From Phycisphaerales bacterium (GTDB lineage: Bacteria > Planctomycetota > Phycisphaerae > Phycisphaerales > UBA5793), in contig JADZAS010000005.1 of NCBI GenBank assembly GCA_020852515.1, forward strand, positions 1 through 64,000: DNA of 64,000 bases, given 5' to 3'. The notes under the pieces were generated by a model, which did no database searches, had not been told where the DNA came from, and was given only the letters and a program-made list of their open reading frames with translations. Below, piece after piece: positions 1 to 64,000 of the stretch. The position numbers and the translations under genes were made by a program. Position 1 is the first letter of the stretch. The number at the start of each line of letters is the position of its first letter.

Positions 1-2
1 CG

Positions 3-425
3 ACGGGCAACACCTACCTCGGCAAGACCGTACGGGCCGCAGCGGACACCGATGCCACGGCGCGCGTGCTCGTCGACCACTCCGTCATCGGCCTCCAGAG
101 CACTTTGACGGGCGCGATTCCCGATCCCGGGGACGCCGGCGCGATTCCCGTCGCGCAGTCGGGCTATGTGCCCATCGTGACTGGCGGCTCCGAGACGCGC
201 ACCCTGGCGATCCCGACGTTTGTGGGGCAGGAACTGCTCCTGTTCATCAAGACCGACGGCGGCACCTGCGTGATCACCGTCGCTTCGGCGATCAACCAGA
301 CCGGCAACAACACGATCACGATGGCGGATGTGAACGACTCGATCCGCCTCCACGCCATCGACAACAACGGCACCCTCGCCTGGCGTGTGGTGTGCAACGA
401 CGGCGCGGCACTCTCGACGGTGTGA
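3..425 (+). CDS. Phage head/decoration-type protein, C-terminal part
   Basis: The reading frame is open from the first full codon of the window, so the true start lies to the left; a GTG at 66 is internal. The first visible residues (TGNTYLGKTVRAAADTDATA, then VLVDH) resemble the C-terminal half of DUF2190-type head decoration proteins that precede head-tail genes. The second half (residues about 55-140) is a predicted all-beta segment rich in T, V and I. The stop is 6 nt before the head closure gene. Product assignment rests mainly on position and the general pattern; it could instead be the end of a capsid-fibre or major capsid protein. Confidence 0.55.
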   Translation, partial: TGNTYLGKTVRAAADTDATARVLVDHSVIGLQSTLTGAIPDPGDAGAIPVAQSGYVPIVTGGSETRTLAIPTFVGQELLLFIKTDGGTCVITVASAINQTGNNTITMADVNDSIRLHAIDNNGTLAWRVVCNDGAALSTV

Positions 426-431
426 TGCATC

Positions 432-818
432 ATGACTCCCGATCTGCTTGGACAAGGCGCATCATGGCTCGAAGACCAGCGTCACCAGCACCTGACGCGG
501 CTGGTGACCTACCAGCGCGGGGGCGGCGAGGTGGAGGTGGCGGCGACGATCGGCCGCACCGTCTTCGAACAGGACGACCACGCGGGCGGGCTCACGCGCA
601 TCGAATCGCGGGACTTTCTCATTCGCGCCGCCGATCTCGTCCTCGCAGGTGAAGTGACCCTACCCCAGCCGGGTGATCGCATCATCGAGACTGATTCGAT
701 CGCCACGTACACCTACGAGGCTATGGCGCCGGGCAGTGAACCCCCGTGGCGCTACAGCGATGTGAATCGCACCACACTTCGCATCCACACCAAGCACGTG
801 GGCACGGAGAATCTGTGA
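432..818 (+). CDS. Phage head closure / head-tail joining protein
   Basis: 128 residues, the usual size of siphovirus head closure proteins, which seal the DNA-filled head and form the attachment ring for the tail. The N-terminus is a short helix (WLEDQRHQHLTRLVTYQRGG). It is followed by a beta-rich domain with the 'F-x-I-x-A-A-D-L' and 'P-x-P-G-D-R-I' signature typical of these proteins, ending in strands that read 'TTLRIHTKHVG'. The stop overlaps the next gene by 4 nt (GTGA). Position directly after a head protein and before the tail terminator agrees with the role. Confidence 0.7.
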   Translation: MTPDLLGQGASWLEDQRHQHLTRLVTYQRGGGEVEVAATIGRTVFEQDDHAGGLTRIESRDFLIRAADLVLAGEVTLPQPGDRIIETDSIATYTYEAMAPGSEPPWRYSDVNRTTLRIHTKHVGTENL

Positions 819-1240
819 GCGGCACGATCCTGACCATCGCCGATGCCGTGGTGGCGAGTCTCAACGGGACCTCGTTCTCGATGCCCTTCACCGCCGAGCG
901 CCATCTTGTGCCGAGCGTCGGACTTGAAGACCTGGCGAATCTGCACGTGACGGTGGTGCCGCGGACTGTGGCGCGGACCGCGTCGGGTCGGCGCGACTCG
1001 TGGCTGGACTGCACGATCGATGTGGGTGTGCAGAAGAAGGTGGCGGGCGATCCGGACGCCGACGCGTTGATCACCCTCGTTGAGGAAATCGCCGAGCACC
1101 TGAGTCACCAGCGGCTGGCCGGCGCGCCGGAGGCCGCGTGGCTCAGTACGACAACCGACCCCCTCATTTCGCCCGAGCATCTCGATCAGCAGCGCGCATT
1201 CACCAGTGTCGTGTCGGTCACCTACAGGGTGAGGACGTAG
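815..1240 (+). CDS. Phage tail terminator / tail completion protein
   Basis: 141 residues from the GTG at 815, chosen because it overlaps the preceding stop (GTGA). An upstream GTG at 746 would overlap the previous gene by 70 nt. The fold pattern fits the tail-completion family: an N-terminal helix (ILTIADAVVASLNG), several strands, a D-A-D-A-L helix (residues about 85-105) and a C-terminal strand (FTSVVSVTYRV). Such proteins stop tail-tube polymerisation and dock the tail to the head. Sequence is not diagnostic alone; placement just before the tube gene carries most of the weight. Confidence 0.6.
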   Translation: MSGTILTIADAVVASLNGTSFSMPFTAERHLVPSVGLEDLANLHVTVVPRTVARTASGRRDSWLDCTIDVGVQKKVAGDPDADALITLVEEIAEHLSHQRLAGAPEAAWLSTTTDPLISPEHLDQQRAFTSVVSVTYRVRT

Positions 1241-1256
1241 ACGAAAGGACTTTCCC

Positions 1257-1688
1257 ATGGGCTTCAAACTCGGCATGGAGGCCGTCCTCAACTACAAGGT
1301 GGACGGCCAGGGCGCTGGCGGCGGTTGGACCGAACTGACCAATGTCCGCGACGTGACGCTCAATCTCGAAGCGGCCGAGGCGGATCTGACCACCCGCGGC
1401 AATGCAGGCTGGCGCGCCAACGTCGCGACCCTCAAATCCGCCACCATCGAGTTCGAGATGGTGTGGGACACCGCCGACGCGGGCTTCACCGCAATTCGCA
1501 ACGCCTACCTCAATAACGCCATCCTGGGCTTCCAGGTCCTCGATGACACCGGCGGCGAGGGATTGCAGGCCGACTTCATGATCAGTTCCTTCAGTCGCAG
1601 CGAGCCGCTCGAGGAAGGCATCACCGTCTCGGTGACCGCCAAGGTCGCCTACTCGGCGACGCCGCCCTCGTGGATCGGAGGTGCGTGA
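1257..1688 (+). CDS. Phage major tail (tube) protein
   Basis: 143 residues preceded by a clear ribosome binding site (GAAAGGA). The sequence has the tail-tube pattern: 'GMEAVLNYKVDG', then 'W-T-E-L-T-N-V-R-D-V-T-L-N-L' (residues about 24-38), an E-A-D-L-T-T-R-G loop, 'LKSATIEFEMVWD' and a final 'GITVSVTAKVAYS' strand. This matches the double beta-sandwich of tube proteins that stack as hexamers around the DNA channel. It is followed in TGATG overlap by the next gene. Among the small proteins of the module this is the most typical family member. Confidence 0.8.
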   Translation: MGFKLGMEAVLNYKVDGQGAGGGWTELTNVRDVTLNLEAAEADLTTRGNAGWRANVATLKSATIEFEMVWDTADAGFTAIRNAYLNNAILGFQVLDDTGGEGLQADFMISSFSRSEPLEEGITVSVTAKVAYSATPPSWIGGA

Positions 1689-2290
1689 TGCCCAGCAGTA
1701 CCCTGTCACTCTCCGGCGAGATCGGCGGCGCGCCGCTGGGGGCCACGCTCCAGCGCACTGCCGACGGCGCCATCCGCCAGGGCCCGATCACGCTGCCGGC
1801 GGCCGAGGCGGGCACGCTCTCGACGCGCAGCACCGACACCACGGGTGTGCTCACGCTCGCCGGCACCACCCTTCAGATCGGTGATGTCATCGACATCTAC
1901 TGGGATGGCGGGCGGCGCTACGACGTGGATGTGGATGGCGTAGCCGGCGATGACGTGACGTTCTCGGGCGGGGCCGGTGATGTGCTCCCTGCGCAGGACA
2001 CCGCGGTGACGGCGGCCGAGCAGGTGGCGATCGCGCTGGCGTTCAGCGGGGATGAACTCGTCGCCATCGGCGCCAAACTCGGGGAGCGCGGCCACCTGAG
2101 CATTCGTGACACCGGGGTAACGGCGCTGTCGATCGATCTCGTGAAGAACGAGACCTGGTTCTGGCTCGACGGTCAGCAGATCGTCAATCCACTCGCGGGC
2201 GACTCGGTCGATGGCCTCATGGCGAGCAACGCCTCATCGACCGCGACGGCCGTTCTCAACCTTGGCGTGCTCTACGACTCGACGCCGTGA
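1688..2290 (+). CDS. Unrecognised phage structural protein (tail region)
   Basis: 200 residues from the ATG at 1688, which overlaps the tube gene stop (TGATG). The protein is almost entirely beta-predicted, with many T, G, V and D residues, no cysteine, no signal peptide and no membrane segment. It contains segments such as 'TLQIGDVIDIYWDGGRRYDV' (about residues 60-80). Lying between the tube and the chaperone genes it may be a tube-associated or decoration protein. I cannot name a family. It is likely virion-associated given the tight translational coupling. Confidence 0.5.
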   Translation: MPSSTLSLSGEIGGAPLGATLQRTADGAIRQGPITLPAAEAGTLSTRSTDTTGVLTLAGTTLQIGDVIDIYWDGGRRYDVDVDGVAGDDVTFSGGAGDVLPAQDTAVTAAEQVAIALAFSGDELVAIGAKLGERGHLSIRDTGVTALSIDLVKNETWFWLDGQQIVNPLAGDSVDGLMASNASSTATAVLNLGVLYDSTP

Positions 2291-2306
2291 GCGGGAGAAT
2301 CGGCCC

Positions 2307-2462
2307 ATGGGATGCTGGATGTACACCATACTGGCCTGCTGGATTGTCTGGCTGCTGGTGTTCTGGGCGAGCCGCCGACTGCTCGCCGCGTTCCCCGTCA
2401 TCGATCCTCAACTCTTCGAGCAGCGAGCCGATTGCACCGCCACTCCAGAGAAAGGAGTCTGA
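2307..2462 (+). CDS. Small single-span membrane protein, phage module
   Basis: 51 residues with one hydrophobic segment near the N-terminus (YTILACWIVWLLVFWASRRL, residues about 5-24) followed by a short polar tail. A GGGAG ribosome binding site precedes the ATG at a good distance, and the stop is one base before the next ATG. Together with the following gene it forms a pair of tiny membrane proteins between structural genes. Function is unknown; it might be a holin-like or membrane-associated accessory, but no lysis partner is visible. Confidence 0.5.
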   Translation: MGCWMYTILACWIVWLLVFWASRRLLAAFPVIDPQLFEQRADCTATPEKGV

Positions 2463-2463
2463 C

Positions 2464-2652
2464 ATGGGATTCATCCTGATCGGCATGTACGGGGCGCTGT
2501 TGCTCTGGTTCATCTGGGTCTGCCACACAGAAGCCCGGGATCGGCGCATGAGTGCAGCGGCGCGCAACATCCCCAGCGCGGAGCCAGGAGCCGCCGCAAT
2601 CAGCCCACCGGAGGTAGCCGCCAGTGAAGACGTTCAAGGACAACGCGGGTAA
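2464..2652 (+). CDS. Small single-span membrane protein, phage module
   Basis: 62 residues. A strong AAAGGAG site lies 8 nt upstream of the ATG. Residues about 3-19 (FILIGMYGALLLWFIWV) form one membrane span. The remainder is polar and rich in A, P, E and S. The 3' end overlaps the start of the tail chaperone by 29 nt, so translation is probably coupled. No family recognised. The pairing with the preceding 51-residue membrane protein is conserved in form (one span, short tail) but not in sequence. Confidence 0.5.
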   Translation: MGFILIGMYGALLLWFIWVCHTEARDRRMSAAARNIPSAEPGAAAISPPEVAASEDVQGQRG

Positions 2653-3145
2653 CGAGTGGACCGTCGAGATCAACGTCTCGGCCCTTAAGCGCATCCGCAG
2701 CCTGACCGGCACGGACCTGCTCGAAGTCATCAGCGGCGGCGATCTGCTCGAACGCCTCATGCGCGATCCGGTTCTGCTGTGCGACATCCTCTACGCGCTG
2801 GTCAAGCCGCAGGCGGATGCAAAGCAGATCAGCGATGAAACCTTCGGCGCCGCAATGGCCGGCGACGCGATTGATTCCGCCACGGCGGCGCTGCTCGATG
2901 AACTGGTGGCTTTCTGCCCCAGCCCGAGGGACCGGGCCAACCTCGGGCGGGTGCTGATGGTGGTCCGGCAGGCGATGGACAAGGCCCGCGATGTGGTCGA
3001 AGCGAAAATCGCCGGCGGCGAGATCGAGCGGATCGTCGAAGCGGCGCGGAGCAGGGCGACCTCTGGCAACTCGCACACGGCGAGTCGCTGTGGCGACTCA
3101 TCTGGCGCTGCGCCGGCATCCTCGGCATCGATCCCGCCGGCCTGA
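2624..3145 (+). CDS. Phage tail assembly chaperone (G-type product)
   Basis: 173 residues from a GTG with a GGAGG site. The N-terminus (TFKDNAGNEWTVEINVSALK) and the helical 'RIRSLTGTDLLEVISGGDLL' segment are typical of the short tail chaperone that binds the tape measure before tube assembly. A D-P-V-L-L-C-D-I-L-Y helix follows at about 48-57. The last 25 or so residues (after about 3050) look non-native: low complexity, S/G/A-rich. In the -1 frame over the same DNA a sensible protein sequence begins. The functional long form is therefore probably made by frameshifting into the next feature. Confidence 0.7.
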   Translation: MKTFKDNAGNEWTVEINVSALKRIRSLTGTDLLEVISGGDLLERLMRDPVLLCDILYALVKPQADAKQISDETFGAAMAGDAIDSATAALLDELVAFCPSPRDRANLGRVLMVVRQAMDKARDVVEAKIAGGEIERIVEAARSRATSGNSHTASRCGDSSGAAPASSASIPPA

Positions 3146-3165
3146 CACTGCGCGACCTGCTCATC

Positions 3166-3384
3166 ATGGCCGAGCAGCGCCAGCGCGAGCAGTGGGCAAG
3201 AACCTCATCGATCATGGCCCTCATCGCCAACACCCAGCGCAGCGCCAAGCACCAGCGGGCGTTCCGGCCCAGCGATTTCGACCCGTTCGCACGCCAGGCG
3301 GGCGTCATGAAGGCGGACGTGTCGGTACTGAAGGAAGTGTTCATCGAAGGGCGGGTGCCGCGGCCGGCCCGGGAATCACCATGA
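3166..3384 (+). CDS. Phage tail assembly chaperone, T-domain extension
   Basis: The only ATG in this frame is at 3166 and gives 72 residues. The frame is open from about 2902 and reads as protein from about 3050: a Trp-rich helix (EQGDLWQLAHGESLWRLIWR) followed by 'LGIDPAGLTLRDLLIMAEQR'. That 'T-L-R-(D/E)-L-L-x-M-A' motif and the later 'FRPSDFDPFA' are characteristic of the second tail chaperone, and the first motif lies upstream of the ATG. So the natural product is probably a -1 frameshift fusion with the upstream gene, as in lambda G/GT. I see no canonical slippery heptamer. The stop overlaps the next ATG (ATGA). Confidence 0.6.
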   Translation: MAEQRQREQWARTSSIMALIANTQRSAKHQRAFRPSDFDPFARQAGVMKADVSVLKEVFIEGRVPRPARESP

Positions 3385-3818
3385 TCGATTTGCGCATCAA
3401 GCAGTTGTTCTTCGACCGCCCGAAGGTGAAACGGGCCGTCGATGCCGCGCGCCGCCGGGTGCTGAGCAAGGCCGGGGCCTTCATCCGCCAGACGGCCCGC
3501 ACGAGCATCCGCAAGCGCAAGGACACGAGCAAGCCAGGAGCGCCGCCCCACTCGCACGTGGGCCTGCTGCGGCGCTTCATCCTTTTCGGCTATGACAAAC
3601 AGAGCGACTCGGTCGTCGTCGGCCCGGTGGGATTCAAGACCTCGGCCGCGCCGCGCGTGCTCGAACACGGCCGGACGACGACCGTCACCCGCCGCCGGCG
3701 CGGCAAGCGCACCGAGCGCCGCGTCCGCATCGCGCCGCGTCCCTACATGCAGCCGGCCCTGGAGAAGGAGCGGCCCAAACTCCCCGAACTGTGGCGCAAC
3801 AGTGTGAGGGGGACCTGA
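3381..3818 (+). CDS. Phage minor tail / virion morphogenesis protein (HK97 gp10-like)
   Basis: 145 residues, starting in ATGA overlap with the chaperone extension. The basic N-terminal helix (residues about 12-45, many R/K) leads into 'S-K-P-G-A-P-P-H-S-H-V-G-L-L-R-R-F-I-L-F', then 'VVVGPVGFKTSAAPRVLEHG' and a C-terminal 'RIAPRPYMQPALEKERPKLP'. The G-x-P-P-x-x-H, V-V-G-P, L-E-x-G and P-R-P-(Y/F)-M motifs are those of the gp10-like minor capsid/tail family. These are usually met before the tube gene; here it lies just before the tape measure, so its exact role may differ. Confidence 0.6.
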   Translation: MIDLRIKQLFFDRPKVKRAVDAARRRVLSKAGAFIRQTARTSIRKRKDTSKPGAPPHSHVGLLRRFILFGYDKQSDSVVVGPVGFKTSAAPRVLEHGRTTTVTRRRRGKRTERRVRIAPRPYMQPALEKERPKLPELWRNSVRGT

Positions 3819-3821
3819 GCA

Positions 3822-6161
3822 ATGGCCGCCACCCAGGGCATCCGCGCCGGCCGCGCTTTCGTCGAGATCGGCGGCGACGATTCGCGCCTGCTCCGCGCCC
3901 TGCGGCGGGCCCAGGCGCGACTCAAGGCCTTCGGCGACGGCGTGCGCTCGGTCGGCCAGCGCCTCGTCGCCACCGCGGCCGTCATCGGCACGCCCTTTGC
4001 GCTCAGCAGCATCGCGTTTGCCACCTTCGAGCAGAGCATGGCGCGCGTCCGCGCACTCACCAACGCCAATGAGAAGGACTTCAAGCGTCTCTCTGACGAA
4101 GCCAAGCGTCTCGGCGAGACGACGGTCTTCTCCGCCAGCCAGGCGGCGGATGCGATGGGGTTCTTTGCGCTGGCGGGCTTCAGTGTCGAGCAGATCCTCA
4201 AGTCCATCGGCCCGACACTCAATCTCGCCGCTGCGGGTCAACTCGAGATCGCGCAAGCCGCCGACATCGCCGCCAAGATCATGGCCGGCATGGGCATCGA
4301 GGCCGACCGGCTCGGTGAAGCGGTGGATGTGCTGACCAAGGCCATGACCACCGCCAACACCGACCTGCTCCAACTGGGCGACGCGATGAAGTTCGTCGGG
4401 CCGATCGCCAAGAGCGCCGGCATCGCCTTCGAGGAGATCGTCGCGGCCATCCAACTGCTCTCCAACGCCGGCATCCAGGGCGAAATGGCGGGCACGACCT
4501 TGCGCGGCGCCATTCTCGCACTGACCAGCCCGAGTAAGGAAGCGGCCGACACGCTCAATGAACTGGGCGTCAGAGTGCTCGACGCGCAGGGCAACGTGCG
4601 GCCCTTGGCGGCGATCATCGCTGATCTCAACCGCGCTATGGAAGGCATGGGCTCGGGCAAGCGCCTCGAAATCCTCGGCCGCATCTTCCAGGCTCGGCAG
4701 GCCGCCGGCGTGGCTGAACTCCTCTCGCAGGGCGCCGACAAACTTCGCGACTACCAGAACGCCTTGCAAGGCGCAACCGGCACGGCCGAGCGGATTGCGG
4801 GCGTGCAACTCAACACCCTCAAGGGGCAGGCGATCATCCTCAAGAGTGCCCTTGAGGGACTGGGCATCGCCGTGGGCGAGTCGATCGTGGCGCCCCTGCG
4901 CATCGCCACGCACCTGATTACTCGCGTCACGACTGCGATCGCGCAGTGGGTGCGTGAGAATCGCATGCTCGTCGCCACCGCGGCAGGGTCAGTCGTCGTG
5001 ATCGGCGGCCTGGGCGTGGCGCTGGTGGGACTGGGCGTCACGGCACAGGTCGCCGCGTTCGTGATCGGCGGACTCGTGACGACCCTGACCGCCGTGAAAG
5101 TCGCCTTCGCGGCCGCGACCGCCATCATCGGCGCCGTCATCTCGCCCATCGGTCTCGTGATCGCCGCCGTGGCGTTGCTCGGCGGCACCGTCATCGCATG
5201 GTCCGGGGCGGGCGGGAAAGCCCTCCAGTGGCTCCGCGACCGATTCGGCGAACTGAGCAAGTTCGTCGGGTCCGTCGTGAGCGGCATCCGCGACGCACTC
5301 GCCGCCGGAGACATCGCCCTGGCCGCGCGGGTCCTCTGGGCCGGTCTGCGCGTGGCGTGGGAACAGGGCATCGCGCCCCTGCGCCAGGCCTGGACCGGAT
5401 TCAGCGCCGGATTCCAGCGCGCGGCGATCATCGCCTTCTCGGGAGTGCGCAAGGCGTGGATCGAGGTGCGCGACTGGTTCGAGCGCAACTTCCCCGACTT
5501 CGCCGCCGGCATCGCCAGGGGCTGGGCGAATCTCGCCGCAGGTGTGCAGCGCATCTGGGCACGGGTGACCAACTGGCTCGCGGACCGCTTCACCGAAGTC
5601 ATGGGGATTCTCGATGAGACGCTCGACGTCGAAGGCGCCAAGGCGCTCAACCGCCAGGAACTGGATGCCGACCTCGCGGGGATCGAATCGCAACGCAAGG
5701 ATGCCGTCGCCGAGGCCGAGCGCCGCCGCGGTCGATCTGATTCCGAGCGCGAGCAGGAGAAGGAAGCAGCTCTCAATGCCGTCGATGCCCATCGTGCTGA
5801 GGCCCTGGCTGATCTGGATGAGCAGACCGCCGAGCGCATCCGCCAGGCCGAAGAAGCACTGGCCCGCACGAAGCAGGAACTGGCGCAGGCCGTCGAGACG
5901 GCCCGGCAGCGGCGCGAGGAATCGCTGGCCAGCGGGCAGGACCCGGCGTCCGCGGCTTTGCAGCGTCTGGCTGACCTCGGTGATCAACTCGATCTGCTCG
6001 CCAGTCGCGTCAGTGTCCGCGGCACCTTCGACGCTTCGGCTGTCCGCGGCCTCGCCGCCGGCGATGACAGCGCCGAGCGAACCGCGCGCGCCACCGAGCA
6101 GACGGCCCGCCACACCAAGCGCCTCGTCGAGGCTTCTACGAAGGGACTGGCCTTCGGATGA
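3822..6161 (+). CDS. Phage tail tape measure protein (TP901 family)
   Basis: 779 residues, by far the longest gene of the module, as expected for the ruler of tail length. Residues about 70-390 match the TP901 core: 'FEQSMARVRALTNANEKDF', 'L-G-E-T-T-V-F-S-A-S-Q-A-A-D-A-M', 'A-M-T-T-A-N-T-D-L', and 'G-T-T-L-R-G-A'. Residues about 385-460 hold three to four hydrophobic segments that could insert into the host membrane during DNA entry. Residues about 605-705 are a charged coiled coil (E, R, A, Q). A GAGGGGG ribosome binding site precedes the ATG. Its stop overlaps the following gene (ATGA). Confidence 0.92.
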   Translation: MAATQGIRAGRAFVEIGGDDSRLLRALRRAQARLKAFGDGVRSVGQRLVATAAVIGTPFALSSIAFATFEQSMARVRALTNANEKDFKRLSDEAKRLGETTVFSASQAADAMGFFALAGFSVEQILKSIGPTLNLAAAGQLEIAQAADIAAKIMAGMGIEADRLGEAVDVLTKAMTTANTDLLQLGDAMKFVGPIAKSAGIAFEEIVAAIQLLSNAGIQGEMAGTTLRGAILALTSPSKEAADTLNELGVRVLDAQGNVRPLAAIIADLNRAMEGMGSGKRLEILGRIFQARQAAGVAELLSQGADKLRDYQNALQGATGTAERIAGVQLNTLKGQAIILKSALEGLGIAVGESIVAPLRIATHLITRVTTAIAQWVRENRMLVATAAGSVVVIGGLGVALVGLGVTAQVAAFVIGGLVTTLTAVKVAFAAATAIIGAVISPIGLVIAAVALLGGTVIAWSGAGGKALQWLRDRFGELSKFVGSVVSGIRDALAAGDIALAARVLWAGLRVAWEQGIAPLRQAWTGFSAGFQRAAIIAFSGVRKAWIEVRDWFERNFPDFAAGIARGWANLAAGVQRIWARVTNWLADRFTEVMGILDETLDVEGAKALNRQELDADLAGIESQRKDAVAEAERRRGRSDSEREQEKEAALNAVDAHRAEALADLDEQTAERIRQAEEALARTKQELAQAVETARQRREESLASGQDPASAALQRLADLGDQLDLLASRVSVRGTFDASAVRGLAAGDDSAERTARATEQTARHTKRLVEASTKGLAFG

Positions 6162-6958
6162 GCACGGAAGTTCAGGAACGCGGGATCAGCAGAACGACCA
6201 GCAGCGGCCGGAGCCCATCGACCGAGCGTCTGTACTGGGTGCGCGGCACGAGCGATGACCTTGAGGCGCTGGCCGCACTCGAAGCCGAGGTGCCGACTTT
6301 CTACGGCGGGCTGCCGCTCTACCAGGTGCGTGTCGAGGAGGCCGGGCCCGATCTCTACGACGGGACGGTGATCTATCAGGTCGAATCATCCACCGATCCG
6401 CCCGACACCGGCGAGAGCACCTTCACCTTCGAGACCGGCGGCGGCAGCGAGCACATCACCCAGTCGTCGGCCACCATCGCTTCGTACGCGCCGCCCGGAA
6501 AGACCGCGCCTGACTTCAAAGGAGCCATCGGTGTCACCGCCGACAGTGTCGAGGGTGTGGACATCGTGGTGCCGGTCTACCAGTTCACCGAGACGCACTA
6601 CCTCGATGACAGTCTGGTGACCCCCACATATAAAGGTACGCTCTTCTCCCTCACCGGCCGGGTCAACGATGCCCCTTTCAAGGGCTTCAACGCGGGTGAG
6701 TGCCTGTTCTTGGGTGTCTCGGGCTCCAAACGCGGCCAGGGCGATTGGGAACTCACGTTCCGCTTCGCCTCGCGCCCCAACCGCACCGGTTTGAGCATCG
6801 GCGACATCACTGGCATCGACAAGAAGGGCTGGGAGTACCTCTGGGTGCGGTACGCCGAGGCTGAAGACGCCGGCGCCGGCGCGATTGTGAAGCGGCCCAT
6901 CGCGGTCTACGTCGAGCGTGTGTACGAGAGCGGCGACTTCACGGGTCTGGGCATATGA
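6158..6958 (+). CDS. Unrecognised phage distal-tail protein
   Basis: 266 residues in ATGA overlap with the tape measure, the usual place for a distal tail or baseplate hub protein. The first 30 residues are polar and disordered-looking. The rest is beta-predicted with many Y, F, T and G, including 'FYGGLPLYQVRVEEAGPDLY' (about 48-67) and 'DWELTFRFASRPNRTGLSIG' (about 195-214). The C-terminal half holds 'G-W-E-Y-L-W-V-R-Y' and 'RPIAVYVERVYESGDF', a strand pattern seen in virion assembly proteins. No family I can name; the position makes a virion role likely. Confidence 0.5.
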   Translation: MSTEVQERGISRTTSSGRSPSTERLYWVRGTSDDLEALAALEAEVPTFYGGLPLYQVRVEEAGPDLYDGTVIYQVESSTDPPDTGESTFTFETGGGSEHITQSSATIASYAPPGKTAPDFKGAIGVTADSVEGVDIVVPVYQFTETHYLDDSLVTPTYKGTLFSLTGRVNDAPFKGFNAGECLFLGVSGSKRGQGDWELTFRFASRPNRTGLSIGDITGIDKKGWEYLWVRYAEAEDAGAGAIVKRPIAVYVERVYESGDFTGLGI

Positions 6959-6963
6959 AGCCA

Positions 6964-7461
6964 TCACTCCACCATCCTGAACTCGGCCGCGTACTTCACA
7001 AGGCCCGCACCATGCGGCATCGACCCGGCGCGGAGTTCAAGTGCCTGGAACACATCACCGCCCTCATACTCATCGTGCAGCCCGAACTGAGATGCAGCCA
7101 CGAACCCGAAACGGCTGTAGTACGCCGGCTCGCCCAGCACAACGGCCCATCCAGCATCCAGCGACCGGCACGCGTCGAGTCCGGCTTCGATCAACGCCGC
7201 GCCGATCCCACGCCGCCGGTGCGATTCGAGCACGGCAACCGGTGCGAGCCCAACACCGGCCGCGCCGGATTCAGCACGCACCGGACTGAACGCGACGTGG
7301 CCGATTACGCGATCCTCATCGATCGCCACCATCGACACAGTCAGGTGACCGCCTCCCGGCAGTGCATCCACGAGCCGCGCTTCCGCGTCCGTCGGAAACG
7401 ACACGGCGAGCACTGCGTGGATGGAGTCTGCGTCTCGTGGTTCCTCAGGGCGAATCAGCAC
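6964..7461 (-). CDS. GNAT family N-acetyltransferase, YhbS-like, inside the phage module
   Basis: 165 residues from a GTG. The N-terminus 'MLIRPEEPRDADSIHAVL' and residues about 55-100 give the GNAT acetyl-CoA site: 'GVGLAPVAVLESHRRRGIGA' with the R-R-R-G-I-G-A pyrophosphate loop. A later 'VVLGEPAYYSRFGFVAAS' is the YhbS/YjdJ-type signature. Substrate unknown. It is the only gene on the minus strand in the module, its stop lies 5 nt from the stop of the previous gene, and it is divergent from the next with a 62-nt gap, so it has its own promoter there. This arrangement is that of a cargo (moron) gene. Confidence 0.85.
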   Translation of the reverse strand: MLIRPEEPRDADSIHAVLAVSFPTDAEARLVDALPGGGHLTVSMVAIDEDRVIGHVAFSPVRAESGAAGVGLAPVAVLESHRRRGIGAALIEAGLDACRSLDAGWAVVLGEPAYYSRFGFVAASQFGLHDEYEGGDVFQALELRAGSMPHGAGLVKYAAEFRMVE

Positions 7462-7523
7462 CGTTCAACCTCCATCGCGTCCCGACCGTCGCGCGGGCTG
7501 CCGATTCTACGGGGAATGCACCC

Positions 7524-8318
7524 ATGAGCGGCGATTCGCTGCGCAAGGTGAAATCCGGCGACCCGCTCCGAATTCCCGCAGGGGCCTACAACGCCTTCGT
7601 CGATGCAGCCGTCGATCTGCGCCGGCGCCAGCACGAGGAATCCCGCGAACCCCAGCGCCTGCGGCGCGACAACGACGTGATTCTCGTGCTCAATTCGACG
7701 GGTTCAACGGTCAACCGCTTCGGCGTGCTGGCGATCACGGACCCGATCATCGCCCCCACTGACGCACTCGAACTCGAACGCGTGGCATTCACCGGAGTAG
7801 TTCCAGCCGCCGAGCACGCCGGGAAGTTCGCAATTCTCCTCGAAACCGCCGCGCCCGGCGCCATCGTCCGCGCCGCCATGGGCGGCGTGGTGCCTGTCAA
7901 GATCGGCATGGCCAGCAGTGATGACGAATTTGCCGATGTGTCGCCGGGCCTGACGGATCGACTGCTCAGCGGCGACAGCGGCGCTGCGCAGATCCTCTGG
8001 GTGGAAAGTTCGATCAGCACGCTCAGGCAGGCGATTGTCCGACTGCCCGCCGGTTGCGCGGCCGTCTGCCTCGCCGGCGCGAGCGGACTGGCGTTCGACG
8101 CCAGCGGCTGTCTCAAGATCGACACCAACGTCAACAGCACCGTGCAACTCACGCTCGTCACCGGCGTCACCCACGCGATCGTCGGCAACGTCCTGCGCAT
8201 CACGGCCCAGCGATCGATCATCACGCTCTCGCGCAACGTGGCCGGCGTGGTCATCGGCGTCGGCGCCACGCCCACCACGGACCAGACCAGCGATGTCAAC
8301 CTCGAAAGTTGTCCGTGA
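7524..8318 (+). CDS. Unrecognised late phage protein
   Basis: 264 residues from the ATG at 7524; the frame is open further up but that part overlaps the antisense acetyltransferase. The N-terminal 60 residues are helical and charged (LRKVKSGDPLRIPAGAYNAF, then many R/E/Q). Residues about 65-160 look like a small beta-barrel, with 'VNRFGVLAITDPIIAPTDAL' and several V/I-rich strands. The C-terminal 100 residues are a T/N/V-rich beta region with C-x-x-x-C-L near 177. No signal peptide or membrane segment. The stop overlaps the next ATG (TGATG), so both are translated together. Function unknown; possibly a tail-tip or fibre protein. Confidence 0.45.
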   Translation: MSGDSLRKVKSGDPLRIPAGAYNAFVDAAVDLRRRQHEESREPQRLRRDNDVILVLNSTGSTVNRFGVLAITDPIIAPTDALELERVAFTGVVPAAEHAGKFAILLETAAPGAIVRAAMGGVVPVKIGMASSDDEFADVSPGLTDRLLSGDSGAAQILWVESSISTLRQAIVRLPAGCAAVCLAGASGLAFDASGCLKIDTNVNSTVQLTLVTGVTHAIVGNVLRITAQRSIITLSRNVAGVVIGVGATPTTDQTSDVNLESCP

Positions 8319-9259
8319 TGCCCCTCATCCTCGGTCCATCCGGCAACAAACTCCTGCTCGGCCCGACCGGTCTGCCGGCGACGAGCACGAGATGCTGCTG
8401 CTGCAAGGAGGGTGTCGACTGCCCGCACTGCCTGTGCTGCGAGTGCTGGGTGTGTGGCGATGGGATCAAGCACGCGCTGCCCACGGCCGGCTGCCACAAC
8501 GCCAGCGGCAAGGCATGCCTGACCGTGACGCTCAGCGGCCTGACGTTCGTGACCAACTGCCGCACGTTCCGCAACAACAACTGCGTCGCCGCGCCGGGCA
8601 CGTGGGCTTCGTACAAATACCTCTCCGCCGCCATGCCCGATCTGGTGCTGCCCTTCAACTGGAACGACGGCGCGCACACGCCCATCCGCGATCCCGACCT
8701 GCCGTGCGCTGAGATCCTACCCGGCACAGTCTGCCGCCAGTGGCACATGTGCGTCGTCCTGCCCGACACCGGCATCGACGCGACACAGTACGCCAACGCC
8801 AACTGCACCGGCACGAGCAACACGTTCAGCGTGCTGATCACCAGCGCCGTTCTCGACTACCAGGTCGTCGGCACCACGCGCCGCTTCGTCCTCTGGGTCA
8901 CCGCCTCACCCGCCGGCACGATTCCCATCCCGATCTTCTTCGGCGCAGCGAGTTTCGACGCTCGCCAATGTGCGAATTACTCATCGTGGCCGCTGGTCAT
9001 CCCTAACGGGCTGAGCAGCACCGCCTGTCTGTGCGGTGGGTCCGGCACCGCGATGCACCCGGCGGCGACGGGCGGAACAGCGACGTTGACGATGGCGTGC
9101 GATACGGATTGCAGTGGTTTCGACGGCGGTGCGGGGCTGGCAGCAATCGAAGCGTCGGGGCCGCAGATTGCTTCACACCGATTTGCGGATGCGGCCGCGA
9201 TCGATCGGGCTGAAGCGCGCGAGGAACGGCGGTGCGGATGTCGACGGCGGGGCCGCTGA
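8318..9259 (+). CDS. Cysteine-rich late phage protein
   Basis: 313 residues from the ATG at 8318, overlapping the previous stop (TGATG). After a 27-residue glycine/proline leader comes an extraordinary cluster, C-C-C-C-K-E-G then C-x-x-C-x-C-C-x-C-x-x-C (about residues 27-47). More than a dozen single cysteines are spread through the beta-rich body, many beside asparagine. The end (after about 290) is basic and arginine-rich. No signal peptide. The density of Cys implies metal binding or disulfides. As last gene of the module it may be a fibre or adhesin. No family recognised. Confidence 0.5.
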   Translation: MPLILGPSGNKLLLGPTGLPATSTRCCCCKEGVDCPHCLCCECWVCGDGIKHALPTAGCHNASGKACLTVTLSGLTFVTNCRTFRNNNCVAAPGTWASYKYLSAAMPDLVLPFNWNDGAHTPIRDPDLPCAEILPGTVCRQWHMCVVLPDTGIDATQYANANCTGTSNTFSVLITSAVLDYQVVGTTRRFVLWVTASPAGTIPIPIFFGAASFDARQCANYSSWPLVIPNGLSSTACLCGGSGTAMHPAATGGTATLTMACDTDCSGFDGGAGLAAIEASGPQIASHRFADAAAIDRAEAREERRCGCRRRGR

Positions 9260-9282
9260 AACGGGGGTCGCACGCTGGCCCG

Positions 9283-9507
9283 TCAATTCACCTCCGCGTG
9301 CTCCTGCTGCGCGCAGTGTTTGCAGCAATAGACGGTCTCATCGTCGGCTTCCACTCCTTGACCGATGACGCGGCAACCGCAATGGGCACACGTCGGCGCC
9401 AACGCTTGGATGGCGCACTCGAAACTGTCGAAGAAGTGCGACTGGCCGTCCTTGATGACCTCCATCGGTTTACTGTATTCATTACCGCAGGTTTCGCACC
9501 GTTCCAT
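9283..9507 (-). CDS. Small zinc-ribbon / metallothionein-like protein
   Basis: 74 residues with AAGGGA upstream of the ATG at 9507. Cysteines come in C-E-T-C near the start, C-A-H-C-G-C in the middle (residues 40-45) and C-C-K-H-C near the end (61-65), enough for one or two zinc sites. The sequence 'HFFDSFECAIQALAPTCAHC' is typical of a small, widely distributed bacterial protein of unknown function with the same cysteine layout. Convergent with the phage module, it probably marks the first chromosomal gene beyond it. Confidence 0.75.
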   Translation of the reverse strand: MERCETCGNEYSKPMEVIKDGQSHFFDSFECAIQALAPTCAHCGCRVIGQGVEADDETVYCCKHCAQQEHAEVN

Positions 9508-9810
9508 GATGTGGTCCCTTCTGGACGGGTTGAGCGCGAAGCGCTCGCGTGACGCCTCTCCCATCTTTGGAAGATTATCGCAACGGTGCGCCCGCCGGCT
9601 GCGGATTCTGCCCAGTGTGCCCTCGGCTAATGGCGTAGCTGAGCTTCGAGGGCTCCCAAGAATCATCGAGCCCTGCGGGCGGCGGACACAGGGAAACCGC
9701 GCTGGTCCACAACGGGCGTCTCTGCAAATTGCCTCTCTGGAAGCGTTTACCGGACGGGACATAGAATCCCGCGATCCGGGCTGTCCCGACCCACGCAGGA
9801 ACACCCCATC
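9508..9810. other. Divergent intergenic region, no gene seen
   Basis: 303 nt between two divergently transcribed small genes, so promoters for both are expected here. I see no convincing ORF, RNA gene, repeat or attachment site. It is the first non-coding gap to the right of the phage module and would be the place to look for the right attachment site once the left end is known. Confidence 0.4.
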
Positions 9811-10161
9811 ATGGCCGTTTTCATTGTGCGCCAGACCGGCGAACGCGCGTTCTACTTTGCGGCGTACGCCATCTTCGGCCCGCGATTGGTTCAGAGCGGG
9901 GTGTATTCGACCCGCGAAGCCACCATTCAGGCGGTGAAGAACTGTCGTTCCCTCGCGGCGGACGAGGCACACTACCAAAGGCACGACCCCGGCCCGGACA
10001 AGCACTACTTTGACATGACGGACACAGGCAGCGCGTATCTCGCCACGAGCGATACGTTCAGCACGGCGCGCCGGCGCGATGAGACCCTCAGCTACTGCCG
10101 TGAGCGACTCCCGATAGCCGGAATGGCTGACGAGACGGTTGCTTCGGCCGGACCGGGCTGA
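9811..10161 (+). CDS. YegP/DUF1508-like small protein
   Basis: 116 residues with an AGGAAC site before the ATG. Residues about 10-50 read 'RAFYFAAYAIFGPRLVQSGV' then 'YSTREATIQAVKNC', which matches the DUF1508 pattern: a three-strand sheet with a Y-x-x-x-x-x-x-x-x-x-x-V-K helix after an S-x-x-Y-x-S turn. The last 40 residues, rich in R, S and T, are outside the domain. Biochemical role of this family is not known. Stand-alone gene, flanked by long non-coding gaps. Confidence 0.5.
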   Translation: MAVFIVRQTGERAFYFAAYAIFGPRLVQSGVYSTREATIQAVKNCRSLAADEAHYQRHDPGPDKHYFDMTDTGSAYLATSDTFSTARRRDETLSYCRERLPIAGMADETVASAGPG

Positions 10162-10452
10162 AGCACGATCGGATCGGACGCGCGAGATGATTGCTCCCGG
10201 GGGCGAACAAGTATTCGGCCGAGCTGCCCTTGCCGCGTGCCATCTGGCTTCTCCGTTCTGCGGACGACGGCATGGCACCGCACAATGCTAACTCCATGCT
10301 GCCGGTGCTTCTCGCCAGCCTTGCCACCATCAGCTGCAGTAATGCGACTGCTGTGCTGAACCGACGACCGATCGCTTCATATTGATGCAAAGCCGCTACA
10401 GGCGCCTCCGCGTTTGTGCTCGCGCTCACCCCGGCCTACACTGCGTTACCAC

Positions 10453-12318
10453 ATGCGCGATGATCCTGAACGAACCGCACGCTCGGACCAGGGCCTGCCG
10501 GTTGCGCCGTCTATGTCCGACGCGATCCGATCTGTGGCGGCGCCAGAGCCGGTCCAGCCGGTCGATCGCCGCGTTCTCTGGATCACGTTTATTTCGGTTA
10601 TCATCGCTGGGGGGGCGGCGCTCGCGGCACAGGTCCTGATGCACCTCATCTGGTTCATCACGGGCCTCTGCTTTCATGGCACGCTGTCGCTTCACCCGCA
10701 GACGCCGCTAGATCACCATCTTGGCGTGTGGGTCATTGCCATTCCCGTCATCGGAGGCGTCATCGTCGGCGTCATGGCCCGCTACGGCTCTCGCGCCATT
10801 CGCGGCCACGGCATCCCTGAGGCGATGGAGCGAGTGATCCAGGACCAGAGCCGCATTCCGCCGCGACTCACATTCCTCAAGCCACTCAGCTCCGCCATCG
10901 CGATCGGGACCGGCGGACCATTCGGCGCTGAAGGACCCATCATCGCCACCGGCGGGGCGCTCGGTTCGCTCATCGGCCAACTGCTGCGCACGACCGCATC
11001 GGAGCGCAAGACGCTGCTCGCTGCCGGCGCCGCGGCTGGCATGGCCGCGACCTTCGGCTCGCCGGTTTCCGCCGTCTTGCTCGCCATCGAACTACTTCTG
11101 TTCGAGTTCCGCCCGCGCTCTCTGGTCCCCGTTACGATGGCCTGCGTCACTGCCACAGGGATTCGCTGGATTTTCGAGGGAACCGACCCGGTCTTCCTCA
11201 TGCCAGACCTCCAGCGATCGGGCGGCGAGGCGCTCGCGGTCTACGCGCTCATCGGTGGGCTGGTCGGCCTCGCCAGCGTCGTCGTCACCCGCACGGTTTA
11301 TGCCATTGAAGATTGCTTTGAACGATTGCCCATCCACTGGATGTGGTGGCCCGCCATCGGCGGCCTTGTCGTCGGGTTTGTCGGCTACTTCTTCCCGCGA
11401 ACACTCGGCGTCGGCTACTACAACATTTCCGACATCGTCTCAGGCAACCTGATGCTCGCTGCAGTCGCCTCTCTCGCGCTGTGGAAATTCATCTCGTGGT
11501 CTATCGCGCTTGGAAGCGGAACCTCCGGCGGAACCCTCGCGCCACTGTTCACGATCGGGGGCGCGCTCGGCGCACTCGTGGGGACCGCAGCCGATGCGCT
11601 CATCCCGGGGGCGGACGTTGATCCGCGCATCGCGGCCCTCGTGGGCATGGCCGCCATCTTCGCCGGCGCCTCACGGGCCATGCTCACCAGCGCCGTCTTC
11701 GCATTTGAGACCACTCTACAACCGCTCGGACTGCTTCCCATCCTTGGCGGGTGCGCCGCTTCGTTTCTGATCTCGTCGCTGCTGATGCGCAACACCATCA
11801 TGACCGAGAAGATCGTCCGCCGCGGCGTGCGAGTCCCCACTGAGTACGAAGCTGACTTCTTTGCGCAGGTTCTGGTGCGTGAAGTCCTCACGAAAGACCT
11901 TATTACGCTTCGCGCCGATCAGACGATCGGCGAAGTGCGCGAGTGGATGCACTCCCACACCCGCGAGGCGTCGCACCAGGGCTATCCCGTGCTAGACGAA
12001 CTCAGCGTGCTGCATTCGGTCATTACCCGCAAGCAGATCATGGACCCCGCCCATGATCCTCGCGCTGCGATCGCCACACTGGCCACCAAGCCGCCGGTCG
12101 TCGTGTATCAGGACAACACGCTGCGCGATGCCGCCGACCACATGGTCCGTCACGACATTGGCCGCCTGCCGGTCATTGATCGGAACACATCGAAGCTTGT
12201 GGGAATTGTGACCCGAAGTGATCTGCTCAGCGCCCATAGCAAACGATTGTCCGAAACCGATCACGCGGAGCGCCACCTCTCTTGGAGTTCACTGCTCGCG
12301 CGCGGCAAACAGAAGTGA
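10453..12318 (+). CDS. ClC family chloride channel or antiporter with CBS domains
   Basis: 621 residues from the ATG at 10453; an in-frame ATG at 10513 or GTG at 10414 are alternatives, none with a clear ribosome binding site. The membrane part (residues about 40-420) has all ClC filter motifs: G-H-G-I-P-E, then G-G-P-F-G-A-E-G-P with the gating glutamate, and G-T-S-G-G-T-L-A-P. Residues about 465-610 are a pair of CBS domains (second one with 'DIGRLPVIDRNTSKLVGIVT') that usually bind adenine nucleotides and gate transport. It moves chloride or exchanges it for protons. Monocistronic; a decayed cation antiporter follows. Confidence 0.93.
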   Translation: MRDDPERTARSDQGLPVAPSMSDAIRSVAAPEPVQPVDRRVLWITFISVIIAGGAALAAQVLMHLIWFITGLCFHGTLSLHPQTPLDHHLGVWVIAIPVIGGVIVGVMARYGSRAIRGHGIPEAMERVIQDQSRIPPRLTFLKPLSSAIAIGTGGPFGAEGPIIATGGALGSLIGQLLRTTASERKTLLAAGAAAGMAATFGSPVSAVLLAIELLLFEFRPRSLVPVTMACVTATGIRWIFEGTDPVFLMPDLQRSGGEALAVYALIGGLVGLASVVVTRTVYAIEDCFERLPIHWMWWPAIGGLVVGFVGYFFPRTLGVGYYNISDIVSGNLMLAAVASLALWKFISWSIALGSGTSGGTLAPLFTIGGALGALVGTAADALIPGADVDPRIAALVGMAAIFAGASRAMLTSAVFAFETTLQPLGLLPILGGCAASFLISSLLMRNTIMTEKIVRRGVRVPTEYEADFFAQVLVREVLTKDLITLRADQTIGEVREWMHSHTREASHQGYPVLDELSVLHSVITRKQIMDPAHDPRAAIATLATKPPVVVYQDNTLRDAADHMVRHDIGRLPVIDRNTSKLVGIVTRSDLLSAHSKRLSETDHAERHLSWSSLLARGKQK

Positions 12319-12406
12319 CGGGACGCATGTCATAGATGAAGCCCCGGGAAGACGCGAAGCTGGCAACCTCGCTCGGCGCCGTGGGCCAGCCGGCACGCCG
12401 CTCTGA

Positions 12407-12967
12407 TCGCACCGGAGCCTTGTCGGCGACATCGAACTCGCACAGCAGGCGGCGGAAGTCGGCGTGATCCTGCTCATGTTCGGCGTGGGCCTGCACTTTC
12501 AACTTAAGGATTTCATGGCCGTACGAAGCGTGGCGGTCCCTGGGGCACTTGGACAGAGCATCATCGCCACTCTCGCGACGCTGCTCGTTTTTCACCTGCT
12601 GGGCTGGCCGCTCAGGTCCGGCCTTGTTCTTGGTATAGCGATGGCGGTGGCGAGCACGGTCGTGCTCCTGCGCGTCCTGATGGACGAGCACTTGCTCCAC
12701 ACAACCCATGGGCACATCGCCGTGGGCTGGCTCTTCGTCGAAGACATCATGACGGTGCTCGTACTCGTGCTCATTCCAGTCTTCGCGACTCTCTCCGATG
12801 CCGGGTTGGATTCGGAAGACGCGATCTCGGGTCTGGCCACGATCGGCTGGGCGGTGATGCGGCTGGCGGCGCTGATCGCGATTGTGCTCCTCGCGGGCGT
12901 GCTGGACTCATCGGTCGCGTCGCGTACCATTGTGCCATTCCCGCGTTGGGGAGTAGCCGCCCGTTGA
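12407..12967 (+). pseudogene. Remnant of a Kef/YbaL-type cation:proton antiporter
   Basis: The frame reads V-G-D-I-E-L-A-Q-Q-A-A-E-V-G then 'VILLMFGVGLHFQLKDF', a hallmark of CPA2 antiporters (KefB, YbaL). It continues through four to five membrane helices including 'GWLFVEDIMTVLVLVLIP'. But the frame is blocked by a stop at 12404 just upstream, there is no start before the conserved part, and the N-terminal helix is missing (a degraded piece is discernible in another frame). After about residue 170 homology ends abruptly and the rest of the transporter and the TrkA domains are absent. Normal size is over 550 residues. A dead gene. Confidence 0.8.
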
Positions 12968-13124
12968 TACGGGTGCGTTCATCGTCAGGACGGTTGGCGC
13001 CTTTCGGCCGACCCGGTGACGCAGGTGGGCACTGGCCCCGGCAAGACCATCGCGACCGTGAGCGCACTGATCGGAGTGCGGCTCGCGTTCGCTCGATCGT
13101 CCTCCGACGCCGGAACACCAGACC

Positions 13125-14774
13125 ATGTCATCTCTTGCTACTGTGGCCCCCGCGGTTTCGCCGTGGGTGTACGCGGGGTTCATCGGGATCGTCCTGCTCC
13201 TGCTCGCCATCGACCTGGGAGTCTTCAACCGCAAAGCGCACGCCCCGAGCAGGCGCGAAGCCGTCGGCTGGTCAGCGGTGTGGATATCGCTCGCCCTGCT
13301 CTTCAGCGGCGTCGTCTACTTCCTGTATGAGAATAACACCCTCGGCCTGGGCCGCGCGGTGCCGGTCGTCGGTTCGGCCGGGGAGACCACGACGCTTGAT
13401 GGCGCCGGCGCGGTGAAGGTCTACCTGACGGCCTACCTCGTCGAGAAGTCCCTTTCGATCGACAACGTCTTCGTCATCGCGATGATCTTCTCGTCGCTGG
13501 CGATTCCGGTGGCCTTTCAGCACCGCGTGCTCTACTGGGGCATTCTCGGCGCGCTGGTGATGCGCGGTCTGATGATCGGCGTCGGTTCGAAGGTCATCGC
13601 CGAGTTCTCCTGGATCGTCTATCTGTTCGGCGGCCTCCTCGTCGTCTCGGCCCTGAGAATGGCCTTCTCGCGCGAGGATGCTCACGACCCGAGGCGCGGC
13701 CGACTGGTGCGGCTCATGGGCCGCATCATCCCGCTGAGCGCCGATCTGGACGGGCAGCGGCTCATCTCGCCTATCGGCGGGGTCTGGCATGCGACGCCCC
13801 TGCTGGTGGCGCTAGTGGTCATCGAAGCGACCGACCTCATGTTCGCGGTGGACTCGATCCCCGCCGTCTTCGCCATCACCGGCGATCCCTTCATCGTGTT
13901 CACCTCGAACATCATGGCGATCCTCGGCCTGCGCTCGCTCTACTTCTGCCTCGCCTCGGCGATGATGCAGTTCCGCTACCTCAAGAGCGCGCTCGTGGCG
14001 GTGCTGCTGTTCGTGGGCATCAAGATGTGCCTCGTGCACACCGCGTGGAAGATCCCCGCCGAAATCTCTCTGGCGGTCATTCTCGGGCTGCTCATCTCGG
14101 GCATCACGGCTTCGCTGCTGGCGCGCGTCGGCGCATCCGAAACGCCCGTCGAGGAAGGTCTCGTGCCCGATGTGCGGCGCCGGCCGGCGTCGGCGGTGGA
14201 CGCCTGGCGCCTGGCGATCGCCCTGTGGCGGTCCAATCGCACGCTTCGCCGCGTGGCCGTGCTGACGGTCGGTTCGCTCCTCGTACTCACGGGCCTGGTG
14301 ATCTCGCCGCTGCCCGGACCGGGGCTGACAATCCTGGGACCGCTTGGCATCGGCATTCTCGCCAGCGAGTTCCTCTGGGCACGGCGGATCGCGCGGCACG
14401 CGGTCGTGCGCGAACGGAGTCTTCGCTCCCGCCTCGATGCGGTTCTCATCCGCTTTCCGCGGCTGCTCATCATTCCCGCAGTAGCGCTACTCTGGTTCGC
14501 CGCAATGGCGCTGAGCAGGTATACCGAGCTTCCGTCGTGGGCCATGTGGTCGCTCACGGTGCCGATCCTGACGCCCATGCTCTATGTGCTCTACCGGTGG
14601 CACAAGGTGCGCGCCGGCAGGCGACGGGCTGCCGCCGCGATTGAACGCGGCGATTCAAGACGAATCGGCGTTGGCGAATCAACCGGATCATCGATTGTCA
14701 CTTCGTTCCACTCCGGCCCGCGCGCCACTGAAGCCGCGGTCCATCGTCCCCATCCTTCAAGGAGAAGTTCGTGA
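13125..14774 (+). CDS. TerC family membrane protein fused to a PGPGW domain
   Basis: 549 residues. Residues about 10-335 are TerC/Alx: 'VLLLLAIDLGVFNRKAH', 'E-K-S-L-S-I-D-N-V-F', and 'VIEATDLMFAVDSIPAVFAI' with the conserved acidic residues in membrane helices linked to Mn2+ export and redox-metal tolerance. Residues about 380-460 form a second unit with 'SPLPGPGLTILGPLGIGILA' followed by S-E-F-L-W-A-R-R, the signature of the small PGPGW transmembrane family. A basic tail follows. Such fusion suggests joint function at the membrane. The next gene overlaps the stop (GTGA), so the two are co-translated. Confidence 0.9.
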   Translation: MSSLATVAPAVSPWVYAGFIGIVLLLLAIDLGVFNRKAHAPSRREAVGWSAVWISLALLFSGVVYFLYENNTLGLGRAVPVVGSAGETTTLDGAGAVKVYLTAYLVEKSLSIDNVFVIAMIFSSLAIPVAFQHRVLYWGILGALVMRGLMIGVGSKVIAEFSWIVYLFGGLLVVSALRMAFSREDAHDPRRGRLVRLMGRIIPLSADLDGQRLISPIGGVWHATPLLVALVVIEATDLMFAVDSIPAVFAITGDPFIVFTSNIMAILGLRSLYFCLASAMMQFRYLKSALVAVLLFVGIKMCLVHTAWKIPAEISLAVILGLLISGITASLLARVGASETPVEEGLVPDVRRRPASAVDAWRLAIALWRSNRTLRRVAVLTVGSLLVLTGLVISPLPGPGLTILGPLGIGILASEFLWARRIARHAVVRERSLRSRLDAVLIRFPRLLIIPAVALLWFAAMALSRYTELPSWAMWSLTVPILTPMLYVLYRWHKVRAGRRRAAAAIERGDSRRIGVGESTGSSIVTSFHSGPRATEAAVHRPHPSRRSS

Positions 14775-15055
14775 AGCGTTTCATCCTCAAGTTCGTCTTC
14801 GTTGTCGGCTCACCTGTGCTCACCTACGGGCTGCTCACCGCCGGCGCGGCGGGAAAGGATCACCTGGGCGGCCGCCTCCTTCAGATCTCCGGCGGCTTCC
14901 TGGCCCTGCTGTGGCTGACGGGCACCTTCCTGCTGCTCGGCACGTTCATGACAAGAGCGGCCGGCTACCGCGTGCCCGACCGCGCTCCAACCGCCTCGTG
15001 TATCGAATCCTCGCCGTCGGGCCAGCAGAAGGAACAGGAAGAATCCGAGTTATGA
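14771..15055 (+). CDS. Small membrane protein coupled to the TerC-PGPGW gene
   Basis: 94 residues from a GTG that overlaps the upstream stop and has AAGGAGA ahead of it. Two hydrophobic segments, residues about 4-26 (FILKFVFVVGSPVLTYGLLT) and about 38-60 (ISGGFLALLWLTGTFLLLGT), are joined by a short loop with K-D-H. The tail is polar (S, Q, E). No family recognised. Close coupling implies that it works with the TerC-PGPGW protein, perhaps as an accessory subunit. Confidence 0.6.
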   Translation: MKRFILKFVFVVGSPVLTYGLLTAGAAGKDHLGGRLLQISGGFLALLWLTGTFLLLGTFMTRAAGYRVPDRAPTASCIESSPSGQQKEQEESEL

Positions 15056-15209
15056 AGTTGCGCGCGGGCCGACAGAGCAGTGGCCAGGGGTTCGATGGCA
15101 AAACCTCACGGCTGCGCACGACAACGCGAGTACGTCATCCAGGCGAGGATGATGGCCAGCGCCAACGTCATTGACAACTGTACGTCGGTTCAACCAGTGC
15201 GCTACGGCA

Positions 15210-17783
15210 CTAGCGATGAACAATGAGCCGAGTTGCATCGCTCAACTTCACGCGATGCAGGAGATCAACGAGCGTGCCGACTTCCCGCGTTATGGCCTCG
15301 ATCGACTGGCGGCGTTGAAGGTGTTCCTCAGCCACTTCCGCCTGCCTGCTCAATGGCATAAGGCCGAACAGACCGCCGCTGCCCTTCAACTGGTGGATGT
15401 GATCCGCAAGCGCATCGAGATCCTCTTCGGCCAGGACACGCTCAATTTCTGCAGCGCGACTGGCGAGACTGGCAATGAATGCCTCCAGGTATGGCTTCAC
15501 CGCATCGTCCGAAAGTGTGCTGGTGAGGGCTTGCTCGCCTGCCGCAGCCGCGGGCTCGACACCGGCGCTTCGTGCCGGCTCAGCGCCCTTCATGTACTTC
15601 GCCAGGGTCTGAAGCAACAGAGCGCGGCTCACAGGTTTGCTGAGATAGTCGGTGCAGCCGGCATCGATGCATTTACGGCGATCTTCCGGCATCGCGTGGG
15701 CAGTCAGGGCTATTGCCGGTGTGTCAACGCCCTGCGACCGGAGCCGTTGCATGGCGCCGTAGCCGTCCAGCACCGGCATCTGCATGTCGATGACGATGGC
15801 GTCGAATGCCTCCTGACGTTCACGCGCCGCCTCTACGATCTCGCAAGCCACCTGTCCATTCTCTGCTTCGATCACGTCAGCGCCCGCGAGACGAAGATAG
15901 AGCGCCAACAGTGCGCGGTTATCGGCGCCATCCTCGACCAGCAGGATGTGCCCGCTCAGACGCACCGGTATCGAGTCATCCGGACCTGGCTCGCGCTCGG
16001 CAAGCACCTCGCTGCAGTCCTCGATCATCCGCACACCCTCAAGCGACCCGGTGGCGATGTAGAGCGAGAAGGTGCTTCCCCGATCCGGCGTCGAGTCCAC
16101 CTCGATCCGTCCGCCGAGCATGTGCGCCAGTCTCTGGCTGATGGTCAGTCCGAGACCGGTACCGCCGTACCTGCGGGTGGTCGATGAATCCGCCTGGGCG
16201 AAGGGTTTGAAGATCCTCCCCAATTGGGAGGCGCTCATGCCAACGCCTGAGTCGATGACGTCGATCTTCAGCATCGGCTTCCCCCCATCCTCCGACTGGA
16301 TGAGTCTGCTGGTGATCTTGACCCAGCCCGAGTCGGTGAACTTGATCGCGTTGCCGACGAGGTTGATGAGAATCTGCCGCAATCGCGTGGGGTCGGCCTG
16401 GATGAATTCGGGAATCGATCCGTCGGTCCGGGTCTTGAGGGCCAGTCCCTTCTCGACGGCCCGTACGCGCATCAGGGACACCACGTCATAGAGCACACGG
16501 CACGGTGAACAGGAGACCTGCTCGATGGCCAGTTCTCCCGCTTCGATTTTGGAGAGGTCGAGTATGTCATTGATGATGGTGAGCAGGTGACTGGCGTTTC
16601 GGCGGATGATCCCGACGGCCTCCTGGCGCGCCACGACTTTCTGGGAAGAGTCGTTCAGGAGGTCCGCATAGCCGGTAATGGCCATCATGGGAGTGCGGAT
16701 CTCGTGGCTCATGTTGGCGAGGAACTCGCTCTTGGTGCGGTTCGCCTGCTCGGCGGCGGTCTTCGCCAGGCGAAGATTATGATCGCTGCGTTCGAGCGAC
16801 TTGCTGTAGCGCACAAGCGTGCGGGTCAGCGCCCAGCCGAATCCGGCCATGCACGATCCGCAGAGCAGAAAGAGCACTCCAATCGTGCTGAGCAGCGACG
16901 CAATCGATTCCTGGATCGAGGCGGTGGACTGAAACGCCGCAACCTTCCACCCCGCTGAAGGTACCGAGCTCGTACTGACGACACAGCGTGGGCCGTGTTC
17001 GGGCCTGAGAATGGTTGTCTTGCCCGCGGCGAGTTCGATCGGCGACTCTAAGTATTCAATTGCCGGCGACGTAACTGCACCGTCTTGAGCCACCTGTACG
17101 GAGTGGCCGTTCTGATCGACAAGCAGGAACCCGACCTCGCCATTGGGCGCGAGGTCTGCAATGCGGCTTTGCACGTCAGTCAGGGGATATTGCCCGACCA
17201 GGAATCCGACGGTCTGCCGGGCTGTATCGCGAATCGGTGTCGCGATGGCGACGACGTAAGGCTGTCCCAGCGCGGCGCGCCGGTACATCTCCGAGACGTA
17301 GGTGTCCTGACGCTGCGAAACACCACGGAACCAGTCGCGATCCGCGAAGCTCTTGCCGATCACTGCTGGGTCGTGCGGATAATCGAACCGCTCGACTCCC
17401 TGCGTGTCTGTTACGAATGCTCGCGTCAGCCGGGGACTGCCGGTGACGAACGACTCGAGGCGCGCCTGAACCGCTGCCTGGTCCCCGCCCTCGATCGCCT
17501 CGCGCAGGGCGGGAGCGGAAGCGGTGCTGCGGGCATGGTCACAGAGACTGCTGAACTCCTCGTCAATGGCGAGCGCGAGCGTCCGACTGACCAGGGCGTT
17601 GTTGTTCTCCAGCTCAGACTCGAGCTGACCGCGCAAGCGGATCGAGATGCTTGAAATGAGAATGACGGTGGGAATCGCCAGCGCGAGAAACAGGGCGCCA
17701 TACAGGCGCCATCCCGATCTCAATACCCAGGGAATCCCGGGCATCTCCGGTTCACGGGTTGTGTCTTGACTTTGATTCGGCAT
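15210..17783 (-). CDS. Hybrid sensor histidine kinase (dCache-HisKA-HATPase-REC-HPt)
   Basis: 857 residues from the ATG at 17783 (the frame is open 66 nt further up). Membrane helices at about 25-48 and 295-320 enclose a periplasmic double-Cache-type sensor domain with Y-V-V-A-I-A-T-P-I-R. Then come HisKA with the phospho-accepting His near 360 (ANMSHEIRTPM), a HATPase (N-L-V-G-N-A-I-K-F-T; G-T-G-L-G-L-T-I), a receiver domain with Asp near 666 (AIVIDMQMPVLDG) and a C-terminal HPt domain with His near 797 (HQLKGSGG). A full BarA/ArcB-style phosphorelay in one chain. Ligand and output regulator are not in the window. Confidence 0.93.
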   Translation of the reverse strand: MPNQSQDTTREPEMPGIPWVLRSGWRLYGALFLALAIPTVILISSISIRLRGQLESELENNNALVSRTLALAIDEEFSSLCDHARSTASAPALREAIEGGDQAAVQARLESFVTGSPRLTRAFVTDTQGVERFDYPHDPAVIGKSFADRDWFRGVSQRQDTYVSEMYRRAALGQPYVVAIATPIRDTARQTVGFLVGQYPLTDVQSRIADLAPNGEVGFLLVDQNGHSVQVAQDGAVTSPAIEYLESPIELAAGKTTILRPEHGPRCVVSTSSVPSAGWKVAAFQSTASIQESIASLLSTIGVLFLLCGSCMAGFGWALTRTLVRYSKSLERSDHNLRLAKTAAEQANRTKSEFLANMSHEIRTPMMAITGYADLLNDSSQKVVARQEAVGIIRRNASHLLTIINDILDLSKIEAGELAIEQVSCSPCRVLYDVVSLMRVRAVEKGLALKTRTDGSIPEFIQADPTRLRQILINLVGNAIKFTDSGWVKITSRLIQSEDGGKPMLKIDVIDSGVGMSASQLGRIFKPFAQADSSTTRRYGGTGLGLTISQRLAHMLGGRIEVDSTPDRGSTFSLYIATGSLEGVRMIEDCSEVLAEREPGPDDSIPVRLSGHILLVEDGADNRALLALYLRLAGADVIEAENGQVACEIVEAARERQEAFDAIVIDMQMPVLDGYGAMQRLRSQGVDTPAIALTAHAMPEDRRKCIDAGCTDYLSKPVSRALLLQTLAKYMKGAEPARSAGVEPAAAAGEQALTSTLSDDAVKPYLEAFIASLASRAAEIERVLAEEDLDALADHIHQLKGSGGLFGLMPLSRQAEVAEEHLQRRQSIEAITREVGTLVDLLHRVKLSDATRLIVHR

Positions 17784-18473
17784 GACAGACTCAGCCAGCG
17801 GCCCCGAAGGCCAGATCAGTTTCGGCTTTCGGTGGATAACCAGCACCACTTATCGGCCAATTGGCGGACCCGGGTTAGCTGGTGATGCCAAGGATCAAAG
17901 CGGGTGCCCGTTCGCCCCCAGCCGACTGGCTGCTCGCGGAGCGACCCTCGGCCCTATTTCGCCGTGTACTGCCCGGCTGCTTGAACTCTTTCACGCCTGA
18001 CAAGTACCAGCAGGTGCCTGATCGCGCGGCAGTTCGATACCGCCTGAAGGTATGAGCAGATTGAGGAACGCTCGCGCATCGTTCACCAGCACGCGCCGAG
18101 TTCGAACGCGATGCCCGGCTAACAGCGCGCGAGCGCGGAACGGCGCAGGTGAAACCCGCTGGGGAGCCGGTCGGCGCGTGCCAGTCGTCAGAGGAGGAGC
18201 CTCGCGCCGCTTCCAGTGCCTCGCCGTCAACCGCGTTTTTGCCAGCTCCACGGCGGTTGGAGGTTAACGCTGCGCGCGAGCGCCAAGAGCCCTCCGCCAA
18301 AATCAACCAACGGTTTGAAACCGTTCGGATCGGACCCCGTGCGGGACTCGAACTACGATGGACGTCACAGTTTCGCGGCCGGCCGCGCTACCTCCGAGAG
18401 CGATCTCGACGTCCTCGTGAGGTCATCCCCGTAGATGGGCGATGGCCTGCGTAATCGGCCATCGGACGCAACC
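17784..18473. other. 690-nt non-coding region between kinase and metal ATPase
   Basis: No ORF with credible protein character on either strand. It is divergent, so it should contain promoters for the hybrid kinase (left) and the P1B-4 ATPase (right). The one clear structure is a perfect 8-bp inverted repeat at 18309-18325. A stretch near 18345 resembles a tRNA T-arm but cannot be folded into a tRNA. I cannot exclude a small RNA. Confidence 0.4.
18309..18325. promoter_or_regulatory. Perfect palindrome, candidate operator upstream of the metal ATPase
   Basis: AACGGTTT-G-AAACCGTT: two 8-bp arms around one central base. It lies about 150 nt upstream of the chosen ATG of the metal-transporting ATPase and is the only such clean dyad in the 690-nt gap. 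It could bind a dimeric repressor or activator. No regulator gene is adjacent, so this is a guess from symmetry alone. Confidence 0.3.
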
Positions 18474-20909
18474 ATGACCCAGACCCTGCGCATCGACCTG
18501 CCGATCCTGCTCCCCGCGGTGTTCGATGCGCGGGATGCGTGCGTCCAGCGCCTGATGGCCCTTGCCGCCACGGTGCCCGGCGTCGAACGCGCGCACGTTG
18601 ATGATGGGACGGAAGATGCGGGGATGGGAGGTGCGGAGAGAGTTGTGGTGGCGGGGGATGCGGGGAGGGAGGGCACGCTTCGACTGTGCATCCACTACGA
18701 CCCCGCGCGGGTGACGATGGCACAGGTGGAGACTCAGGTGCGGGCGGCGGGGGCCGGGATCACTGAGCGATACGGGCACGCGCTGCTGCACTTCAGCACC
18801 GTCGATAGCGAGGATGCCGGGCTGCGAATCGAGGATGGGCTGCGCAAAGAACCGGGAGTTCTGGCCGCGTCGGTCAACATGGCCGGCCAAGTCGCTCGCA
18901 TTGAGTTCGACAAGCGGTTGACGTCCGAGGATCGAGTGGCGCTGGCGCTCCGCCGACTGCTCGGGATCGGGCGGGCCGCTCCTGCGGCAGCCGCTCCGAC
19001 GCCGAGGCCCAACTGGTACTCCCGGAACACGGAACTCGCGTGGAGCCTCGCGGCCGGGGTGCTGCTCATGGCGGCGTGGGTGCTGGAACGGTGGGCGGGA
19101 TTGCCACACATCGCGGCGGTCGGGCTGTACCTCGTTTCTTACGGATTCGGTGCGTTCGACCTGGTGAGCCACACACTCAAGAAACTCCGCCGGGGCAGGT
19201 TCACGTTCGACATTGATCTCCTGATGCTCCTGGCGGCGGTCGGGGCCGCGGCTATCGGGGCGTGGGCCGAGGGGGCGTTCCTGCTCTTCCTCTTCTCCCT
19301 CGCTCACGCGATGGAGCATTACGGCCTGGGCCGAGCCCGCGACGCCATCAAGGCGCTGGCGGACCTCGCCCCGCCCATGGCCCGCGTGCTGCGCAACGGC
19401 ACGGAGCACGAGGTGCCCGTGGGCGAGGTGGCAATAGGCGAGATCGTCATCGTCAGGCCCGGAGATCGCATCGCGGTGGATGGGAATGTTCGGGCTGGCC
19501 GCAGCGCTGTGGATCAGGCGCCGATCACCGGCGAATCAGTGCCCGTGGACAAGGAGCCCGGCGCCGAGGTCTTCGCCGGAACCGTCAACGGCGAGGGCGC
19601 GCTCGAAGTAGAGACGACTCGGGCCGCGGGCGACCGCACGCTCGACCGCGTCGTCCGGCTCGTGACCGAGGCCCAGACCCTCAAGGCCCCCACGCAACTG
19701 TTCACGGAGCGATTCGAGCGCATCTTTGTGCCCATCACGCTCGCCGCGTCAGCGCTGTTGATCATCGTCCCACCGCTGCTGGGCGTTTGGACGTGGAGCC
19801 TGAGCTTCTATCGAGCCATGACGCTGCTGGTCGCGGCCTCGCCGTGCGCTGTGGCGATCGGAACACCCGCGGCAGTGCTCGCGGGCATCGCCCAGGCGGC
19901 ACGGCGCGGCGTCCTCATCAAGGGTGGAGCGCACCTTGAGAACCTCGGCACGATCAACGCCATCGCGTTCGACAAGACCGGCACGCTGACCATCGGCAAG
20001 CCCGAGGTGACGGACCTGCGGCCCGCCGACGGCATAAGCGCAGAGGAGTTGATCAGAGTTTCTGCCGCGGTGGAGCGGCGCTCGCAGCACCCGCTCGCGG
20101 CCGCGATCGTGCGACGCGCGCAGTCGTCGGGTATCGTGCTTCCCGAAGCCGGCGAGTTGCAGAGCGTGACGGCCAAAGGCGTGCGCTCGGAGGTGGAGGG
20201 AAAGGTTGTGGAGATCGGGAGCCTTCGACTCTGGGAAGGCGATGGCGTGATCCCATCGCCAATCAACACCGCCGTCGATTCGTTACAGAAGGCCGGCCGC
20301 AGCATCGTGGTTGTGCGGCACGGCGAGCGGTGGCTGGGCGTCATCGGTGTCGCGGACCAGCCACGCGCAGGAGCCAGGGCAGTGCTCGATCAGCTTCGCG
20401 GGTTGGGGATCCAACGTATCGTGATGCTCACTGGCGACAACCGCGGCGTGGGCGAAGCCGTGGGCCGCGAAGTCGGCGTGGACGAGGTCAAGGCCGGCCT
20501 GCTCCCCGAGGACAAAGTTGCTGCGATCCGCGAGATGGTTCAGACCTACGGCAGCGTCGCGATGGTCGGAGACGGCGTGAACGACGCCCCGGCGCTCGCC
20601 AACGCGACCGTGGGCATTGCCATGGGAGGCGCGGGGACGGCGGTGGCTCTGGAGACCGCGGATGCGGCGCTGATGGGCGACGACCTCTCCCGCCTGCCTT
20701 TCGCGTTCGCCTTGTCGCGCAGGGTGCGGGCGATCATCCTCCAGAACCTGTTCATCGCGCTGGGCGTAATCGCGGTGCTGGTCACCGCATCCGTCGGCGG
20801 CTGGTCCGGGATCGGTCCGACAGTGATCGTGCATGAAGGGAGCACGCTTGTTGTGCTCGCCAACGCGCTGCGGCTTCTGGTCTTCCGCGGGCCTGCATCA
20901 AACCGCTGA
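18474..20909 (+). CDS. P1B-4 type heavy-metal transporting ATPase (Co/Zn/Cd class)
   Basis: 811 residues from the ATG at 18474 (in-frame ATG at 18435 is an alternative). All P-type motifs are present: T-G-E-S in the actuator domain, phosphorylated Asp near 500 in 'AFDKTGTLT', and G-D-G-V-N-D-A-P. The ion-site helix carries S-P-C (about 456-458, 'AASPCAVAIGTP') instead of C-P-C, and the last helices have H-E-G-S-T (about 787). Together these define the P1B-4 subgroup (CoaT, CtpD). Two N-terminal HMA-like domains (about 5-85 and 100-165) lack the metal-binding C-x-x-C. Exports transition metal from the cytoplasm. Confidence 0.92.
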   Translation: MTQTLRIDLPILLPAVFDARDACVQRLMALAATVPGVERAHVDDGTEDAGMGGAERVVVAGDAGREGTLRLCIHYDPARVTMAQVETQVRAAGAGITERYGHALLHFSTVDSEDAGLRIEDGLRKEPGVLAASVNMAGQVARIEFDKRLTSEDRVALALRRLLGIGRAAPAAAAPTPRPNWYSRNTELAWSLAAGVLLMAAWVLERWAGLPHIAAVGLYLVSYGFGAFDLVSHTLKKLRRGRFTFDIDLLMLLAAVGAAAIGAWAEGAFLLFLFSLAHAMEHYGLGRARDAIKALADLAPPMARVLRNGTEHEVPVGEVAIGEIVIVRPGDRIAVDGNVRAGRSAVDQAPITGESVPVDKEPGAEVFAGTVNGEGALEVETTRAAGDRTLDRVVRLVTEAQTLKAPTQLFTERFERIFVPITLAASALLIIVPPLLGVWTWSLSFYRAMTLLVAASPCAVAIGTPAAVLAGIAQAARRGVLIKGGAHLENLGTINAIAFDKTGTLTIGKPEVTDLRPADGISAEELIRVSAAVERRSQHPLAAAIVRRAQSSGIVLPEAGELQSVTAKGVRSEVEGKVVEIGSLRLWEGDGVIPSPINTAVDSLQKAGRSIVVVRHGERWLGVIGVADQPRAGARAVLDQLRGLGIQRIVMLTGDNRGVGEAVGREVGVDEVKAGLLPEDKVAAIREMVQTYGSVAMVGDGVNDAPALANATVGIAMGGAGTAVALETADAALMGDDLSRLPFAFALSRRVRAIILQNLFIALGVIAVLVTASVGGWSGIGPTVIVHEGSTLVVLANALRLLVFRGPASNR

Positions 20910-21096
20910 TGCCGCAGGTCTGGGACTTTTTCGCTGCACCACGGCGACTACCTCATCCGCCGCATCGCGCGGCGCGTGCAGGGCAACGCCGAGGGCGTGC
21001 TCCCGCAACCCGCGCTGCGGTGAGCGATGGGATCGCCACCGGGGTGGAGCTGCGGACGCAGGCTCCGGGAGCCGGCGCTGGCAGAGTAGGCCCTGT

Positions 21097-21369
21097 TCAC
21101 CGGCGCGAAGTCCAGTACGCGTCGGCGTCGGCCTCGAGCTTGTCCAGTCGCGTGTAGTAATCCGGGAACTCCTTGAGGTGCGCCCATGCGATCTTGCCGG
21201 TCAGCAGTTCGTCGTCGTTGGTGACGTTAGTGTCCGGATCGCGCAGGCCATGTTCGAATTCCACTTCCAGTCCGCGTCGGAACTGGTCCAGGTCGACTGT
21301 GTCCCAGCGGATGTGAAGTGAATCGCCGATGCGCTTCGCCTCGTCTGCGCTGATGCTTCGTTTGCTCAT
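21097..21369 (-). CDS. DUF5661 family protein
   Basis: 90 residues, short and charged. The N-terminal 'SADEAKRIGDSLHIRWDTVD' and the core 'FRRGLEVEFEHG' followed by D-P-D-T-N-V-T-N-D-D, then 'GKIAWAHLKEFPDYYTRLDK', match the DUF5661 pattern, in which a helix pair with E-x-E-H-G and A-H-L-x-E-x-P-D-Y-Y-x-x-L is conserved. Function is unknown. Cytoplasmic, no cysteine. Convergent with the metal ATPase, 187 nt away. Confidence 0.75.
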   Translation of the reverse strand: MSKRSISADEAKRIGDSLHIRWDTVDLDQFRRGLEVEFEHGLRDPDTNVTNDDELLTGKIAWAHLKEFPDYYTRLDKLEADADAYWTSRR

Positions 21370-21902
21370 GATCAATGCTCCGGTGTCCAGGTTGAAAATG
21401 ATAGAGCGAGAACAGTGCTCTGGTTGCGCCTCGCGTGAGTTCAACAGCAGAGTTGCTCTTGCCGCCTCGCGCGCGACTTCAATATCCCATCGCGTAGGCA
21501 TCCAGTAGCCGACGGCGGCGGACCGCGGAAGGCCAATTCCTGAGCACCTCGACCATGGCGATCGTCGCGCGCAGTTCTTCCCACACTTTGCAGCGTCGCG
21601 GTGATAGCCCTGCGGCACCGAGGTCGGAATGGCCATGAGATTTCTGCTGATGCGCAAGACGATCCCAGGGGAGGCGCAGCTCAACCGTGGGGACTGGCAG
21701 CCGACGACCGGAGACGCGACAACCGGCCTTTTCTGACGAGAAAGGGCATCCGCCGGTCTCAAGGGAGAGATTGCCCCTATGCATCGCCTTTGCATCCCAT
21801 AGGTAAAATGCTGTGGCCGAGGACGGAGATCGAGTGCCCTGCCACGGGTGGCCCGGCATCGTGGGAATCAAGTGATCCGCCTGCGGCTTTCCGACAAGGT
21901 GG
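21370..21902. other. 533-nt region without a recognisable gene
   Basis: Divergent gap between the DUF5661 gene and the PAS kinase. Open frames exist on both strands but their translations have no domain character. A minus-strand stretch at about 21479-21600 reads somewhat protein-like (VWEELRATIAMVEVLRNW) without an acceptable start and may be a relic. No RNA gene or repeat recognised. Confidence 0.35.
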
Positions 21903-23153
21903 ATGTTCATGGCGTGCCAAACCACAACCAACCAGTCTGGTCTCACAGCGCACTCACCTCGTGGCCCTCTCACGCGCAATGGCAGACTCGCGCAGCTGGT
22001 GCTCGACTCAGCGCCGGACGCCATGGTCGTCGTCAACCAGCAGGGCAAGATCATCCTCGTCAATCGGCAGACCGAGCAGTTGTTCGGTTACAGTCGAAAC
22101 GAACTGCTCGATCAACCTGTTGAAATCCTCATGCCGGAGCGTTTTCGCAAGCGGCATGTCGAGCATCTTGCCCGCTATGTCGCCGAGCCGCGCATCCTCG
22201 CTATGGGCACCGGGCTTGACCTGTACGCCCGATACCGCGATGGGAGCGAGTTCCCCATTGAAATCATGCTCAGTCCGCTTCGTATGGGTAGGCAACTGCT
22301 CGTTTCCTCCGTCATTCGCGATGTCACCGAACGCAAGCGGGCGGACGTCGAATCCCAATCTCAGCGCCTGACGACCCAGCGCCTGCTCGACCTCCGCTCG
22401 CAGGAACTCCGAAGCAAGTCCGAGGAACTTCATGTCGCCGAAGCGATGGCCACCATCGGCACGTTGACCGCCGGCATCTTGCACGACCTCGGCAACGCGT
22501 TGCAGCCGATCCGCTGTCACCTCAGTGCTTTGCACAAGCACGAGAGCATTGACGCCATCGACAACGTCAAAGCGATCGAGAACGCCATGGACTACATCGG
22601 CGACCTCTGCAAGCGGCTGCGCCTGCTGATGGCCCGTACTGAACGACAGGACAACGCGGCGACGGACCTTAACGAATGGTGGCGTGAGGTGACGCCTTTG
22701 CTCACCGGCGTTTTGCCGCGCCAAGTCAAACTGGAGCCCGCGATCCCCGACGACCTGCCGCTCGTGCAGATCGGGCGCGTCGAACTGACCCAAGCGGTCT
22801 TCAACCTCGCCCACAACGCCAGCCGCGCATTGCGCGGCACCGAGCCAGCCATTCTGAAGATCTGGGCCGTGCCGTGTGCCGACGGCCACACGATTTGCGT
22901 CCGCGTCACCGACAACGGCGAGGGCATGCGCCCTGAGACAAGGGAGCGCATCCTGAACTCCACCTTTACCAACGGAACCCAAGACGCGGAAGCCGGCCTC
23001 GGGCTCAGGCTCGTCAAGTCAATCGTTAGTCGCGCCAAGGGCTCAATCGATATCGACAGCGAACCGGGCAAAGGCACCACGGTCACGCTCGTGCTTCCCA
23101 CCGAGCACAACGGCTCACCACTCCGGGCAAGTCCATGTGCAAAGAGTTCGTAG
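21903..23153 (+). CDS. PAS-domain sensor histidine kinase, NtrB-like
   Basis: 416 residues, no membrane segment, so a cytoplasmic sensor. Residues about 28-145 are a PAS domain (DSAPDAMVVVNQQGKIILVN ... R-Y-R-D-G-S-E-F-P-I-E). A short coiled linker follows. The dimerisation helix has 'GILHDLGNALQPI' with the phospho-accepting His near 194, of the H-D-L-G-N type rather than H-E-I-R-T-P. HATPase motifs: N-L-A-H-N-A-S, D-N-G-E-G-M, 'GLGLRLVKSI'. No response regulator is nearby. The stop is followed, in the same frame, by TPR-like sequence (next feature). Confidence 0.88.
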   Translation: MFMACQTTTNQSGLTAHSPRGPLTRNGRLAQLVLDSAPDAMVVVNQQGKIILVNRQTEQLFGYSRNELLDQPVEILMPERFRKRHVEHLARYVAEPRILAMGTGLDLYARYRDGSEFPIEIMLSPLRMGRQLLVSSVIRDVTERKRADVESQSQRLTTQRLLDLRSQELRSKSEELHVAEAMATIGTLTAGILHDLGNALQPIRCHLSALHKHESIDAIDNVKAIENAMDYIGDLCKRLRLLMARTERQDNAATDLNEWWREVTPLLTGVLPRQVKLEPAIPDDLPLVQIGRVELTQAVFNLAHNASRALRGTEPAILKIWAVPCADGHTICVRVTDNGEGMRPETRERILNSTFTNGTQDAEAGLGLRLVKSIVSRAKGSIDIDSEPGKGTTVTLVLPTEHNGSPLRASPCAKSS

Positions 23154-23696
23154 GCTGGGCAGGCGCAGTTCAATCTCGCGCTGCTGCGGGCGAGAGTGCT
23201 TCTCGATGTGGGTTCCCCTCAAAGTGCCCAGACGGCAATCCAACGCGCGCTTGATGGCCTCCGCGACGAGTCAGGCCCCAGAGCCGACGACAGGCTCAAC
23301 GACGCCGAAATGCTCTACGCGCTCGGCATCGTTGCCGAGGTGAGGACGCAGCTCGAGATCGCGATGCGCAACTACGAGGACAAGTCCGAGCCGATCACCC
23401 GCACCGCGCCCGGAGCCGTCGTCTGCTCGGAATGATCCTCCCGAAGAAGGACAGGTTCAGACCGCCGAGGAGTTCCTGCGCGAGGCGCTGGCGCTCGACA
23501 TCGAGTTTGGCGGTTTGGACGCTCGGGAGTCCGCCAAGTCGCGCTCACTCTCGGCCGGTTCCTCACCACCGTCGATCGCGTTGACGAAGCACACGCCGAG
23601 CTTGCGGAAGCCGAGCGAATCCTGCGATTAAGCTCGTTTTACGAAGGACTCTTGCTGCCCCGCGTGCTGGAGGCAAAAGCAGCGGCGGGTCGGTAG
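23154..23696 (+). pseudogene. Frameshifted relic of a TPR-repeat protein
   Basis: Immediately after the kinase stop, and in the same frame, the DNA reads as tetratricopeptide helices (AQFNLALLRARVLLDVG, 'SAQTAIQRALDGL') to a stop at 23435. The signal then moves to another frame at about 23455-23533 (AEEFLREALALDIEFGGLDA), and back at 23535 (VALTLGRFLTTVDRVDEAHA ... AELAEAERIL) to a stop at 23696. Two frame changes within 550 nt and no start codon with a ribosome site show a broken gene. Such repeats are common in planctomycete kinases and LuxR-type regulators. Sequencing error is the alternative. Confidence 0.65.
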
Positions 23697-23886
23697 CCGT
23701 TGCAGCTCGACCCGACGCGCCGCAACTGGTGCCGCGCCTGGCAGATTCCCTTGATCGCACCGGCTGGCGGTCGATAGCTGCTCGACTGCCGCCTCGTCCT
23801 TGAGGTCGAGGCGGCCCCTGTCCGTGAAGCCGCCAACGCATGAGATGAATCATGCTCGCCGCGCTTGCCAGCTGAAGCAAGGCGTG

Positions 23887-25005
23887 TCAGGCATTGCCGC
23901 GTGGGCCGCGCACCACTCTCGCTAGCGTGCCGATCAAGCCGCAGAAAGTCAGCGCCCACGCGGCGAGGGCGATGTAGATGAAAGCGCGCGGCAAGGGAGT
24001 GAGGAACTCGACGGGCAGCACCTGCGTGAGGCGGTAGGTGCAGACGGTGTACATTCCCAGGGGAAAGACGGCGCCCCAGTAGAGCGGGTCATAGCGCAGC
24101 GGGAAACGGCGGTAGCCGTGCCGCCACACGCCGAGGATGATGAGCATGGGAATCCACCACGTGGCCGTCGCCCAGAACAGCAGCGTGACGCCGCCGAGGA
24201 AAGGCGCGAGGCTTTCGAGCAGCGCCGAGGTGGAGGCGTTGTCGATGAGCACTGTGCCGGCGAGCGTGGAGATGGCCATCGCGCCCATGTTGATCCAATA
24301 CGGCGGAGCGAGGTCGGACGGCTCAAGTGCGAAGAAGGTGTAGCGGTAGAAGATGAGCGAAATGATCCAGACGTAGAGCATTCCGCCGCCGAGCCAGAAC
24401 ATGAGCGAAGCGAAGAGCACGGCTTGTCGCGACGGTTCGAGGTAGTGCGACACCTGGCCGCCGAGCAGCGAGACGGCCTGGGTGCCCACGACGGCGACGA
24501 GCCAGCCGCCATTGATGCCGCGCGCCAGTTCCGGCTTGGATTGCTTGACCGTGAGGCTGGCGAAAACGGTGTAGGTCAGAACGATCCAGAGCAGGAGCCC
24601 CAGAACCCACAAGCCCGTGGCGAGTTCGGGGAGCGCGAGGATGATCAGGCACTGGCTGCCGAGAACGCACGTGCCGGCGATCATGGTGAAGAAGCCCACG
24701 CCGCGGTTGTGGTCGCGCAGGTCGGCGACGAATCTCGATGGGAAGCGCCCGAGGCGGATAGCGGTCATGCTCCAGAGGCTGACGTAGAAGACGACGTTGA
24801 GCCACAGCAGCGCCAGGGCGATCAGGTGGAATCCCAGCAGGTGGCACGCATTGGAGATGATGCCGGTGGCCATCACCAGCGCGAAGTACGCGGGATGCAG
24901 ATCGCGCGCGCCGGCCAGCACTCGCCCGCTCAGGGTTGAGTGAGCCTCGGCCGCCCGCGCGGCTGAGACCGCGGCCGGCGGCGGGCTCGGCGATGGCGGG
25001 TTCAT
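23887..25005 (-). CDS. TehA/SLAC1 family anion channel or exporter
   Basis: 372 residues from the ATG at 25005, which overlaps the previous stop by 4 nt. Ten hydrophobic segments fill residues about 35-365, with 'HPAYFALVMATGIISNACHL' at the first helix, the standard TDT/TehA entry signature. An unusual 25-residue P/A-rich leader precedes it. The family conducts small anions (chloride, nitrate, malate, sulfite, tellurite by different members) through a central pore gated by a phenylalanine. Last gene of the six-gene redox operon, so it probably moves the oxyanion substrate or product of the Mo enzyme; which ion cannot be told. Confidence 0.85.
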   Translation of the reverse strand: MNPPSPSPPPAAVSAARAAEAHSTLSGRVLAGARDLHPAYFALVMATGIISNACHLLGFHLIALALLWLNVVFYVSLWSMTAIRLGRFPSRFVADLRDHNRGVGFFTMIAGTCVLGSQCLIILALPELATGLWVLGLLLWIVLTYTVFASLTVKQSKPELARGINGGWLVAVVGTQAVSLLGGQVSHYLEPSRQAVLFASLMFWLGGGMLYVWIISLIFYRYTFFALEPSDLAPPYWINMGAMAISTLAGTVLIDNASTSALLESLAPFLGGVTLLFWATATWWIPMLIILGVWRHGYRRFPLRYDPLYWGAVFPLGMYTVCTYRLTQVLPVEFLTPLPRAFIYIALAAWALTFCGLIGTLARVVRGPRGNA

Positions 25006-25244
25006 CGCTCCATCCTGTAGAGGTAGCGCAGCAGGCCGAGGTTGAGAGCGAAGCAGAGGATACTCACGATCGCCGCCGGCCAGATGACGGCGTAGTCTCC
25101 GCCGAGCCACGCATTCATCGTCGCCGTGAGCAGCCACAACTGGAGCACGGCGAGAATAAGGACAAAGCACAGGATGCCATGCACGACGGCGAGGCGCTGT
25201 TCACGGGAGAAGGGCGGACTCTTGCGGCCTCGAGGCTGATTCAT
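25002..25244 (-). CDS. Small two-span membrane protein of the redox operon
   Basis: 80 residues from the ATG at 25244, overlapping the Rieske stop and, at its other end, the TehA start. After a basic N-terminus (PRGRKSPPFSREQR) come two membrane helices, residues about 17-37 (LAVVHGILCFVLILAVLQLW) and about 48-70 (YAVIWPAAIVSILCFALNLG), with a short loop. Such small proteins often accompany transporters or cytochromes as assembly or anchor subunits. No family recognised. Translational coupling on both sides ties it to the complex. Confidence 0.65.
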   Translation of the reverse strand: MNQPRGRKSPPFSREQRLAVVHGILCFVLILAVLQLWLLTATMNAWLGGDYAVIWPAAIVSILCFALNLGLLRYLYRMER

Positions 25245-25789
25245 GTCGTGCGAACCTCCACGCCAGTTGCATAGACGCTGCCGTTGCGCACGTCGAGCAG
25301 AATCCTCGGCAGCGGGCGCCGCGGCGGGCCGGCGGTGGGCCGGCCCGTTGTGAGATCGAAGTAGCCGTGATGGCACGGGCAGCGCAGGCGGCTTTCACCC
25401 AGTTCCGGCACGACGGCGCACGCGAGGTGCGTGCACTCCTGGCCGTAAGCGAGCCACGTCCGCTCGCCGGTACGGGCGAGGAGGCACGAATCATGCGGGC
25501 CGGGGTAGGCGAAGGTGATGACGGCCCCGACGGGCACATCGACGACGCGCGCGATCTCGACGATGGCCGGCTCGCCGCGCCGACGGCGGCGCCAGTTCTC
25601 AAATCCGATCCACACCTGGCCGACGGCGAACGCGAGGCTGGTGAGCACCATGAACTTGGTGAAGTCGCGGCGCGCGACGTACTCATCCTGCGGCAGGTCG
25701 ATGGGAAAGTCGCGCCGCCACTTGGGCTGCTGGCTCTCCGGCCGGCCGTCGGGCGTTCTGGCGGCGCTGTCCACTTCGAGTCTGGCCAT
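25241..25789 (-). CDS. Rieske [2Fe-2S] protein with Tat-type membrane anchor
   Basis: 182 residues. Residues 40-46 read R-R-D-F-T-K-F, a twin-arginine motif, followed by one hydrophobic helix (MVLTSLAFAVGQVWIGF), so the folded protein is probably exported by Tat and stays anchored. The Rieske fold has 'CTHLACAV' (Cys119, His121) and 'CPCHHG' (Cys137, His140) as cluster ligands, and Cys124/Cys139 keep the stabilising disulfide of high-potential Rieske proteins. In the operon it sits between the ferredoxin and the small membrane protein; it likely passes electrons between the quinone side and a partner. Confidence 0.9.
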   Translation of the reverse strand: MARLEVDSAARTPDGRPESQQPKWRRDFPIDLPQDEYVARRDFTKFMVLTSLAFAVGQVWIGFENWRRRRRGEPAIVEIARVVDVPVGAVITFAYPGPHDSCLLARTGERTWLAYGQECTHLACAVVPELGESRLRCPCHHGYFDLTTGRPTAGPPRRPLPRILLDVRNGSVYATGVEVRTT

Positions 25790-25830
25790 CGTGCATACAC
25801 CTCCGCGCCGGCGCAGTCGCACCACCCGGC

Positions 25831-26454
<624 letters not shown>

Positions 26455-26493
26455 GCTCTCTCCACGATCTGCCTCGCGCGGATCGCGCTCGGG

Positions 26494-28740
26494 CTACTGC
26501 TGCGGCTCGAATCGCGCCTCCCACTCCGGCGGTCCATCAACCCTGTGGATGCGCACGGCGCAGGCCTTGTACTCGGGGATTTTCGAGATCGGATCCTGCG
26601 CGGAAATGGTGAGTTGGTTCGCGCTGCGCCGGCCGGCCCAGTGGTATGGGATGAAGACCGTATCCGGGCGGATGGTCGTGACGACCAGTGCGCGAAGCGT
26701 GGTGTCGCCGCGCCGGCTTTCGATCATCACCCAGTCGCCGGTGGCGATGCCATGCTGATCGGCGAGGCGAGGGTGCAGTTCGACGCGCGGCTCGGGGTAT
26801 TGCTCGACCAGCGGACCGATGCGACGCGTCTGCGTGCCCGACAAAAACTGACTCACCACTCGGCCGGTCGTCAACATCAGCGGAAAGTCCTCGTCCGTAT
26901 CCTCGACAGGCGGACGGTACTCGGCGACGTTGAATCGCGCCTTGCCATCGGGGAAGTAGAACGGACCCGCGCCCTTGGCCACGGGGTTCCACGAGCCGGA
27001 CTCGAACAGCCGCGGCGTGCCGGGGTGGTCCTCTGAAGGGCACGGCCAGAACACGCCGAACTGCTCCTCGATCTTCTCGTAGGTGATGCCCGAGTAATCG
27101 GCCACGCCGCCTTTGCTTGCTGCCCGGAGTTCGTCGAAGATCTCGCGCGGCGACGCGAAGGTGAAGCCGCGGTCGCGGCCGAGCGCCGCGGCGATGTCCT
27201 GGATGATCCGCCAGTCCTGCCGCGCCTCGCCGGGACACGGCACGGCCTTGTTGATCTTGATGACGCGGCCTTCGATCTGCGTGACCGTGCCTTCGTCCTC
27301 TTCGTGCAGCGAGCCGGGCAGCACGACGTCGGCATGCTGCGCCGTCTCATTGAGGAAGAAGTCGATCGCCACGTAAAAGTCGAGCTTTTCCAGCGCGCGC
27401 GTGACGAAGTTGTTGTCCGGCAGCGAGACTTTCGGGTTGAAGCAGATGCTCAGCAGCCCGCGGATCTCGCCGCGATCGATCTTGCGGATGATCTCGTAAG
27501 CATCCACGCCGGCCTGGGGGAGGTCGCGATCCTCAATGCCCCAGACTTTGCAGATGTGCGCGCGGTGCTCAGGATTGACGATGTCGCGCGCGCCGGGCAA
27601 CTGATCGCACTTCTGCCCGTGCTCGCGGCCGCCTTGGCCGTTGCCCTGGCCGGTGATCGTGGCGTAGCCGCAGCCGTCGCGCCCGATGCGGCCGGACGCG
27701 AGCACGATGTTGATCGCGCCGAGCACGTTCTGCACGCCGTGCGCGTGGTGCTCGATGCCTCGCGCGTGGAGGAGGAAACTGGTGGCGGCCGTCCCCCACC
27801 ACTCCGCGGCGCGCCGCAGCGAAGATTCGGTGATCCCCGTGACCTCGGCCGTCCGCGCCGGCGTCCACTCTTTGACACTCTGCGCCACGGCGTCGAAGCC
27901 CACGGTGTGCTTCTCGATGAAGTCGTGATCGAGCCAGTCGTGTTCGATCATGAGATGCGTGACGCCGGCAAACAAGGCCGCGTCACGGCCGGGCTTGACG
28001 GGCAGGAACAGGTCGCACGTGCGCGCGATCGGCGTGATGCGCGGATCGACCACGATGATCCGCGCGCCGTTCTCGCGCGCCTGCCAGACGTAATCGGTGG
28101 TGATCGGCGCGCATTCCGCGACGTTGGCGCCGCTGATCCAGACGAGTTCGGCTCTGGGAATGTCGCTCCACGGGTTGGCGGCGCGGTCGATGCCGAACGC
28201 CTTCTTGTTGCCGGCGGCGGCGCTGACCATGCACAGCCGGCCGTTGTAGTCGATGTTGGCCGTGCGCAGCGCCACGCGGGCGAACTTGCCCATGAGATAG
28301 GCCTTCTCGGTGGTGAGGCTCGCGCCGGTAAGCACGGCGAACGCATCCGCGCCGTGCTCGCTCTGGATGCGCCTGACGGCGTCCGCGACGCGCGCGATCG
28401 CGGCATCGTACTCCATGTTGCGAAAGCCGCCGGACGCAGATGGGTCGCGCTGCATGGCGTGGAGCAGGCGATCGGGATGCGACGCCTGGAGGTAGCGTTT
28501 CACGCCCTTCGGGCAGAGCATGCCGCGATTGAACGGGAACTCGAGCCACGGCTCAAAGCCGATGACCTGGTCGTCCTTCACCTTGAGTTGAATGCCGCAC
28601 TGCTGACCGCAGAAGCAGCAATGTGTTTTGACGAGGCGATCCGGCTCGACTCCCGGATCGAGGCGGATGCCCGACATCTCGGCGAGGTGCGGGCCGAACT
28701 GCTCGACGATGCTCCTCCTGTCAACGGGAAGTGTGGCCAT
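26494..28740 (-). CDS. NarB/NasC-like molybdopterin oxidoreductase, catalytic subunit
   Basis: 748 residues. The [4Fe-4S] site is Cys41-x2-Cys44-x3-Cys48-x27-Cys76 ([13 protein letters not shown] ... MLCPKG). The segment '[20 protein letters not shown]' places a cysteine (about 170) where assimilatory and periplasmic nitrate reductases have their Mo ligand, and '[11 protein letters not shown]' also matches that subfamily. The C-terminal molybdopterin dinucleotide-binding domain (about 620-735) is intact. No Tat signal, so cytoplasmic. Nitrate is the best guess for substrate, but the C-C-F-C-G-Q-Q-C variant and the operon partners differ from classical Nas. Confidence 0.85.
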
Positions 28741-28796
28741 GGCTCTCCAATCGAGTCGCCCGCCCGGGCAACTGCTTGTTCTTCAACCGGCAATCG

Positions 28797-29876
28797 TCAG
28801 TCGTCGGCTCCCTCGCCACTGGAAGCCCACAGCGAGCCTTGCGCCACCGCCAGCGCCGATCGGCGGCAGCGGGGGCAGATCCATTGATAGTGCTGCACCG
28901 GTGAATCGGGAAGTTCGTATCGATAGCCGAGTTGGCGCTCGACGACGATCAGGTCCTCCACGTGCATGCGCGAGGCGAACGCGTCGCCGCAGCGCCTGCA
29001 GAGAGCCTGATCGCCCGCAGCCCCGGCGTCTTGGTAGAACGCAACCCCCAGTTGCGCCGGCCGCTGGAAGATGTGAAAGAACTTGCCAAAGGGAAGGTAG
29101 AGCAGCGTGAAAATCACCGTGATCGCGTGCAGGATGGCGAGGAAGTCAAAGGCGTAACCCTTCATCCACGTGTAACTGGCCGTCAGCATCAGGCCCGTGA
29201 CGCTGATGGCAAAGAGCAGGATGAGCGGCAGGAAGTCTTCGCCGAATTCCTGCACGGCCGCGGCGCCGTGCTCGCGCATCCGTCGGCGCATCGCCAGCAT
29301 GACGCCGGCGATCACGAGAAACGCCGCCCACACCAGGCCATGGAAGATGAAAAACCCGACCGCCGAGTCGATCGGAAAAGCGAACGTGGGCCAGCCGAAG
29401 AGGAAGGCGCGATACCACTCGAAGTTGCCCGGCAGCGTCTCGAAGTGAATCCAGCCGAACACGAGCGGGAAGGTGATCGCCGCGGCGATGACGCAGCCCC
29501 ACATGATCAGCCAGTGGGCCGCCCATCTCGAGCGGCCGCGGCGCCAGATGAACAGGTTAAGGGCAAAGCCCTGCACGATGCGCCGCAGCCAGAGGGCGAG
29601 ATTGCGTCCCAGCGCGCCGCGCCGGAAGAACACACGCCAGCCGCGGCGCCAGTACATCGCCGTGGGCGGCCGCTGGAGCCACATCGAGTAGCGATAGGTC
29701 AGCCCGAAGACGGCAAAGAGGCTCGCAAACGTGTAGCCGATGAGAGCCGCGTCGAGGTGCTCGAGGTTTCTTGAGCCAAGGACGATGAGAATACCCAGCA
29801 GCGCCGTCGCGAGCACGGCCCATGTGAAGGCCTTGACTACCGCCGGCATCTGGTTTCTTGCCGCGTCCTGCGCCAT
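28797..29876 (-). CDS. Cytochrome-b-like membrane subunit with zinc-ribbon tail
   Basis: 359 residues from the ATG at 29876 (GTG at 29888 possible). Helices at about 12-32, 41-61, 120-147, 165-190, 212-235 and 245-270. Histidines occur inside or at the ends of the last four ([19 protein letters not shown], and '[13 protein letters not shown]'). This resembles NarI/DsrM-type quinol cytochromes, which bind two b hemes with His pairs. The tail (about 290-340) has C-R-R-C-G and W-I-C-P-R-C, a zinc ribbon not found in NarI. First gene of the operon, presumably the quinone-reacting anchor. Confidence 0.75.
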
Positions 29877-30447
29877 CACCCTGGGCACCTGTCAAGCAGT
29901 CGAGCGGATCGACGCCCGCCGGCCGATTCAATGAGCGCCGCCGCTCACCGAAGGCATCGATTCACGAATTGGTCGATTCTACACCGTCGAGGTTTCGCGT
30001 GACCGTGGCGGGATCCTCTGTTGCTCAAGCCACCTGCGAGCGAGCCGGCGGCTCGCTTCACATCGAATCCCAGCCCGGCGAAGGAACGATCGTCACGATC
30101 ACCCTGCCGGCCAGCAACGCGCAGACGCTGGTCCGGACGAACAACCGGGAATCTTGCGATCCGGTGAAGTCCCGCCTCGCACGTGCGGGGACGGGACCAG
30201 CCGCGGCACCCGGATCAGCGGGCGGGAGACGGCTCGGGCCGCTTCTCCACGCCGCCCGCAGCAGGTCGGGCCGGGGGGCAAAGTCGGCGCCCGCATCGAC
30301 TCCTGACGTTGTTTGACGCCGCGCAAAGCGCTATCATACGGGCTTCCCGACCACCCGATTGACGTCGCTGGGCTCGGGAGTTTACCAACGGCACAACCGG
30401 CCGCAGATTGCGGCCCGATGAGACCAGCAGGCGAAAGCAGACCGGCC
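29877..30447. other. 571-nt gap with only a kinase relic
   Basis: This divergent region separates the redox operon from the ribosomal protein gene, so both promoters should be here. Apart from the histidine-kinase fragment near 30002-30125 no coding signal is seen. The stretch 30130-30440 shows no repeat, hairpin with T-run or RNA gene that I can recognise. Confidence 0.4.
30002..30125 (+). pseudogene. C-terminal fragment of a histidine kinase ATPase domain
   Basis: In one frame the DNA reads 'ERAGGSLHIESQPGEGTIVT' followed by I-T-L-P, which is the last strand pair of a histidine-kinase HATPase domain (G-G-x-I-x-I-x-S-x-P-G-x-G-T-x-x-x-x-x-L-P). Nothing upstream in any frame continues the domain toward the G-x-G-L-G-L box, and the sequence after the fragment is low-complexity. 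A remnant about 40 codons long left by deletion or recombination. Confidence 0.6.
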
Positions 30448-30684
30448 ATGAAAGACGAAATCCATCCCAAGTGGTATCCCGAGTGCAAAGTCATCTTCGA
30501 CGGTAAGGTCGTCATGACCGTCGGGGCCACGGTGCCCGAACTCCGCGTGGACGTCTGGTCGGGTTCGCACCCGTTCTACACAGGCAAGAGTTCATTCGTG
30601 GACATCACCGGCCGCGTCGACAAGTTCCAGAAGCGCTTCGGCTCAGGCGCTGACTACTTCAAGAACAAGAAAAAGACCAAGTGA
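30448..30684 (+). CDS. rpmE: 50S ribosomal protein bL31, zinc-free form
   Basis: 78 residues. 'IHPKWYPECKVIFDGKVVMT' at the start and 'HPFYTGKSSFVDITGRVDKF' near the end are the bL31 signatures. The usual zinc ligands are replaced: C-x-C-G becomes K-V-I-F-D-G, and C-x-x-C-H-P-F becomes W-S-G-S-H-P-F. It is therefore the C-minus type, which does not store zinc and normally replaces the zinc form under zinc shortage; here it may be the only copy. A rho-independent terminator follows 42 nt after the stop. Confidence 0.95.
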   Translation: MKDEIHPKWYPECKVIFDGKVVMTVGATVPELRVDVWSGSHPFYTGKSSFVDITGRVDKFQKRFGSGADYFKNKKKTK

Positions 30685-30725
30685 TTCTCAGCTGCGGCTG
30701 AGCGGCTAAGTCGTGTACCTACAAA

Positions 30726-30754
30726 GGCCCCGGAGGCATTCCGGGGTCTTTTGT
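30726..30754 (+). terminator. Rho-independent terminator after rpmE
   Basis: Stem CCCCGG / CCGGGG (30728-30733 with 30741-30746) with a 7-nt loop, followed by TCTTTTGT. Good fit to an intrinsic terminator for the ribosomal protein gene. Its stem is nearly the same as that after the HAF-repeat gene at 32053. Confidence 0.85.
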
Positions 30755-30941
30755 ATTGCGCCCCGGGCGCTGACGGCCGGCCGCACCGGGTTTGACGCAA
30801 GGTGCGCGACCAGTCCGCACATCCGCCTGGAGCGAATCACCAGGCGACCGGCCCGTGACGCGGGACCGGCCGCTGCCCGGGCGCGGGGCATGGCTCCGGC
30901 CGATACGGGCACTTCCGGATTCTGGCAGAAAGGAGCATGAG

Positions 30942-32027
30942 ATGGCGCGGAATCTCCACAGTGTGGGCGCGGGTGTCCTCTGTACGGCCGCCCTGTTGAT
31001 CGGCACAATGGCGGCAAACGCCGGCCCGCCGCCGGTGCGCCACGCCGTGACGGATCTCGGCGTGGCGGTCGGTGCGTTCGGCATCACTTCGCGCGGCGAG
31101 GTCGTGGGCATCTTCCACGGCGCCCAGGGACAGTACCATGGCTTTCTCTCGTCGCGGGGCGCCTTCACAGATATCGGCTCGCTTGGCGCGCACCCCACCT
31201 TTGCACGGGCCATCAACGATGCCGGCGAGATCGTCGGCAGTTCCATCACGACGCGAGGTGAAGAGCACGCGTTTGTCAAGCGGGGCGAGATCATGATCGA
31301 CTTGGGTACATTGGGCGGCACGTACAGCCACGCCAATGACATCAACAGTGCGGGAGTGATCGTCGGCGACGCGCAAACCCGCGGCCACGGCGGTCGTCAC
31401 GGCGAGCAGCATGCCTGCGCCTGGCTGGATGGCCGCATGATCGACCTTGGCACACTCGGCGGCGCGTACAGCGAAGCGCACGGCGTGAACGACCTCGGCC
31501 ACGTCGTCGGCTGGGCGTGGAATGCCCACTGGCGGCGGCGACCGTTCATCTGGTCGCAGTCCACTGGCATGACTGATCTGGGCACGCTCGGCGGCGTGGA
31601 GGGAAGCGCGCGAGATGTCAATTCGTTGGGCGAGGTGGCCGGTTCGTCGAGTCTGCCCGACGGTCTGCTTCATGCAACCCTTTGGCGCGACGGACAGATC
31701 ATCGACCTCGGCGTGCTGCCCGATGCCGGCAAGCAGGGGCCGTACGGTCCGGAATTGATCGAGACCTACGCCACCGCGATCAACGACGCCGGCGAGATCG
31801 TCGGCAATTCGAGTCCTGCGTTCATTCACAGTGGCGCCTTCCTGTGGCGAGATGGCGAAATGGTGAGCGTGAGCAGTCTGATTGATCCCGATTCGGGATG
31901 GCAGATTTCCACCGTGAGCAATATCAACAATCACGGCCAGATCACCGGTATCGCCCGCGGCGCCGACGGCTTCTATCACGCCGTGCGCCTCACGCCGGTG
32001 CGAGCCGCCGACGTGGCGGGCAGATAA
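30942..32027 (+). CDS. Exported HAF-repeat protein
   Basis: 361 residues, AAAGGAG before the ATG. Signal peptide at residues 1-27 (VLCTAALLIGTMAANA cleavage region). The mature part is six or seven repeats of about 40 residues built on 'D-L-G-T-L-G-G-x-x-S-x-A-x-x-I-N-x-x-G-x-I-V-G', for example 'MIDLGTLGGTYSHANDINSA'. This is the HAF repeat family of extracellular proteins, thought to form a beta-propeller-like ring. No enzyme motif. Single gene between two terminators, so independently transcribed. Role unknown, probably cell surface or secreted. Confidence 0.85.
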   Translation: MARNLHSVGAGVLCTAALLIGTMAANAGPPPVRHAVTDLGVAVGAFGITSRGEVVGIFHGAQGQYHGFLSSRGAFTDIGSLGAHPTFARAINDAGEIVGSSITTRGEEHAFVKRGEIMIDLGTLGGTYSHANDINSAGVIVGDAQTRGHGGRHGEQHACAWLDGRMIDLGTLGGAYSEAHGVNDLGHVVGWAWNAHWRRRPFIWSQSTGMTDLGTLGGVEGSARDVNSLGEVAGSSSLPDGLLHATLWRDGQIIDLGVLPDAGKQGPYGPELIETYATAINDAGEIVGNSSPAFIHSGAFLWRDGEMVSVSSLIDPDSGWQISTVSNINNHGQITGIARGADGFYHAVRLTPVRAADVAGR

Positions 32028-32052
32028 CGGCGGGGCCTTTGGCTGAATCAAT

Positions 32053-32091
32053 AACGACCCCGGAAGATGCTTCCGGGGTCGTTCCGTTTTC
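32053..32091 (+). terminator. Rho-independent terminator after the HAF-repeat gene
   Basis: A 14-bp perfect stem, AACGACCCCGGAAG / CTTCCGGGGTCGTT, with a 3-nt ATG loop (32053-32083), followed by CCGTTTT. Strong hairpin 26 nt after the stop codon. It also lies downstream of the convergent exported-protein gene and, being symmetric with an AA-rich other side, may act on both strands. Confidence 0.85.
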
Positions 32092-32153
32092 GCGTGGCCC
32101 TGGAGCGAGGAAGGGTGCACTCAAGGTCAGGCGAAGGGGTTTGGAGGCTGCAG

Positions 32154-33197
32154 TTACGGGATCTGCTCGACGTTGCTGGTGCTGCAGGTGTCCAGGTCGA
32201 GCAATTGGAGGAACCCGCCGCAGGCGCCGCCGCTCGTATTCCCGTTGATGGAGTTGATGCCGTTGGCGCCGGTGCTGATGGTCTGGACGAGCTGAATGTT
32301 CTGCGGCCCCAGACCCAGCGGCGTGCCCGCGCACGGGTTGCCGTTGGGAATCACCAGGCTGCCGCGGCTCGACGCGAAGATAATCGCGAGCATGCGCGAT
32401 GCCGTCGCGCCCGACCACGTGAGATTGACGCCCCCAGGGCAGTGGCCGACGACTTCGAAACTGAACTCTGTTCCATCGCCGACTGCAAAGCGGCTGCCGG
32501 CTACGTTGAAGAACACCGCCGGCCCTGGCGTGAGCCGGTAGTCCACGTTGTTGCTCGTGCTGCGATCGCTGGACAGTCCCTGGAAGTGCAGAGCCTGCGT
32601 GTTCGTGGAGGGCAGGGGTCCGCTGAAGGGCGGTCCGAACTCGCCGTCGAGGTCGTTGTCAAGCGTGCCGTTGGTCGGGCCGGTGTAGCCCGAGCCGCCG
32701 TAGGCCAGCGACCAGACGACCGAGCCGAAATCATCTTCAAACGTGATGCGCCCGGCGGCCAGGTACGACGGTGGAATGGGGTTGGTCATCATGAAGTCGG
32801 GCTGGGCGTTGGGCGTGGTCTTGGTCACAAACGAACTCGTGGCGACGAGGATGCGCACGCCCGCGCCGGAGTTGTTGATGTTCGTCGGGAACTCGATGAG
32901 CGTCACGGGGTTCTGGCCCGCGGCGTCGTAGGCCTTGATCCGCTTGCCTGCGATGAAGTGCTGAAACGCAGAGCGCGTGCGGAGTTCGACGGCCTGGGCG
33001 GTGGTGTCGCCGTCGATGCCGCCGATAACGGCCTCGATCTGCATGAGATGGAAACTGAGCATCGACTCGCTGCTGGTGGCGGCGGTGGCGGCGCCGGCGG
33101 TGGCGCCAACGAAGGCGAGCGCAGCGGCGGCACGGCTCCAGCGCGCGTGGCGCAGGGGGATCTGCCGGAAGGTGTCCGATAGCATGGCGGCGAACAT
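32154..33197 (-). CDS. Exported protein with four-Cys C-terminal module
   Basis: 347 residues from the ATG at 33197, with GAGAGGA 8 nt ahead. Signal peptide about residues 1-40 (AAAALAFVGATAGAATA). The body (about 45-250) is beta-rich with no enzyme motif and reads like a surface or sugar-binding protein (ITFEDDFGSVVWSLAYGG). The last 95 residues form a module with cysteines spaced C-x35-C-x36-C-x11-C, starting C-P-G-G-V-N-L-T-W-S-G and ending 'ACGGFLQLLDLDTC' plus S-T-S-N-V-E-Q. The same module ends the beta-helix protein at 54948. Function unknown; transcribed toward the HAF gene terminator. Confidence 0.7.
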   Translation of the reverse strand: MFAAMLSDTFRQIPLRHARWSRAAAALAFVGATAGAATAATSSESMLSFHLMQIEAVIGGIDGDTTAQAVELRTRSAFQHFIAGKRIKAYDAAGQNPVTLIEFPTNINNSGAGVRILVATSSFVTKTTPNAQPDFMMTNPIPPSYLAAGRITFEDDFGSVVWSLAYGGSGYTGPTNGTLDNDLDGEFGPPFSGPLPSTNTQALHFQGLSSDRSTSNNVDYRLTPGPAVFFNVAGSRFAVGDGTEFSFEVVGHCPGGVNLTWSGATASRMLAIIFASSRGSLVIPNGNPCAGTPLGLGPQNIQLVQTISTGANGINSINGNTSGGACGGFLQLLDLDTCSTSNVEQIP

Positions 33198-33420
33198 GTG
33201 CTGAGGTCCTCTCAATTCGGTTGATGGAAATCTGGGGTGACGCCGGCGGCAATCGCGGCGTCAAACAGCCCCGTGCTCATGTCGCCGGGAGGGACGAGTC
33301 TTGCGATGACCTTTCGTCGGCGCGAAATTTGGGCTTTGAAACCGCCGCGCCCGACACCCGTTCAGGGTGTCCAGCTTGGCGGGACCCACCTCGCCCGCCG
33401 CGGCAGCCGGAGCGCCACGC

Positions 33421-34608
33421 TCACTGCTCAGCGGCGCGGCTGCGGATGCTGTCGAGCACGTTCATGAAGTTGATGTACGAGTCGTACGGGCTTTCGTACG
33501 GGTTGAAGTACTTGTGCACGTCGCCATCGGCGAAGTATTTCGTGCACATGTAGTAGAAGTGGTCGCTCGTCGTAAGTTTGCGCCAGTCCGAGAGCAGGCC
33601 TTCGTCTCCCTTTGCCTTGACCGCATCCTCGAGTTTGTAGATTTCGAGCAGTGCGTTGGACTGCATCGCATTGCCCAGCCATGCGGAGAGGTCGCGCTCG
33701 GTGTCGGCCCAGGAGATCATGTGCGGCACGTCGTAGTCGCCCTCGGGCTGGTACTTCAGGCCACACTGGCTCGGAGTGAGGAAGTCGTTGTGCCCGGGAT
33801 TGACGTCGAAGATTTTTTCAGGCAGCGCATCGAGAAAAGCGAAGATGCCCGTCTCTTCCCACTGGTGCTCGCCGAAGGTCTCGTAGTCCATGAAGAGGTT
33901 GCACACGTAGCCGTTGCCGTTGATCTGGTTCACCCAGCCGGCGAACTTCTCAGCCGTCAGCGGCCAGTCCGCCCAGCCGCGGTTGGAAAAACGAAAGGCA
34001 ATGTCATCGCTGAGGCGGTAGTTCTTGAGCAGCAGCGTGATCTCGGGCGCCGTGGGCGGGCGATAGAGGAAGGTCGGCGAGCGGTAGCCCAGAAGGCCGT
34101 CCACGCCTTCGCAGAGAATGGTCCGGTACTCCCCCAGGCCCGAAATGAACCGGGCGAGGTCGTTGTTGTAGATGAGTTCGGTATTGCGGAACGTCGTCGG
34201 CTCGGCGTCGAACAGGTCCTTCATCAATGCTCGGTGCTTGAGGATCTGCTCGCGGAATTCCTCGCGGCTGTAGAGGAAACTCAGCGAGTGATAGTACGTC
34301 TCGGAGACGAACTCGCAGCAGCCGGTCTCGGCAAGTTGCACAAACAGGTCGAGCACGTCGGGGGCCCACTGCTTCAACTGGTCGATGAGCACGCCCGTCA
34401 GGGCGTAGCTCACGCGGAACCTGCCCTCGTGCCGCCGGACGAGGTCGAGAATGAGCCGCGTGGTCGGCCGGTAGCACTTGTCGGCGACCTTGCGGCAGAT
34501 CTCGCTGTTCTTGGCGTCGTCGAAGTAGTCAAAGCCGGTATCGAAGACGCTGTAGCGCCGCAGGCGAAAGGGCTGGTGCACTTGGAAGTAGAAGCAGACG
34601 GAAGCCAT
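33421..34608 (-). CDS. Glycoside hydrolase family 57 amylase
   Basis: 395 residues from the ATG at 34608 with TGGAGAA ahead; a longer frame to 34722 lacks protein character. GH57 landmarks are clear: 'FYFQVHQPFRLRRYSVFD' (region 1, His11-Gln12-Pro13), 'C-E-F-V-S-E-T-Y-Y-H-S' (region 2), 'FRNTELIYNN' with the nucleophile Glu near 144, and 'MDYETFGEHQW' with the acid Asp near 241. No signal peptide, so an intracellular alpha-glucanase acting on glycogen or maltodextrins. It is the compact single-domain form. Divergent from pyrE. Confidence 0.92.
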   Translation of the reverse strand: MASVCFYFQVHQPFRLRRYSVFDTGFDYFDDAKNSEICRKVADKCYRPTTRLILDLVRRHEGRFRVSYALTGVLIDQLKQWAPDVLDLFVQLAETGCCEFVSETYYHSLSFLYSREEFREQILKHRALMKDLFDAEPTTFRNTELIYNNDLARFISGLGEYRTILCEGVDGLLGYRSPTFLYRPPTAPEITLLLKNYRLSDDIAFRFSNRGWADWPLTAEKFAGWVNQINGNGYVCNLFMDYETFGEHQWEETGIFAFLDALPEKIFDVNPGHNDFLTPSQCGLKYQPEGDYDVPHMISWADTERDLSAWLGNAMQSNALLEIYKLEDAVKAKGDEGLLSDWRKLTTSDHFYYMCTKYFADGDVHKYFNPYESPYDSYINFMNVLDSIRSRAAEQ

Positions 34609-34752
34609 GCGGTTCTCCAGTGGCCCGCTCATTCGGCCGAGCGGCGGGAGTAGATGGTATGGACGCTGCGCGCGGAGGCGCGGCGAGGATTCTTCGGCCG
34701 CGCCGAGGGCCGGTGCGTCCACCCCGCGGCCGCAGCGGACTATTCTTGCGGC

Positions 34753-35280
34753 ATGGATCGCAACGCACTGGCACGGCGGATTGCCGAGGTGGCGCTGCTC
34801 CGCGGCGAATTCACGCTGCGCAGCGGGCGCAAGAGCCGCTACTACCTCGACAAGTACCTCTTCTCGACGCAGCCCGACGTGCTGCGCGAACTCGGTCGTC
34901 TGTTCGCCGAGCGCATCGAACCTCGCAGCGTCGATCGCCTCGCCGGAGCCGAACTGGGCGGCATCCCGCTGGTGACGGCGGCATCGCTGGCCACCGGCCT
35001 GCCGTGCATCTTCGTGCGCAACGCCAAGAAAGACTACGGCACAGCCAAGCAGATCGAGGGCACGCTCAACGCCGGTGAGAAAATCATCATCGTCGAAGAT
35101 ATCGCCACGACCGGCGGGCAGGTGCTCGAGGCAGCCAGGGCGTTGAGCGAACTGGGCGCTGTAGTGGACACCATCATCGCCACCATCGACCGCCAGGAAG
35201 GCGCTCGCGAGAACATCGAAGCCGCGGGCTACCGCTTCGAGAGCCTGTTCACCAAAGCAGACCTCGGGATCGACGAGTAG
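34753..35280 (+). CDS. pyrE: Orotate phosphoribosyltransferase
   Basis: 175 residues; converts orotate and PRPP to orotidine monophosphate in pyrimidine synthesis. 'GEFTLRSGRKSRYYLDKY' is the OPRTase N-terminal signature. 'LAGAELGGIPLVTAASLATG' and 'RNAKKDYGTAKQIEG' form the substrate loops (catalytic Lys-Lys-Asp-Tyr-Gly). The PRPP site is 'IIIVEDIATTGGQVLEA' (about 108-124). The ATG at 34753 fits the conserved start, though its ribosome site is weak. Divergent from the GH57 gene with 144 nt between, no pyrF nearby. Confidence 0.95.
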   Translation: MDRNALARRIAEVALLRGEFTLRSGRKSRYYLDKYLFSTQPDVLRELGRLFAERIEPRSVDRLAGAELGGIPLVTAASLATGLPCIFVRNAKKDYGTAKQIEGTLNAGEKIIIVEDIATTGGQVLEAARALSELGAVVDTIIATIDRQEGARENIEAAGYRFESLFTKADLGIDE

Positions 35281-35304
35281 CGCAGCGCCATCACGCGATC
35301 GGGG

Positions 35305-36306
35305 TCACAGCCGGTCGAGGGCCGCAACGACGCGCAGCCGGGCGGCGTCCATCGGTCCGTCCATCTTCGCGCCCGAGGCCCGGGCATGCCCCCCACCGCC
35401 GAATTGCCGTGCCACCTGATTCACGTCGATCGCGTCCGGGCCGGGCTTGGAGCGCAGACTGAGTTTCACGCTCCCGCCGTTGGTCTCGGCGATCACACAG
35501 GCGACTTCAACTGACTCGACGCTCAGCGGCAGATCGGAAAAGCCGTGGCTGTCATCGGGCGTGGCCCCGGCGGCCTCATAGTCTGCCTTGCGCAGCGTCA
35601 AAACCGCCACGCGGCCCGCCGCCACGATCTCCAGCGACGTCAGCGCCCGAGCCAGCAGGCGCAGTCGGCTCGGCGGGTCGGTCTGCTCGATGGCGCGGAA
35701 CAGAGCCGCATGATCGATGCCCGCCTGCACCAGCCGTGCCGCGTGGCGGAACGTCGCAGCCGTGGTATTGGAGAATCGGAACCAGCCAGTGTCGGTCGCG
35801 ATCCCGAGATAGAGCGGCTCGGCGATCGCCCGATCCACCTCCACGCCCAGTGCGTCAATCAGATCGATCGCAATCTCGCTGGCGGCGCACGCGTCGGCGC
35901 GCACGAATCGGCAATCCGAGAGATCGGCGTCGCCCTGGATGTGGTGATCGATGATGCAGATCTTCTCGCGGTGTCGCTCCAGCCAACCGCCGAGCTCATT
36001 GAGTTGCGAGCGTGCGCCGGTGTCGGTCACGAGGATGAGATCAATCTCGTCACCCGGCTGGACCGACTCGGCCACGACGCTGATGGCCGTCGGCGCGATG
36101 AGCCGTTTGAACACATCCATCACCGGGCCGCTGTACCACACCTCAGCGCGCTTTCCGAGCCGCTCCACCGCCCGCGCCAGGGCAATGGTCGAGCCGATGG
36201 CGTCGCCGTCCGGCTTGACGTGCGTCGTGATGGCGATGCGCCCGGCCCGGCTGATTCGATCGGCGATCGTGTGCAGTTCGACGTTGGATTCGTACTTCGA
36301 TGTCAT
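35305..36306 (-). CDS. nrnA: DHH-family phosphoesterase, NrnA-like oligoribonuclease
   Basis: 333 residues. DHH domain motifs: 'ITTHVKPDGDAIGST' (residues about 26-40), 'LVTDTGA', and 'IIDHHIQGDADLSD' (about 118-131). The DHHA1 domain closes with 'RQFGGGGHARASGAKMDG' (about 300-317), which holds the RNA end. NrnA enzymes degrade nanoRNA and often also dephosphorylate pAp. The gene starts inside the stop of ribF (ATGA overlap), giving a ribF-nrnA pair, a common bacterial pairing (often with rbfA and truB, not seen here). Confidence 0.92.
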   Translation of the reverse strand: MTSKYESNVELHTIADRISRAGRIAITTHVKPDGDAIGSTIALARAVERLGKRAEVWYSGPVMDVFKRLIAPTAISVVAESVQPGDEIDLILVTDTGARSQLNELGGWLERHREKICIIDHHIQGDADLSDCRFVRADACAASEIAIDLIDALGVEVDRAIAEPLYLGIATDTGWFRFSNTTAATFRHAARLVQAGIDHAALFRAIEQTDPPSRLRLLARALTSLEIVAAGRVAVLTLRKADYEAAGATPDDSHGFSDLPLSVESVEVACVIAETNGGSVKLSLRSKPGPDAIDVNQVARQFGGGGHARASGAKMDGPMDAARLRVVAALDRL

Positions 36307-37220
36307 GACGCCAGTGCGTGCCTCGCGAGCAGGTCCCGGCTGCGATCGATGTCGCGCCCGATCTGGCGGCGCACCGCCTCAACGCCGTCGAAGCACAGTT
36401 CGTTGCGCAGAAAGCCCTCAAACTGGACCGTGCACGTCCAGCCGTAGGTGTCCAGCGGCCAGTGGCCGTCAATCAGGTGCGCTTCGCAGCGGCGCCGGCC
36501 GCCGGCAAAGGTCGGCGCGGCGCCGACGTTGATCGCCGCGGGCAGCCACTGCCCCTGCGGGTCGCTGGCCCGGCCGAAGTACACGCCGTCGGCCGGGAGG
36601 ATCGTCTCGGGAAGCAGATTCACCGTCGGCACCCCCAGCACTCGGCCGCGCTGATCGCCGCGAAGCACTTCGCCCTGCACTTCATACGGCCGGCCCAGCA
36701 GACGCCGCGCGTCATCCACCCGGCCGTGCTCGAGCAGCCATCGCACGAGCGAACTCGACACCGTGACAAGCGTGTGATCGCTCAGCACGGCCTGGGCGGG
36801 CGGCACGATGATCACTTCAAAGCCCAGCGCCAGACCGAGGTCCTTCAGGAGGCGCACGTCTCCGGCCCGGTCCTTGCCGAAGCGAAAGTCGGGACCTTCG
36901 ACCATCGCCGCGGGCTGCTGGCGCTCGTTGACGCCGGCGATAAAGGATTCAGGGCAAGTCCCGAGCAGTTCGGGCGTGGGCTCCAGGGGGACGACTTCAT
37001 CGACGCCGAGGTCGCGCAGAAGCCGCGTCCGCTGCGGTAGGCTCGTCAGCCGCGCCGGCACGGCGTCAGGCCGCAGCACCGTGGCGGGATGCGGGTCGAA
37101 GACCATCGCGATGATTCGCCCGGCGTCGCCGGCGGCTTGCCGGGCGGCGCGAATGAGCGCCTGATGCCCCGAATGGGCGCCGTCAAAATTACCGATCGTG
37201 ACCACGGTCCGGCCGGGCAT
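36303..37220 (-). CDS. ribF: Bifunctional riboflavin kinase / FAD synthetase
   Basis: 305 residues from the ATG at 37220; the frame extends upstream but only this start gives the family N-terminus 'VVTIGNFDGAHSGHQALI' (nucleotidyltransferase H-x-G-H motif). The FAD synthetase half covers about 1-180. The riboflavin kinase half begins about 190 with 'GRVLGVPTVNLLPETILP' and contains 'DGVYFGRA'. It makes FMN and then FAD from riboflavin and ATP. It is divergent from the glutamate dehydrogenase gene, only 79 nt away, and overlaps nrnA. Confidence 0.95.
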   Translation of the reverse strand: MPGRTVVTIGNFDGAHSGHQALIRAARQAAGDAGRIIAMVFDPHPATVLRPDAVPARLTSLPQRTRLLRDLGVDEVVPLEPTPELLGTCPESFIAGVNERQQPAAMVEGPDFRFGKDRAGDVRLLKDLGLALGFEVIIVPPAQAVLSDHTLVTVSSSLVRWLLEHGRVDDARRLLGRPYEVQGEVLRGDQRGRVLGVPTVNLLPETILPADGVYFGRASDPQGQWLPAAINVGAAPTFAGGRRRCEAHLIDGHWPLDTYGWTCTVQFEGFLRNELCFDGVEAVRRQIGRDIDRSRDLLARHALAS

Positions 37221-37299
37221 AGCGGCAACACTAGGCCCGCCACCGCAAATCTGCCAATGCGTTGTGGCGTTCCATGCCACGCCCGCCAAGGATTGTCGC

Positions 37300-40236
37300 A
37301 TGGCAGACGTTCAGATCGATCGCGAAGAGGTCATTCGGCAACTGGGCGATGGCTTGAGCCAGGCGGCGGAAGATTTTGTCCCCTGGTTTTTCCAGCAGAT
37401 GCCCGAAACCTATTTCCGCAACGTGGATGAAGCGACGCGCATGGAGCACATGCGCGCCGTGCTCGCCCTGCGGGCCTCGGGACAGGAGCCACGCGTCCGC
37501 ATTCGCAGCAACGACGGCCGTCGCGTTACTTACGTCCTGCCGCGCGACTATCCGGGGCTGCTCGTCGATCTGCTCATGTATGACTTCGGCGACGATCTCA
37601 TTCGCTCGGCCAAACTCTACTGCTCGCATGACGCCGAACTGGTCATCGATATCTTTGAAGTCGGCCAGAGCCAGCCTTGCGACCTGAACCAGGAGGCCGT
37701 GCGCAACACTTTTGAAAAGACCCTCGCGCTGGCCAAACAGCGCGGCGAACCCTGGACCGAACAGTCGCTGCGCGAGCATTTCAAACTGCTCTCCGAAGAC
37801 AGCGTGCTCAACTGCCCGCCGGCGCGCATCCTCGGCCACGCGCGGCTCTACCAGGAAGTGAGCCATTCCAAGGGCAGCGCCGTCGTCATCGACAACAGCC
37901 TCTACCCCGCCCACTCGCGCATCATCCTCGCCGTCGCCAACGTGCCGGCCAAGCGCATGCTCATCCGTGTGGCCAACAGGTTCAAGACGCTGAGCATCAA
38001 CGTCGATCGCGCCTACGTGGACGCCATCCAGGCCGGCGAAGAAGAGTCGGTCGTGATCATCTCCGCAGTCGTGCAGGGGCCCGACGGCGGACAGATCGAC
38101 CCCAACTCACTGCTCTGGCAGCGCCTGCACCGCGACCTGCTGCGTCTCAAGTGGCTCGATCGCGAGACGCTCGCGCTGGGCTACGAACACTCCGAAGTGG
38201 GCCTGGGCGGCGCCGACATCCTGCACACCTACTGCGATCTCGCCCACCAGTTGCTCGTTAAGACGAATCGCTATTACTACAGCCGGGCCCGCATCCGCGA
38301 GATCACCGAGAAGAGCATCGAACTGAGCCTCATGCTCGTGAACCTGTTCCGCGAGCGCTTCGATCCCGACAACGAACTCGACGACGCCGACTACGAATTG
38401 CGCGAGCACAAGGTGCGCGAGCACATCAACGCGGCGATCGAGGATGAAGTGACGCGCGAGATCTTCACGACGATCCTCGACGCCATCACCGCCACGCTCA
38501 AGACGAACTACTACGTCGTCGGACGCTACGCCCTGGCGCTGCGGCTCTCGCCGGACCTCATGATGCGCGTCGCCCCGCGCAACGAAAGGCCCTTTGGCAT
38601 CTTCTTCATCCACGGCCGCGACTTCAACGCCTTCCACGTCCGCTTCCGGCAGACGGCCCGCGGCGGCGTCCGCGTCGTCCGCCCCGGCAGCGACGAGCAG
38701 TTCATCCGCGAGACCGAGCGCCACTTCGACGAAGTGTTCGAACTGGGCTACGCCCAGCAACTCAAGAACAAGGACATCCCCGAAGGCGGCGCCAAGGCCG
38801 TCATCCTCGTCCGCCCCGGTCAGACGATCAACCGCTGCGTGCGCGCCTTCGCCGATGGGCTGCTCGACCTGATCACCGACGACGAGAAGACCCAGTCGCG
38901 CATCGTCGATCACCTCGGCGTCAAGGAATGGATCTACCTCGGGCCCGACGAGAACATCACCCCCGGCCACATCAACTGGATCGTCGAGCGGGCCGCGGCG
39001 CGGGGCTACCGCTTCCCCAACGCGCTGATGAGCTCCAAGCCCGGGGCGGGAATCAATCACAAGGAATACGGCGTCACGAGCGAAGGCGTCAACGTCTTCC
39101 TCGAAGTCGCCCTCAAGTCCAACGGCATCGACCCGCGCAAGCAGCCTTTTACGCTCAAAATCACCGGCGGGCCCGACGGCGACGTGGCGGGCAATCTCAT
39201 CAAGATCGTCATCCGCGACTACGGCAGCAACGTCAGGATCGTCGGCATCGCCGACGGCTTCGGCTGCGCGGAAGATTTGCAGGGCCTCAACCACCAGGAA
39301 CTACTCCGCCTCGTGACCGCGAGCAAGTCGATTGCCGAGTTCGACCGCGGCCGCCTCTCGCCGCAGGGCGCGCTCACCCTCGTGTCCGACCCCGACGGCT
39401 CGCGCATCCGCAACGAGATGCACAACCGCGTGATCGCCGACGCGTTCGTGCCGGCCGGCGGGCGGCCAGAAACGATCAACGTCGCCAACTGGAAGAAGTT
39501 CCTCACCGCGGACGGCAAGCCCAGCAGCCCGATCATTGTCGAAGGCGCCAATCTTTTCATCACCGGCGAGGCCCGAAGGCTGCTGTTCGATACCGGCGTG
39601 ATCATCGTCAAGGACTCATCGGCCAACAAGTGCGGCGTGATCTGCTCGAGTTACGAGATCATGGCCAGCCTCATGATCAGCCAGGCCGAGTTCCTTGAGA
39701 TCAAGTCTCAGTACGTCCATGAGGTGCTCCAGCGATTGCGCGAGGTGGCCGGGCTCGAGGCGCGGCTGCTCTTCGAAGAGCGAAAGCGCCGGCCCACCAC
39801 ACCGCTGGTCGATCTGAGCATCCTGCTCAGCCGCGAGATCCGCCGCGTCAACGACGCGCTCACTGCCGACTACGAGCGCGTCGCCGAGAATCATCCCGAT
39901 CTGGTTGAGCAGTGCATTACCGAACACATCCCGCCGTCGCTGCTGGCCAAGGCGGGCGACCGCGTGTGGACGGTGCTGCCCAAGTCTTACCGGCAGGAGA
40001 TCGTCTGCGCCACCCTCGCTTCGCGCCTCATCTACCGCGAGGGTTTTGATTACTTCCGCGACACGCCCGACAGCCACCTCGTCGATCTCACGCTTGCGTA
40101 CTTCCGGCGCGACCGGCACAACCGCGAACTCGTTGAGGAGATCAAGGCGTCCAGCCTCAAGCACGCGGCGGAGATCGCGGAACTGCTTCGCATCGGCGGC
40201 ACGCGGGCGGGCCTGCACGTCGCGCCCAAGATCTGA
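37300..40236 (+). CDS. Large NAD-dependent glutamate dehydrogenase
   Basis: 978 residues from the ATG at 37300, after AAGGA. This is the roughly 115-kDa class of GDH rather than the 450-residue hexamer type. A long N-terminal regulatory part (about 1-420) precedes the dehydrogenase core: 'RQTARGGVRVVRPGS', then 'NKDIPEGGAKAVILV' with the catalytic lysine, 'SSKPGAGINHKEYGVTSEGV' for glutamate binding, and a Rossmann part with 'LKITGGPDGDVAGNLIKIVI'. It oxidises glutamate to 2-oxoglutarate with NAD+. The neighbouring 5-oxoprolinase produces glutamate, so together they may feed glutathione- or pyroglutamate-derived carbon into the TCA cycle. Confidence 0.92.
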   Translation: MADVQIDREEVIRQLGDGLSQAAEDFVPWFFQQMPETYFRNVDEATRMEHMRAVLALRASGQEPRVRIRSNDGRRVTYVLPRDYPGLLVDLLMYDFGDDLIRSAKLYCSHDAELVIDIFEVGQSQPCDLNQEAVRNTFEKTLALAKQRGEPWTEQSLREHFKLLSEDSVLNCPPARILGHARLYQEVSHSKGSAVVIDNSLYPAHSRIILAVANVPAKRMLIRVANRFKTLSINVDRAYVDAIQAGEEESVVIISAVVQGPDGGQIDPNSLLWQRLHRDLLRLKWLDRETLALGYEHSEVGLGGADILHTYCDLAHQLLVKTNRYYYSRARIREITEKSIELSLMLVNLFRERFDPDNELDDADYELREHKVREHINAAIEDEVTREIFTTILDAITATLKTNYYVVGRYALALRLSPDLMMRVAPRNERPFGIFFIHGRDFNAFHVRFRQTARGGVRVVRPGSDEQFIRETERHFDEVFELGYAQQLKNKDIPEGGAKAVILVRPGQTINRCVRAFADGLLDLITDDEKTQSRIVDHLGVKEWIYLGPDENITPGHINWIVERAAARGYRFPNALMSSKPGAGINHKEYGVTSEGVNVFLEVALKSNGIDPRKQPFTLKITGGPDGDVAGNLIKIVIRDYGSNVRIVGIADGFGCAEDLQGLNHQELLRLVTASKSIAEFDRGRLSPQGALTLVSDPDGSRIRNEMHNRVIADAFVPAGGRPETINVANWKKFLTADGKPSSPIIVEGANLFITGEARRLLFDTGVIIVKDSSANKCGVICSSYEIMASLMISQAEFLEIKSQYVHEVLQRLREVAGLEARLLFEERKRRPTTPLVDLSILLSREIRRVNDALTADYERVAENHPDLVEQCITEHIPPSLLAKAGDRVWTVLPKSYRQEIVCATLASRLIYREGFDYFRDTPDSHLVDLTLAYFRRDRHNRELVEEIKASSLKHAAEIAELLRIGGTRAGLHVAPKI

Positions 40237-40276
40237 CCACCTGAGCGGCTGACCCGGGCCGCGGGCGGATGCTGCC

Positions 40277-43200
40277 ATGCACGACTCGAGCGTCTGGCGC
40301 CTGTGCATCGATACCGGCGGCACGTTCACCGATTGCCTCGCGCTTGATCCGCAGGGTCGGGAGCATCGAGCCAAGGTGCTCAGCACCGGCGCCCTGCGCG
40401 CGACCATCGTCGAATCGATCGGCACGAATCAAGTCCGGCTCCGGCTGCCGGTCGACGCGCCCGATGACTTCTTCGTTGGCGCGATGCTGCGCCGCATCGC
40501 CGACTCGCCCCGGGCGGCGCGCATCGGCTCGTTTGACGCCCGGCGCAACGTCGTCACGACCGACTCCGCCGCGCCAATGCCGACGGGTCTGTGCGAGATC
40601 GAAACGGGCCTGGAAGCGCCGGTGCTCGCGGCGCACCTCGTGACGAGAACGCCGCTGAACGGTTTGCTGCCGCCCATGCAACTGCGTCTCGCGACGACGC
40701 GCGGCACCAACGCACTGCTCGAGCGGCGCGGCGGCCCCACCGCCCTGCTCATCACCGCCGGCTTTGCCGATCTCATTCGCATCGGCACGCAGCAGCGTCC
40801 TGATCTGTTCGCCATCGACATTCTCAAGCCGCAGCCGCTGCACGACGCCGTCGTCGAAGTGCGCGAGCAGATCGACGCCGGCGGCCTCGTGCTGGCGCCG
40901 GTCGATCTCGATCACCTGCGCGATGAAGCCGCCCGACTCGCGGCGCGGGGCATCTCAGCGGCGGCGGTGGCGCTCAAGAACGCATGGCTTAATGACGAAC
41001 ACGAGCGGACCGTCGAAGCTGTGCTCCGGGAGGCGGGATTTGAATCTGTTACCCGATCATCCGCGGCCGCTCCGCTGATGCGCCTGCTGCCGCGCGCTGA
41101 AACGGCGCTGGTGGACGCGTATCTTGCGCCGATCATTCGCGGCTACATCGGGCGCATCGGCGAGCGCATCGAGGCGGACTCGATCAAGGTCATGACCAGC
41201 GCCGGCGGACTGGCGGCGGCGAAGCACTACCGCCCGTGCGACAGCCTGCTCAGCGGACCGGCCGGCGGCATTGCCGGCGCCGCAGCCGTGGCCCGCGCCA
41301 CGGGCGAGCAGCACGTCATCTCGTTCGACATGGGCGGCACGAGTACGGACGTGGCGCGCTGGGCGGGCGAATTCGAATACGACTTCGAGCACCACGTGGG
41401 CGATGCGCGGCTGCTCGCCCCGGCGCTCTCTATTGAAAGCGTCGCCGCCGGTGGCGGGAGCGTGTGCTGGTTCGACGGCCACCGCCTGCGCGTCGGCCCG
41501 CACAGCGCCGGCGCCGCGCCGGGACCGGCCTGCTACGGCTGCGGCGGCCCGCTCACCATTACCGACGTCAACCTGCTGCTGGGGCGCGTGGATGAGCGGC
41601 GTTTCCAGACGCCGCTTGATCATGCCGCAGCCGTTCTCCGCTGCGAGCAGCTGCTCACCGAGGTTCGGCGCGGCGCCGGCGAGGCGATCGATGAAACGAC
41701 CCTGCTCACCGGCCTGCTCGCCATCGCCAACGCGCACATGGCCGACGCCATCGCGCGCATCAGCCTGCGGCGCGGCCTCGATCCTGCCGAGCACACGCTC
41801 ATCGCCTTCGGCGGCGCCGGAGGCCAGCACGCCTGCGCCATAGCGGATCGGCTCGGCATGAACCGCGTCATCGCACCCGCCGACGCCGGGCTGCTCAGTG
41901 CCGCGGGCCTCTTCGATGCGCGCGTGGAGCGCTTTGCGCAGCGCCAGGTGCTGCGCCCGCTCGATGACGTTTCGCCCCACGATCTGGCCGCGATGCTCGC
42001 CGACCTCGACCGCGAGGCGATCGAACTCGTGGAGCGCGATTGCACCGCCGATGAGCCAGTCGAGATCCGCCGCCGCCTTGCGGAGATGCGCGTACTCGGC
42101 CAGGACTCGACACTGACGGTCGAGATCACCGATCTGCCTGCGCTCGGCTCCGGCTTCGCTCGCGAGCACCAGCGCATTTTCGGCTATGGACCTCCGGGCC
42201 GCATTGAGCTCGAATCGCTTCGCGTCATTGCTTCAACTCCTGCGCCGCAGCGGCGCGCGACGCCGCACACGCACCGGCACGACCCGCCGCCCGCAACGCG
42301 CGCCATCCACATGCGGTTCGACGCCGCAGACACGAGCGTTCCGATCATCGACCGCGAAGCGTTCGTGTCCTCTTCTCCGGTCCCCGGCCCGGCTTTGCTT
42401 GTCGATGATCACAGCACCACGCTGGTGGAACCAGGCTGGACCTGCCGACGGGCCCTCGGCGGGCACATCATCATCGAGCGATCTGTCGCGGCCACGCAGC
42501 AGCGGCCGGCCGAGCAAGCCCCGACAGGCGACGCGATTAACCCCATCCGCCTCGAGCTGTTCACGAACCGGTTCCGCGGGATCGTTCAGGACATGGGCGA
42601 ACTGCTCCGCCGCACCGCTCAATCGACGAACGTCAAGGAGCGTCTGGACTTCTCGTGCGCCCTGCTCGACGCCGAGGCGCGGCTGGTCGCCAACGCCCCA
42701 CACATCCCCGTGCACCTGGGCGCGATGGGCTGCTGCGTCCGCGCCGTGCGCGATGCGATCGCGCTCAAGCCTGGCGATGTGGCCATCACCAATCACCCGG
42801 CATTCGGCGGCTCGCATCTGCCTGACATCACGCTCATCACGCCGGTCTTCGATGGCGATGCGCTGCTCGGCTACGTCGCCAACCGCGCCCATCACGCCGA
42901 GATCGGCGGCACGCGGCCGGGCTCGATGCCGCCCGCGGCGCGCACCCTGGCCGAAGAAGGCGTGGTGATCCCACCCATGCTCCTGGCGCGCGGCGGCGTG
43001 GTGGACTGGCCTGCAATTCGCGCGCTGCTCGAAGATTCGCCTCATCCTTCGCGCCAGGTGGAGATGAACCTCGCCGACCTCGCCGCAGCCCTCGCCGCCA
43101 ACCGCCACGGCGCCGAGATGCTCCGCCAACTCGCCCGGACGCACGGCCCCGATGTCGTGGCTGCGTTCATGGCGGCACTGCGATCGCAGGCCGCCGACAC

Positions 43201-44074
43201 GACGCGCCAGGCTCTGGCGCATCTGGGCGATCGCGTCTTCCATGCCGCCGAGCAACTTGACGACGGCTCGGCGCTGGAAGTCAGCATCACCACTCGTGGC
43301 GGGCGCGCGGTCATCGATTTCACCGGCTCGTGCCCTACGCACGCCGGTAACCTGAATGCGACTCCCGCCATCGTCCACAGCGCCGTCATGTATGTCCTGC
43401 GCCTGCTCGTGGGCCGACCGCTGCCGCTCAACGAGGGTCTGCTCGAATCGGTCAGCATGATTCTGCCCGAGGACACGATTCTCAACCCGCGCTTCAGCGC
43501 CGATCCGGCGCGCTGCCCGGCAGTGGTCGGCGGCAATACCGAAACGAGTCAGCGCCTTGTGGACACGCTCATCAAGGCGCTGGGCCTGGCCGCATGTTCG
43601 CAGGGCACGATGAACAACGTCCTCTTCGGGAACGAGCGATTCGGCTACTACGAGACCATTTGCGGCGGCGCCGGGGCGAGCGAGCAGCGCGAAGGCGCTG
43701 ACGCCGTCCACACGCATATGACCAACACGCGCATCACCGACGTCGAAGTTCTCGAACATCGCTACCCGGTGCGCGTGCGCCAGTTCGCGATTCGGCGCGC
43801 CTCCGGCGGGCTCGGCCGCCATCGCGGCGGCGACGGCGTGGTGCGCGAGATCGAGTTCCTCGAACCCGTGGCGCTCTCGGTGCTCACGCAGCATCGCACC
43901 GTCCCGCCGTTCGGCTGCGCCGGGGGTGAAAGCGGCGCGTGCGGCAGGCAAAGCCTCATTCGCACCGACTCCGCGGTCGTCGAACTGGCTTCGATCGACG
44001 GCTGCGACGCAAAGCCCGGCGACCGCCTCATCATCGAGACGCCCGGCGGGGGCGGGTGGGGCAAGGTCACGTGA
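40277..44074 (+). CDS. 5-oxoprolinase (fused hydantoinase A and B)
   Basis: 1265 residues, the full-length single-chain form like eukaryotic OPLAH. Part A (about 1-690) opens with 'LCIDTGGTFTDCLALDPQ', a phosphate-binding loop of the actin-like ATPase fold, and includes 'FDMGGTSTDVARW' and 'IAFGGAGGQHACAIADR'. Part B (about 750-1265) has 'NPIRLELFTNRFRGIVQDMG', 'NHPAFGGSHLPDITLI' and a C-terminal 'DRLIIETPGGGGWG'. The enzyme opens 5-oxo-L-proline to glutamate using ATP; hydantoinase or acetophenone carboxylase activity cannot be excluded. It starts 40 nt after the glutamate dehydrogenase stop. Confidence 0.9.
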   Translation: MHDSSVWRLCIDTGGTFTDCLALDPQGREHRAKVLSTGALRATIVESIGTNQVRLRLPVDAPDDFFVGAMLRRIADSPRAARIGSFDARRNVVTTDSAAPMPTGLCEIETGLEAPVLAAHLVTRTPLNGLLPPMQLRLATTRGTNALLERRGGPTALLITAGFADLIRIGTQQRPDLFAIDILKPQPLHDAVVEVREQIDAGGLVLAPVDLDHLRDEAARLAARGISAAAVALKNAWLNDEHERTVEAVLREAGFESVTRSSAAAPLMRLLPRAETALVDAYLAPIIRGYIGRIGERIEADSIKVMTSAGGLAAAKHYRPCDSLLSGPAGGIAGAAAVARATGEQHVISFDMGGTSTDVARWAGEFEYDFEHHVGDARLLAPALSIESVAAGGGSVCWFDGHRLRVGPHSAGAAPGPACYGCGGPLTITDVNLLLGRVDERRFQTPLDHAAAVLRCEQLLTEVRRGAGEAIDETTLLTGLLAIANAHMADAIARISLRRGLDPAEHTLIAFGGAGGQHACAIADRLGMNRVIAPADAGLLSAAGLFDARVERFAQRQVLRPLDDVSPHDLAAMLADLDREAIELVERDCTADEPVEIRRRLAEMRVLGQDSTLTVEITDLPALGSGFAREHQRIFGYGPPGRIELESLRVIASTPAPQRRATPHTHRHDPPPATRAIHMRFDAADTSVPIIDREAFVSSSPVPGPALLVDDHSTTLVEPGWTCRRALGGHIIIERSVAATQQRPAEQAPTGDAINPIRLELFTNRFRGIVQDMGELLRRTAQSTNVKERLDFSCALLDAEARLVANAPHIPVHLGAMGCCVRAVRDAIALKPGDVAITNHPAFGGSHLPDITLITPVFDGDALLGYVANRAHHAEIGGTRPGSMPPAARTLAEEGVVIPPMLLARGGVVDWPAIRALLEDSPHPSRQVEMNLADLAAALAANRHGAEMLRQLARTHGPDVVAAFMAALRSQAADTTRQALAHLGDRVFHAAEQLDDGSALEVSITTRGGRAVIDFTGSCPTHAGNLNATPAIVHSAVMYVLRLLVGRPLPLNEGLLESVSMILPEDTILNPRFSADPARCPAVVGGNTETSQRLVDTLIKALGLAACSQGTMNNVLFGNERFGYYETICGGAGASEQREGADAVHTHMTNTRITDVEVLEHRYPVRVRQFAIRRASGGLGRHRGGDGVVREIEFLEPVALSVLTQHRTVPPFGCAGGESGACGRQSLIRTDSAVVELASIDGCDAKPGDRLIIETPGGGGWGKVT

Positions 44075-44104
44075 GCGCAGCGAACCGGACCTACCATTGG
44101 ACCC

Positions 44105-44962
44105 ATGCCCCGCCGCCGAACATCGCCATATGCTGACAAGTCGCGCGGCGTGCGCATTCAGAAGGTCCTCGCCGAGGCAGGCATCGACTCGCGCCGCCAC
44201 TGCGAGCAACTCATCGAGGAGCGCCGCGTCAGCGTGAACGGCACCTTCATCGAGTCGCTGCCCGCTTGGGTCGATCCCGTGAACGACCGGATCGAGGTGG
44301 ACGGCCATCCGGTGCGCCGCCGGCGCCCGGACCATCCCGCCGATCACTACTACGTGATGCTCAACAAGCCCACCAACGTGGTCTCGACCAACAGCGATCC
44401 GTACGGCCGGCGCCGGGCAATCGATCTCGTGCCCCTGCCGGGCAAGCCCCGCCTCTTTTGCGTCGGGCGGCTCGACGCCGACGCGACCGGCCTGCTGCTG
44501 CTGACCAACGACGGCGCACTGGCCAATCGCCTCACGCATCCGCGCTACGAGGTGCACAAGACGTATGAAGTCGTAGTCAAGGGCAGTCTCGATGGCGAGG
44601 GCGTTGCGGCCCTGCAGCGCGGCATTGTGCTGCACGACCGCCGCCGCAACAAGGTCGAACGCACCGAGCCCGTCCGCCTCAAACTGCTCAAGCGCGACCG
44701 CGATCGCACGCATCTCACCATGGAGCTGCGCGAAGGGCGTAATCGCCAGATTCGCGACATGATGGCGGCGCTCGATCACCCGGTGCGCAAAGTCCGGTGC
44801 ATCGCGGTGGGCCCGCTCAAACTCAGCGGCGTGGCCCTCGGACAGTGGCGCATGCTACGCGCCGCAGAGGTGAGCGCGCTGCGAAAGGCCGCCGGCCTGG
44901 GCAAGCCGGTGCGGCCTAAGTCAAAGCGGACTTCGGGCAGGCGGGCGCGGAGCGGGCAATGA
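44105..44962 (+). CDS. rluB: Pseudouridine synthase, RluB/RsuA family
   Basis: 285 residues. An S4 domain (about 15-62, 'IQKVLAEAGIDSRRHCEQLI') precedes the catalytic domain. The catalytic Asp lies in 'VGRLDADATGLLLLTNDG' (about 120-137), and the RsuA/RluB-type 'LREGRNRQIRDMMAAL' follows (about 200-215). It converts a uridine in 23S rRNA (RluB, near U2605 in E. coli numbering) or 16S rRNA to pseudouridine; RluB is favoured by the missing E. coli RsuA-type N-terminal form. The C-terminal 30 residues are basic. Its 3' end overlaps the convergent DUF4286 gene by 47 nt. Confidence 0.9.
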   Translation: MPRRRTSPYADKSRGVRIQKVLAEAGIDSRRHCEQLIEERRVSVNGTFIESLPAWVDPVNDRIEVDGHPVRRRRPDHPADHYYVMLNKPTNVVSTNSDPYGRRRAIDLVPLPGKPRLFCVGRLDADATGLLLLTNDGALANRLTHPRYEVHKTYEVVVKGSLDGEGVAALQRGIVLHDRRRNKVERTEPVRLKLLKRDRDRTHLTMELREGRNRQIRDMMAALDHPVRKVRCIAVGPLKLSGVALGQWRMLRAAEVSALRKAAGLGKPVRPKSKRTSGRRARSGQ

Positions 44963-45251
44963 CCTCGCCCGTCGAGCGGCTGTAGCGCAGGCCGAGTTCC
45001 AGTGGGAAGCGCTTCAACCCTTCAGCCCGCAAACGCGGCGCATGATCCCTCTCATAGGACTCAAACGCAGCGCGAGTGCGGAAGCGGTACTGCACCTGGT
45101 ACGCGATCGATGCCGCGTCAACGCGGATGACTTCGGCCGACTCGGCGCCCGCGCGGCAGACATCCGCGAGATGCTCGCGCTCGAGCCACTCCACCCACTG
45201 CCGGGCCACCTCAACGGAATCGAATTCGCATGCGACGGTGTAGAGCAGCAC
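44916..45251 (-). CDS. DUF4286 family small protein
   Basis: 111 residues from a GTG at 45251 with GAGGGGGC ahead. The family pattern is present: an N-terminal strand 'LLYTVACEFDSVEVARQWVE', a W-L-x-x-E-H-L helix, 'YQVQYRFRTRAAFESYERDH' and 'APRLRAEGLKRFPLELGLRY' at the end. This is a ferredoxin-like fold of unknown function. It lies 20 nt after nuoC and is the last gene of the leftward block. The last 47 nt are shared with rluB on the other strand. Confidence 0.75.
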   Translation of the reverse strand: MLLYTVACEFDSVEVARQWVEWLEREHLADVCRAGAESAEVIRVDAASIAYQVQYRFRTRAAFESYERDHAPRLRAEGLKRFPLELGLRYSRSTGEVIARSAPACPKSALT

Positions 45252-45271
45252 GTCGCCCCCTCGGTGCAATC

Positions 45272-45787
45272 TCACGCCGGGTAGGTCGGCTTCTGCTGCC
45301 AGTCGAGTTCGTACGAGCCGGGAATACCGTGGTACTCGCGCGGGAAGACGTAGTCTTTGCGGAGCGGATGGCCGACCCAGTCTTCGGGCAGCAGGATGCG
45401 CCGAAGGTCGGGGTGCCCCGGAAAGTCGATGCCGAACATGTCGAATATCTCGCGCTCGTGCCAGTCCGCGGCGGGCCAGACGTCCGAAACGCTCGCGATC
45501 GACGGCGCGTTGCGGTCGGTGTACACCTTCACCGCGAATTCGTGTTTGTGCGTCATCGAGCGCAGGTCGTAGACGGCGCAGAGCTTGTCATCACCCACGT
45601 AGTCCACACCCGAAATGCACAGGAGGAAATCGAAATCGAGGTCCGGATCGCGGGCGAGGAACTCGGCGATTTCTCGCCAGTTGGCAGCCTCGACGTGAAT
45701 GCGCGGATGCTTGTCCTCCGGCAGCGATGCCGTGATACGACCGGGAAACTTCTGCTCGAGGGCGGCGGCGATCTGCGTGGGATTCAT
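45272..45787 (-). CDS. nuoC: NADH-quinone oxidoreductase subunit C
   Basis: 171 residues from the ATG at 45787. 'VYDLRSMTHKHEFAVKVYTD' (about 70-89) and 'WHEREIFDMFGIDFPGHPDL' (about 108-127), followed by 'RRILLPEDWVGHPLRKDY', are the 30-kDa subunit signatures. It belongs to the peripheral arm of complex I, next to NuoD. The usual neighbours nuoA, nuoB and nuoD are absent: a lipoprotein gene and DUF4286 flank it. It is therefore an isolated nuoC, so the nuo operon is split in this genome or a second copy exists. Confidence 0.95.
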   Translation of the reverse strand: MNPTQIAAALEQKFPGRITASLPEDKHPRIHVEAANWREIAEFLARDPDLDFDFLLCISGVDYVGDDKLCAVYDLRSMTHKHEFAVKVYTDRNAPSIASVSDVWPAADWHEREIFDMFGIDFPGHPDLRRILLPEDWVGHPLRKDYVFPREYHGIPGSYELDWQQKPTYPA

Positions 45788-45819
45788 AGTCGGTAATTGT
45801 AGCAATCCGCCGCCGATGG

Positions 45820-46650
45820 TCATGGACGCGCTTCGGGCGCGGCATCCGCATCGTGGTCGGCGATTACACCCCCCGTTGCCAGATCCGCCGTCTCGCGGGT
45901 CGCCGGAGGGATCCAACTCAGCATCGACGGTCCGATGACCTGCCATGCAAATCGCTGACCGAGCACCTGCATGTGATCGCCGCTGTTTCGAAACGCCAGC
46001 CAGGCGGGGTCGTAGCCCCACTGCTCGAAGCGAGGATGCTCGTAGACAAAGCCCACGCGGCCGCCTGCATCGCCAAAGTACCGATCGGAAGTGCCAAAGA
46101 GCGAGGTGCCCGCGCCCAGCAGCAGGCCGTCGTGCGGCGAACTGAACGCCACGACGCGCGGCACGCGCTCCAGCGCGGGCCCGAAGTCGTAGTCGGGCGA
46201 GAGCGCCGGCGCCAGCAGCCACACCTGCTCGACCGCATCGGAGCCGACGTCAAGCAACTCGGCAGCGCGGATCGCAATCTTGGCGCCGCCGCTGTGCCCG
46301 GTCAGGATGACGCGGGCTTCGGGCGACGTCGCCTTGAATCCGCGAACGCGATCCGCCAGCCGCCGCGCCTGCGCCTCGTGCAGCGACACGTCGGTGAGGT
46401 TGCGCCCCGGCGCCATCGTCGCCCAGTTCACGAAGCGCACTTCCTGCACGCCCGCCCGCAGCAGGCCCGCTGCGAAGTAGTGGTCGTGTGGCACTTCGCC
46501 GGCAATGCCCGGTGCATGAAAAACATACACGCCGTCGTGGCGGATGAAGCCTTCACGGTCCGTCCACGCGATGCCGCACCCGCTCGCGCCCAGCATGAGC
46601 GTCGCGAGGAGCATCGCCGGCACAAGCCGCGTTCTTGCTGTTCGCCTCAT
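45820..46650 (-). CDS. Lipoprotein with alpha/beta-hydrolase fold
   Basis: 276 residues. The lipoprotein signal is clear: basic start, 'LLATLMLGASGCG' with the acylated Cys near 25. The hydrolase nucleophile elbow is 'VILTGHSGGAKIAIRAAELL' (G-H-S-G-G, about 114-121). A plausible acid occurs after the fifth strand ('FSSPHDGLLLGAG') and a final His in 'NSGDHMQVLG' (about 232). It may be a membrane-anchored esterase or lipase of the envelope. The gene lies 15 nt after lptB and 32 nt before nuoC. Substrate unknown. Confidence 0.75.
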   Translation of the reverse strand: MRRTARTRLVPAMLLATLMLGASGCGIAWTDREGFIRHDGVYVFHAPGIAGEVPHDHYFAAGLLRAGVQEVRFVNWATMAPGRNLTDVSLHEAQARRLADRVRGFKATSPEARVILTGHSGGAKIAIRAAELLDVGSDAVEQVWLLAPALSPDYDFGPALERVPRVVAFSSPHDGLLLGAGTSLFGTSDRYFGDAGGRVGFVYEHPRFEQWGYDPAWLAFRNSGDHMQVLGQRFAWQVIGPSMLSWIPPATRETADLATGGVIADHDADAAPEARP

Positions 46651-46665
46651 CTGACCCCCTGCCGG

Positions 46666-47403
46666 TCAGTCGAACTCATCGCCGCGGAACATCGACCCTA
46701 GGTAGGACTGGCGCACGATCTCATCGCGAATCAGGTCCTTCGGAGGACCTTCGGCCAGAATCCGACCGTCGTTGAGGATGTAGGCCCGGTCGCACACGCG
46801 AAGGGTCTGCAGGACGTTATGGTCGGTGATGAGCATGGCAATGCCGCGCTGCTCGCGAAGTCGCAGAATCTCGCGCTGCAGGTCCTCCACGGCGAGCGGA
46901 TCGACCCCCGAGAACGGTTCGTCGAGCAGGATGAGATCGGGGTTTTTGATCAGGCAGCGGGCGATCTCCAGTTTGCGCCGCTCGCCGCCCGACAAGGTTC
47001 TGGAAGACTGGTGGCGGTTCTTGGTCAGGCCGAATTGCGCGAGAAGATCATTAAGCCGGGCGGTGCGCTCCTGCCGGCCCAGCGGCTGGAGTTCGAGAAA
47101 CGCCATGAGATTCTGCTCCACCGTCGCGCGGCGGAGGATGCTCGGCTCCTGGCTGAGATAGCCCATCCCGCGATTGGCCCGGCGGAACATCGGCTCGCGC
47201 GTCACGTCATGCCCGTCGAAGACCACCTGCCCGCCATCGGGCGTCGTCATGCCGATGCTCATGCGGAAACTCGTCGTCTTGCCCGCCCCATTGCGGCCGA
47301 GCAGCCCCACGATCTCAGCGCGGTCCACGTGGAATGACACGCCGTCCACGACGGCCCGCTGGCCGTAGGTCTTGACGAGGTTGCTGACCTGGAGCAGTTG
47401 CAT
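46666..47403 (-). CDS. lptB: LPS export ABC transporter ATP-binding protein
   Basis: 245 residues. Walker A 'GLLGRNGAGKTTSFRM' (about 34-49), Q-loop 'YLSQEPSILRRATVEQNL', ABC signature 'LSGGERRKLEIARCLI', Walker B 'LILLDEPFSGVDPLAV' and H-loop 'LITDHNVLQTL' follow LptB closely, including the E-P-S-I-x-R and N-L-M-A pattern. It powers LptFG to move lipopolysaccharide from inner to outer membrane, so this implies a diderm envelope. lptA, lptC and lptFG are not in the window. Confidence 0.92.
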   Translation of the reverse strand: MQLLQVSNLVKTYGQRAVVDGVSFHVDRAEIVGLLGRNGAGKTTSFRMSIGMTTPDGGQVVFDGHDVTREPMFRRANRGMGYLSQEPSILRRATVEQNLMAFLELQPLGRQERTARLNDLLAQFGLTKNRHQSSRTLSGGERRKLEIARCLIKNPDLILLDEPFSGVDPLAVEDLQREILRLREQRGIAMLITDHNVLQTLRVCDRAYILNDGRILAEGPPKDLIRDEIVRQSYLGSMFRGDEFD

Positions 47404-47458
47404 CAGGTCCGGATCGTAGGCGTTTGGGTTTGCAGCGGTGAGTGCCGCGACGTCGGCT

Positions 47459-48490
47459 TCACGGTCCGAGCGCCTCGCGCAACTGTCGCACAGCCTCGCA
47501 CGGGTCGTCGCTGGCGCACACGCACGAACTCACCGCCACGCCTCGCCCCCCAACTGCGGCGAGTTGGCGCACGTTGGCGCTGGTGATGCCGCCGATGGCC
47601 AGGTGCGGCAGCGGAACGCGCTCGATGTACTGGCGGAGGTATTCGGGGCCGGCCAGGTGCGGTTTGTCCTTGGTCGTCGTATGGAACATGGGGCCCACGC
47701 CGCAGTAATCGGCGCCCGCCTTCGCCGCCGCTTCCGCCTGCGCCAGGTTGCTCGTCGAAACGCCGACGATGAGTTGCCGCCCCGCCAGCCGCCGCACGTG
47801 TCCCACCGGTAGATCGGTCTGCCCGAGGTGCACGCCCGTGGCGCCGACGAGCAGCGCCACGTCGGCGCGATCGTTGATGATGCTTGCAATGCCCGCGGCG
47901 CGGCAACGATCGACGACGACGGTGGCGCGACCGAGCAACTTGCCGTCCTCTAGGTTCTTCTCGCGCAACTGGATGCAGTCTGCTCCGCCGCCGATCGCCG
48001 CTTCGAGCACCTCGATCCATGGCAGCGTGCACAGCGACTCGGTGATCAGCACGCACAACCGCCACTGCGGGCAGGTCGCCGTGCCGAGGCGAAGCTGCAG
48101 CCGCTGCTCCGCTTCGTAGGCGCGGTAGCGCTGTGCTTCGATCGAAGCGGCCGCCGTGGCGTCGATCGCCTTGAGGTACTCCTCAAGACTGCGCAGCGCC
48201 TCGCTCAGTCGCTTGCCCGCCGCGATCACGATCGCCGCGACGCTCTCGCGCCGGCCCTCGCTTTCTGTCTTGATCGTGCGGCCGACGTCGCCGGGCGAAT
48301 CGCGGTTCGCCTCCAGCCAGCCCGGCGGCAGGCGATCCAGAGCCAAGCGCAGCTCATGGCGGATGGACTTGAGTTGCGCCGCCAGATCGCGGTCGTCGGC
48401 GATGAACCGCGCGTAATCCTCCATGATGCGCAGCGCCTCGCGGGCGCGGTTCGCGTTGGCATCGAGGATGCGGGCGGGTGAGCGACTCAC
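47459..48490 (-). CDS. thiE: Thiamine-phosphate synthase with N-terminal helical extension
   Basis: 343 residues from a GTG at 48490 (TTG at 48496 also possible; neither has a clear ribosome site). Residues about 1-135 are the extension seen in some bacterial ThiE proteins: 'RILDANANRAREALRIMEDY' and a helical bundle, of uncertain role. The TIM barrel (about 143-343) has 'ADCIQLREKN', 'SIINDRADVALLVGATGVHL' and 'DYCGVGPMFHTTTKDK', all pyrophosphate or substrate binding segments. It couples the hydroxymethylpyrimidine and thiazole phosphates to thiamine phosphate. Confidence 0.92.
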   Translation of the reverse strand: MSRSPARILDANANRAREALRIMEDYARFIADDRDLAAQLKSIRHELRLALDRLPPGWLEANRDSPGDVGRTIKTESEGRRESVAAIVIAAGKRLSEALRSLEEYLKAIDATAAASIEAQRYRAYEAEQRLQLRLGTATCPQWRLCVLITESLCTLPWIEVLEAAIGGGADCIQLREKNLEDGKLLGRATVVVDRCRAAGIASIINDRADVALLVGATGVHLGQTDLPVGHVRRLAGRQLIVGVSTSNLAQAEAAAKAGADYCGVGPMFHTTTKDKPHLAGPEYLRQYIERVPLPHLAIGGITSANVRQLAAVGGRGVAVSSCVCASDDPCEAVRQLREALGP

Positions 48491-48518
48491 GGGCAATGCT
48501 ATGCGGATGCGGGCGAAT

Positions 48519-49223
48519 CTAGAACGGCCGGCGCGTCGGGTTCACCACGAGGTTGTCGCGGCCGGGAATGAGCAGGTCCGCGATCTCCACCGCTTCCGCA
48601 AACGACTCTCGCGCCTGCTCAAGGTTGAAGCAGTCGGCCAGCACCTGCCCCTTCTCGAGGTGCTCGATGGTCGCGATCGCGTCGCCGCAGATCAGCAGCG
48701 TGTAGCGCGGCAGCGCCAGCAGCAGCCCGGCGCTGCCAGGCGTGCGCCCGGGCAGCGGGAAGAGATCGACCCGATCCGCGAGGTGATCCGGAGCCGGTTC
48801 GAAGCGGCGCAGCAGCGCGATCTCATCGCGCACAATCTCCGCCATGTCCGGTTCACCCTCATCGCGGTTTTGCTCGAACTGCGCCACGAGCGCCTGCCCC
48901 ACCGCCTCGCGCTCGGCGGCGGCGATCCACCACGTCGCGTGATCGAAGAGGCGCAGGCCGCGTCGGAGATCCGGTCGAAACGAAGTGAGAAAGACATGGG
49001 TGATCTGCGCGGCGCTCAGCCCGGATCGCTCGCGCAGGCGGGCCTCGAGAATTTCGCCCGGCAGCGATGGATCGACAATGATCGACCGATCGCCGCCGCG
49101 CAGCAGCGTCGTCGTCGCGTGTGGCGTGCGCACTTCGCCGCGCTCGCCCCAGAGCGGGTGCGCGGCCAGAGTTCCGATGCTGATGATGCGGTAATCCACT
49201 GGTGCTCCTTGCGTGGAGTTCAT
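48519..49223 (-). CDS. Metallo-beta-lactamase-fold protein lacking metal ligands
   Basis: 234 residues. The ATG at 49223 overlaps the upstream stop (TAATG), which supports this start. The fold order is that of the family: 'TTTLLRGGDRSIIVDPSLPG' strands, then 'ITHVFLTSFRPDLRRGL' where an active enzyme would have T-H-x-H-x-D-H, then 'LPGRTPGSAGLLLAL' in place of T-P-G-H-T-P-G-S, and 'LICGDAIATIEHLEKG'. The H-x-H-x-D-H set and the next His are gone, so zinc binding and hydrolysis are unlikely. Probably a binding or regulatory pseudoenzyme. No signal peptide. Confidence 0.75.
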   Translation of the reverse strand: MNSTQGAPVDYRIISIGTLAAHPLWGERGEVRTPHATTTLLRGGDRSIIVDPSLPGEILEARLRERSGLSAAQITHVFLTSFRPDLRRGLRLFDHATWWIAAAEREAVGQALVAQFEQNRDEGEPDMAEIVRDEIALLRRFEPAPDHLADRVDLFPLPGRTPGSAGLLLALPRYTLLICGDAIATIEHLEKGQVLADCFNLEQARESFAEAVEIADLLIPGRDNLVVNPTRRPF

Positions 49224-50848
49224 TACCGGCGCCGCGCCAGCAGCCAGTCCAGCACTTCAGGCAGAATCGGTCCGATCATCAGTACATGGCCGTAGTGCTC
49301 CATCCGGCGATACTCGACGTCCATGCCGCCGCGCTTCGCCTCGGCGACCACCGCCTCCACGCGCGAGGGCGCAATGATGGAGTCGAGCTGGGCGGCGACG
49401 GCCAGCGTCGGCGGAATCGTCGAGCCGCGCGAGTAGCTCGCTCCCGCCAGCCAGCACGCCGCGGCGATGCGATCGTGCCGCGCCGCCGAGATTCCACCCG
49501 TCATCATGGCGCCCATCGAATGGCCCAGCACGTAGATGCGATTCTCGTCGATGTCGTAGAGCGATTGCATCAGCGCGACGATCGAATCGAACGCGAGGCC
49601 GACATCCATCAGCGGCGACGCCTGCGGACTCACGACCGCAAAGCCCTTTTTGTCGGCGAGGCGCTTGATGATGCCGTCGCCGCCCGCCTCCATGAAGAAG
49701 TTCTCGTCGCCTCCCGCGCCGTGCAGCGCAATGACCAGCGGCATCGGCCCTTGCCGATCCACCTCGGCGGGTACGTAGATGCGGGCCGGCAGGTACAGTT
49801 CTTCCCCGAGCGGCACACCGTGCCACGTGTCGCCGCTGCGACCGGAGTATGGGTCGATTCCGGCCTCAATCATCGTGCATTCGCGATCGAGCGAACCGAT
49901 CAGTTCGGAGTAATCGATGAGCAGGCCGGTTGTGTCGGCGCGCGAATCAGGATCTTCAAGCAGCGTCAGGCGCTGACGGAGCAGTGTCTGTGCGAGGAGC
50001 TGCTCCTGCGCGGCATCGGCTTTGCCGGCTGCGTCGAGCCGGGCGCCCAGCCGCCGCTGCGCTTCGTCGAGCGCCTCGGGCAGCACCGTCCAGCGACCGA
50101 TGGGCGCGAAGGTCTGCGGCGGCTGATCAAAGGCAAATCCCCTCAGGCGCATCTCGCCCGAGCGCAGTTTGATTTCGCGCGTGCCGGCCCGCCAGGGTCC
50201 ATCGAGGTGCGCCGTGACCGCGCCGCTCACGCGGCGCGATGCGTCGATGGACAGCATCAACTGGTTGATCGAACTCGTGGAAGATCCCGTTTCGTCGAAC
50301 ACAATCATCAACCCGGCTTCCTGCGGCGCTTCCACGCCCTCAGGCAGCGGGTAGATCGATGAGACGCGGAACGTGCACTCGCCGTCGAAGTCGCCGCCTT
50401 CAGACATCTGCCGCACGCTCGGACGGGCAGGATCGATCTCGAGGTGCAGCGAGCGAGCCAGCGCGAGAAAGGCTGCGTCCGAGGCATCACCCGGCCGCAC
50501 CGCAAGAGCCGAGTTCAGCAGAAACACGACGCGGCCCAGATCTCCACCGAGGAATGACGCCGCCGCGCGATCGACCTGCAGGTTGAGACGCTCGAGTTCA
50601 GCGACATCCTGCAACGTCCACTGTCGCCAGACATCAGAAGCCGGCTGCACACCCTCGGGCGGCTCGGCAAGGCCATCCGCGAGGCGCAGCATGAATTGTG
50701 CGTCGAGCCGGTCGTAGGCGTTGATCAGATCGATACGGCTGATCCGCGCCGGATTGACGGGCTCCTGCCGTGCAGGAACCGCAGACGCGAGCACGAGCGT
50801 CGCACAGACTGCAGCGAACATCGATCTCACGCGGCTCCGTCGATTCAT
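49223..50848 (-). CDS. Exported alpha/beta hydrolase (esterase/depolymerase type)
   Basis: 541 residues with a signal peptide (about 1-26, 'MFAAVCATLVLASAVPARQE'). Residues about 27-300 are a helical and beta N-terminal region without known domain. The hydrolase domain (about 325-540) has 'PMPLVIALHGAGGDENFF' (oxyanion hole), 'IYVLGHSMGAMMTGGIS' (nucleophile Ser), 'VAAQLDSIIAPSRVEA' (acid) and 'EHYGHVLMIGPILPEVL' (His), like LpqC/PHB-depolymerase esterases. It starts inside the photolyase stop region (4-nt overlap) and its own stop overlaps the next ATG. Substrate unknown. Confidence 0.8.
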   Translation of the reverse strand: MNRRSRVRSMFAAVCATLVLASAVPARQEPVNPARISRIDLINAYDRLDAQFMLRLADGLAEPPEGVQPASDVWRQWTLQDVAELERLNLQVDRAAASFLGGDLGRVVFLLNSALAVRPGDASDAAFLALARSLHLEIDPARPSVRQMSEGGDFDGECTFRVSSIYPLPEGVEAPQEAGLMIVFDETGSSTSSINQLMLSIDASRRVSGAVTAHLDGPWRAGTREIKLRSGEMRLRGFAFDQPPQTFAPIGRWTVLPEALDEAQRRLGARLDAAGKADAAQEQLLAQTLLRQRLTLLEDPDSRADTTGLLIDYSELIGSLDRECTMIEAGIDPYSGRSGDTWHGVPLGEELYLPARIYVPAEVDRQGPMPLVIALHGAGGDENFFMEAGGDGIIKRLADKKGFAVVSPQASPLMDVGLAFDSIVALMQSLYDIDENRIYVLGHSMGAMMTGGISAARHDRIAAACWLAGASYSRGSTIPPTLAVAAQLDSIIAPSRVEAVVAEAKRGGMDVEYRRMEHYGHVLMIGPILPEVLDWLLARRR

Positions 50849-52284
50849 GCGCTCTCCTTGACCGCGCTCAGTGCCTCGAGCGCCCGCCGGCGTCCGTCTT
50901 CATGAGTGACGATCGGGAAAGGATAGGTGCGGCCGAGCGTGATGCCTGCCGCTCGAAGCACGTGCGCTGGTGCATCCCAGGGTCGATGGATGAATTCGTC
51001 GGGCAGGCCGCTCAACTCCGGCACCCATTCCCGAACGTACCTTCCCTGTGGGTCGAACTTTTCCCCCTGCGTCATCGGGTTGAAAATGCGAAAGTACGGA
51101 GCCGCGTCAGCGCCGCACCCGGCGCACCACTGCCACCCTAGCGTGTTGTTGGCCAGGTCCGCATCCACGAGCGTATCCCAGAACCACCTGGCCCCGTGCC
51201 GCCAATCGAGCAGCAGCTGTTTGACCAGCAGCGAAGCCGCCATCATGCGCACCCGGTTGTGCATCCAGCCGATGAACCAGAGCTGGCGCATCCCGGCGTC
51301 GACGTACGGGTAGCCGGTCATGCCGCGCTGCCACGCGCTCAAGTCCTTCCTGCTCCGACGCCAAGGAAAGCGGCCATATTGCTCGCGCAGGGGCCGTTCG
51401 GGTGTTTGAGGAAAGTGATGCAGCAGGTGATGAGCAAACTCACGCCAGGCAAGTTCTCGCAGATACGACATCGCGCCCTTCGACGGCCCACTCCGGCGGC
51501 TCTTGGCTTCGTGTCCGATCACCTCCGCCCACACGCGCCGAGGCGATACTTCACCAAAGTGCAGGTGCGGGCTCAGTCGTGATGTGCCGTCACGGTCGGG
51601 GCGATCTCGCTCGCCGTCGTACGCCGCGATCTCTTCCAGGAACCGCTTGATCTGCGCCTTCGCGCCCGCCTCGCCCGGCGTCCACTTCGAAGCGAAGCCT
51701 GAAGCCCAGTCAGGCGTCGGCAACAGTTTGAGTTGTTCGAGCTTTACCGACGCGGGCCACTTCCTCGGCGCCGCAAGGTGTCGGGGCGATGCGATCGGTT
51801 GGCCGATCTCCGGTCCACCCTGCAGCGCTCTCCAGAACGGCGTAAAGACCTGGTACGGCCCGCCCGTCTTCGTCCTGACCAGCTCGGGGTCGTGCAACAG
51901 CGACGAGTTGAATGACTCCCACTTTACACCGCGACCGCTCAGCAGCTTCTCGACTTCTCGCTCGGCCTTGACCGCTGCCGGTTCGTAGCGGCGCGACCAG
52001 TAGATTGCAGTAGCGCCGGATTGCGCGATCAGCTTTGGCAGCTCTTCGCGGGCGGGCCCGATTCGAACGATGAGTCGTGAGCCGCACCGTTTCAGTTGGC
52101 CATCCAGAGAGACAAGCGAGTGGTGCAGCCACCACCGGCTCGCCGCGCCCATGGGCCAATCTCTCTCGTCGGCAGGCGACCAGATGTACACCGGAACAAT
52201 CGGCTCGCCGCGATCGACAGCGGCACGCAATGCGGGCTGATCATCGAGCCGCAGATCCTGGCGAAACCAGACGATTGTGGTCAT
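50845..52284 (-). CDS. phr: Deoxyribodipyrimidine photolyase
   Basis: 479 residues from the ATG at 52284 (ATGA overlap with aroA). The N-terminal antenna domain starts 'TTIVWFRQDLRLDDQPALRA'. The FAD domain has 'WREFAHHLLHHFPQTPERPL', 'YPYVDAGMRQLWFIGWMHNR' with the R-M-M-A-A-S-L helix, and 'DADLANNTLGWQWCAGCGAD' with the conserved Asn and Trp of the flavin pocket, then 'YFRIFNPMTQGEKFDPQG'. This is the pattern of class I CPD photolyase; a cryptochrome role is less likely but cannot be ruled out. Light-driven repair of pyrimidine dimers. Confidence 0.92.
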   Translation of the reverse strand: MTTIVWFRQDLRLDDQPALRAAVDRGEPIVPVYIWSPADERDWPMGAASRWWLHHSLVSLDGQLKRCGSRLIVRIGPAREELPKLIAQSGATAIYWSRRYEPAAVKAEREVEKLLSGRGVKWESFNSSLLHDPELVRTKTGGPYQVFTPFWRALQGGPEIGQPIASPRHLAAPRKWPASVKLEQLKLLPTPDWASGFASKWTPGEAGAKAQIKRFLEEIAAYDGERDRPDRDGTSRLSPHLHFGEVSPRRVWAEVIGHEAKSRRSGPSKGAMSYLRELAWREFAHHLLHHFPQTPERPLREQYGRFPWRRSRKDLSAWQRGMTGYPYVDAGMRQLWFIGWMHNRVRMMAASLLVKQLLLDWRHGARWFWDTLVDADLANNTLGWQWCAGCGADAAPYFRIFNPMTQGEKFDPQGRYVREWVPELSGLPDEFIHRPWDAPAHVLRAAGITLGRTYPFPIVTHEDGRRRALEALSAVKESA

Positions 52285-53624
52285 GACGCGATCGAGTCCC
52301 GCATCCGATCGAAGTCGGCCCAGTAGCCCGGATAGGTCTTGGCGACGCAGCCGGGATCGGCGATGCACACGCCCGGCCGCACCAGTCCGGCGATTGAGAA
52401 CGCCATGGCCATGCGGTGATCGTCGTACGTCTCGATCACGATCTCGTCGCGCCGCTGCCGGGCGTCGGCGGCGGGTTCGATCACGAGCAGTTCATCATCT
52501 TCGATCTCCACGGCGGCGCCGAGTTTGGCCAGTTCCGCCTGCAGGGCGGCGAGGCGGTCCGTCTCCTTGTGCCGCAGCGTGGACAGGCCCCGCAGCACCG
52601 ACTCACCTTGGGCGAACGCGGCAACGACGGCGAGTGTCATCGCGGCGTCGGGCATGAGGATGCAGTCGAAATCGATGCCGCGCAGCGGTTCCTTGGCCCC
52701 GGAGATCGTGAGAAAGTCGCGGCCGAACGTGAGACTCGCCCCCATCTCGTGCAGCGCATCGGCGAAGCGCACATCCGGCTGCAGCGATCCCTTGCCCAGG
52801 CCTTCGATCGTGCACACCGAGCCGGGGCTCAGCGCCGCCGCTGCGAGGAAGTACGTCGCGCTCGACGCATCCGGCTCGATGTTCACGTCCACGCCTTCAT
52901 ACGCACCGGCGGCGACGTCGATGCGATCGAGCGGAGCCGTCGCGTCAATCGTCGCGCCGAATCGGTCCATGCACCCCAGCGTCATGGCGATGTAGCCGGG
53001 CGACGTGAGCGACGCAGCCCGGATCGACAGCCCTTCGCGCATGTGCGGTCCGATCATGAGCAGGGCGGAAATGAACTGGCTCGACAGCGTCGGTCCGACC
53101 GCGACTGACCCGCCCTGCAGCGCCGCCGGATGAACGCGCAGCGGCAGCGCCGCATCGCCTTCAAGGCAGTCGATCTTCGCACCCAGTGACCGCAGGAGTT
53201 CGAGCAATTCACCGACGGGCCGCCGGCGCATCCGGGCGTTGCCGTCGATCACGACCGGCGCATCCGCCAGCGCGCTCGCAGCGGTAAGAAACCGAACGGC
53301 CGTACCGGCGTTGTGCAGATCGAGCGCGGCACCGCCGCGCAAGGCGCCGCCGGCGCCGGTCACGTGCAGCGCCTTCCACGACTGCGGCTCATCGCCCTCT
53401 TCGATCTCGATGTCAATTCCGAGTTGCCCCAGCGCCGCGACCATGACCTCAGTATCATCGGCCCGCAGCGGCCGGTGCAGCGTCGATCGGCCCTCGGCCA
53501 GCGCCGCGAGCAGCAGACAGCGGTTCGTCAGGCTCTTGGAGCCGGGCGGCGTGATGGAGAACCGAAACGGCGCCGAGAGCGGCGCGATCGCTCTCGCATC
53601 ACCATGTGCCGGAGGCGAAGCCAT
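52281..53624 (-). CDS. aroA: 3-phosphoshikimate 1-carboxyvinyltransferase (EPSP synthase)
   Basis: 447 residues. 'PPGSKSLTNRCLLLAALA' (shikimate phosphate and PEP binding), 'DLHNAGTAVRFLTAASAL' and 'IETYDDHRMAMAFSIAGL' are the family signatures, with 'LRHKETDRLAALQAELAK' near the PEP site. It joins shikimate 3-phosphate with phosphoenolpyruvate. The aroC product at 62379 carries out the next step, although the two genes are 9 kb apart. The motif N-A-G-T-A in place of the usual N-A-G-T-(A/T)-x-R is the ordinary form. ATGA overlap with the photolyase gene. Confidence 0.95.
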   Translation of the reverse strand: MASPPAHGDARAIAPLSAPFRFSITPPGSKSLTNRCLLLAALAEGRSTLHRPLRADDTEVMVAALGQLGIDIEIEEGDEPQSWKALHVTGAGGALRGGAALDLHNAGTAVRFLTAASALADAPVVIDGNARMRRRPVGELLELLRSLGAKIDCLEGDAALPLRVHPAALQGGSVAVGPTLSSQFISALLMIGPHMREGLSIRAASLTSPGYIAMTLGCMDRFGATIDATAPLDRIDVAAGAYEGVDVNIEPDASSATYFLAAAALSPGSVCTIEGLGKGSLQPDVRFADALHEMGASLTFGRDFLTISGAKEPLRGIDFDCILMPDAAMTLAVVAAFAQGESVLRGLSTLRHKETDRLAALQAELAKLGAAVEIEDDELLVIEPAADARQRRDEIVIETYDDHRMAMAFSIAGLVRPGVCIADPGCVAKTYPGYWADFDRMRDSIAS

Positions 53625-53632
53625 GAGTGATT

Positions 53633-54238
53633 CTAAGCCAGGCGGTCCCACCACCGCGCTGCGCCCAGCGCCAAACGCTGCATGAGCGATTGCCGCACGA
53701 AGTGGGACACCGCCTCCTGGAGCGCCCGTTGCACGAGCGGCTCCACGTCAATCCCGTGAAGTTCGCCGCCGTCGAATCGGCGCTGCAGGCCATAGGCCGT
53801 CTCTTCCAGCGGGTGGGTGTGGTAGCCCTGTCGCAACAGGAGTAAGCCGTACATCGCCAGGAATGCGCGCGGCCCGAGCTGCCGCCACTGGATGACGTGT
53901 AGGAGTTCGTGGAAGATGAGCGACTCGTCGCACTCAAGTCCGCGTCGTACGAAAACCAGTTCGCCCAAGGTCAGGCCTGCCGCATCAGGAAACGCCACGG
54001 CATCGGCGACGTCAGCCGGCAGTCCCCATTGCTTCAACGGCGGCGGGGGAACCTGCTCGACGGCGACGACGCGCGCCACATCGAGCAACGTCGTGGGAAA
54101 GTGCTCGGCCAGACGCCGAAAGCCAAGCGCAACAATCGATCGCGACGCGGATGCGTGCTGGAGACGCAGTCGATTCTGCCATTCATTCGCCCGCGCGAGC
54201 AGGGCCGGCAGACGCAGCGCCAGGCCTGCGCCTCTCAT
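53633..54238 (-). CDS. Hypothetical protein with HExxH motif
   Basis: 201 residues, in ATGA overlap with the GroES-like gene and 8 nt before aroA. Near residue 108 is 'ESLIFHELLHVIQWRQLG', a zinc-metallopeptidase type H-E-L-L-H motif of the eCIS-core/DUF4157-like kind (H-E-x-x-H-x-x-Q). A further E (PLEETAYGLQRR, about 145) may be the third ligand. No signal peptide and no other recognised domain. It may be an intracellular protease or only a structural relative. The tight coupling with the co-chaperonin-like gene is notable. Confidence 0.6.
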   Translation of the reverse strand: MRGAGLALRLPALLARANEWQNRLRLQHASASRSIVALGFRRLAEHFPTTLLDVARVVAVEQVPPPPLKQWGLPADVADAVAFPDAAGLTLGELVFVRRGLECDESLIFHELLHVIQWRQLGPRAFLAMYGLLLLRQGYHTHPLEETAYGLQRRFDGGELHGIDVEPLVQRALQEAVSHFVRQSLMQRLALGAARWWDRLA

Positions 54239-54564
54239 TCCTTGCGAAATACGGCGACGACATTCTCGACCGGCACGACGAAGAGGCGGTTGTCGCCTTC
54301 GAAGTCCACCGGGATCGCATCCTTCGGGTTGAAGAGCACGCGGTCGTACTGGCGGATCGGGTAATCCTCGTCATGCTCGACCTGCGCGCTGACCGCGACG
54401 ATGCGGCCGGTCAGCGTCGGGATCTCGATCTTGTCGGGCAGGTGAATACCCGACTTGGTCTGCTTGCGGTCCTCATCCTTGCGAATGAGCACGCGCGCGC
54501 CGATGGGCTCGACGATCTCGATCGACTGGCTCGGTGTGGACTGTTTGGATGAATCCGTGCTCAC
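54235..54564 (-). CDS. GroES-like co-chaperonin 10 domain protein
   Basis: 109 residues from a GTG at 54564, after CAGGAAAG; a longer frame to 54624 exists. The Cpn10 fold is visible: 'IVEPIGARVLIRKDEDRKQT', then the mobile loop position 'SGIHLPDKIEIPTLTG' (GroES has G-G-I-V-L), 'GRIVAVSAQVEHDEDYPI', and 'YDRVLFNPKDAIPVDFEGDN'. The N-terminus has a 20-residue S/T/Q-rich leader. The Ile-His-Leu in the mobile loop is a change that would affect GroEL binding. No groEL is adjacent, so this is probably a second, divergent GroES. Confidence 0.75.
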   Translation of the reverse strand: MSTDSSKQSTPSQSIEIVEPIGARVLIRKDEDRKQTKSGIHLPDKIEIPTLTGRIVAVSAQVEHDEDYPIRQYDRVLFNPKDAIPVDFEGDNRLFVVPVENVVAVFRKE

Positions 54565-54947
54565 GTTTGGCGGCTTTCCTGCCTGGCGATCACGGCTTGC
54601 AGCGCCACTCGCGCCTGCAAGCACGATCGACTCAATGGCAAGTATAGGGACTCCGCATCTGCAAGACTTCCGCGAGCTGCCCCTTGGTTCATCCTCTCGG
54701 CGGAGTCGGCGCCATAAAGAACGCCGCGAGAGCAGAGCGCAGCTGCATTTTCAGGACACCAACTTGCGGACACGCCCTGCTTCGATTCGTGCGCAGCGCG
54801 TTTGATCCTGCGTTTCAGTCGCAGGCGACATTCAGGGTGGCTTGCCTGCGCGCGCCCGCGCTCAGGCGAAGCTAATCTCCTGTGATGGGCGGCGGCTCTT
54901 GCTCGAGCCGGTTGTTCATCATCTTCCCTTTTGAAAGAAGGTGCTCC
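54565..54947. other. 383-nt divergent intergenic region
   Basis: It separates the GroES-like gene (left) and the exported beta-helix gene (right), so both promoters are expected. I see no credible small ORF, hairpin or RNA gene. A GAAAGAAGG ribosome site at the right edge belongs to the beta-helix gene. Confidence 0.4.
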
Positions 54948-56186
54948 ATGCCGTCTGCTTCCCTGTCCCGTTTGTCAATGCGCGCGGCTGTTGCAGTCGC
55001 CGCGACCTTCGCCGGTGCGGTCTTCGGGGACACTATTCGCGTGCCCCAGGATTACCCGGAGATCATTGACGCTATCAATGCAGCGCATCCCAACGACCTC
55101 ATCCTTGTCGATCCCGGCACATACACGGGATTCGGCTGGGGAAACAAGGTCGTCACAGTGCAATCCACTCAGGGTCCGCTCGTCACGCGCATCGTCGGCG
55201 GTGTCTTCTTCGATGCCGCTGCCTATGGCGTCGATCGCCGCCTCGACGGCTTCACCATTACTGGGCGCGCAGACGGCGTCTTTTCGACGCGCGGCGGCGG
55301 CGGGCACGTCGTCAACTGCATCTCCGCCAACAATGAGGGCCGCGGAATGGGCGCGTACGAGTCGAACCTCTATATCGAGAACTGTCTGATCGCGCACAAC
55401 AACCTCTCGTGGGGATTCGGCGGCGGCATCACCAACCAGGGCGGCGCCATCTACGCCACAAACGTCACCGTCGTCGCCAACCTCGGCGTCGACAGCGCCG
55501 GCATCTGGGACATGTCGTACTTCGGACAGTCAACCTACACCAACTGCCTCGTCTGGGACAACGGTCCTTATGCCATCGCCGGCACGGCCACGTTCATGTT
55601 CTGCAATACCGATCCGCTCCAGGATGGTCTGGGGAACATCAGCGTCGATCCTCGCTTTGTCGATTCCGGCGCGGGCAATTACCGGCTCGCGCCCGGCTCG
55701 CCGTGCATCGATGCGGGCAGCACGTTGACGCTTCCTCCCGACATGACGCTCGACCTCGACGGACTGCCTCGTCGCGTCGACGATCCCAACACGATCGACA
55801 CCGGCGCCGGGCCCCCGCCCATCATCGATATCGGGTGCTACGAGTTCCAGGCCGGAGGCGGATTCGCGTGCAGCATCACGACGTCCTGTCCGAATTCCGG
55901 CGCGGCGACGCTGTCCTGGACCGGAAGCACGCCCACAGCCCGGGTCGTGCTGCTCTTCTCACCGCAAGCCGGGCAGTTCACGATTCCTCCGGGCCGCCCC
56001 TGCAGCGGCTCCGTGATAGGGCTCGAGCCGCGCGGCCTGGTCGTCCGAACCGGCCCCGCATTCACCTCCGATCTTGAGGGCGCCGGGCAGGTTACGGGAT
56101 ACATGTCAGCAGCCGCCTGCGGCGGCCTGATTCAACTGCTGGACCTCGGCTCGTGCGGGACCAGCGAGGTGGTGCAGGTGCGCTGA
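54948..56186 (+). CDS. Exported right-handed beta-helix protein with four-Cys C-terminal module
   Basis: 412 residues from the ATG at 54948 with GAAAGAAGG. Signal peptide about 1-26 ('[15 protein letters not shown]'). The body (about 28-300) starts '[20 protein letters not shown]', the typical beginning of pectate-lyase-like beta-helix proteins, then short I/V-rich coils with many N and G. It ends with '[15 protein letters not shown]', a common tail of such helices. The last 99 residues form the module C-x37-C-x38-C-x11-C, finishing with '[14 protein letters not shown]' plus G-T-S-E-V-V-Q. The same module ends the protein at 32154. Followed by a terminator. Confidence 0.85.
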
Positions 56187-56220
56187 GGACCGCGCGTGAG
56201 GCAAACCCGTCACTCTTTCC

Positions 56221-56252
56221 GGGGCCGGCGATCAAGTCCGGCCCCGATTTTT
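56221..56252 (+). terminator. Rho-independent terminator after the beta-helix gene
   Basis: Stem GGGGCCGG / CCGGCCCC (56221-56228 with 56238-56245) with a 9-nt loop, followed by GATTTTTAT. Ideal intrinsic terminator 34 nt after the stop codon. Confidence 0.9.
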
Positions 56253-56365
56253 ATGCTCAGTGCCACGCGCCGCTCCGCCCTGATGCCGAAACCCGCCCTT
56301 GCCTCCTAGCATGCTCGACGGCGCACCATCGAATTCGCGAATCTTCGCCACCGAGGGAACTTTCC

Positions 56366-57655
56366 GTGGACCAACTTTCCGCCGACTTTCTGAACCGACT
56401 CGCCGGACGCGATCCGCAGGCCGCGGAGATCATCACCCGCGAGGCACGCCGGCAGGAGACGACGCTCGAACTCATCGCGTCCGAAAACCATGTCTCGACG
56501 ATGGTCATGCACACGATGGGCACCTGCCTGACCAACAAGTACGCCGAGGGCTATCCCGGCGCGCGGTACTACGGCGGCTGCGAGTTCCACGACCAGATCG
56601 AGAACCTCGCCCGCGAACGCGCCAAAAAGCTCTTCGGCTGCCAGTTCGCCAACGTGCAGCCCCACAGCGGCGCGCAGGCCAACATGGCCGTCTTCATGGC
56701 GATGATGGAGGTCGGCGACACGTTCGCGTCACTGGTGCTCAAGGACGGCGGCCACCTCAGCCACGGGATGAAGATCAATTTCTCCGGCCGCTACTTCAAG
56801 CCCGTGCACTATCCGCTCGTCTACGACGCGACCAATCCGCGCTTCGAGCACATCGACTACGAAGCCATGCGCGCCGTGTGCCTCGAGCACAAGCCGAAGA
56901 TGATCCTGTGCGGCTACTCGGCCTATCCGCGTACGATCGACTTTGCGAAGTTCCGCGCCGTGGCCGATGAATGCGGCGCCATTCTCATGGCCGACATCGC
57001 CCACATCGCCGGGTTGTGCGCCACCGGCGCGCACCCTTCGCCCTTCCCGCATGCGCACATCGTGACCACCACCACGCACAAGACCCTCCGCGGGCCGCGC
57101 GGCGGACTCATCATGACCAATGACGAAGAGATCGCCAAAAAGATTGACAAGGCGCTCTTCCCGGGCGTGCAGGGCGGGCCGCTCATGCACATCATCGCCG
57201 CCAAGGCCGTGGCGTTCGGCGAGGCGTTGCAGCCTTCCTTCAAGACGTATTGCGCGCAGGTTGTGAAGAACGCCAGGGCTCTGGCCGCCGCGCTGGCCGA
57301 GCGCAACTACCGCCTCTGCTCGGGCGGCACGGACAACCACCTCATGCTCGTCGATCTGCGCCAGCGCGATGAGAACCTCACCGGCGCCGACGCGGAGAAG
57401 TGGCTCGAGTCGGCCGGCATCATCACCAATAAGAACGGCATCCCCAACGACCCGCGGCCGCCGCGCGTGACCAGCGGCCTGCGCCTGGGCAGCCCGGCAC
57501 TGACGACGCGCGGCCTCAAGGAACGCGAGATGACGCAGGTCGCCGAGTGGATTGACCGCGTCCTGGGCAGCGCCGGCGACGCCGCGACGTGCGAAACGGT
57601 CCGCGGCGAGATCGCGGAGTTCTGCAAAGCGTTCCCGCTGGGGCGCGACCACTGA
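56366..57655 (+). CDS. glyA: Serine hydroxymethyltransferase
   Basis: 429 residues from a GTG at 56366 with GAGGGAAC ahead; the open frame further up lacks protein character. Signatures: '[18 protein letters not shown]', '[20 protein letters not shown]', '[18 protein letters not shown]', and the PLP lysine near 239 in '[18 protein letters not shown]'. It interconverts serine and glycine with tetrahydrofolate, feeding one-carbon metabolism. The length is normal (about 420 residues). A DUF2332 gene starts 5 nt after its stop, so they are probably co-transcribed. Confidence 0.96.
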
Positions 57656-57660
57656 TCGCA

Positions 57661-58695
57661 ATGATGAATTCGGAACGGCTCCGCAGCGAGTTCGCCTTCT
57701 TCGCCACGGTGTGCGCCGAGTATTGCCCGCTCTACGCGGCTCTCTCAGCCCGGGTCGCCGAGGATGAGACCATCCGCAACATGGCGTGCGGCGGGCATCC
57801 GCAGCATCCGCCCGCCAACCTTCTCTTTGGCGCTGTGCACTACCTGCTGCTGGGCGGTCTCGACCATCCGCTGCGCGAGTTCTATCCCACCGTTGGCGGC
57901 ACGCGGCCGGCCGCGGACGCCTGGCCGGCGTTCCGCGACTTCTGCGGGCAGTTCAGATCCGAGATTTTCCACCTCGTCGCCACTCGACTCGTGCAGACCA
58001 ACGAAGTCGGCCGCTGCGGCGTGCTGCTGCCGGCTTTCGCCTGCGCCTTTGCCTCATTCAACAAGCCCCTGCACCTCATCGAAGTCGGCGCCTCCAGCGG
58101 ACTCAACCTCTTCTTCGACCGCTACCGCTACGCGTACAGCAACGGACACCGTGCCGGTCCTGCGTCGGCCGCGCAAGTGATCACTGAACTGCGCGGCGAG
58201 GCCGCGGCGCCATTGCCTGCCGCGATGCCGCCGATCGCCGATCGCGTGGGCATCGACCTGGCGCCCGTGGATGTGATGGACGACGATGCGATGCGCTGGC
58301 TCGAATCGCTCATCTGGCCGGACATGGTGGATCGCCTCACTCTCTTCCGCGCTGCGCGCGATATCGCGCGTCAGCAGCCGCCGCACATCCTCGCCGGCGA
58401 CGCGATGGACCTGACGCCCGAAGTCTTCGCCGCGGTGAACGAAGACGCCCTGCCGTGCATCCTTCATTGCCACGCCATCTACCAGATGGACAGCGCGTGG
58501 CGTCAGCAGTTCGACGAACTCATCGAAGGCCTCGGCCGGGGGCGCGACCTCGCCCGTATTTCCCTCGAATGGCTCGGCGACGACCCGGGCCCGATGCTGC
58601 ATCTCACGACGATCCGCAGCGGAAAGCCGCAGCGCACGCTGCTGGCCGAGGCGCACCACCACGGCAAGTGGTTCAAATGGCGGAACGCGCCCTGA
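57661..58695 (+). CDS. DUF2332 family protein
   Basis: 344 residues from the ATG at 57661, 5 nt after glyA. The family pattern is clear: an N-terminal helical part with 'FATVCAEYCPLYAALSARVA' and 'LLFGAVHYLLLGG', 'VQTNEVGRCGVLLPAF', then a Rossmann-like nucleotide site 'LHLIEVGASSGLNLFFDRY' (about 141-159) and 'GIDLAPVDVMDDDAMRWLES'. The fold resembles SAM-dependent methyltransferases, but no substrate is known for this family. A second G-D-A-M-D-L motif follows (about 250). Convergent with the VOC gene with no gap. Confidence 0.85.
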   Translation: MMNSERLRSEFAFFATVCAEYCPLYAALSARVAEDETIRNMACGGHPQHPPANLLFGAVHYLLLGGLDHPLREFYPTVGGTRPAADAWPAFRDFCGQFRSEIFHLVATRLVQTNEVGRCGVLLPAFACAFASFNKPLHLIEVGASSGLNLFFDRYRYAYSNGHRAGPASAAQVITELRGEAAAPLPAAMPPIADRVGIDLAPVDVMDDDAMRWLESLIWPDMVDRLTLFRAARDIARQQPPHILAGDAMDLTPEVFAAVNEDALPCILHCHAIYQMDSAWRQQFDELIEGLGRGRDLARISLEWLGDDPGPMLHLTTIRSGKPQRTLLAEAHHHGKWFKWRNAP

Positions 58696-59058
58696 TCAAT
58701 CCGCCGCTTTCTGCCACATGCCCATGACGCGGCCGTCGGTGTCTTCGAACAGACACAGCGACCCCACGCCGGGAATATCCATCTGCTCGACGATGATCTT
58801 CCCGCCGGCTTCGATGATCTTCTGGCGATAGGTCGCCAGGTCGTCGACGTTCATGTACAGCGCCATGTTGCCGGGCCACGGCCCTTCCTGCGGCTGCATG
58901 ATGCCGCCGTTGATCCCGCCCTCGCCGCCCGTGTCCACGAAGCGGTAGTTCATCTCCGGCATGTGTTTCACGCTCCAGCCGAAGACTTTCGAATAGAACT
59001 CGCCGATCTTCGCCGGGTTCTTCGACCACAGTTCAAAGTGCACGACGGGCTGACCCAT
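58696..59058 (-). CDS. VOC family (glyoxalase/bleomycin-resistance fold) protein
   Basis: 120 residues with CTGGAG before the ATG. 'VVHFELWSKNPAKIGEFYSK' (H at the first metal position and the F-Y-x-x-x-F-G-W motif), 'GGINGGIMQPQEGP' and 'GVGSLCLFEDTDGRVMGMW' give the two paired beta-alpha-beta-beta-beta units of a VOC protein, close to the CFP32-like group. Metal ligands are partly kept (His, Glu). Substrate unknown: could be a glyoxalase-like enzyme or a binding protein. Its stop touches that of the DUF2332 gene. Confidence 0.85.
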   Translation of the reverse strand: MGQPVVHFELWSKNPAKIGEFYSKVFGWSVKHMPEMNYRFVDTGGEGGINGGIMQPQEGPWPGNMALYMNVDDLATYRQKIIEAGGKIIVEQMDIPGVGSLCLFEDTDGRVMGMWQKAAD

Positions 59059-59129
59059 ATGGAACTCCAGGTGTAGGGTGTTGGTTGACTCTGTCTACAT
59101 GCAAGTTGGCGCGCCGTTGCAGGCGGCTG

Positions 59130-59489
59130 TCAAAGGCGCTCGAGCCGTTCAACCGTGCGCTGGCTGCGCACGTTGCCGGTGTTGAGCGTCGAGGCGGGTT
59201 CGAAGAGCATGATCCACGCTTCGTCTTTTGCGACGGGCAGGTGCTCCACGCCGCGCGGCACGATAAACATCTCACCTTCGCGCAGTTCGACGTCGCGATC
59301 GCACAGCCGGATCGTGAGCGAGCCCCGCACGACGAAGAACAGTTCGTCCTCTTCCTCGTGCGCATGCCAGATGAACTCGCCCTGGACTCTGGCGATCTTG
59401 ACGAGCTGGCCATTGCACTGCCCGACGATCTTTGGCTGCCACTGGTCGGTGAAGAGCGCGAACTTCTCGACGAGATTGACTTTGTCCAT
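59130..59489 (-). CDS. Cupin domain protein
   Basis: 119 residues from the ATG at 59489 with GGAGGG ahead. Cupin motif 1 is 'WHAHEEEDELFFVVRGSLTI' (H-x-H-x(3,4)-E) and motif 2 'PRGVEHLPVAKDEAW' (P-x-G-x-x-H). The N-terminal part 'LFTDQWQPKIVGQCNGQLVK' is typical of small single-domain cupins such as the RmlC-like group used by many bacteria. Likely binds one metal ion through H, H, E and H. Role unknown. It lies between the VOC gene and a membrane protein gene on the same strand. Confidence 0.9.
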   Translation of the reverse strand: MDKVNLVEKFALFTDQWQPKIVGQCNGQLVKIARVQGEFIWHAHEEEDELFFVVRGSLTIRLCDRDVELREGEMFIVPRGVEHLPVAKDEAWIMLFEPASTLNTGNVRSQRTVERLERL

Positions 59490-59499
59490 CAGCCCTCCC

Positions 59500-60018
59500 T
59501 TACGCCACCTCCGCGCCGCACTCCGGACATCGGCGCAGGCCGGGCGGCTGCGGAAAGGGTAGATGCCGCGTGTCGTAGTTGCACACGATGCAGCAGCCGG
59601 GTCTGATGCGCGGCAGGAGCAGCCCCAGACTGGCAGTCGCCAGAGCAATGCTCCCCAGCACATTCGCTACGTCGGGCAGATGCGTCTCGGGCTGATACGT
59701 CGTCGCGAGACCAAACAGCGCCACCCCGGCCAGCCCAGCGATCAGGCCAAGCGCTGCACGCTTCCCGCACCAGCCGCCAATGCGCCGATCAAAGAGGCGA
59801 GGGCGGCGCCAGAGGCGCATCAACTCCATCCCCGACCAGGCGGTAACGATCGGCACAAGCACGAGCAGCGTGAGGATCCACGGCACGTCGTAGTACTCGA
59901 GCCGAGGCACGTTCCAGACGCTCTCGATCCAATACCGTTCGCCCTCCCATTCGGCGTACCACATCCAGCCGAACAGTCCGAGCCAGGGAATCGCCGTACC
60001 GATCAGATAGGCCAGCAT
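59500..60018 (-). CDS. Membrane protein with C-terminal zinc ribbon
   Basis: 172 residues. Four hydrophobic segments at about 3-22, 45-66, 88-107 and 118-136. The C-terminal 32 residues read 'CIVCNYDTRHLPFPQPPGLR' then R-C-P-E-C-G-A-E, two C-x-x-C knuckles. The C-x-x-C-x-Y-D-x-R ... C-P-E-C-G type of tail is frequent in planctomycete membrane proteins and supports the taxonomic guess. No function known. Its stop is 10 nt from the cupin start. Confidence 0.75.
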   Translation of the reverse strand: MLAYLIGTAIPWLGLFGWMWYAEWEGERYWIESVWNVPRLEYYDVPWILTLLVLVPIVTAWSGMELMRLWRRPRLFDRRIGGWCGKRAALGLIAGLAGVALFGLATTYQPETHLPDVANVLGSIALATASLGLLLPRIRPGCCIVCNYDTRHLPFPQPPGLRRCPECGAEVA

Positions 60019-60054
60019 GCTGCCACTCCGTCCGACGCGCCTTGCGAAGGCGCG

Positions 60055-60615
60055 CTACTCGAAGCCTCGTTTACCGTCGGGAGTATTCGTCAGTGTTTCG
60101 CCCCACGTGCGCACATCCGGCAGCGCGATCGCACCCATCCACATTCCGCCGCTCACCTGTTGCGGCGGCGCGGATCGCACCCAGCTGCGAATTCTGTCAA
60201 ACAAGTTGAAGTCGCGCACGCTGGCGCAATTGCTCAGCGGATACTCTTCATGTTGACCGCTTCGCCACTGCGCGAATGCAGTCGCTGAGACCATCGCCGC
60301 CAGGGCCGCCGCCACGCGCGCGGCTGTTCGCCGCGCCCGAGCGCGAATGGCCGCCAGCCCGACCGGACAATCCTTCATCAGGATCGTCCCGTCAGTGCGG
60401 CGGAAGATGCGGCCACAGACCCGGCCGCCGCCCGTGTGCTCGCGCAGAAACGACTCCGCCTGCTCGCGCGTCATGGCTGAGAGGTTGTGCACATCCAGAT
60501 TGCACTGGCTGCAGTGCCGCGTCACGTCGTCGCCGGCCATGTCCTCCCACTTCGCGGTGCACGGCGAGGCAATCTTGACTCGGTCCAGCAGCGAAAGGTG
60601 AATGTCGCTCGCCAT
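60055..60615 (-). CDS. Small cysteine-motif domain protein with membrane segment
   Basis: 186 residues from the ATG at 60615. Residues about 15-85 contain 'ASPCTAKWEDMAGDDVTRHC', S-Q-C, 'NLDVHNLSAMTREQAESFL', and 'VCGRIFRRTDGTILMKDCPV'. The C-x-x-x-W-x-x-M, C-x-x-C, L-S-x-M-T and C-G-R pattern matches a small N-terminal domain seen mainly in Bacteroidetes proteins. A hydrophobic segment (about 92-115, 'AARVAAALAAMVSATAFA') follows the domain, so the domain would be cytoplasmic and the tail outside, or the reverse. Function unknown. Confidence 0.6.
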   Translation of the reverse strand: MASDIHLSLLDRVKIASPCTAKWEDMAGDDVTRHCSQCNLDVHNLSAMTREQAESFLREHTGGGRVCGRIFRRTDGTILMKDCPVGLAAIRARARRTAARVAAALAAMVSATAFAQWRSGQHEEYPLSNCASVRDFNLFDRIRSWVRSAPPQQVSGGMWMGAIALPDVRTWGETLTNTPDGKRGFE

Positions 60616-60718
60616 GGCGCGCCTCCAGCGGGTGTGTGTCACCAATCATGACGCACTTGCCCCGGGGCGCGGTTTGGATTCTCGCCAGATTCCCGAAAAA
60701 AAGTACGGCAAGGGCCGC

Positions 60719-60958
60719 TCAACCTGCCGCGCAGCGGACCTGCACGTTGCGCCGCCGGGCGAGCGGGGGCACGTAGAGCGCCGCGTCGAGGATGGAAACG
60801 AGGTGCACGAGCCAGCCCAGCAGCACGAGCCAGAGCAGGGCCGCGAAGAGGAAGTAGAGCACCGCCGCCAGCAGCCGCCCCTGCACGAGCTGGCCCAGGC
60901 CGGGCACGAAGAACGAACACACAGCCGCAATCACGTTTCCCGTCGAACCCTGACCCAC
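60719..60958 (-). CDS. Small membrane protein (TM2-like)
   Basis: 79 residues from a GTG at 60958, with AAAGGAG ahead. 'IAAVCSFFVPGLGQLVQGR' resembles the P-G-x-G-x-x-(Y/V)-x-G turn of TM2 domains. It is followed by two hydrophobic stretches, about 29-50 (LAAVLYFLFAALLWLVLLGW) with a further one near 8-20. A basic tail has R-R-R and one Cys. Function unknown; TM2 proteins have been linked to envelope and stress phenotypes. Confidence 0.65.
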   Translation of the reverse strand: MGQGSTGNVIAAVCSFFVPGLGQLVQGRLLAAVLYFLFAALLWLVLLGWLVHLVSILDAALYVPPLARRRNVQVRCAAG

Positions 60959-61052
60959 AGCCGTCTCCTTTCGGCGGATTGCCCCGCCAGAGAATTGTTG
61001 GGAACCGCCCGCCCGCCGTTTCGGGCCTCCCTGAGCGCCGAAGCGCGAGATA

Positions 61053-61081
61053 AAGCCCCCGCTCAGATCGAGCGGGGGCTT
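61053..61081 (-). terminator. Rho-independent terminator for the redoxin gene
   Basis: 12-bp stem AAGCCCCCGCTC / GAGCGGGGGCTT (61053-61064 with 61070-61081) and a 5-nt loop. On the minus strand the hairpin is followed by TATC after its own TT. It lies 33 nt after the redoxin stop and could act in both directions. Confidence 0.75.
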
Positions 61082-61113
61082 GCGTTCGGTCGCATCAGAC
61101 TCGTACCCAGCGA

Positions 61114-61755
61114 TCAGTTCTTGTACTTGACGCCGCAGCCGTAGGGTGTGGTCTTCTCAGGCGTCACCGTCTCACCCGCGACGATCTGCCGCAGCGCGTT
61201 GACGACGTAGTTCGTCCGGTCGGTCTTGCGGCCGTTTGGATCATCATCAAACGCGCCGGAGTAGCGCAGCACGCCCTTGGAGTCGATGACGTACATGTGC
61301 GGCGTGGTCTTGGCGCCGTACAACTTGCCAACCGTTCCTTCGCTGTCATCCAGCGCGGGGATGTCCTCGGCCAGCTTGTACTTCTTGAGGTAATCGACGC
61401 TGTCCTGCGCCGTCATGTTCTTGGTGCTGTTGATGGCCAGGTGCACGAAGCCCTTGTCGATCGCCTTGAGTTCGGTGCGCATCTGCTCGACGAGGCCGCT
61501 GGCCATCACGCGCCTGCACACCGGGCAGCCCGGGTTGATCCACTCGAGCACGATGTTCTTGCCCTTGAGGTCGCTGAGTTTGTGCTCCTTGCCGTTCACG
61601 TCCTTGAGCGTGAAATCAGGCGCGGCCTGCCCGATCACCGCCGGCTGCTGCGAGCCGCTCGCCGCCCCCGGCGGGTTCATCATCGCCGCAGTCATTCCGA
61701 GCAGGGCCACGAGGCCGACACTGGTCCAGAGACTCAACCGATTCCGCGTGTGCAT
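61114..61755 (-). CDS. Exported thiol redoxin (AhpC/TlpA type)
   Basis: 213 residues from the ATG at 61755 with GGAGAA ahead. Signal peptide about 1-26 ('LWTSVGLVALLGMTAAMM'). The thioredoxin fold begins at 'APDFTLKDVNGKEHKLSDLK'. The active site is 'EWINPGCPVCRR' (Cys77, Cys80), and 'TTPHMYVIDSKGVLRYSGAF' is the cis-Pro segment. The sequence is closest to periplasmic peroxiredoxin-like redoxins (N-P-G-C-P), which reduce peroxides or disulfides. Probably exported to the periplasm. Confidence 0.9.
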   Translation of the reverse strand: MHTRNRLSLWTSVGLVALLGMTAAMMNPPGAASGSQQPAVIGQAAPDFTLKDVNGKEHKLSDLKGKNIVLEWINPGCPVCRRVMASGLVEQMRTELKAIDKGFVHLAINSTKNMTAQDSVDYLKKYKLAEDIPALDDSEGTVGKLYGAKTTPHMYVIDSKGVLRYSGAFDDDPNGRKTDRTNYVVNALRQIVAGETVTPEKTTPYGCGVKYKN

Positions 61756-61986
61756 GGCTTCTCCACTTTCGTTGTTGTGTTGATGGATGTTGCCGCCCGA
61801 AAGATGCCGGATGGCCGGGTGGGAACCGCGCAGACCCGATCGTCTGCGACGGTCTCGCCGCTGCTGTTGTACCGCTCATCGGACCGCCGGGATCACAAGA
61901 AAAGCGGAAAGATCGCGACATTCACCGCCACGGCCGCGCCGCCGCAGCGGGCCATCGGCTCGCATAAGTCGCTCTACTACAAGTGG

Positions 61987-62301
61987 TTATTCTTCATCAG
62001 GTCTTGACGATCCGGCGGCCTCGCCGCTGGCCGCCAGCGCAGGCGCACCGCCGAGAACATCCACCCGGCTGAAGCGGTCGAGGTTGCACACCACGATCTC
62101 GCCATCGCGCCGGCGAAGCTCAAGCCGGTCGAGCCACAGCCGGTCGTCCTTGGAGTGGGCAAACCACGAGCCGGTCTTCGCCTGCCGATAGGCCACCACC
62201 TCACCCTCGACAGTGGTAGTCCAGGTCGCCTCGCCTTGCGGGATCTGCTGCGTCACCCGCACGTGCTGTCCGACGGTGAAGGGAGGAACGGCTGTAGCCA
62301 T
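61987..62301 (-). CDS. Conserved hypothetical protein
   Basis: 104 residues from the ATG at 62301. 'VRVTQQIPQGEATWTTTVEG', 'GEVVAYRQAKTGSWFAHSKD', 'DRLWLDRLELRRRDGEIVVC' and 'NLDRFSRVDVL' form a small SH3-like beta-barrel found in many bacteria, with a C-terminal A/S/G-rich tail. Function unknown. Divergent from aroC, 77 nt away. Confidence 0.75.
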   Translation of the reverse strand: MATAVPPFTVGQHVRVTQQIPQGEATWTTTVEGEVVAYRQAKTGSWFAHSKDDRLWLDRLELRRRDGEIVVCNLDRFSRVDVLGGAPALAASGEAAGSSRPDEE

Positions 62302-62378
62302 GGCCCCATCATAACGCCGCCGCGCCCCAGCCGCCATCGGGAAGTCACCCTGCACCCGCCCTCGCCTATGCTCAACCC

Positions 62379-63551
62379 ATGGCTGACCTTACCTGCCAGA
62401 CCGCCGGAGAATCACACGGCCCGGCCCTGACCGCGCTGGTCAATGGCCTGCCCGCCGGCCTGGCCGTGGATGTCGATTTCATCAACGCCGAACTGCATCG
62501 GCGCCAGGGCGGCTACGGCCGCGGCGGCCGCCAGCGCATCGAGTCCGACGCCGTCACCATGCTCGCCGGCGTGCGCCGCGGCGTCACCACCGGCGCGCCC
62601 GTCGTCATGCAGATTCCCAACCGCGATTCGCGTCTCGATGATAAGACGAAAACCCCCGCCGTGCACCGGCCCAGGCCCGGGCACGCCGACCTGGCGGGCA
62701 GCGTCAAGTGGCTCACCACCGACTGCCGCGACACGCTCGAGCGCGCCAGCGCCCGCGAGACGGCTTCGCGCGTCGCCGCCGGCGCTCTGGCGCGCTGCCT
62801 GCTCCGCGAGTTCGGCATCGAGACCTTCGGCTTCGTGCGCTCGATTCATGCCATCACCACCGACGCCGCGATCGCTGGCGATCAACTTGACGCGTGGCGG
62901 CGGAAGCGGGATGCGAGCGAGGTCTACTGCCCCGATGACGCCGCAAGCCAGGCGATGATCGAAACCATTCACGAAGCGAAGAAGGCAAAGGACACCGTCG
63001 GCGGCGTCGTCGAGGCGCACGTCTTCGGCTGCCCCATCGGCTTGGGCTCGTGCATGAACTGGCACGAGAAGCTCGACTCGCGCCTCGCCGCCGCGGTCAT
63101 GGGCATCCAGGCCTTCAAGGGCGTCGAGATCGGCCTGGGCTTCGAAGCCACGCGCCGCTTCGGCTCGCAGGTGCACGATCCCATCGAGCATGACGCATCT
63201 CGAAAGAGCGAACCGTCGCTCGGCTTCACGCGCCCGACCAACAACGCCGGCGGGCTCGAAGGCGGCATGACCAACGGCATGCCCATCGTCGTCCGCGGGG
63301 CCATGAAGCCCATCAGCACACTCCTGCGCGGCCTTCCCAGCGTCGATCTCAACACCAAGCAGCCTGAAATGAGTCAGTACGAGCGCTCCGACATCTGCGC
63401 CGTGAGCGCCGCCAGCGTCGTGATGGAAAACGTGATCGCATTCGAAGTGGCCCGGGTGCTGCGCGAGAAGTTTGCCGGCGATTCGCTCATCGAGATGCGG
63501 GCCAATTATGACGCCTACCTCGATCACGCGAAACGATTGCCGCTGAAGTGA
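62379..63551 (+). CDS. aroC: Chorismate synthase
   Basis: 390 residues. 'GESHGPALTALVNGLPAGL' (residues about 10-28), 'GGYGRGGRQRIESDAV' and 'RSDICAVSAASVVMENVI' (about 328-345) are the three diagnostic segments. The central 'ARETASRVAAGALARCLL' (about 123-140) holds FMN-binding residues. It converts EPSP (from aroA) to chorismate, the last common step of aromatic amino acid synthesis, using reduced FMN. The length is near the usual 360-390. Monocistronic as far as can be seen. Confidence 0.96.
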   Translation: MADLTCQTAGESHGPALTALVNGLPAGLAVDVDFINAELHRRQGGYGRGGRQRIESDAVTMLAGVRRGVTTGAPVVMQIPNRDSRLDDKTKTPAVHRPRPGHADLAGSVKWLTTDCRDTLERASARETASRVAAGALARCLLREFGIETFGFVRSIHAITTDAAIAGDQLDAWRRKRDASEVYCPDDAASQAMIETIHEAKKAKDTVGGVVEAHVFGCPIGLGSCMNWHEKLDSRLAAAVMGIQAFKGVEIGLGFEATRRFGSQVHDPIEHDASRKSEPSLGFTRPTNNAGGLEGGMTNGMPIVVRGAMKPISTLLRGLPSVDLNTKQPEMSQYERSDICAVSAASVVMENVIAFEVARVLREKFAGDSLIEMRANYDAYLDHAKRLPLK

Positions 63552-63623
63552 GACGCATGTAGGGTGCGGCGGAGGCTCTGCTAAACGCACCATTCCGCGC
63601 TAATCCCCGTCACGGAGAACCGC

Positions 63624-64000
63624 ATGCACAGCGCTGCCGACACTTCCTGCGCATCGATCGACGTGCGGCCCGCGCGCCCGCAGGACGCCCAGGCCATCGC
63701 GGCGATGGCTCGAGAGCTAGCGACGGCTCATCTTGATTATGACCCAAGCCGCTTCTACCTGCCCAACGACATTGAGTCGGTGTACAGGGACTGGCTCTCC
63801 CGGGTCGATCCCGCCGGCGACCTGCTCGCGCTGGTGGCCATGCAGATGCAGCCCGGCGCCGGGGAGCGTCTCGTCGGCTACACGATCGCCGAGCATTACG
63901 CGGCCGCTCCGCACTTCTGGTCTCCTGCCCACGTCTTTGTGCACGACATCTGCGTCGATCGGGATTTGCGCAACGCGGGCGTCGGCCGGCTGCTCATCGA
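63624..64000 (+). CDS. GNAT family N-acetyltransferase, N-terminal part
   Basis: At least 125 residues, running off the window end. The start is an ATG at 63624 after ACGGAGA. 'IDVRPARPQDAQAIAAMARE' is the GNAT N-terminal helix-strand. 'RLVGYTIAEHY' and 'AHVFVHDICVDRDLRNAGVG' followed by R-L-L-I is the acetyl-CoA binding strand and loop (V-D-x-x-x-R-N-x-G-V-G). Substrate cannot be told. No sign of a second domain in the part visible. Confidence 0.85.
   Translation, partial: MHSAADTSCASIDVRPARPQDAQAIAAMARELATAHLDYDPSRFYLPNDIESVYRDWLSRVDPAGDLLALVAMQMQPGAGERLVGYTIAEHYAAAPHFWSPAHVFVHDICVDRDLRNAGVGRLLI

What the first reader, a model, noticed from the sequence alone, without database searches (positions are those of the whole stretch)
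23887..29876. Six-gene Mo-oxidoreductase / cytochrome b / Rieske / anion-channel operon
Seen: six leftward genes, three of them overlapping, encode a NarI/DsrM-like membrane protein with a zinc-ribbon tail, a NarB/NasC-type Mo enzyme with Cys at the Mo-ligand position, a four-cluster ferredoxin, a Tat-type Rieske protein with a complete cluster site, a two-span protein and a TehA/SLAC1 channel. Known: assimilatory nitrate reductases are soluble and lack a cytochrome b and a Rieske partner; SLAC1-type proteins carry nitrate and chloride. Inferred: a cytoplasmic, quinone-linked reductase (or oxidase) of an oxyanion, with its own anion route. The combination does not match Nar, Nap, Nas or formate dehydrogenase operons I can name. 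No nitrite reductase is nearby.
Basis: partly seen in the sequence, partly recalled or inferred. Interest (0 to 1): 0.65.

Follow-up and report, generated by a model that had tools for sequence, protein, structure and literature searches.

The report
Membrane nitrate reductase of mixed parts
Six neighbouring genes most likely build a membrane-bound enzyme that passes electrons from the respiratory chain to nitrate, using a catalytic part of a kind otherwise tied to nitrogen nutrition, and the same gene set recurs across a dozen bacterial phyla.

Summary
In detail: six leftward genes (23887-29888) encode a b-type cytochrome, a Cys-ligated Mo enzyme, a four-cluster ferredoxin, a Tat-type Rieske protein, DUF6755 and a SLAC1/TehA channel. 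It is not a one-genome curiosity: all five core genes occur together in 64 of 82 related loci in 12 phyla, including four Deinococcus plasmids. The Mo subunits form one clade (support 100) beside assimilatory NasC, with NasC's active-site signature and neither formate-dehydrogenase marker. Next to the core lies TehA (38 of 64) or the nitrate/nitrite transporter NarK (18), both in only 1; parsimony needs nine swaps. The cytochrome model resembles NarI and EtfD; its four-cysteine tail resembles the metal-binding tail of E. coli HycF, which faces FdhF. The window genome has two copies, and none of four nitrite reductase families reached its cut-off. Best reading: a quinol-dependent, cytoplasm-facing nitrate reductase assembled from NasC, HycB/HycF-like, NarI-like and Rieske modules. 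What the Rieske protein does is unresolved; no activity has been shown. New variant of a known kind.

The parts
28797..29888 (-). CytB: NarI/EtfD-like membrane cytochrome b, predicted six spans, four conserved His (two b hemes inferred), C-terminal metal-binding tail. Start GTG 29888 or ATG 29876
28845..29015 (-). CytB tail, residues 292-348: CxxC-x35..40-CPxC, resembling the C-terminal metal site of E. coli HycF
   Evidence: VIA-align Z 5.9, rmsd 1.7 over 52 residues; profile 11.3 bits, no non-CytB ORF among 13,797 as high
26494..28740 (-). Mo: NasC-clade molybdopterin oxidoreductase, catalytic subunit, no signal peptide seen
28228..28233 (-). Cys170-Met171 of Mo: predicted Mo ligand and the following Met (C-M as in NasC and NapA, not C-H as in formate dehydrogenase)
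25831..26454 (-). Fer: ferredoxin subunit with four [4Fe-4S] sites (FdnH/HycB/DmsB kind)
25241..25789 (-). Rieske [2Fe-2S] protein with N-terminal Tat-type anchor
25667..25672 (-). Invariant twin arginine of the Rieske anchor (Arg40-Arg41, RRDFTK)
   Evidence: 66 of 66 rows
25002..25244 (-). DUF6755 (PF20540): 80-aa protein with two predicted spans, both ends inside
23887..25005 (-). SLAC1/TehA-family anion channel; NarK takes its place in many relatives

Best explanation
A membrane-bound nitrate reductase that takes electrons from (mena)quinol and reduces nitrate in the cytoplasm. CytB oxidises quinol in the membrane and carries electrons across on two b hemes (inferred pairs: His183/His254 near the outside, His125/His272 near the inside). 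Its cytoplasmic metal tail helps dock a HycB-like four-cluster ferredoxin and a NasC-type Mo subunit, which turns nitrate into nitrite. TehA (here) or NarK (elsewhere) moves nitrate in and/or nitrite out. The Rieske protein is Tat-exported, lies outside and, with DUF6755, forms an accessory electron-transfer part whose role is inferred only. Shown by computation: gene set, conservation, predicted folds, clade. Inferred: substrate, direction, quinol, heme pairing, subunit contacts.
For: Clade: operon Mo subunits form one group (100) within a NasC+operon group (100), apart from FdhF, NarB/NasA and NapA and AioA. Active site: DYNGRLCM and [14 protein letters not shown], near-identical to the four NasC proteins of NirB clusters; the formate-dehydrogenase C-H and Arg are absent. 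Transporter swap: of 64 five-gene loci, 38 have TehA within 1500 nt, 18 NarK, 1 both, 7 neither; at least 9 changes on the tree; 24 of 24 members of the MFS cluster match the NarK model TIGR00886. Side: no Tat motif or hydrophobic stretch near the N terminus of Mo (0 of 72) or Fer (0 of 68), and positive-inside charges put the CytB tail inside. Fold: CytB matches NarI at Z 10.7 and EtfD at Z 11.6. Dock: tail matches HycF, whose metal site faces FdhF (PMC9474812, passages). Not assimilatory here: no NIR_SIR match in a 96.7% complete genome, while 11 of 14 control genomes ring. D. wulumuqiensis has this operon and a separate NasC-NirBD cluster on one plasmid. A ScdA/RIC-type NO-repair gene lies in 18 of 82 loci.
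Against: No activity, expression or phenotype of any carrier was found. One locus (L057) has a NirB-cluster gene next to the operon, which fits assimilation or ammonification as well. The Rieske protein has no clear job in a NarI-type chain. Foldseek alone gave CytB no match at E 0.001; VIA Z values of 10-12 lie under the tool's own caution level of about 13 for helical bundles; the CytB profile found no PDB chain by sequence. A strict Tat pattern matched only 5 of 66 Rieske rows, because position +5 is Thr rather than a hydrophobic residue. NarK model scores that I saw for members (208.8 to 277.3) are under its cut-off of 311.7. No complex was modelled.
Confidence: 0.72

Rival explanations
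1. An assimilatory nitrate reductase with an unusual electron supply: quinol and Rieske in place of a flavoprotein, feeding nitrogen metabolism.
For: The nearest known enzymes are assimilatory NasC; L057 has genes of the NirB and uroporphyrinogen-synthase clusters and NarK beside the operon.
Against: The window genome has no NIR_SIR-family reductase and no NirK, NrfA or NirS over cut-off. D. wulumuqiensis keeps a complete separate NasC-NirBD cluster.
Confidence: 0.12
2. A nitrite oxidoreductase or reversible nitrate/nitrite enzyme; the Rieske protein is the outlet that hands electrons from nitrite to a periplasmic cytochrome c.
For: A Rieske subunit is part of arsenite oxidase, and the Rieske model's best match is AioB; NarK/TehA fit either direction.
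Against: A NarI-like quinone-type cytochrome is part of the set; no cytochrome c gene is conserved beside the operon (6 of 331 gene calls within 3 kb carry CxxCH); the active site is that of NasC reductases.
Confidence: 0.07
3. A reductase or oxidase of another oxyanion (chlorate, selenate, arsenite, tellurite), with TehA as its exporter.
For: The TehA family name; SLAC1 channels carry several anions (recalled).
Against: NarK repeatedly takes the place of TehA; the signature is that of NasC, and AioA lacks the Cys that is invariant here.
Confidence: 0.06
4. A membrane-bound formate dehydrogenase of the FdhF clade.
For: The closest solved chains by sequence are formate dehydrogenases; HycB- and HycF-like parts.
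Against: Cys-Met instead of Cys/Sec-His and no Arg in the RGQNNVQG motif; TIGR01591 577.8 bits against a cut-off of 666.25; anion channel and NarK.
Confidence: 0.02

Closest known systems
NasC assimilatory nitrate reductase (Bacillus/Deinococcus/Paenibacillus type)
   Same: Mo-subunit clade and active-site signature; NarK-type transporter nearby in some
   Different: NasC clusters read here carry NirB and have no cytochrome b, four-cluster ferredoxin or DUF6755 gene; the window Mo is 39% identical to a Deinococcus NasC and below the NasC model's cut-off
NarGHI respiratory nitrate reductase
   Same: Plan: cytoplasmic Mo subunit, four-cluster subunit, NarI-like diheme anchor, nitrate/nitrite transporter
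   Different: NarG is another branch with an Asp ligand (recalled); NarG model score 59.7 against 1084; NarGHI has no Rieske protein or HycF-type tail (recalled)
E. coli formate hydrogenlyase (FdhF-HycB-HycF)
   Same: Mo subunit of the wider FdhF/NasC group, HycB-like ferredoxin, four-Cys metal tail at the dock
   Different: There the tail is on a complex I-like ferredoxin and the chain leads to a hydrogenase; here it is fused to a cytochrome b
Arsenite oxidase AioBA
   Same: Mo subunit plus Tat-type Rieske; AioB is the best Foldseek match of the Rieske model
   Different: AioA has no Cys ligand and branches elsewhere; AioBA has no four-cluster ferredoxin or membrane cytochrome (recalled)
Haloarchaeal and Methanoperedens nitrate reductases with Rieske/cytochrome b
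   Same: Nitrate reductase encoded with, or served by, a Rieske/cytochrome b complex (PMC4683180, passages)
   Different: Those have a bc1-type cytochrome b and a nitrate reductase outside the membrane (same passages); NarG-type enzyme (recalled)

Membership tests
NasC assimilatory nitrate reductase | Catalytic clade and signature (Cys ligand, [13 protein letters not shown]) | tested here: met
NasC assimilatory nitrate reductase | Curated model NF047855 over cut-off of 1100 bits | tested here: not met
   805.4 bits; 0 of 199 phylum genomes over cut-off
NasC assimilatory nitrate reductase | Siroheme nitrite reductase in the genome, so that nitrite can be assimilated | tested here: not met
   no PF01077 match in the window genome
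NarGHI | NarG-family catalytic subunit | tested here: not met
   TIGR01580 59.7 bits, cut-off 1084
NarGHI | NarI-like diheme b anchor | tested here: inconclusive
   Z 10.3-10.7 to eight NarI chains; four conserved His; no sequence-level match
Periplasmic Nap | Tat-exported NapA | tested here: not met
   no RR motif or hydrophobic stretch in 72 Mo rows; TIGR01706 260.8 of 930.55 bits
Cytoplasmic formate dehydrogenase | Cys/Sec-His and Arg active-site residues | tested here: not met
   Cys-Met, and Thr in place of the Arg, in the window row
Arsenite oxidase AioBA | AioA clade, no protein ligand to Mo | tested here: not met
   Cys170 invariant; separate branch
Arsenite oxidase AioBA | AioB-type Rieske subunit | tested here: inconclusive
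   Foldseek E 5.6e-8 to 1g8j_B, but AioB model TIGR02694 37.6 bits against a cut-off of 95.65
Formate hydrogenlyase dock (HycF tail) | CxxC-x34-CPxC metal site | tested here: met
   CxxC with 35-40 residues to CxxC in 76 of 79 rows; structure and profile match; bound metal not testable
Any nitrate reductase | Nitrate-reducing activity | not testable with these tools

The most novel reading that the evidence does not exclude
CytB, the exported Rieske protein and DUF6755 together form a new quinol-oxidising module, built on a NarI-like rather than a bc1-type cytochrome b, that splits the two electrons of a quinol: one crosses the membrane on the b hemes to nitrate in the cytoplasm, the other goes through the Rieske cluster to a periplasmic acceptor. 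That would be a quinol-bifurcating nitrate reductase, an energetic plan that I know from no nitrate reductase (recalled, not searched).
Probability: 0.15. Interest if true: 0.88.

Novelty: new variant of a known kind. Interest (0 to 1): 0.72.

Why it matters
Two phylogenetic surveys state that the formate dehydrogenase/NasC/AioA/NapA clade is not associated with the canonical four-cluster or membrane-anchor subunits, and that NasC/NasA serve exclusively assimilation (PMC7331816 and PMC10100899; passages read). This gene set is a widespread counter-example to the first and probably to the second: a NasC-clade enzyme with a four-cluster subunit, a membrane cytochrome and a Rieske protein. If it respires nitrate, that trait is being missed or read as assimilation in Planctomycetota, Acidobacteriota, Myxococcota, Deinococcus and others; records call the Mo subunit a molybdopterin oxidoreductase and the cytochrome an MFS transporter. 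It also suggests that one docking tail was reused between hydrogen and nitrate metabolism. Cultured, sequenced carriers (Deinococcus, Roseimaritima) make the idea directly testable.

Tried and rejected
Formate dehydrogenase: rejected on active-site residues. Arsenite oxidase: rejected on ligand and branch. Nap and NarG: rejected on model scores. Co-export of Mo with the Tat Rieske protein (as recalled for AioBA) was considered; it does not fit the cytoplasmic CytB tail or the nitrate transporters but is not excluded. A conserved cytochrome c partner for the Rieske protein was sought and not found (6 of 331 nearby gene calls). A Foldseek search of the CytB model gave mostly unrelated receptors; the VIA second look does not list QmoC, DsrM or bc1 cytochrome b, which does not exclude them. 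A first all-ORF clustering was swamped by shadow ORFs and was replaced by a codon-scored gene set, which misses some short core genes; core presence was therefore counted from stop-to-stop ORFs. Rows dropped: L105 and L106 from the trees (wrong ORF picked), L102 as a copy of the window, Tsukamurella from the second tree, nine further rows from the third. Of the recurring flank clusters only ten representatives were annotated with Pfam. Ten paper searches found no description of this gene set in their listings, and DUF6755/PF20540 occurs in 0 papers of that library; subscription papers and preprints are not held there. Papers read: passages only, of PMC10732223, PMC9474812, PMC10100899, PMC7331816, PMC4683180 and PMC9510100; the others were seen in listings only.
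Full report
What is there. The six genes are real and in the order described. Rieske/DUF6755 and DUF6755/TehA overlap by four bases each; with the common strand and tight spacing this suggests one transcript (inference). CytB may start at GTG 29888 or ATG 29876; residue numbers here count from 29888.

Is it more than this genome? A scan of the genome collection with CytB returned 77 loci at 53-94% identity. Four Deinococcus plasmids and the second copy in the window's own genome (L006) make 82. All five core genes (CytB, Mo, Fer, Rieske, DUF6755) are present in 64 of 82; of the 18 others, 15 have under 1.3 kb left after the last core gene, while L013, L080 and L086 have more than 5 kb left and still lack the rest. 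The 64 loci fall in 11 named phyla (Planctomycetota 25, Acidobacteriota 11, Myxococcota 6, Bdellovibrionota 4, Armatimonadota 3, Chloroflexota 3, and one each of Cyanobacteriota, Verrucomicrobiota, Gemmatimonadota, Pseudomonadota and Vulcanimicrobiota), with 7 unresolved by the tool; four of these are the Deinococcus plasmids, which make Deinococcota the twelfth. Most loci are from metagenome bins, so single odd placements (the Cyanobacteria and Hyphomicrobiaceae bins, which nest among planctomycetes) may be binning errors. The set is patchy: 3 of 41 near relatives, the window genome included, and 6 of 199 genomes of the phylum hold a Mo subunit of this score class (780-834 bits, against at most 580 for all other matches).

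What the Mo subunit is. It scores 805 bits with the NasC model, 578 with formate dehydrogenase, 380 with haloarchaeal NasA, 261 with NapA and 60 with NarG, all under the curated cut-offs. Operon rows are 56-95% identical to it; the best row outside is a Deinococcus NasC at 39%, the rest 36% or less. In maximum-likelihood trees of 53, 51 and 44 rows the operon rows form one group (support 100) that joins NasC (99 to 100), apart from FdhF, NarB/NasA and NapA and AioA. These are quick searches with SH-aLRT support only, and some branches are long; B. subtilis NasC itself was not in them. The four NasC references lie in clusters with NirB. Around the Mo ligand and in the second motif the operon rows read DYNGRLCM and [14 protein letters not shown]; NasC reads DYNGR-x-CM and [13 protein letters not shown]; formate dehydrogenases read Cys/Sec-His and RGQNNVQG. 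Over 72 rows the Cys is invariant and the Met present in 71; the exception is consistent with the non-operon Streptomyces row L089, which reads RLCT.

The transporter argument. TehA/SLAC1 is not always there. Among 64 five-gene loci, within 1500 nt, 38 have TehA, 18 an MFS protein of the NarK cluster, 1 both and 7 neither; counting the whole locus, 39 have TehA, 22 NarK, 1 of them both, and 4 neither. All 24 members of that MFS cluster match the NarK model, although the scores that I saw for members (208.8 to 277.3) are under its cut-off of 311.7. On the Mo tree the two states need at least nine changes. Two unrelated transporters swapping in the same slot points to a shared substrate, nitrate and/or nitrite. 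One Deinococcus copy is annotated as a nitrate/nitrite transporter and another as NarK/NasA family.

The membrane subunit. The AlphaFold model (66 sequences) has mean pLDDT 89. VIA-align ranks EtfD (Z 11.6, 3.8 A, 220 residues) and eight NarI chains (Z 10.3-10.7) above the unrelated rows (next 7.5), though the tool warns that helical bundles can reach such values. Mean positive charges are 10.6 in loop 70-120, 1.8 in 146-178, 4.1 in 200-218 and 12.1 in the tail, which gives a six-span topology with both ends inside. His125 and His272 then lie near the inside and His183 and His254 near the outside, so two transmembrane b hemes are likely (inference).

The tail. Residues 292-348 match residues 112-165 of E. 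coli HycF at rmsd 1.7 A over 52 residues and 23% identity (chain 7z0t_F). HycF has a cysteine quartet (117, 120, 155, 158; CxxC-x34-CPxC) with a single metal ion, tentatively iron, near FdhF (PMC9474812, passages). A profile of the tails finds HycF at 11.3 bits (1.4e-5 for one sequence) and hhalign at 4.9e-5; among 13,797 ORFs in the loci no ORF other than CytB reaches 11.3 bits (best 8.6). The ferredoxin subunit is of the FdnH/HycB kind. So the module that docks a Mo enzyme in formate hydrogenlyase seems to have been reused here on a cytochrome b. In HycF the metal is thought not to be on the electron path; the same may hold here.

The Rieske protein. Its model has pLDDT 90 and one long N-terminal helix; best match AioB of arsenite oxidase (E 5.6e-8), with dioxygenase ferredoxins and other Rieske proteins close behind. 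Arg40-Arg41 and two extra cysteines (124, 139), which in bc1 proteins form a disulphide (recalled), are invariant in 66 of 66 rows; this argues for Tat export and an oxidising compartment. A strict Tat pattern fails in 61 of 66 rows because the residue after Phe is mostly Thr. The positions that are Ser and Tyr in bc1 proteins (recalled) are here invariant Gly142 and Phe144, so a lower potential is likely (inference). No cytochrome c gene is conserved nearby (6 of 331 gene calls within 3 kb). Its role stays open: quinol oxidation partner, electron input, or outlet.

Physiology. The window genome (96.7% complete) has two copies of the operon (contigs C5 and C9), a RIC-type NO-repair gene about 5.5 kb from the CytB of the second, no match to the siroheme nitrite/sulfite reductase family although 11 of 14 control genomes match, and no NirK, NrfA or NirS over cut-off. 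Nitrite would then be exported or handled by an unrecognised enzyme. D. wulumuqiensis carries the operon and a complete separate NasC-NirBD-transporter-CobA cluster on one plasmid, so at least there the operon is not needed for assimilation. Against this, L057 has a gene of the NirB cluster beside the operon, so the product may feed ammonium formation in some carriers. RIC genes occur in 18 of 82 loci, 7 of them within 1 kb of CytB, and Crp/Fnr-type regulators in 8 loci; both fit nitrogen-oxide metabolism.

Novelty. A 2020 survey writes that no member of the FDH/NasA/NasC/AioA/NapA clade is associated with the canonical four-cluster or membrane-anchor subunits, and a 2023 survey that NasC/NasA function exclusively in assimilation (PMC7331816, PMC10100899; passages). 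The gene set contradicts the first statement directly and probably the second. The parts are all of known kinds; the combination is what is new, hence new variant of a known kind. Ten searches of open-access full text did not find it described; this does not cover subscription journals or preprints.

Noticed in passing
G000 contig C9, L006 4838-11090: A second complete copy of the operon (CytB 83% identical) with its own TehA and a RIC-type NO-repair gene about 5.5 kb away.
   Followed up: yes
L007 6668-11929 (contig C9): A 1199-aa DMSO-reductase type II enzyme with a beta-subunit-like ferredoxin, about 48 kb from the second operon copy; possibly a nitrite oxidoreductase-like enzyme such as reported for other Planctomycetota (PMC10732223, passages).
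   Followed up: partly
L131 5001-7049, L132 4983-7442, L089 3908-6397, L140 3989-6817: A separate clade of plasmid-borne proteins, mostly named nitrate reductase, in Gloeothece, Deinococcus, Streptomyces and Halomonas reads RLCT and MNGQ at the active site instead of RLCM and TGQ; L131 and L140 have an HPP-family protein gene next to or near it.
   Followed up: no
L087 8774-9886, L090 8914-10026, L091 8992-10104, L092 8884-9996: The Deinococcus CytB homologues are annotated as MFS transporters, which looks like a misannotation.
   Followed up: yes
L087 17503-18102, L090 17818-18435, L092 6586-7176: An FmdE-family gene and a second MFS transporter gene lie near the operon on three Deinococcus plasmids; the one in L087 matches the NarK model.
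   Followed up: partly
L042 4241-4627; also L039: A small gene (cupin domain in L042) sits between CytB and Mo in some Phycisphaerales loci.
   Followed up: no
window 30792-32027: An ORF with many DLGTLGG-like repeats and, by eye, a signal-like start; next to a ribosomal L31 gene (30313-30684).
   Followed up: no
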